DNA of 21,784 nucleotides from Chrysochromulina parva. Its lineage: Eukaryota > Haptophyta > Prymnesiales > Chrysochromulinaceae. Shown one piece after another: positions 1 through 21,784 of the stretch. Made by a program: the position numbers and the translations under genes. The notes beneath the pieces were generated by a model. The model searched no databases and had not been told where the DNA came from. It saw only the letters and a list, made by a program, of their open reading frames with translations. The DNA is taken from NCBI GenBank assembly GCA_002887195.1, contig PJAB01000704.1, positions 1-21,784 of the forward strand, read 5' to 3'. The stretch's first letter is position 1. Every line of letters starts with the position of its first letter.

Positions 1-3000
1 CAGGCGCGCTGCCACCGCATCGGCCAGACGAAGGTGGTCTCCGTCTACCGACTGATCACCAAGGGGACGTACGAGCAGACCATGTACGAGCGCGCCAACT
101 TCAAGCTCGGCCTCGAACAGGCCATCATCGGCCGAGGCGACTACGCTGCGCAGACGACTGCTGGCGCTGCGGACGACGAGGGCGGCGGTAGCACGAGTGT
201 CAAGGCCAAGGGAGGCAAGGTCAAGGAGGCCGAGCGGGCGGCGGAGCTCGAGGGGCTGCTCAAGCACGGCGCGCAGGAGCTCTTCACCGACGAGCACGAC
301 GAGCGCATCGCTGCCTTCTCGGCAGAGGACATCGACTCGATCCTCGGCCGTTGCGCCACAAAGAAGACGGGCACCGAGGAAGACGAAAAGGCGAAGGTCA
401 AGGGCACCTTTGCGCAGGCCGCGTTCGTCTCGCACAACGGAACCGAGGCACAGCTCGACCTCAACGATCCCGATTTTTGGACCAAGGTCCTAGGTGATGA
501 GGAGGCTGGAGGCGAGGAGGACGACGAGGCCGACTACGAAGACGAGTACGGCCGGCGGCGCTCGCGCCGCTCTGTCGGTGAGCCACAGCGCTTGGCGCCG
601 TCTTGGGGCGACGAAGCGCCGGCCAAAGAGGCCAAGGAGTCAAAGCGAAAGCGCGAGGCGAACGAGTGGAACCGCGCGCAGCTCAACGCTCTCTACTCGG
701 GCCTCTTCGCCTTCGGCTTTGGGCGCGCCGAGCGGCTGCATGCTCGTCTCGGCTTTCGCACTGTCGAGGAGGTGGAGCGCGCGAGCTTGTACACTGCGGC
801 GCTGGCCCTGCGAACGGCCTGCCGCCCCCCCGCTGATGAGTATGACAATGAAGTGCTCGAGTTTGTCGACAAGGCGAAGCAAGAGCTGCAGCCGCCCGAC
901 CCGGCGAAGCTCGCGCGCCTCTGGTTCTTCGTGACGACCGGCCAAGCGCTGCGTGCGGGTGAGGGGCGCCCGATTGCACCTGATTGCACCTGATTGCACC
1001 CGATTGCACCTGATTGCACCGGATTGCAACGGATTGCAACGGATTGCAACGGATTGCACCGGATTGCACCGGATTGCACCGGATTGCACCGGATTGCACC
1101 CGATTGCACTGGATGGCAACTGATTGCAACCGTTTGCAATTGATGGTACCTGCTTGCACCGGATGGCAGGAGAGGAAGCACCCGAGGTGCCCGAGGAGGT
1201 GAGCCGCACGCAGCCGCTCTCCGCGGCCACATGGTACGACACCCGCATCATCTCGAAGGCGAAGCAGCTCACCGCGCAGCTCATCGACCTGCGCCGGCTG
1301 CACGCCGCAGTCGAGGCGGCTCCCTCCAGCGGCTTCGTGGCGCCGCTCTTGCCGATCAAGTTTGCACGCCCCGTCTTCACACTCGCCGAGACCAAGGCGG
1401 CCGCCGCTGACTCTGAGGGCGATGCTAACGTGGTCGAGCTCGACGACGAGGACGAGGACGCGGTGGCCGCTGCGGCGCCATCGGCGCCGGATGAGGCGTC
1501 GTCTCGGGCGCCGGATGAGGCGCCGTCTCGAGTCCCGGTTGCCTCGACAGCCGCGGTCGCAGGCATGGTCCCCATCCGCACGTGGACTAGTGCCGAGGAC
1601 GCGGCGTTGCTCTTGGGCGTGCACACGCACGGGTATGCCAACTGGGCGGCTATATTGTCCGATGCCTCGCTGGGCGTGTTTGCCGACATCGCTCTGGAAG
1701 GTGTCGAGCTTCCCATCAAGACTTCGCGTACCACGTCGCCCGTCGCAGACGAATCGGTCGCGGTGCCCATGGAGATGGACGAGGAAACGCCCGCGACGGC
1801 GCCTGACGGCACGCGCGTCGATCTCGACGATCTCGCCACGCGCCATCTCGACGGCAACGGTGGCGGCGCTGGCGGCGCCACGCGTCTCTACTATGTGGAG
1901 CCGCGCGCGATGCTGCGCCGCCTCAAGCACCTGCTGAACCACCTGCCCATCCTCGGGATTGGCGGCGTGTCCAGCGGGGCGGCGAGCGCTTCGTCTGGCG
2001 GCGCGTCCACTTCTACCAAAGACTCTGATGGCGGCGCCGCGCCGAGTAGCGTGAGCGCCCCTGGTTTCGCGATGGACGACTGTGGCGAGTGCGTATTTTG
2101 CCTTGACAAGCCGAAGTTCGGGGGACCTAACACGAAGCGGCAGAAGTGTGTGCTCAAGCAAAACGAGGCCAGCCATTCGAGCGGCGCCGGTGGCGAGGAC
2201 GCGGTGGCGGCGGCGGAGCGCGAGTCGTTTGTGGTCGCTCTCTATCCGGATGGGTTTGACAGGATGCGCCCGTCGGAGATCACGGGGCTCGAGGGCAACC
2301 ACGCCGCCGGCGCCCCCGCACCCAAGAAGGGAGAGGGCAGCGGCGGGCCGGGTGGGCTTCGCGCGCCGGGCAGCGAGCCGGTGTGCGAGGAGGAGCGGCT
2401 CGCGCGCGAAGAGCTCCGGTCGCTCATACACGAGGCGAAGGCGTGTAAGGATCCCGAGCGTTTGGCGGAGCTGCGCCGGCAGGCAGGCGAAGCTAAGGAG
2501 CGTGGGCGCAAGGCAGCGAGTGTTGCAAAGGAGCGTGAGAAGATCGAGCGGGATGCGGCCAAGGAACGTGAGAAGCGTGAGAAAGCAGAGCAGATTGCGG
2601 CCAAGAAGCAGGCTGTGCGGGACGAGCGCGACAGGGCGACCGTGGCCAAGTATCTCGATGAGCTTGTGATGCGGGCGGCCAAGATGCATGTGCACGAGAT
2701 GGAGCGTGAGGAGAGGGAGAGGGTGAAGGCCGCCCGCCGTGCCGAGAAAGCGCCGCGTGAAGCCGAGCGCGAAGAACGCAAGCGGCGGGCCGAGCAGGAG
2801 GAGGCTGCCCAGAAGGCGGCGCTCGAGGCGGAGCTCGAGCGCAAGGAGAAGGAGAAGGCGGAGCTGGAGAAGGCTTTCAAGATGCGACACATGCTCAAGG
2901 TCCGCGCCCTCGAGAAGAGCCGCGTCGTGGACGCGAGCCTGTGGACGATGGTCGAGAAAAACGGCTCGGTGCGCGTGCGGCTCAAGCTGTGCCTGGCGAA

Positions 3001-5153
3001 TAACATCCAGCACATCACGCGGCTCGCCGACGGCATCGCCAAGATGATGAACGAGTACGACTATCGGAAGAAGCACGAGGCGTTCAAGAAAGGGCACCGC
3101 TGGATGACGCTGATGGAATCGATCGAGCTCGGGCTGCAGCGCAATGTTGGCGAGGCATTCGCTGTGCGCTCCTCGTGCGGCTGCGGCGGCTGGGCCAAGG
3201 TGCCCTGGATCGCTGTGTCTGACCCGCTCGAGTCCACCCAGGCGGGCCTGTACATGCAGTACCTCTTCCGAGCCGACATGTCCGCCGTCTACTTGTGCCT
3301 CGGGCAGGGCACGTCGAAGCTCAAGGCGGTGCTCGGCTCCTCTGCAGCGATGCGTCATTTGGAGCATGTGGCCAACTTCGTACGCTCCAAGTTCAGCGAG
3401 CTCACGACGGCAGGCGAGCTCGAAGGCTGGGACACCAACGGCGAGATCGACCTGCGCGCTGACGGCGGGCTCGCGGGTGACTACGAGAAGGCATGCATCA
3501 TCTCGCGCATGTACGAGTACGGCGCGAACCTCGACGAGGCCACGCTGCTCAAGGAGCTCGACGAGATGCTCACCCTGTACTTGGCTGTGCTCTCCGACCC
3601 TAAATACCAGCTCGACATCAAGGCGCCAATCGACGAGCAGCTGCAGGAGAGGGGGTTCAAGAAGGGAGCCAAGGGGCGAAAGAGCGACGCCGGCGGGTCC
3701 GCTGGCCAGAAGCGTGCTGCTGCGAGGAAGGCGAGCACCACTATGACCCCGGGCGACGACGAGAGTAACGACGACGAGGGCGGCGTCGACGGCACGCCCG
3801 GCGCCAGCGATGCCAAGCGCCGCCGCGTGAGCACGGGCAGCGCCGCGAGCGGCGGCGGCTCGGCAGGCAAGACAGCCAAGGGCGCCAAGGGCAAAGGCGC
3901 CGTCCCGGCAGCGCCCAAGGGCAAGGGCGCCGCCGCGCTCGCGAATAAAGAGGCGCTTGAGAGGTTGGCGTATGATTGGCCGATCGGGATGAGCGTGGAG
4001 GTGCTACAGGATAGCGCCGAGCACTTCGGCGCCTGGTTCGAAGCGCGCGTACTTGATCACAAGGCGCCCGATAAGATACGCGTGGAGTATGAAGAACTCC
4101 TCGCGGACGGGGACGACGTCGACGAGATGGACGATACCGCGCAGATGCCCGGGCTGCAGCAGCTCGAGTTTGTGCGCAAGGTGCGCCCTCTGCCGCTGCC
4201 ACCTGTTGACGCTGGCTGGGCGGCCAAGCTCCGCGTGAATGATACCGTGCAACTCTCGTTCATCGGCGGCTGGTGGGACGTGTTGGTCACCGAGGCGCTT
4301 CCGGAGCTCGCGCCGCCCCAATGGGTGGTCAAGTCGGTTCACTTTGAAGCAACCCATACAGTAGACGCGAGCCAGCTGCGCCCGCAGCCCAAGTGGTTTT
4401 GGGACGTGCCGACCAAGAGCTGGGTCGTGCGGGGTCGCGAGGCCGAGATCATCGAGCGTTTGGAACAAGCGCGCGCGCGGGTTGCCAAGGACGAGAGCGC
4501 CCCGGAGCCAGAAGTCGAACAGGCTACAGGCGAAGCTGGACCCGCCGAAGCTCTTATCGCGAAGAAAATGTCACCGCGGAAGGCCAAGAAGAGCGCACCG
4601 GACGAGCCAGACGACAACCCACAGCCGACCGAGAAGCCCGTCAAAGGCTATCGCGCGAAGGCTGCGGGCGGGCGGCGCGAGGAGCGCTCCAAGCTCGTTG
4701 CCGCGCCGCACTCATCGCCGCCGCCCAACGGCTGGCAGTGGCCTCTCGAGGGCGATAAGGTGGAGGTTGAAGTCGCGGCAAGCGAGGACGCGCCGGCTGT
4801 GTGGGTGCCAGCCGAGGTGATTGCCGTCCTCGTCGATGGCACTTTCCAGGCACGCATCGTGCTGCCCGACGGCTCAGATCAGTGGGAAGATTGGTTTTCG
4901 TGGAAAGAAGAGGGCTCGGACTGGCGCCGACAGGTGCGCAAGGAGCCCTGTGAGGAGGGAGCTGTGATGACCTCTGATGACCTCTGATGACCTCTGATGA
5001 CCTCTGATGACCTCTGATGACCTCTGATGACGGCAGGTGCACATAAAGCCCGGCGGAGGGCACGCCGCGAGCACGGTTGGCAAGGTTCCGCGCATGGCGG
5101 CCGTGGACGACGACGATGACGAAGAGGAGGTGGGGATGGATACCGAGATTTGA
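1..5153 (+). CDS. CHD6-9-type chromatin remodeler with CXXC, MrcB_N-like and Agenet/Tudor domains (5' end outside window)
   Basis: Exons 1..958, 1170..4933 and 5037..5153 join in phase (phases 1 and 0) to about 1,612 residues, entering in mid-gene. The start is the last SNF2 helicase motif (ARCHRIGQ, residues 2-9), then the CHD bridge (YERANFKLGLEQAII; TFAQAAFV; DLNDPDFW) typical of the CHD6-9 clade. There follow a SANT-like segment (TWTSAEDAALLLG, about 457-480), a CXXC finger half (CGECVFC, KFGG, about 623-650), a Lys/Glu/Arg-rich probable coiled coil (725-893), and an MrcB_N/DUF3578-like domain (about 909-1130; WAKVPWIAV, YLFRADMSAVYL, LGQG). Next come a basic, NLS-like stretch (AKRRRVS), tandem Agenet-like modules (about 1250-1404) and a third Tudor-like module (about 1510-1590), ending in an acidic tail. 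The family uses ATP to slide nucleosomes in the nucleus; the accessory domains should target it to particular DNA or histone marks (inference). The stop is TGA at 5151-5153. Confidence 0.88.
959..1169 (+). other. Intron 1 of the CHD gene (phase 1, GT-AG)
   Basis: The reading frame entering at base 1 stops inside a repeat tract, and the next long frame is offset. A GTGAGG donor at 959 and a GGCAG acceptor ending at 1169 restore the frame: G|GA gives Gly, and protein continues as ALRAG-EEAPEVPEEV. Almost the whole intron is a 10-bp tandem repeat. Confidence 0.85.
971..1169 (+). repeat. 10-bp tandem repeat filling CHD intron 1
   Basis: There are 20 consecutive units of about NGATTGCAMC. They are nearly identical in the first two thirds and decay toward the 3' splice site (GGATGGCAAC, CGTTTGCAAT, TGATGGTACC, TGCTTGCACC). 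The last unit, GGATGGCAG|G, carries the AG acceptor. The 10-bp step is kept without slippage over the full tract. Confidence 0.95.
4934..5036 (+). other. Intron 2 of the CHD gene (phase 0, GT-AG; alternative donor at 4964)
   Basis: The frame would stop in a TGATGA-rich repeat. Joining CAG|GTGCGC (donor at 4934) to the CGGCAG acceptor ending at 5036 gives WRRQ-VHIKPGG and runs to the stop at 5151-5153. A second in-phase donor, GCT|GTGATG at 4964, would keep ten more codons (VRKEPCEEGA). Both are phase 0, so the sequence alone does not choose between them; I prefer 4934 because its donor context is better. Confidence 0.75.
4964..5030 (+). repeat. 10-bp tandem repeat in CHD intron 2
   Basis: Six perfect copies of CCTCTGATGA (4971-5030) follow a partial GTGATGA copy, and the CGGCAG acceptor comes directly after. 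The unit length equals that of intron 1, but the unit sequence is unrelated. Confidence 0.95.
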
Positions 5154-5616
5154 GCCCCCTTACTTTCTGAGTACATTTAGCATGGAGAGGCCATGCAATT
5201 CTATAACGCCAAGTGCGATGTGCGAATGCAGAATCTATGTCGTATCGGCGTCTGTGCTCTCAGTTCTGGCGCCGGCGTGTTCTGTCATCAGTCATCTCGT
5301 CTGTGTACGGCACCGTTACACACGTGTCTTCGTCGTTATTAGGACGTCTTAGTCGTGCAAGGGCCGTGCGAGCTTTTTATGAGTTATACATCTGAACGTA
5401 AAAGTTGTAGGTGAAGCCGTAAGCGTATAGCCGGTAGCGAGGACCGCTACCTTGCGTTGGCGGTCCTCAGAGTCGTATAAGGACCCAGCTGAATACCTCA
5501 GGGCGCCCGCCCACCCCACGCGCACACGGACGGCCGACCGGCCCACATGATCGCACTATCCCATCAGCACCCAACCACAGGACATGCACATGTGTGCACG
5601 CTACTTGGCTTCAACA
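5154..5616. other. Convergent 3' intergenic region, CHD / kinase
   Basis: This spacer lies between the two stop codons. It is less GC-rich than the genes and short frames in it look random. The one structured element is the overlapping hairpin pair at 5433-5468. It presumably holds both 3' UTRs; I see no clear poly(A) signal. Confidence 0.6.
5433..5468. other. Two overlapping, mutually exclusive hairpins
   Basis: Stem A pairs GGTAGCG (5433-5439) with CGCTACC (5445-5451) across a 5-nt loop. Stem B pairs GAGGACCGC (5439-5447) with GCGGTCCTC (5460-5468) across a 12-nt loop. Both are perfect and share bases 5445-5447, so they cannot form together on one strand. They lie between the 3' ends of two convergent genes. 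Confidence 0.6.
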
Positions 5617-7704
5617 TCAGATCATCTGGACGACTTTCTCGCCCTCGCCTTCAACAGCCGTATCTTCCACCTTCTCCCGCTGCTGAGGCGTTGAGTCGGC
5701 GGAGTCGGCCTTGTTATTCTTGGCTTTCTTTGCATCCTTAGCAGCCTTGGCAGCAGCCGCTTTGGCAGCCTTGGCAGCAGCCGCCTCCTCAGTCTTCGCC
5801 TTCGCCTTCGCCACCGCCTCCTCCTTCTTCGCTATTGCCGCCGCCTCCTTTTCCGCCTTAGCAGCGGCCACTTTCTCCTTTTCCGCCTTGGCAGCTGCCT
5901 CCTTGGCAGCTTTGGCAGCCGCCGCTTTCTCCTTCTTGGTGAGTGGCTTGGCTGGGGCCGATTGGCTCTCAGCAGCAGCCTCCACCGCAGGCGCTGCCTC
6001 CTTCGTACTCATATCAGGGGCCATGTCATCGGCACTCGCAGGTGCCTCTGCCGCCTCGGCCCCTGCTGACTCACCCTCGGCCCCTACTGCCTCACCCTCG
6101 GCGGCGACGGGAGCGACATCTTCCACTTTGCCTACTTTGAAGAGGGTATCCCCTTTATCTCCCTTGGCTCCCTTGGCAGGCTTCTTCTTCTTGGCGATCG
6201 CCTCATCCCTCAGACGCTTCGCCTCCTCTATCTTCGCCTTCGCCGCCGCTGCCGCCTCCTCCTTCTTCGCCTTTGCCGCCGCCTCTTTTTCCGCCTTAGC
6301 AGCGGCCACTTTCTCCTTTTCCGCCTTGGCAGCCGCCAGTTTCTCCTTCTTGGTGAGCGGCTTGACTGGGGCAGGCGCCGGCTCTCCCGCCTCCGCCACC
6401 GCAGGTGATGGCGCTGCCGCCAGGAGGCGGTCCGCCACCGACTCATCCTTAGCTGCCTTGGCCGCCTCCGCTGCCGCCTTAGCCGCCTCCGCCCTAGCCG
6501 CCGCCGCCACAGACGCGTCACGCGCTCCCTCGTCACCCGGCGAAGCCGCAGCGGCTTCGGCCAAGGCAGACGCCACCGCCGCCAAATGAGCCGCCTCGGC
6601 CGCGGCCTTTTCTGCCGCCTCGGACGCCGCCGCCGCCTCCTCCTCCTCCGCCACTCGAAGTGCGTCCAATAACGGTTCGATCGCCTTCGCTGGAGTAGGG
6701 GGCGGTGCTCCTTTCCCGACCACAGCTTCGCGCGCCTCGATCGCATCGCGGCACCACGGGTGCGATCGCACGCCGTCCCACGTCGGTCGCTCCGTCGGCT
6801 CCATTTTCATCAACGACTCGATCAGATCCTTCGCCTCGGCCGAAAGGTCTGACCATCGCTCCGGGGCTGCTCCAGCGTGGTCGACCGACGTGGTTTCGAC
6901 GATGCGCTTCACGATGACGCCGCTGGTGTCCATCGTCGAGCCGAAGGGAAGCTTGCGTGTGAGCATGAAGAAGAGCAGCACGCCGAGCGACCACATGTCG
7001 CTTGCAGGGCCATTGTATCCGAGGCCGCTGCCGAGGATCGAGACGGCGCCCTTTTTGCCCGTCGCCTCAGCATACCCTGCGGACTTGAGCACTTCGGGCG
7101 CACAGTAGTGGGCGGTCGCGGCTAGCCCATTCACGTCACCAGCAGAAGTGTCAGCGCACGAGCCGAAGTCGATGAGCTTGTACTCGGTGGAGTTGACATC
7201 GATGGTGCACAGGTTCTCAGCCTTGATGTCCCGGTGCACCAGCTTGCACTTGTGCAAGTGCTCGACCGCGAGCACCACGTTAGCAAAGATGCCTTTCGCA
7301 AGATCTTCCGGAAAGAACCTTCGATTTGCGAGGGCTCCAAGTAGGTCGCCCCCTTTGAGTGGCTCCAGCACGATGAAAAACGACTTGGCGTCGCAACAGG
7401 TCTCGATGAGTCTCACGATACACGGATGTTTGACCTTGCCACGAAGCAGCTCGACCTCGGTTTTCAACGTGTCGAGCAGTTCGCTCTTGGGATTCAGCAG
7501 CACCTTTAGTGGCAGTACTTTGAGTGCTACTTCCTCTTTGCCGGGGATGTCGCGCCGGGAGGCAAGCAATACAGCTGAGGAGAAGCCTGTGCCGAGCTCC
7601 TCATGCATTTGATACCTTTTCTCGATGTTTTTGATGCGGACATCGGTAAGCTCATCGAGCAGGAGCCGCCGGTCCTTCGAAGCTTTGCTTGGACCTGCAC
7701 CCAT
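5617..7704 (-). CDS. CAMK-like serine/threonine protein kinase with Ala/Lys/Glu-rich tail
   Basis: Intronless, 695 residues from the ATG at 7704. Kinase domain about 32-318: glycine loop LGTGFSSAV (38-46), ATP lysine in VALKVL (K62), helix-C Glu in KTEVELL, catalytic HRDIKAEN (157-164), DFG (179-181), APE (202-204), DMWSLGVLLF. All catalytic residues are present, so it should be active. The order resembles calcium/calmodulin-type kinases, but no EF hands follow. Residues 2-7 (GAGPSK) fit an N-myristoylation site, implying membrane attachment. After about residue 335 the protein is an Ala/Lys/Glu-rich, probably helical tail with two copies of a KPLTKKEK-started block. An in-frame ATG at 7833 would add 43 Arg-rich residues. 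Substrate unknown. Confidence 0.88.
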   Translation of the reverse strand: MGAGPSKASKDRRLLLDELTDVRIKNIEKRYQMHEELGTGFSSAVLLASRRDIPGKEEVALKVLPLKVLLNPKSELLDTLKTEVELLRGKVKHPCIVRLIETCCDAKSFFIVLEPLKGGDLLGALANRRFFPEDLAKGIFANVVLAVEHLHKCKLVHRDIKAENLCTIDVNSTEYKLIDFGSCADTSAGDVNGLAATAHYCAPEVLKSAGYAEATGKKGAVSILGSGLGYNGPASDMWSLGVLLFFMLTRKLPFGSTMDTSGVIVKRIVETTSVDHAGAAPERWSDLSAEAKDLIESLMKMEPTERPTWDGVRSHPWCRDAIEAREAVVGKGAPPPTPAKAIEPLLDALRVAEEEEAAAASEAAEKAAAEAAHLAAVASALAEAAAASPGDEGARDASVAAAARAEAAKAAAEAAKAAKDESVADRLLAAAPSPAVAEAGEPAPAPVKPLTKKEKLAAAKAEKEKVAAAKAEKEAAAKAKKEEAAAAAKAKIEEAKRLRDEAIAKKKKPAKGAKGDKGDTLFKVGKVEDVAPVAAEGEAVGAEGESAGAEAAEAPASADDMAPDMSTKEAAPAVEAAAESQSAPAKPLTKKEKAAAAKAAKEAAAKAEKEKVAAAKAEKEAAAIAKKEEAVAKAKAKTEEAAAAKAAKAAAAKAAKDAKKAKNNKADSADSTPQQREKVEDTAVEGEGEKVVQMI
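5843..6369 (-). repeat. Internal duplication in the kinase tail
   Basis: Two blocks, about 5843-5951 and 6280-6369, share long identical stretches of the TTCCGCCTTAGCAGCGGCCA type and encode KPLTKKEK followed by runs of AAAKAEKEK. A spacer rich in Ala, Glu and Gly separates them. This indicates a tandem duplication of a helical Ala/Lys/Glu module. Confidence 0.75.
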
Positions 7705-7918
7705 GGCGATTCGCGGCGCCTCCCCTCTCTGCACCACCACCACGATTCCAAAACTCGCGCGAGTCGAGAAGTTTTGGAGAAGTCGACAAGTTTGTCCCTT
7801 CGCGAAGAGGCCGCGAGCCACGATTGACGCCATCAAGTTATGTTTGCGCAGATTATGTTTGCGCGTCTGAGTGGGAAACCTCGCGTTGTTTTTGGACCTG
7901 CGGAGTCGTGACGAGTTG
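7705..7918. promoter_or_regulatory. Presumed bidirectional promoter, kinase / DCX-like gene
   Basis: This 214-bp gap separates two divergent start codons (7704 minus, 7919 plus), so both promoters or 5' UTRs must lie here unless one gene starts further upstream. I see no TATA box. The direct repeat TTATGTTTGCGC (7838-7849 and about 7853-7864) is the only obvious element. Confidence 0.4.
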
Positions 7919-8491
7919 ATGTCCGTGGGCGAAGAGATCGATCGACGGTCCATCCCTGGGTTATCGCGCCGGGCTTATCGCAACGGCAACGCTGCGGGTA
8001 ATGCTGCGGTTGACGCTGCGGTTGACGCTGCGGTTGAAACGCGCGCTGCGCGGCCTCCGACCTGGCACTCACGCTGCTCGGAGTGTGTCGTCTACGTGGT
8101 TGGGGCATTCACACTGGTGTTCTTGCTCATATGGGCGCGCGAGGTTTACAATGATGAAGACAGCAACCTGAACGGCTCAATATTGGGTGCACCAGGACAG
8201 CTTCGAGTGCAGGTCTACAGCAACTCGCCGCAGGGCCACGCGGCCGACGGCCAGATAGTCATCGTGTCAAGCCTCAATGGTCTCCTTAGAGAGGCATCGG
8301 CGCTGTTCGATGTCCAAATTGATCGTTTGTACACACAGGCTGGTGCAAAAGTCAGCGAGCTGTCCGTGCCGTCCTCAGGTCGCTCGTGCTTATATGATGG
8401 CACAAGATGCGTTTACGATGGCTCAAGCCTTTTTGCGGCGAGCGAAGGAGCGGCCTTCGTTGCCCGTGAGAGCGGTTCCGATAGCGAGTGA
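7919..8491 (+). CDS. Single-pass membrane protein with doublecortin-like domain
   Basis: 190 residues from the first ATG. Residues 1-50 are polar and contain an NAAVDAAVDAAVE repeat. One transmembrane helix is at about 57-73 (VVYVVGAFTLVFLLIW), without a cleavable signal peptide. Residues 95-181 have the doublecortin (DCX) layout: LRVQVYSN, then a GQIVIVSSLNGLLREAS helix region, DRLYTQAGAKVSEL, and SLFAASEGAAFV (compare the family's VR-LYT-DG and the closing GE-F). DCX domains bind tubulin or act as ubiquitin-like scaffolds; which side of the membrane this one faces is unclear. A Cys-containing insert (CLYDGTRCVYDG) sits where the last strand is expected. The assignment rests on pattern only. 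Confidence 0.65.
   Translation: MSVGEEIDRRSIPGLSRRAYRNGNAAGNAAVDAAVDAAVETRAARPPTWHSRCSECVVYVVGAFTLVFLLIWAREVYNDEDSNLNGSILGAPGQLRVQVYSNSPQGHAADGQIVIVSSLNGLLREASALFDVQIDRLYTQAGAKVSELSVPSSGRSCLYDGTRCVYDGSSLFAASEGAAFVARESGSDSE
7991..8038 (+). repeat. 12-bp coding minisatellite, four units
   Basis: Four units of GCTGCGGTTGAC, the first and last diverged, encode the NAAVDAAVDAAVE stretch before the transmembrane helix. Because 12 is a multiple of 3, copy-number changes keep the frame. Confidence 0.9.
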
Positions 8492-8614
8492 AACGCCTAC
8501 GGGCCTGCCTAATTTTCATGAATCATACACCGTCCAAGTTTCGACAATCAAATTGTCAGTTCGCGAGGCAAGCACAGGACGCCCAAGCGGGTGTACACGT
8601 CGGTGGATCACGTT

Positions 8615-9173
8615 TCAGTAACCAATGGTGACTACGGCGATCGCCATGACCCAAGAGTCGGAAGTGTCTCCGAGGCTGGGCACTGCGCACATGGACTCGA
8701 AGCGTGCACCACCGCGCACGACTTCAATAGGCATAACGTTGCCGTATGCAAACTGGCTCCGAACCTCGTCAAAATCAATGGACGGCGGAGTGCATGGCTC
8801 CGGGCCTTCATAAGGAACAGCGAGCTGCACACGTAGGAGGATGTTCGAACGACCACCAGGCACGAGCGTCTCGAGCGACGGGATCGAGTTCCAGCTGATG
8901 GCCTGCGATAAGGAGCGAACTGAGTTCAGAGAGCAATGAGACAAGTTTTGGTCGCAGCAACCGCACATCTTTGCATGCCCGCACACAAGCCTTGGTCAAG
9001 TTCTGCCCGTGTTGATCGGTGCCCACACCGGCTTCCAGAAAGAGCACTTGCTTGAAACCAGGTGGTGGAGGGGAGGTTGTCATTGGAGGGTGTGGGATGC
9101 GCGTGATTCCGCACAGCGGGCGGGTGCTCAGCCTCGCCACGCCCGCCATCATTTTCATCCGCATGCCGATCAT
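8615..9173 (-). CDS. Lin0512-family conserved protein (two exons)
   Basis: Exons 8967..9173 and 8615..8902 join in phase 0 across the 64-bp intron 8903..8966 (donor GTGCGG, acceptor ATCGCAG), giving 164 residues. The joined protein has the Lin0512 (TIGR02058/PF09585) signature: VLFLEAGVGTDQHGQNLTKA, then VRACKD-AISWNSIPS across the splice, LVPGG, LAVPYEG, FAYGN, IEVVRGG, and an end in IAVVTIGY. The family is widespread in bacteria and its biochemical function is unknown to me. About 40 residues precede the family core, rich in Met, Arg and Pro with no acidic residues, so organelle import is possible. Later in-frame ATGs, e.g. at 9083, could be the true start. Confidence 0.85.
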
Positions 9174-9181
9174 CACATGTT

Positions 9182-9231
9182 CAAGAAGTTCAAGTCAAGT
9201 CAAGTCAAGTCAACATGAGACAAGTCAAGTA
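9182..9231. repeat. TCAAG pentanucleotide repeat
   Basis: Short runs of TCAAG/CAAGT, interrupted by AACATGAGA, lie just upstream of the Lin0512-type start codon, in its 5' UTR or promoter. The rest of the spacer to 9492 shows nothing recognisable. Confidence 0.85.
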
Positions 9232-9492
9232 AATGTACTTAAATTCAAAAACCGCACACGAGGACGACAAAGGTGACCTTCGCTTATTCAGGTGGCGCGT
9301 CGGGGCTGGCGTGACGCTGCGATGCGACCGGTACAATTTACCGCATAGTTAGGTTAGTTACGCGAGACCGTACCTGTGGGGTGTTCTCTGCGCTCTCGCG
9401 CGCGGGTGCATTTCACACGCTCCCCGTGCCAGCACGACGAGAGCACACACGGACGCACTTACGCGCTCCCCCTCTCCAAAGCAGAAGGGAGC

Positions 9493-10770
9493 TCAGGGCT
9501 TCGGCTGCTTGCGCTCTTTGAGCCACGTGCTCAGCTTGCCAATCAGAATGAGCGCGCGGTAGCGCTTCGACGGCTTCCACGGTTGTGCCTCGGGGAAGGG
9601 CAGTGCCTTGCCGATCGCGTATGCGGGGCCGAAGATGCCGCCGAGGCCGCCGGTGTTGCCAATGCTCCTCTCCATCACATGACCGATAGTATACTTGATC
9701 ACTTGCCCGGCGGCATTGAATTTGACGGAGCACGCCTGCGGTGGCGTCAGGAACGACTTGCCCGTCGGCTTGTTGCCGAGGAACCCCTCGCCGTTGTCTG
9801 TTCCTGACGCCTGGCTCGTAAACCAAACGCGACCGGGGTCGAGTGGGTCCGCCCGGAAGTGGTGAAACCTTGGGTTGAGGTCTGGGAATGCTTTATAGAG
9901 ATTGAAGCCACCGACGGCCTCAAGGAATTGCGTCTTCGACAGCCCACCCGCGCCGCCCACGACCGGTCCCATGAAGGCGAAGGACTCGGCCAGGAGCTCG
10001 GGCCTCTCGATCCCCTGGTTATCTGCGAAGGCACGCCAGACAGCACCCTCAGATCCAGTTGTGAGTGGCGCACTTGCCGAGTGTTAGAGAGAGGTAGGGA
10101 TAAGGCGACGCACAGTATAGGAAGGTCTTCGCCTTCTGGATGAGCGTCGCCTCGTCGATCGGGAACGCTGCAGCGGCGAGCGCCGCGCTCTCGTCCAGGA
10201 ACATTTTGTCCGCAGCAATCACCGCCGGTTTGGCATAGAGTCTGGTACCCTGATCGTACCAGCTCGTTACTGGCTTGCTCGGCTTCTGCCAGCCCGGCGG
10301 TGGCGTCCACTGCTCGCGCGCAGGCGTCTTCGGCCAAGGGCCGCGCATCGAGTGCCACGCGCCGCTACCACCGAGCGCCGGCCAATTGGTGAGAACGGGC
10401 GCATCAAGGAGCTCAGAAATAGACGCAAACTTACGCACAAGCGGCACCACAGAGCCGGTCATTTCTTTGATCTCGCCGCTCGAGAGAAGCTTGCGGGCTG
10501 CGGTCACCTTTGAATCGGGCACACCAACCTCGCGCAGCATGTACCGAGTTGAGTGCATGTCGAGGTACTGAACAGCCTCGGCCTTGCTCATGCGTGAGAG
10601 TTTGGACATCACCGTCTGCGGACGAGGGCGGCAGCAGTAAGAGCCAGCACGAAGAACTGGGTGGGAGCGAAAGTGCCAAGGCTTGGACTACAAACCTGCT
10701 CGTAGGGGAATTTCGTCCCAGCGGCACCACTCAGGGGCAGTATCGCGATCGCGAGTAGTGCGAGTCGCAT
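9493..10770 (-). CDS. SnoaL/NTF2-like algal protein with signal peptide (three exons)
   Basis: Exons 10696..10770, 10114..10615 and 9493..10022 join in matching phases (0, then 1) to 368 residues. Exon 1 encodes a signal peptide (MRLALLAIAILPLSGAAG) plus TKFPYEQ. Exon 2 is a polar helical region with WPALGGSGAW and a Trp/Pro-rich stretch. Exon 3 holds the SnoaL/NTF2-like domain: ESFAFMGPVVGG, FPDLNPRFHHF, DPLDPGRVWFTSQASGT, PPQACSVKFN, GNTGGLGGIFG, PFPEAQPW. This arrangement resembles a protein family I associate with secondary-plastid algae; its activity is unknown to me. The signal peptide implies ER entry, possibly on to the plastid. The stop lies at 9493-9495. Introns: 10616..10695 (GTTTGT/CCGCAG) and 10023..10113 (GTGCGT/TTCGCAG). 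The exact edges of the second are less certain. Confidence 0.8.
10023..10113 (-). other. Intron 2 of the SnoaL-like gene (phase 1)
   Basis: The exon 2 frame stops at ATHNWI-TGA and the exon 3 frame lies one step over. Donor GTGCGT and acceptor TTCGCAG give KTFLYYNQGIERPELL, in frame. Other AG positions nearby are out of phase with this donor. Confidence 0.65.
10616..10695 (-). other. Intron 1 of the SnoaL-like gene (phase 0)
   Basis: Donor CAG|GTTTGT and acceptor CCGCAG|ACG join the 25-codon signal-peptide exon to the body (FPYEQ-TVMSKL). The intron is 80 bp and pyrimidine-rich before the acceptor. Confidence 0.8.
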
Positions 10771-10821
10771 TTCTGGCGCGGATTGAAGAAGTTACCGAGA
10801 ATTTACCCGCTCACAACATCC

Positions 10822-12765
10822 TCACACCCTTTTTGGTACTGTTTGTGTGTTGGACCCTCCCTCGAGCTCATACTCGCGAAACTGTTCGGGCAGAGAGAGC
10901 AGCAGGAGGCTAGAGTCTTCAGAGGCGAGTCCTGCGCACGTGGCAACCTTGGTCGCGTGCGCCGTGAACTCGGCTGGTAGCCAGCGGGACGGATCGGCGA
11001 TCATGAGCCGGGCGTGCTGCACTTCGAGCAGCCTCCCAAGAGCAGCTGCGTGCGCGTGCGCCATCGCGGTACCAGCTGCCAGTGCCGCCTCGGCGGTCGC
11101 TGCCTCCGCCGTCTCGGCCTGAGCCTCGGCCGTCGAAGCCTCGGCCAGCACCGCCTCCGCCTGCACCACCTGGGGTGCCGGGATGGGCAACTCGATCCAG
11201 GCGCGCTCGTGGCGGCCGCGGCTCACCGTCAAACGCGTCGTCGTGGGCGGCGCACGTGAGCCGTGTGCGAGCGAACACACGCCGCTGACACGCATGCTAC
11301 CGTCGGCCTCGGTAGCATGTGAGACTCTTGCGAGTCGAAAGTCGGGCACCGTGTGCAAGGTGGGGTCCTCGAAAGCGTCGAGATCGTCTTGCAGGTCGAT
11401 TGTGAGCTGGGTGAGCAGCAAATGTGGCGCCGCGCCCGCTGCGAGCGCCGCCACAGCAGCCGAATCGGCGCGAGCTATACTAGTCGAGCCGCCGAGTTGA
11501 TACGCGATCCATTTGAGCACCGCCAGGTTGGCAGTCGTGCCCGAGTCGGGTAGGGGCACATGGACTGGAAAGTGGCCGGCGCCGAGGCCGTTGAGCGAGG
11601 TGCTCACTGTGGGCTCGCCCGTGAGCAGCAGGACCACGTCGCATCGCGCACCCTCCTCGTCTACCGATGCCTGCTCAAGGAGACCGTTGAGCAGCCTCAG
11701 GTCGGTGTTGCCTTCATAGTGCAGCTCGCGGATGGCCGTGAGGGCCTCGGAGAGGGTGGCGCGGCTTGTGAGCTGCTGAGTCACGTGGTTAAAGCTCCAG
11801 ACCGAGTAGCTCGCTGCATGTGCGGCACGTGCCTCGTGCGCTGCACCGATGGCCTCGAGGATCGCCAACGTGCTCGCCGCCGTCGGTGCGCTGCTCAGTG
11901 AGCAATCGATGAAGAGGCCGAGGTGGGGCGCGCTCGGGTCAGAGCCCGAGCGCAGCATGGCGGCAGCGGCCCGCGAAGAGGCGGCCCGCGAGGCCATGGC
12001 CCCGCGTAGCGCCCTATCGAGGCGATCCGCACTCAGGCGCGCACTCCAATAGAGTAGATGCCTCTCAGAGCCACCGCTGCTGCCCAACGCACTCACCACT
12101 TCGCCAGTGGCCTCGCCATCATCGGGCGAGCCGTCGGATGGCGGCGAGAGCGTGATGTGCAGCGTGACGCCGTTGGGCAGTGCCGTTGCGCCGAGCGTCG
12201 TAGGTGGGAGGATGGAGCTGGCGGCCTCGGCTTTGTGGCTGTCCGTCTCGATGCAGACTGCACCCTCGGTCGCGTGAGCGCCCACGATCACCGAGCTAAC
12301 TGCCGAGGCGAAGGTGAGCGGCAGGCACACTGCGAGAGTTGCCGCACCTTCGTCAGGCTCGAGCTTGGTGAAGCACGAGAGCGTGAGCTGCTTGGGTTCG
12401 TTGTACAGCAGAGGGAAGATGGTCACCTCATACACCGCGCCCTGCACAGCCGCGGCTGTGGCGACGGCCCGTCCCTTTTCCATCTCCTTGTACGTAATCT
12501 CTGCTGCCTTGGCCTTCGGGACGGAGATTGCTGCGATTCCGTCCAGCTCGAAACCACACACCAATGCGTCCGAATCAGGCAGCGGGAAGCGCAGTGCCGC
12601 CTCGATGTCGCGGCAGACGGCATCATTCACGATGGTAAGGCGCATCGTGATGAGCACAATGCGCAGGGATGGCACGGCTTCAAAGTGGATGTCCGCGGCT
12701 TGGATGCTTAGCGGACGTTCAGCGGATGAGTCGTCGCCGTAGGTGAGCGAGAAGTCCATCGCCAT
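10822..12765 (-). CDS. VIT and von Willebrand A (VWA) domain protein
   Basis: Intronless, 647 residues from the ATG at 12765; a second ATG lies two codons later. The frame stays open upstream, but that part overlaps the divergent gene and matches nothing. Residues 5-150 are a VIT domain (LRIVLITMRLTIVN, ALRFPLPDSDALVCGFEL, YKEMEKGRAVATA, VYEVTIFPLL, KQLTLSCFTKLEPDEG). A VWA domain occupies about 283-450: the MIDAS start is DCSLS (DxSxS) and GNTDL supplies the Thr, but the usual TDG is LLTGEP, so metal binding may be altered. Residues 530-585 are Ala-rich. With no signal peptide or membrane helix, it should be intracellular, like eukaryotic VWA5/PARP4-type relatives rather than secreted inter-alpha-trypsin heavy chains. 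It starts 103 bp from a divergent gene and its stop lies 51 bp from the next gene's start. Confidence 0.87.
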   Translation of the reverse strand: MAMDFSLTYGDDSSAERPLSIQAADIHFEAVPSLRIVLITMRLTIVNDAVCRDIEAALRFPLPDSDALVCGFELDGIAAISVPKAKAAEITYKEMEKGRAVATAAAVQGAVYEVTIFPLLYNEPKQLTLSCFTKLEPDEGAATLAVCLPLTFASAVSSVIVGAHATEGAVCIETDSHKAEAASSILPPTTLGATALPNGVTLHITLSPPSDGSPDDGEATGEVVSALGSSGGSERHLLYWSARLSADRLDRALRGAMASRAASSRAAAAMLRSGSDPSAPHLGLFIDCSLSSAPTAASTLAILEAIGAAHEARAAHAASYSVWSFNHVTQQLTSRATLSEALTAIRELHYEGNTDLRLLNGLLEQASVDEEGARCDVVLLLTGEPTVSTSLNGLGAGHFPVHVPLPDSGTTANLAVLKWIAYQLGGSTSIARADSAAVAALAAGAAPHLLLTQLTIDLQDDLDAFEDPTLHTVPDFRLARVSHATEADGSMRVSGVCSLAHGSRAPPTTTRLTVSRGRHERAWIELPIPAPQVVQAEAVLAEASTAEAQAETAEAATAEAALAAGTAMAHAHAAALGRLLEVQHARLMIADPSRWLPAEFTAHATKVATCAGLASEDSSLLLLSLPEQFREYELEGGSNTQTVPKRV

Positions 12766-12868
12766 ATGAATATGAACTTCATAAGAAAGGACGGAAAGCG
12801 AGCACCGTGCAGCCCTCGTGGAATTTCTAAACGGTTCTTGTTCACACACACCATTCACACTTAATTCT
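12766..12868. promoter_or_regulatory. Presumed bidirectional promoter, VWA / six-TM gene
   Basis: Only 103 bp separate the two divergent ATGs, which therefore must share control sequence or have promoters inside each other's coding region. No TATA box is evident; an ACACACACCATTCACAC stretch precedes the plus-strand ATG. Confidence 0.35.
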
Positions 12869-13576
12869 ATGGTGCGCTCGACACGCACCTGGGTGATCCG
12901 CTCGACGTGCTTGTGGACGGCCGCGGGAGGCATCATCGGCGGCAGCATCTCGGTGATCGTCAACAATGCACTCATCGAAATCTCGCTCACACCTTTTTTT
13001 GCGGCCGTCTTTGGCATCGTGCTTCTCCTGCTTGGAGGCCTGATGATGTGGCGAAAGTTGTGGGAGGCGCACGACGCCCCTTGCATGCGCGTGCTGGTGC
13101 TTTGCTTCTCGGCACTGGTGCTTCTATCGGGCATCTCGTGCTTCCTGCTCGAGAAGAATTGGTTCAAGACCATTTCGCCCAACGCAAAGATCCCGATGTA
13201 CATGTCTCTTGGGGTCTCGCTCTGCTTCTCGGTATCATTCACGGCTGTGGATCTGCTGAACGCGTACCATGACCGGCACAGTTATGATATGCGCCAGCGC
13301 TCGCTCGTGTCTACGCCACAGCAGGTTGGCGTGGTGCTCGCGGGCGCGGTCACGCAGGGTGCTCTCTTTGGGCTCATGTTTGGTGCGATGGACGTGGAGG
13401 ATGCCCCGCAGAAGCTGCGCACTGAGGAGCGAGCGTCGCTGCCCATCGGCATCCTGATCGGGGGCATCGTCGGTGGCGTGAACGCGGTGCTCGCCTACCG
13501 TGCGGAGGCCAGCCTTGGCGAGCAGATTGACCTGCTGCGCGGCGAGGGTCTCTTGGAAGATGTGTACCGCGACTAA
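12869..13576 (+). CDS. Six-TM membrane protein of unknown family
   Basis: 235 residues from the first ATG. Hydrophobic segments lie at about 13-31, 39-60, 73-92, 108-127, 148-170 and 190-209, so six helices are likely. Short basic or acidic loops follow: RKLWEAHDAP, LLEKNWFKT, YHDRHSYDMRQR and DVEDAPQKLRTEER. The last helices are Gly-rich (LPIGILIGGIVGGV) and the tail is acidic (EQIDLLRGEGLLEDVYRD). There is no cleavable signal peptide; the first helix could act as an anchor. I do not recognise the family, and no catalytic or transporter motif stands out. Confidence 0.75.
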   Translation: MVRSTRTWVIRSTCLWTAAGGIIGGSISVIVNNALIEISLTPFFAAVFGIVLLLLGGLMMWRKLWEAHDAPCMRVLVLCFSALVLLSGISCFLLEKNWFKTISPNAKIPMYMSLGVSLCFSVSFTAVDLLNAYHDRHSYDMRQRSLVSTPQQVGVVLAGAVTQGALFGLMFGAMDVEDAPQKLRTEERASLPIGILIGGIVGGVNAVLAYRAEASLGEQIDLLRGEGLLEDVYRD

Positions 13577-14062
13577 AGAAGTCTATTATAAGTCCGACAT
13601 GCCGGGTCACCACTGCTGCTGGCGGTCGCGTGTGCAGTGTGGCCGTCACAGTGTACTCCTGTAGTCTGTACTGTAATCGCGAGATAACCGCGGTATTACC
13701 TCGGTTCTGTACTGTAGGAGTTCACGAACGGGAACCGTGTTATCCGACTTAGCGGTATCCACACACCGCCGGGGACCGGACTGAGGACCGGAGGCGACCG
13801 GACCCGCCCTTCCGGCTCCGCCCGCCGCCCGGCAGCGGCAGCCGGGCATGCACCGCACACGCACGAAGTCAACGCACGCACACGATCCGGCCTACCCCCA
13901 TGCCTAGCGTAGACCCATGCGTAGACCGCCCCCCACGGGGCCCTAATCATAAAACAGTGTGATTGAATGCCCGTGGCCATTGACAAAAGGCATTGGACCC
14001 CCTGAACGCGAAGCCTGAAGACTTGGCACGGCCGCGATCATCGATAGCGAGATGGCGCCTGA
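13577..14062. other. Convergent intergenic region with small repeats
   Basis: The spacer lies between the stop codons of the six-TM gene and the dehydrogenase/hydrolase fusion. It contains a direct repeat TCTGTACTGTA (about 13664 and 13706), a GGACCGGA-type repeat near 13773-13802, and an inverted repeat GCCCGGC/GCCGGGC (13827-13833 and 13841-13847). I see no gene. Confidence 0.5.
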
Positions 14063-15652
14063 TCACGATGCCATCTTGAGCTTCGTGATGTTCTGGACGA
14101 TGACCGTCGCGCCGCTTGCCCTGAGAGCCGCCTCGGAGTCGGCACCGGAGAGGACGCCAATCGCCTGCCTGCAGCCGGCATTGAGAGCCTCGCCAATATC
14201 CCGCTCCGTATCGCCTGCCTTCGCGACTTTGCTCACGTCCTCCACGCCGAGCTTCGCCATGAGCGCGTGGACCATGTAAGGCGACGGCCGGCCACGTGGC
14301 ACGTCCTGCGCCGAGATGTACCCGTCCACAATCTCGTTCAGCTTGAGGCGGTCGACTATGGCCTGCTGTAGCCGGCGCGGGTAGCCGGTGTTGAGTCCAA
14401 CCTTGCAACCACGCGCGCGCAGCGTGGCAAAGTAGTCGGGCAGTGACGGGTCGATGAGGGAGAGGCCCGAGCCAGGGGCCAGGTATGCGTCCTCGAGGCT
14501 TTTCTCAAAACGCTTGTTGATCACCGTCGTGAGCTCGGCGAGCGCCGATGGCGCGAAGTCGACGCCGCGCTGCTTGGCTGCGAAGTGTGCGACAACTTCC
14601 TCTTTGGCTGCGCCGTGCCAGGGGTGCATGTCAGCCTCGCTGACCTCGAGGCCGGCGGCGTTCATGCTCTCGCGCAGCACGATATACACGAGCCCGCCCT
14701 CGTCCACGGTCGTGCCCGCCATGTCGCACACCAACAGCTGCGTGTCCGCATGCAGCATGGGCGGCGCCGGCGGCGGCGCGGCACACCGCAAGTCCCGACC
14801 GGCGAGCTCTTCAAGGTAGCGGACGGCCTCGGTGTAGTCGGCGGTGCGGCCCACGCGCTCAGTAGCTGCGGCCACGGCGGCCTCGACCGCGGGCAGTAGC
14901 GTCGCCTGTGGAAAGTGCGCGCCCGCAATCGCGGTCGCGTTGCGCACGTCTTTGAGCATCAACCCAAGCTCGAACCCATAGCCAAATTGTCCAGTCAGCA
15001 CCTCAGTCGGCAGGCGCACCTGCGTCTGGAGGGAGCGACCAGAGGAGCCATTGATGGCTGCAAGCGCCGTGGCGGGCTCTACGCCGAAGCCGCGTAGCGC
15101 GAGCAGCCCCTCACCCGCGAGCATCAAGTGTCCCACGTTCAGCAGGTTGTTGACAGCTTTGACGGCGTGCCCTGACCCAATGGGGCCCTGGTGCACAATG
15201 CTCTTGGCGAAGCAGGAGACGATGTCGCGCACGCGTTCCACTGCTGCCGCATCGCCGCCAGCCATTGCCGTAACTGTGCCCGCCGCAGCGCCCGCAGGCC
15301 CGCCGCTCACCGGCAGATCGACGTATGCACAAGGGAGAAGGCGGGCCACATCGGCGCTCGTCACCGGGTTACCGGAGGTGCAATCGACTATGATCGCACT
15401 CTTCTTGAGCGTGGGGACGAGCTGCTCAACCACCGTGCGTACCTCGTTCGTGGTCGGAAGCGACAGAAAGACAACATCGGAATTTCGCCCGAGCTCTGCG
15501 AGGGAGGCCGCCGGCACCGAACCGCTCTCGGCAGCGTGCTGCTGCATCTTTGCTGCGGCGATGTCAAAGGTGGACAGTGGCGGGCGAGCGCGTGCAACAC
15601 GTGCAGCCAGCGGGCCGCCCATGGCACCAAGTCCGACCCAGCCGATCCTCAT
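14063..15652 (-). CDS. Fusion: 3-hydroxyisobutyrate-dehydrogenase-like enzyme plus phosphonatase-like HAD hydrolase
   Basis: One uninterrupted frame, 529 residues from the ATG at 15652. Residues 1-290 are a beta-hydroxyacid dehydrogenase: NAD(P) loop GLGAMGG (7-13), substrate motif DLPVSGG (112-118), catalytic Lys in GSGHAVKAVNN (K165), and INGSSGRS, nearest by eye to L-threonate/tartronate-semialdehyde-type members. A Pro/Ala linker (about 291-300) leads to a HAD domain of the PhnX-like clade: nucleophile motif DMAGTT (D310), cap-domain Lys in HGAAKEEV (K350, position of the Schiff-base Lys), NTGYP (421-425), Arg in GRPSPYM (R455) replacing the usual HAD Lys, and acidic motif GDTERD (480-485). 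Both active sites look complete. PhnX splits the C-P bond of phosphonoacetaldehyde; the substrate here, and any channelling between the domains, is inference. No targeting peptide is evident. Confidence 0.88.
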   Translation of the reverse strand: MRIGWVGLGAMGGPLAARVARARPPLSTFDIAAAKMQQHAAESGSVPAASLAELGRNSDVVFLSLPTTNEVRTVVEQLVPTLKKSAIIVDCTSGNPVTSADVARLLPCAYVDLPVSGGPAGAAAGTVTAMAGGDAAAVERVRDIVSCFAKSIVHQGPIGSGHAVKAVNNLLNVGHLMLAGEGLLALRGFGVEPATALAAINGSSGRSLQTQVRLPTEVLTGQFGYGFELGLMLKDVRNATAIAGAHFPQATLLPAVEAAVAAATERVGRTADYTEAVRYLEELAGRDLRCAAPPPAPPMLHADTQLLVCDMAGTTVDEGGLVYIVLRESMNAAGLEVSEADMHPWHGAAKEEVVAHFAAKQRGVDFAPSALAELTTVINKRFEKSLEDAYLAPGSGLSLIDPSLPDYFATLRARGCKVGLNTGYPRRLQQAIVDRLKLNEIVDGYISAQDVPRGRPSPYMVHALMAKLGVEDVSKVAKAGDTERDIGEALNAGCRQAIGVLSGADSEAALRASGATVIVQNITKLKMAS

Positions 15653-15837
15653 GTTGGACAAGGAAGGCTGCGTAGCCTACACACGCGACACCGACGAGGA
15701 AGAGCGAAGAGAGCCGTCGGCCTTTCCGTGTTTGGGCTCGTACCGGCATTTGCGACGAAACACGCAAGTGGGTTGACGTGCGGATAAGGACACTTCACAC
15801 TCAGAACATACCGGGTACACCCGGTCGACAGGTCTCG

Positions 15838-18222
15838 TCACCCCGGCAACCGCTTCTTCAGCAGGTCGAGCACCGCCGTCGCCCCACGCTGCTGCACATT
15901 CTGTGGGATGGAGCGAATGGCGTTGCCCACGATCGTCAGATTCTGAAGCACCGGGAGCAGCGCCAGCTCAGCTGGCAGCATGGTGACGTCGTTGCACGAG
16001 ATGTCGAGCGTCTGCAGCTTCTGGAGCGGCATCAAGTGTTCCACAGGGAGCTCGCGGATGCCATTCTGCTGGACGTGCACCTCTCTCAGCCGGGGGAAGA
16101 GCGCGAGCGGCGGCAGCGCACCCAGTCGGTTCTCACCGAGGTCCAGGTACTCGAGTGGCGCGGCGGCACCGCCCCCAGGCATGTGCAACGAGGCGGCGGT
16201 GAGCTTGTTCGCACAGAGTGAGACAGTCCGGAGCCGCGGACAGAGCCAAAGCGCAGCAGGGACCTCGCCGAGTACGTTGCGGTCAGCATTGAGCTCCGTG
16301 AGGGACGAGAGCACCACGCCAACGAAGCCAAGGTCGCGAAGTTGGTTATGGGCCACACGCACGGCCTGCAGCTCTGGGCAGCTGCCCAAGTCGAAGGGCA
16401 GTAGGCTGAGCGCATTCTTGCTCACGTCGAGGCACCTGAGGCCAGGGATGAGCCCTGAGAGGCCGTCGGGGAGTGCCCTGAGTTGATTGGACGCCGCGAG
16501 GATCGTATGCAGGGTCTCGGGGTACCCGTCCGAGGGCAGCGCCGTTAACTTGAGCCCATCGACCTTGAGCTCTGTACCATCTTTGATCACGTGGCTGTAC
16601 AGCCCGTCGAGCGCCGAGGCGGGCGGCGCGGGGCGCGAGTTCGTCTCCGTCTGGAAGGGAGCCGAAGCAGAGACGCTGTGCGTGGGCCGGCTGGGCGGAG
16701 GCGCGGGCGGCGGCTGCAGCTGGGCCGGCCGTTGGAGCGCGGGAGAGGGTCCGCGAGATGAGGTGCGAGATGAGGACGCTCGCTCGCTCGTCGGTTGTGA
16801 TGGGGGCCGATTGTAGAGCGCATCGAATCCCCTCTCACTGGCTCGACAGTCTGCGCCACGGGGTGGGGCCATACGGCCGAAGCCACCGCCGCCGCCGCCA
16901 GCGCTGTAGGCAGCGCCGCCGCCATAGTGTAGCATCTCCTGCTGCTGCTGCAGGTACTGTTGCTGCATCGTCGCCTGCGGGTGCTGCTGTTGCTGCGCGG
17001 CGTAGGGCATCACCTGCTGGTGCTGGTGCTGGTGCTGCTGGCGGTGCTGCTGGTGCGGCGTCTGCGCGGGGCGGTTCTCGTCGCCGAGCGCGCCGAGCGA
17101 GCGGTCGATTTGCATGGGCGCCATTTGGCCGCGCATGTCGCCGTCCCATTGCGGCGATGTGTCCACGATCTTGCCGCGCAAGTGGGCGAGTAGCTTGGGC
17201 GTCGGCCCGTTGAGGACAGCCGATGGCATCGTGCGCAGCGGGTTGCCGCTGAGCGCGAGCTTGTTGAGCGAGAGGTTGCCGAGCAGCGGTGGCACCTCGC
17301 GCAGCTCGTTGCAGCTCAGGTCCAGGCGCGTGAGAGAGGCGCAAGCACTCAGCTGCTCCACCTCAGTCAACTTGTTCGAGCTAAGGTCGACGGTCGCGAG
17401 CTGCGCCAGGTAAGGCATCCCGCTCGGCAACACCCCGAAGATATTGAAGGGTGCTGAGAGCTCCTGCAGGCCGGTGCACCCTTGCAGCTCGAGGGACTCG
17501 AGGCGGTTGTTCGCGAGTAGCAACGTCCGAAGGCTAGGCACGCTCAGACGCAGCCGGCGCAGCCGATTCTCCGAGGCATCGAGGCTCACGAGCGGCGGAG
17601 GCGACTGGACGAGGTCGGCGGGCAGCTCGATGAGCTCGTTCTTGGCGAGCATGAGCGTCTTGAGCGCACGCATGCCGCCAAGTCCCGACGGCAGTGTCCC
17701 AAGCCGATTGTGTGACAGGTCGAGCTCCACCAGATAGATGAGACCGGCGAAGCTGGGCGGCACGGCCGTGAGTGCATTATGGCTGGCCACCAGCTGCACC
17801 AGCGGCGGCAGATTGAAGGCGCCGAGCTCGGGCAACTGCGTTAGCTGGTTGTGAGCTAGCATGAGCTTCTTGAGTGCCGGCAGCTCGGCGAGCACTGGCG
17901 GAAGCACGCGCAGCCGGTTGTTTGTCGCGTCGAGTTGCTGTAGGTCCTCGAGCGTGCCGAGTTCGTCCGGGAGCGAGATGAGCTCATTTTGCGAGACGTC
18001 CATGGTATCGAGCGTCTCACGCGTCTCCCACCACGCCGAGCCCTCAGGAAGCACGACGCTGCCGATATTGCAACACAGCGGCGGGAGCATCGTGAGCCCG
18101 CGTGCTTGAAGCTTGAGGTGGCCCGAGAAGCGTGCTTGGATGAATGCCTTGGACAGATTTTGATGACCCAGAACAAGCTCGGGCTCTGAAGAGGCTGCCG
18201 CTCCAGCACCACGGCGCTGCAT
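15838..18222 (-). CDS. LRRC40: LRRC40-type leucine-rich-repeat protein
   Basis: Intronless, 794 residues from the ATG at 18222 (the frame stays open to 18414, but that part looks like 5' UTR). The N-terminus (QNLSKAFIQARFSGHLKL) and WWETRETLDTMDVSQNEL match the LRRC40 layout. A first array of LPxxLxxLxxLxxLDLSxN repeats covers about 75-345 and ends in LSGNPLRTMPSAVL plus LLAHLRGKIV. A Gln/His-, Gly- and Ser/Pro-rich linker follows (about 357-537), then a second LRR array (about 540-775) ending GNAIRSIP, RGATAVLDLLKKRLPG. The double array with similar caps is the reason for calling LRRC40. Such proteins are intracellular scaffolds; the precise role is unknown. It lies 185 bp downstream of the start of the fusion gene, on the same strand. 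Confidence 0.83.
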   Translation of the reverse strand: MQRRGAGAAASSEPELVLGHQNLSKAFIQARFSGHLKLQARGLTMLPPLCCNIGSVVLPEGSAWWETRETLDTMDVSQNELISLPDELGTLEDLQQLDATNNRLRVLPPVLAELPALKKLMLAHNQLTQLPELGAFNLPPLVQLVASHNALTAVPPSFAGLIYLVELDLSHNRLGTLPSGLGGMRALKTLMLAKNELIELPADLVQSPPPLVSLDASENRLRRLRLSVPSLRTLLLANNRLESLELQGCTGLQELSAPFNIFGVLPSGMPYLAQLATVDLSSNKLTEVEQLSACASLTRLDLSCNELREVPPLLGNLSLNKLALSGNPLRTMPSAVLNGPTPKLLAHLRGKIVDTSPQWDGDMRGQMAPMQIDRSLGALGDENRPAQTPHQQHRQQHQHQHQQVMPYAAQQQQHPQATMQQQYLQQQQEMLHYGGGAAYSAGGGGGGFGRMAPPRGADCRASERGFDALYNRPPSQPTSERASSSRTSSRGPSPALQRPAQLQPPPAPPPSRPTHSVSASAPFQTETNSRPAPPASALDGLYSHVIKDGTELKVDGLKLTALPSDGYPETLHTILAASNQLRALPDGLSGLIPGLRCLDVSKNALSLLPFDLGSCPELQAVRVAHNQLRDLGFVGVVLSSLTELNADRNVLGEVPAALWLCPRLRTVSLCANKLTAASLHMPGGGAAAPLEYLDLGENRLGALPPLALFPRLREVHVQQNGIRELPVEHLMPLQKLQTLDISCNDVTMLPAELALLPVLQNLTIVGNAIRSIPQNVQQRGATAVLDLLKKRLPG
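16937..17057 (-). repeat. CAG/CTG-rich low-complexity tract (poly-Gln/His) in the LRRC40-type gene
   Basis: Interrupted CTG/TGG/TTG triplets on the plus strand encode runs such as QQHQHQHQQ and QQQEML in the linker between the two LRR arrays. The triplet step keeps the frame open, and the length probably varies between strains. Confidence 0.85.
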
Positions 18223-19155
18223 CTTTATATCTTTCGGAGGTGAACGTCGAGTTCGACCCGGCGAAGACCACGAACCGTTCGACTCTCCTGCCGCCGGGAA
18301 GAGGGTGACCTTGCCATTCACACCGGCTTGAGTGTGAATAGCGAGAGATGCGTGAAAAGTTATCGTGAGGCGGACACCCCGATCCGGTGTATTGACCGAC
18401 GGTGTTGCTCTCACAATGGACTATCTTTTTTTGATCTGCTCACTTTCGTTGTTCTTCGGGTAGTGGCTACGTACAGAGGTTGAGAGGTACAGTACATGTA
18501 GTGCGGGGTCGAGTCTTCGCTGCGTCGCGTTACGATCAATTGGTTACGATTCAGTATTATTGGCATTTTTCTTATCATCAGAGAGCTGCTGGGCCCTGCT
18601 GCGCTACCTAATGAAGCCTTTTTTGCTCGACATAACGCCACTCCTTTTATTGCTCGACACCAACGCGCAACGCCAACGGTAAACGCTAAAAAAAGTACAA
18701 AACGCGAGTTTGCCACGTAGCCACGACCATTCATGCCCAAAACGACGCGTTTGGCCCTCCTATTGAACTTTGAAGGCAATTGTTTGAAGGGCGTCTGACC
18801 CAGAATTGGTCTGACCGGCGCGATGAAGGTCGATGCGAAAAGGAGGTTAATCAGTTAGCCTGAAAACACGACCTCGGCAACCACGGTCCAACGCTCTTCG
18901 CTCCTTCTTGCATGTATACGATCTACTTGCGCTTGTGTCTGCACACGGGCGGCTTCGGGCGGGGCGGGGCGGGGCGAGAGTACACGCATCTGGCTCTGCT
19001 CTCTCTCGCCCGATTTCGCCCACTGCACGCATCGGCATCGCGGCACATGCAATGACGATGGCCTGCGGCATCGCACTCGTCGGTCCCTTACCATCATGTG
19101 GCATGTGGCATGGCCAAACGATATGGTGCCTCGACGGGCGCCTGATAGCGCCGCC
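18223..19155. other. Long intergenic region, LRRC40-type / SEC1, with an AT-richer core
   Basis: No gene is supported here. From about 18420 to 18880 the sequence is clearly richer in A/T than its neighbours (TTGATCTGC, TTCAGTATTATTGG, CTAAAAAAAGTAC), and from about 18955 a GGGCGGGGCGGGGCGGGG box appears. Frames of 80-120 codons on both strands show no recognisable protein. The LRRC40-type 5' UTR and promoter and the SEC1 3' UTR should both lie here. Confidence 0.5.
18957..18976. promoter_or_regulatory. GGGGC-repeat / GC box
   Basis: Consecutive GGGGC units form a G-tract run with four GGGG blocks, which could fold as a G-quadruplex or act as a GC box. It lies about 180 bp past the SEC1 stop and over 700 bp upstream of the LRRC40-type start, so any role is uncertain. 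Confidence 0.35.
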
Positions 19156-21144
19156 TCAAACCTTCGTTACGGAGGCGCCGCCGACGCCGCCGGCGCCGCC
19201 GGCGCCGTCGAGCTGCTTCATGGCCTTGAGGCCGAGCAGGTAGGCCTGCGGCGTGAGCATCGCGGTGGTGCCGATGATGATCTCGCGACCTGGGTACATG
19301 ACTCTCACCTCATGCAGGGCGCGCAGCTCCGAGTAGCACAGGCCGCCGAGCATGATGATGATCAAGCGCTTGCCTGTCGCGGGCACCTCGACCGGCACGG
19401 CCGCGGCCTTGTCCTTCGCCTTCGCGGCCTTCTCCGCGGCCAGCTCGCGCGCCCGCTCGACGAGCGCCTTCGGCTCCGTGGTATAGGGATACTCGACCAG
19501 CTCGAGGCCCTTATCGAGCAAGTCCCCACACAACTGCTTGAGAGGCGGTACGTAGCGAGAGACGTCGTACGTGGCCTCCTCAAAATCGCGCAGCACCTTC
19601 TTCTTCTCCTTCTTCTCCTTGGTGCCCTGGAGCATCGTCACGTTCAGATAGAAGAGATTGAGGATCGCCACCTGGTCCTCCGGCGAGATCCCGGCGAGAT
19701 TGAGCAACTGGCGTCGCTCGTCCTGCTTGATGCCGTCCTGCGTGGCGACGTAGATCATGAGCAGACGCATCTTGTCCTCGGGCGAGAAGGGGATGTCCTC
19801 GCGCTCGAGCAGCGCGCGCAGGTCCGTGAGCGACTGCTTGCCGTACGCCTTGCCAGACGAGTCCTCGCGGCAGGCCATGTTCTGCTCAAGCGTGGCAATC
19901 GCCTCGAGGCAGTGCTTGTTGTACTTGGTCATGAGCTCCTGTGTCACCGCCATGTGCAGCGAGTAGCGCGCGTGCGTTTCTTGGAATTTGGGTAGCCCCC
20001 GCAGCCCCGCCGTCATGTCCTTCAGGTTCTTGGACTTGTCCTTCGAGAGCAGTTTGGCCGCCTCGGGGTTGTCGGCGAGGAACTGCTTGAACTCGGTGTG
20101 CAGGAGCGTGCCCAGGTCGGCGATGTGCATCGAGCGCAACCGCGTCCAGAGCGGGTCCGTGTCATTGAGCAGCACCGTCTTCGACTGCTTCTCGTTGTTG
20201 TTCGCCACGAAGTGGTACGTGTACTTGTCATCGTGGATCGAGAGCAGATCGTGCGCCATCGCCTGGTACGTGAACTCATGCACCAGCGGCGAGATCGCAT
20301 CGTAGGAGCGGTCGAGGAGCAGCAGTGTGGTCTTCTCTTTCTCCTCGGGCGTTCTCGTGACGAAGGACGCGCCCGACGCCGCGAGCTCGGTCAGCTTCCC
20401 CTGCAAGAGCTGCGCAACCGCCGACGCCACGGGCCTCGTCGAGTGCCGAATGAGCGGTATCTCGCCCATCGAGATGCACAGGGTCGCGAGCATCGCGGCC
20501 AGCCTGTGCTGCTCCTGCAGCTTGGCCTCGGAGGCCGCGGGCATGTCTTCGGGCGCGAAGAGCGTGGGCAGCGACTGCGGTGAGTCCAAGACGAACGCGT
20601 TGCTCTCGGTGCACACGAACTCGAGATTAAGCTCCTTGAAGCTCTGCACATAGTTGATGGCATTGGAGGCCTTGATCTTGCCGAAGAGGGCGTCGCTCAC
20701 GTGCGAGCTGAAGAAGAGGTGACAGCTCTTGTACATTGGCTTCTTCTTGTCCTTGAAATCGGTGATCAGCCGGTTGACCGACTCGATCGTCGGCTGGATG
20801 AAGTAGGCTGCGGGGAGGTCGGGCAGTGGCTGCCGCTGCAGGTACTCACCGCTCGGCTGCTTCATCGTGATGTTCTCAACGACTGTGATGTTCTCCTCGA
20901 GCAGCTGGGACATTTTGAACACGGACGAGAGCACACGCACCGTGAAGCTGTCGGCGCACATGACGATGCCTGCCGCCTCTCCCGCCATGCTATGCATCAT
21001 GTCACTGAGCAGGCGAGCCTTGACGGTTTCCCGAAGGTTGAGCGATGCAGCATCGGATTTGCCGAACGTCGAGGGCGCTGGGACCGACGCCAGTGGGGGA
21101 GGGGGCATGCTGCCGCCTGGCTCGTAGTGGCTCGAATACGTCAT
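19156..21144 (-). CDS. SEC1: Sec1/Munc18-family syntaxin-binding protein
   Basis: Intronless, 662 residues from the ATG at 21144, the usual length for the family. SM proteins clasp syntaxin and SNARE bundles to drive vesicle fusion at the plasma membrane. Diagnostic stretches are LLLLDRSYDAISPLVHEFTY (about 273-292), LPKFQETHARYSLHMAVTQEL, SRYVPPLKQLCGDLLDKGLE with EYPYT (about 530-553), and near the C-terminus LIIIMLGGLCYSELRAL and EIIIGTTAMLTPQAYLLGL. These fit the exocytic Sec1/Munc18/KEULE branch better than Sly1, Vps33 or Vps45. The first 35 residues are Pro/Ser-rich and precede the usual start of domain 1. A Lys/Ala/Glu-rich insert sits at about 555-585, and the tail is Gly/Ala-rich. 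The frame is open upstream of 21144 but only from non-ATG codons. Confidence 0.93.
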   Translation of the reverse strand: MTYSSHYEPGGSMPPPPLASVPAPSTFGKSDAASLNLRETVKARLLSDMMHSMAGEAAGIVMCADSFTVRVLSSVFKMSQLLEENITVVENITMKQPSGEYLQRQPLPDLPAAYFIQPTIESVNRLITDFKDKKKPMYKSCHLFFSSHVSDALFGKIKASNAINYVQSFKELNLEFVCTESNAFVLDSPQSLPTLFAPEDMPAASEAKLQEQHRLAAMLATLCISMGEIPLIRHSTRPVASAVAQLLQGKLTELAASGASFVTRTPEEKEKTTLLLLDRSYDAISPLVHEFTYQAMAHDLLSIHDDKYTYHFVANNNEKQSKTVLLNDTDPLWTRLRSMHIADLGTLLHTEFKQFLADNPEAAKLLSKDKSKNLKDMTAGLRGLPKFQETHARYSLHMAVTQELMTKYNKHCLEAIATLEQNMACREDSSGKAYGKQSLTDLRALLEREDIPFSPEDKMRLLMIYVATQDGIKQDERRQLLNLAGISPEDQVAILNLFYLNVTMLQGTKEKKEKKKVLRDFEEATYDVSRYVPPLKQLCGDLLDKGLELVEYPYTTEPKALVERARELAAEKAAKAKDKAAAVPVEVPATGKRLIIIMLGGLCYSELRALHEVRVMYPGREIIIGTTAMLTPQAYLLGLKAMKQLDGAGGAGGVGGASVTKV

Positions 21145-21539
21145 GTCCGGTTGTTTCTTCTTTGAACCCCACTGCCGATCGCGGCATGGCACGGACACAG
21201 GGTGAGTGAGCTCGAGCCACGCCGCGAGAGGGCTGGGCCAGTGGGAGGTGCGCACAGCTTGGCTAGCTGAAGCCGAGGGATGGGCTGATGAGGCGTGAGC
21301 GGCGCACCATCGGACGCGCGCAAAAGGCGCGACGGTCGCACTCTGGGCTCGGACGGTGCCGAGTGCTGATGAATTGCATCATCAGGAGAAAGAGTGCGAG
21401 AAACAATGTATGGTCGCGGCGGGTCATGCACGTTCCTGATACATGTAGTCACTGACAGTGTTCAGCCAGTTATATGAATGTGCGGTCCCCCTGCCTGGTG
21501 CCTGCGCACACGCAACACCAACCTAACGCACGCACCTGA

Positions 21540-21554
21540 GACTCAGACTGAGTC
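21540..21554. promoter_or_regulatory. Palindrome GACTCAG-A-CTGAGTC
   Basis: Two 7-bp arms around one base, about 390 bp upstream of the SEC1 ATG. The right arm continues as TGAGTCA, the core recognised by AP-1/bZIP dimers in other eukaryotes. A binding role is inference. Confidence 0.35.
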
Positions 21555-21692
21555 ATGGGCATGGCGCTGAGTGAGCAGTGACTGTGTGGCGACCGGACTC
21601 TCTTGCACTCAGCAGACTCGAGACTGCGTCACGTTCCGTCTTATAGTCTCAACTCGGTAACTCAACCATCAGTGTAAGGTACGCCATACGCA

Positions 21693-21779
21693 GCGTATTT
21701 TGTTTTTGCGTATTTTCAGCATTTTGCGTATTGCGTATTTTTGACCCGCATTACGTATTGCGTATTGCGTATTGCGTAT
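21693..21779. repeat. GCGTATT heptanucleotide repeat
   Basis: Interspersed, then tandem copies of GCGTATT (with TTTTGCGTATT and ACGTATT variants) become regular toward the right edge (TTGCGTATTGCGTATTGCG). The tract may continue beyond the window. Confidence 0.85.
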
Positions 21780-21784
21780 GACTG

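Follow-up and report, generated by a model that had tools for sequence, protein, structure and literature searches.

A restriction-type MrcB_N domain in a probable CHD-family chromatin remodeler of the haptophyte Chrysochromulina parva

Introduction

A gene at one end of a contig of the haptophyte Chrysochromulina parva is best explained as the C-terminal portion of a chromatin remodeler of the CHD family, equipped with a domain of the bacterial Type IV restriction (McrBC-like) kind. The results on which this explanation draws are the identity and fold of the domain, the helicase encoded in the same gene, the absence of a GTPase, the grouping of the eukaryotic domains as one clade among bacterial rows, and the retention of two positions that contact the methyl group. 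The architecture can be regarded as established by sequence, structure and comparison, and the function proposed for it, in which a flipped modified cytosine and a methylated histone jointly steer the remodeler, is given a probability of roughly 0.55. The window analysed is the whole of contig C704 (21,784 nucleotides), one of 2199 contigs in a genome of 45 Mb.

The domain is of a bacterial anti-phage kind, used by McrBC-like Type IV restriction proteins to flip cytosine out of the helix and check whether the base is modified. Eukaryotes have few known readers of modified cytosine, namely SRA, MBD and certain zinc fingers. In the open-licence literature that was searched, MrcB_N in a remodeler is not described.

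Gene Structure and Domain Architecture

The contig start falls within the gene, whose first exon on the window (1..958, forward strand, as are all features of this gene) encodes the last part of the SNF2 helicase C domain (QARCHRIGQTK...) and what follows it, as read from similarity to a paralogue on contig C829 and to the metagenomic proteins P0006 and P0008. Positions 1-75 match the C829 helicase at 76% over 25 residues, and the frame of this exon alone (P0002) gave no Pfam match. Intron 1 (959..1169; GT-AG, 211 nt, phase 1) consists mostly of the 10-bp tandem repeat GATTGCACCG in 19.7 copies (972-1168), and the frame is kept on splicing, as it is with an alternative acceptor 3 bases on. The main exon (1170..4933), defined by Pfam and by an open reading frame at 1124-4987 (P0001, 1287 aa), encodes an HTH/SANT segment, a half CXXC finger, a charged linker, MrcB_N and Agenet modules. 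It is followed by a probable intron 2 (4934..5036), recognised by its GT-AG splice sites, which holds the 10-bp tandem repeat TGATGACCTC in 6.7 copies (4965-5031) and for which an alternative acceptor 12 bases on fits as well with the frame kept, and by a probable short last exon (5037..5153) that, from the reading of the frame, would encode an acidic tail and the stop codon. By eye, translations of a CHD-like gene on contig C1777 (L068) suggest a repeat of the TGATGACCTC type there too. The neighbouring frames on the window, all on the reverse strand, encode a protein kinase (5620-7974), a dehydrogenase-HAD hydrolase fusion (14066-15676), a leucine-rich repeat protein (15841-18420) and a Sec1 family protein (19159-21378).

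The spliced product has 1612 residues on this contig and aligns in a single stretch with P0006 (1823 aa, carrying SNF2, helicase C, MrcB_N and Agenet domains) over residues 1-1441 at 41% identity and 930 bits, with P0008 (1585 aa) over residues 1-1408 at 34%, and with P0007 over 250-1395 at 35%; its alignment with the C829 protein is in several pieces. The splice junction of intron 1 is spanned in all of these. The initial annotation had placed the helicase and MrcB_N exons on either side of an in-phase intron at 959-1169 and had taken them for one gene; the GT-AG ends and the preserved frame agree with the former, and the alignments across the junction, together with the occurrence of the whole order in one frame in C829, argue at sequence level for one gene and not two.

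The order of domains assigned by Pfam to P0001 is HTH_CHD1_Hrp3 (153-196), zf-CXXC (318-345), MrcB_N (640-821) and Agenet (955-1021), which matches the order that had been claimed for the single open frame. The first of these is the SANT-like segment (PF23588, 1580..1711; 29.8 bits, cut-off 27), overlapped by a Myb match under the Myb cut-off, and a long K/E/R/A-rich stretch, a putative coiled coil, separates CXXC from MrcB_N. As had been claimed, no GTPase follows MrcB_N: Pfam matched no GTPase or AAA domain in P0001 at E <= 1, nor an AAA domain in the C829 protein.

Any chromo domains of the window gene would lie beyond the contig start, and the contig holds only the end of its helicase and the HTH_CHD1 segment. 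The C829 paralogue is one frame of 3170 residues with no stop, in which a short in-frame intron, for example near PHD, is possible; it carries PHD, chromo, SNF2, helicase C, CXXC, HTH_CHD1 and MrcB_N (109.5 bits), the PHD (23.9 bits, cut-off 24) and HTH_CHD1 (24.8 bits, cut-off 27) matches falling below their cut-offs. With both chromo domain and SNF2 ATPase it qualifies as a CHD remodeler, and the presence of MrcB_N in one gene with a helicase of the SNF2/CHD type is supported. A BRK domain in the C-terminal half is a mark of CHD6-9, and Pfam gave no BRK match for P0001 (E <= 1) or for the C829 protein (E <= 0.1). The earlier CHD6-9 label is not upheld, as the C829 helicase is closest to CHD4 (441.8 bits) and then CHD1 (418.4) among the best 60 of 82 solved matches, although CHD6-9 was hardly compared, no chain of that name being among those 60.

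The CXXC match (2075..2158; 35.6 bits, profile positions 19-46 of 48) is a half finger, in which the second cysteine cluster is kept along with KFGG and RQKC but the first CGxCxxC cluster and the final Cys are missing, and it aligns to the second half of the CXXC domains of KMT2B, CFP1 and MBD1. The annotated finger is therefore present as a Pfam match but incomplete. The match is similar in P0007 (profile 18-46) and nearly full in C829 (5-48 of 48). The suggestion that one protein senses two cytosine states is weakened by the half finger of the window, although the C829 copy is close to complete. Of the 34 CXXC matches in the whole genome, 21 begin no earlier than profile position 17, some possibly because introns cut them; half fingers that show just the second cluster are commoner among the matches than fuller ones and frequently lie in large open frames. 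The finger comes after HTH_CHD1 in the window gene and before it in P0007 and C829, and this difference in position means that CXXC moved or was gained more than once.

In the C-terminal stretch that was modelled (3956..4525), the first Agenet module (3986-4186, 42.6 bits) alone passes Pfam. An AF2 model built from six aligned C-terminal stretches (mean pLDDT 74.2, pTM 0.64) predicts two Agenet barrels packed as a pair of the AGDP/ADCP1 kind, and Foldseek matched it to NtAGDP3 (E 1.5e-8, the best), ADCP1 AGD1-2 (E 2.1e-8) and AGDP1, several of the matched tandem Agenet structures having been solved with H3K9me2; over the first ten rows the TM-score by target is 0.72-0.84 at 19-25% identity. 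The tandem arrangement annotated earlier is thus borne out by the model and Foldseek, and by Pfam for the first module only. A possible third Tudor-like module (4736..4933) was recognised by eye.

The MrcB_N Domain and Its Relatives

The MrcB_N (ADAM) domain lies at 3041..3586, within the 2935-3600 to which it had been assigned, and its match to PF12102 (115.7 bits, E 2.4e-33) exceeds the curated cut-off of 25 along the whole domain (profile 1-180 of 183). A profile built from 28 bacterial-type MrcB_N rows only scored 135.6 bits with P0001, and no shuffle of the domain, out of 1000, exceeded 6.0 bits; because of this difference and the Pfam order, the described domain order is real and not due to chance. 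Structural comparison also assigns the domain to the McrB-N fold, so that its identification as a true MrcB_N is supported by both profile and fold. By sequence, the domain is weakly linked to E. coli McrB-N (profile E 0.52; 13-16% identity to this DUF3578/ADAM domain on structural alignment), a single-sequence search gave no match to it, and Foldseek gave none at E <= 0.001, the best being 4.8e-3. PF12102 was matched in 0 of 14 control genomes, E. coli among those named, and hence the tie to E. coli McrB-N rests on fold, on the motif shared with 3ssc and on the equation of McrB-N with DUF3578 in a passage of PMC3874153. The strong matches are uncharacterised bacterial MrcB_N proteins.

In the passage of PMC3874153, Y64 and L68 of McrB are described as contacting the methyl group. 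The profile alignment to 3ssc and a 42-row alignment place P0001 Y710 and L714 at these positions, W695 at McrB W49 and C687 at McrB Y41. We take W49 to be a pocket residue. The 42 rows, 14 eukaryotic-type and 28 bacterial-type (12 and 26 distinct at <90% identity), derive from 48 domains found, after removal of four short or broken ones (L031, L038, L040, L041) and of P0003 and P0004, near-copies at 97-99% identity to the window protein. The eukaryotic-type label was given mostly by Agenet, HTH_CHD1, SNF2 or bromodomain neighbours, and to P0010, P0011 and P0016 by domain similarity alone; the bacterial-type rows are 26 named genome loci and two metagenomic proteins.

The equivalents of Y64, L68 and W49 are kept in all 14 eukaryotic-type rows, and in 27, 24 and 28 of the 28 bacterial-type rows, respectively. 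Since Y64 and L68 are invariant on the eukaryotic side despite only 32-37% identity of each row to its nearest bacterial-type row, the sequences suggest continuing selection on the pocket. At the Y41 position, 13 of the 14 eukaryotic-type rows have Cys and C829 has Ile, and most bacterial-type rows (17/28) have Gln; because of this replacement, specificity may differ from that of McrB.

In a tree rooted at midpoint only, the 14 eukaryotic-type rows form one side of a branch with 100/100 support and a length of 1.63 changes per column, and a further branch sets them and 15 bacterial-type rows apart from the 13 others. Of 30 bacterial loci, seven were scanned, six being MrcB_N-AAA_5 and one MrcB_N-HNH; all five scanned within the group of the eukaryotic side are MrcB_N-AAA_5, as is P0018, and P0017 joins MrcB_N to a Pua-like domain. 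This placement among bacterial MrcB_N agrees with the earlier view of a restriction-derived domain on a remodeler, and the simplest reading of the sequences would be a single transfer from a McrB-like protein.

The first protein search, which scored the 8000 candidates with most words in common, yielded nine proteins, and the second (720 candidates) also nine, 16 different ones over both; a search of long proteins with the C829 domain (1507 candidates) had no match at E <= 0.001. Besides the CHD type, a bromodomain accompanies MrcB_N in P0014 and P0015 (below cut-off in P0013), and the long proteins P0010 and P0011 carry MrcB_N with no other Pfam domain. By eye the C-terminus of the latter two looks AP2-like, with no Pfam match at E <= 10. 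The lead-in to MrcB_N in P0015 resembles by eye that of the CHD type, and for this reason P0015 may represent a fragment of a related remodeler.

Proposed Mechanism and Alternative Explanations

Six C5-methyltransferase matches were found in the genome, three of them near whole profile length (1-323, 1-322 and 1-298 of 324) in long frames that carry PCQ and ENV, presumably the motifs of this enzyme; two SRA, four MBD and five MT-A70 matches, the last on three contigs, are also present. On these sequences, 5mC in the genome is possible. CpG observed/expected values of 1.06-1.17 in seven stretches indicate that CpG is not depleted and so give no deamination sign of methylation, and no nucleosome-scale CG periodicity was detected in 240 kb of the genome (z 1.34). 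Two C5-methyltransferase-like proteins (C1451:6107-6910 and C6:52661-53308), with PHD-like and Tudor-like sequence nearby, have by eye CC in place of PC, which we assume to be the catalytic motif, and may be inactive or divergent. Passages of PMC9246332 and PMC9998398 describe methylation in the haptophyte Emiliania huxleyi as periodic and confined to nucleosome linkers; a link between the MrcB_N remodeler and methylation of this type is a hypothesis.

Under the preferred reading, MrcB_N would have moved from a bacterial McrB-like protein to a eukaryote and would still bind cytosine modified as 5mC, or perhaps as 4mC or 5hmC, in the organism's own chromatin, and the tandem Agenet, with its H3K9me2-reader fold, would bind a methylated histone tail. 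Together they would direct the ATPase to sites at which DNA and histone marks meet, or switch it on there, with nucleosomes at such sites being spaced or closed, which would make the protein a cis counterpart of remodelers that need a separate methylation-linked partner. Several observations count against this reading, namely the SRA and MBD readers already in the genome, the Y41 change, the weak E. coli link, the lack of CG periodicity and CpG depletion, and the null search with the C829 domain. The broader proposal of a eukaryotic chromatin-protein family built around a restriction-derived base-flipping reader (with a fold other than SRA), fused to a CHD motor and an H3K9-type reader, in which DNA and histone marks would be read in one polypeptide and nucleosomes moved accordingly, is tentative and falls a little short of even odds.

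The main rival, a possible but somewhat doubtful one, is that MrcB_N was kept as a general DNA- or protein-binding scaffold whose specificity has changed to unmodified DNA, 6mA or a damaged base, or which does not flip at all. The Cys or Ile at the Y41 position, unlike both E. coli and the usual bacterial Gln, the long branch of the eukaryotic-type clade and the MT-A70 matches, which point to adenine-methylating enzymes of a DNA or RNA kind, would all suit such a change, whereas the invariance of the Y64 and L68 equivalents at so low an identity to bacterial-type rows speaks for a retained pocket. It is improbable that the target of the fusion is foreign or mobile DNA bearing an unusual cytosine modification, whose chromatin it would close as a nuclear Type IV relic without nuclease: the restriction-type AAA_5 relatives and the presence of MrcB_N beside other chromatin modules such as the bromodomain are in keeping with it, but none of 136 viral-contig pattern matches encodes a relative (of little weight regarding hosts), no mobile-element Pfam match occurs in any of seven further or joined frames that were scanned, and a CHD context suits general chromatin work. 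That two neighbouring genes or an assembly chimera were taken for one gene is very improbable and, on the sequences, largely refuted, for although the contig starts inside the gene and the N-terminal half was searched for and not found, independent metagenomic proteins align across the junction in single stretches and the C829 paralogue encodes the full order within a single open frame.

Comparison with Known Systems and Significance

Compared with E. coli McrB, the window protein has Cys at Y41, lacks the GTPase and is encoded in one gene with a remodeler; neither P0001 nor the C829 protein has the AAA GTPase after the N-terminal domain that, with a McrC partner, defines a McrB Type IV protein. 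The nearest bacterial-type rows and tree neighbours are MrcB_N-AAA_5 proteins of Desulfotomaculaceae, Ectothiorhodospiraceae and others, which are restriction-type AAA fusions in six of the seven scanned, whereas the window's is a chromatin protein. The likeness to CHD3/4/5 (Mi-2) and CHD1 lies in the chromo, SNF2 and helicase C domains of C829 and in the HTH_CHD1 of the window, above cut-off; we know of no textbook form of these with additions like MrcB_N, CXXC and Agenet. The plant H3K9me2 readers ADCP1, AGDP1 and AGDP3 appear from the model to share the tandem Agenet fold, but in the window protein the pair sits at the end of a remodeler, and its ligand is suggested by analogy only. CDCA7-HELLS/DDM1, as presented in PMC10538959, is an SNF2 remodeler tied to DNA methylation whose activator CDCA7 is a separate protein; it belongs to another SNF2 subfamily, whereas the window gene has a candidate reader in the same polypeptide.

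If the preferred reading is true, a remodeler that brings along a base-flipping reader would connect DNA methylation directly to nucleosome placement, and such a protein would make testable the question of how methylation and nucleosome spacing are tied in Emiliania huxleyi. A Type IV restriction module would have been turned into a chromatin module, beside a CHD helicase and beside a bromodomain, and the fusion suggests that chromatin machines may have a new means of reading DNA methylation.
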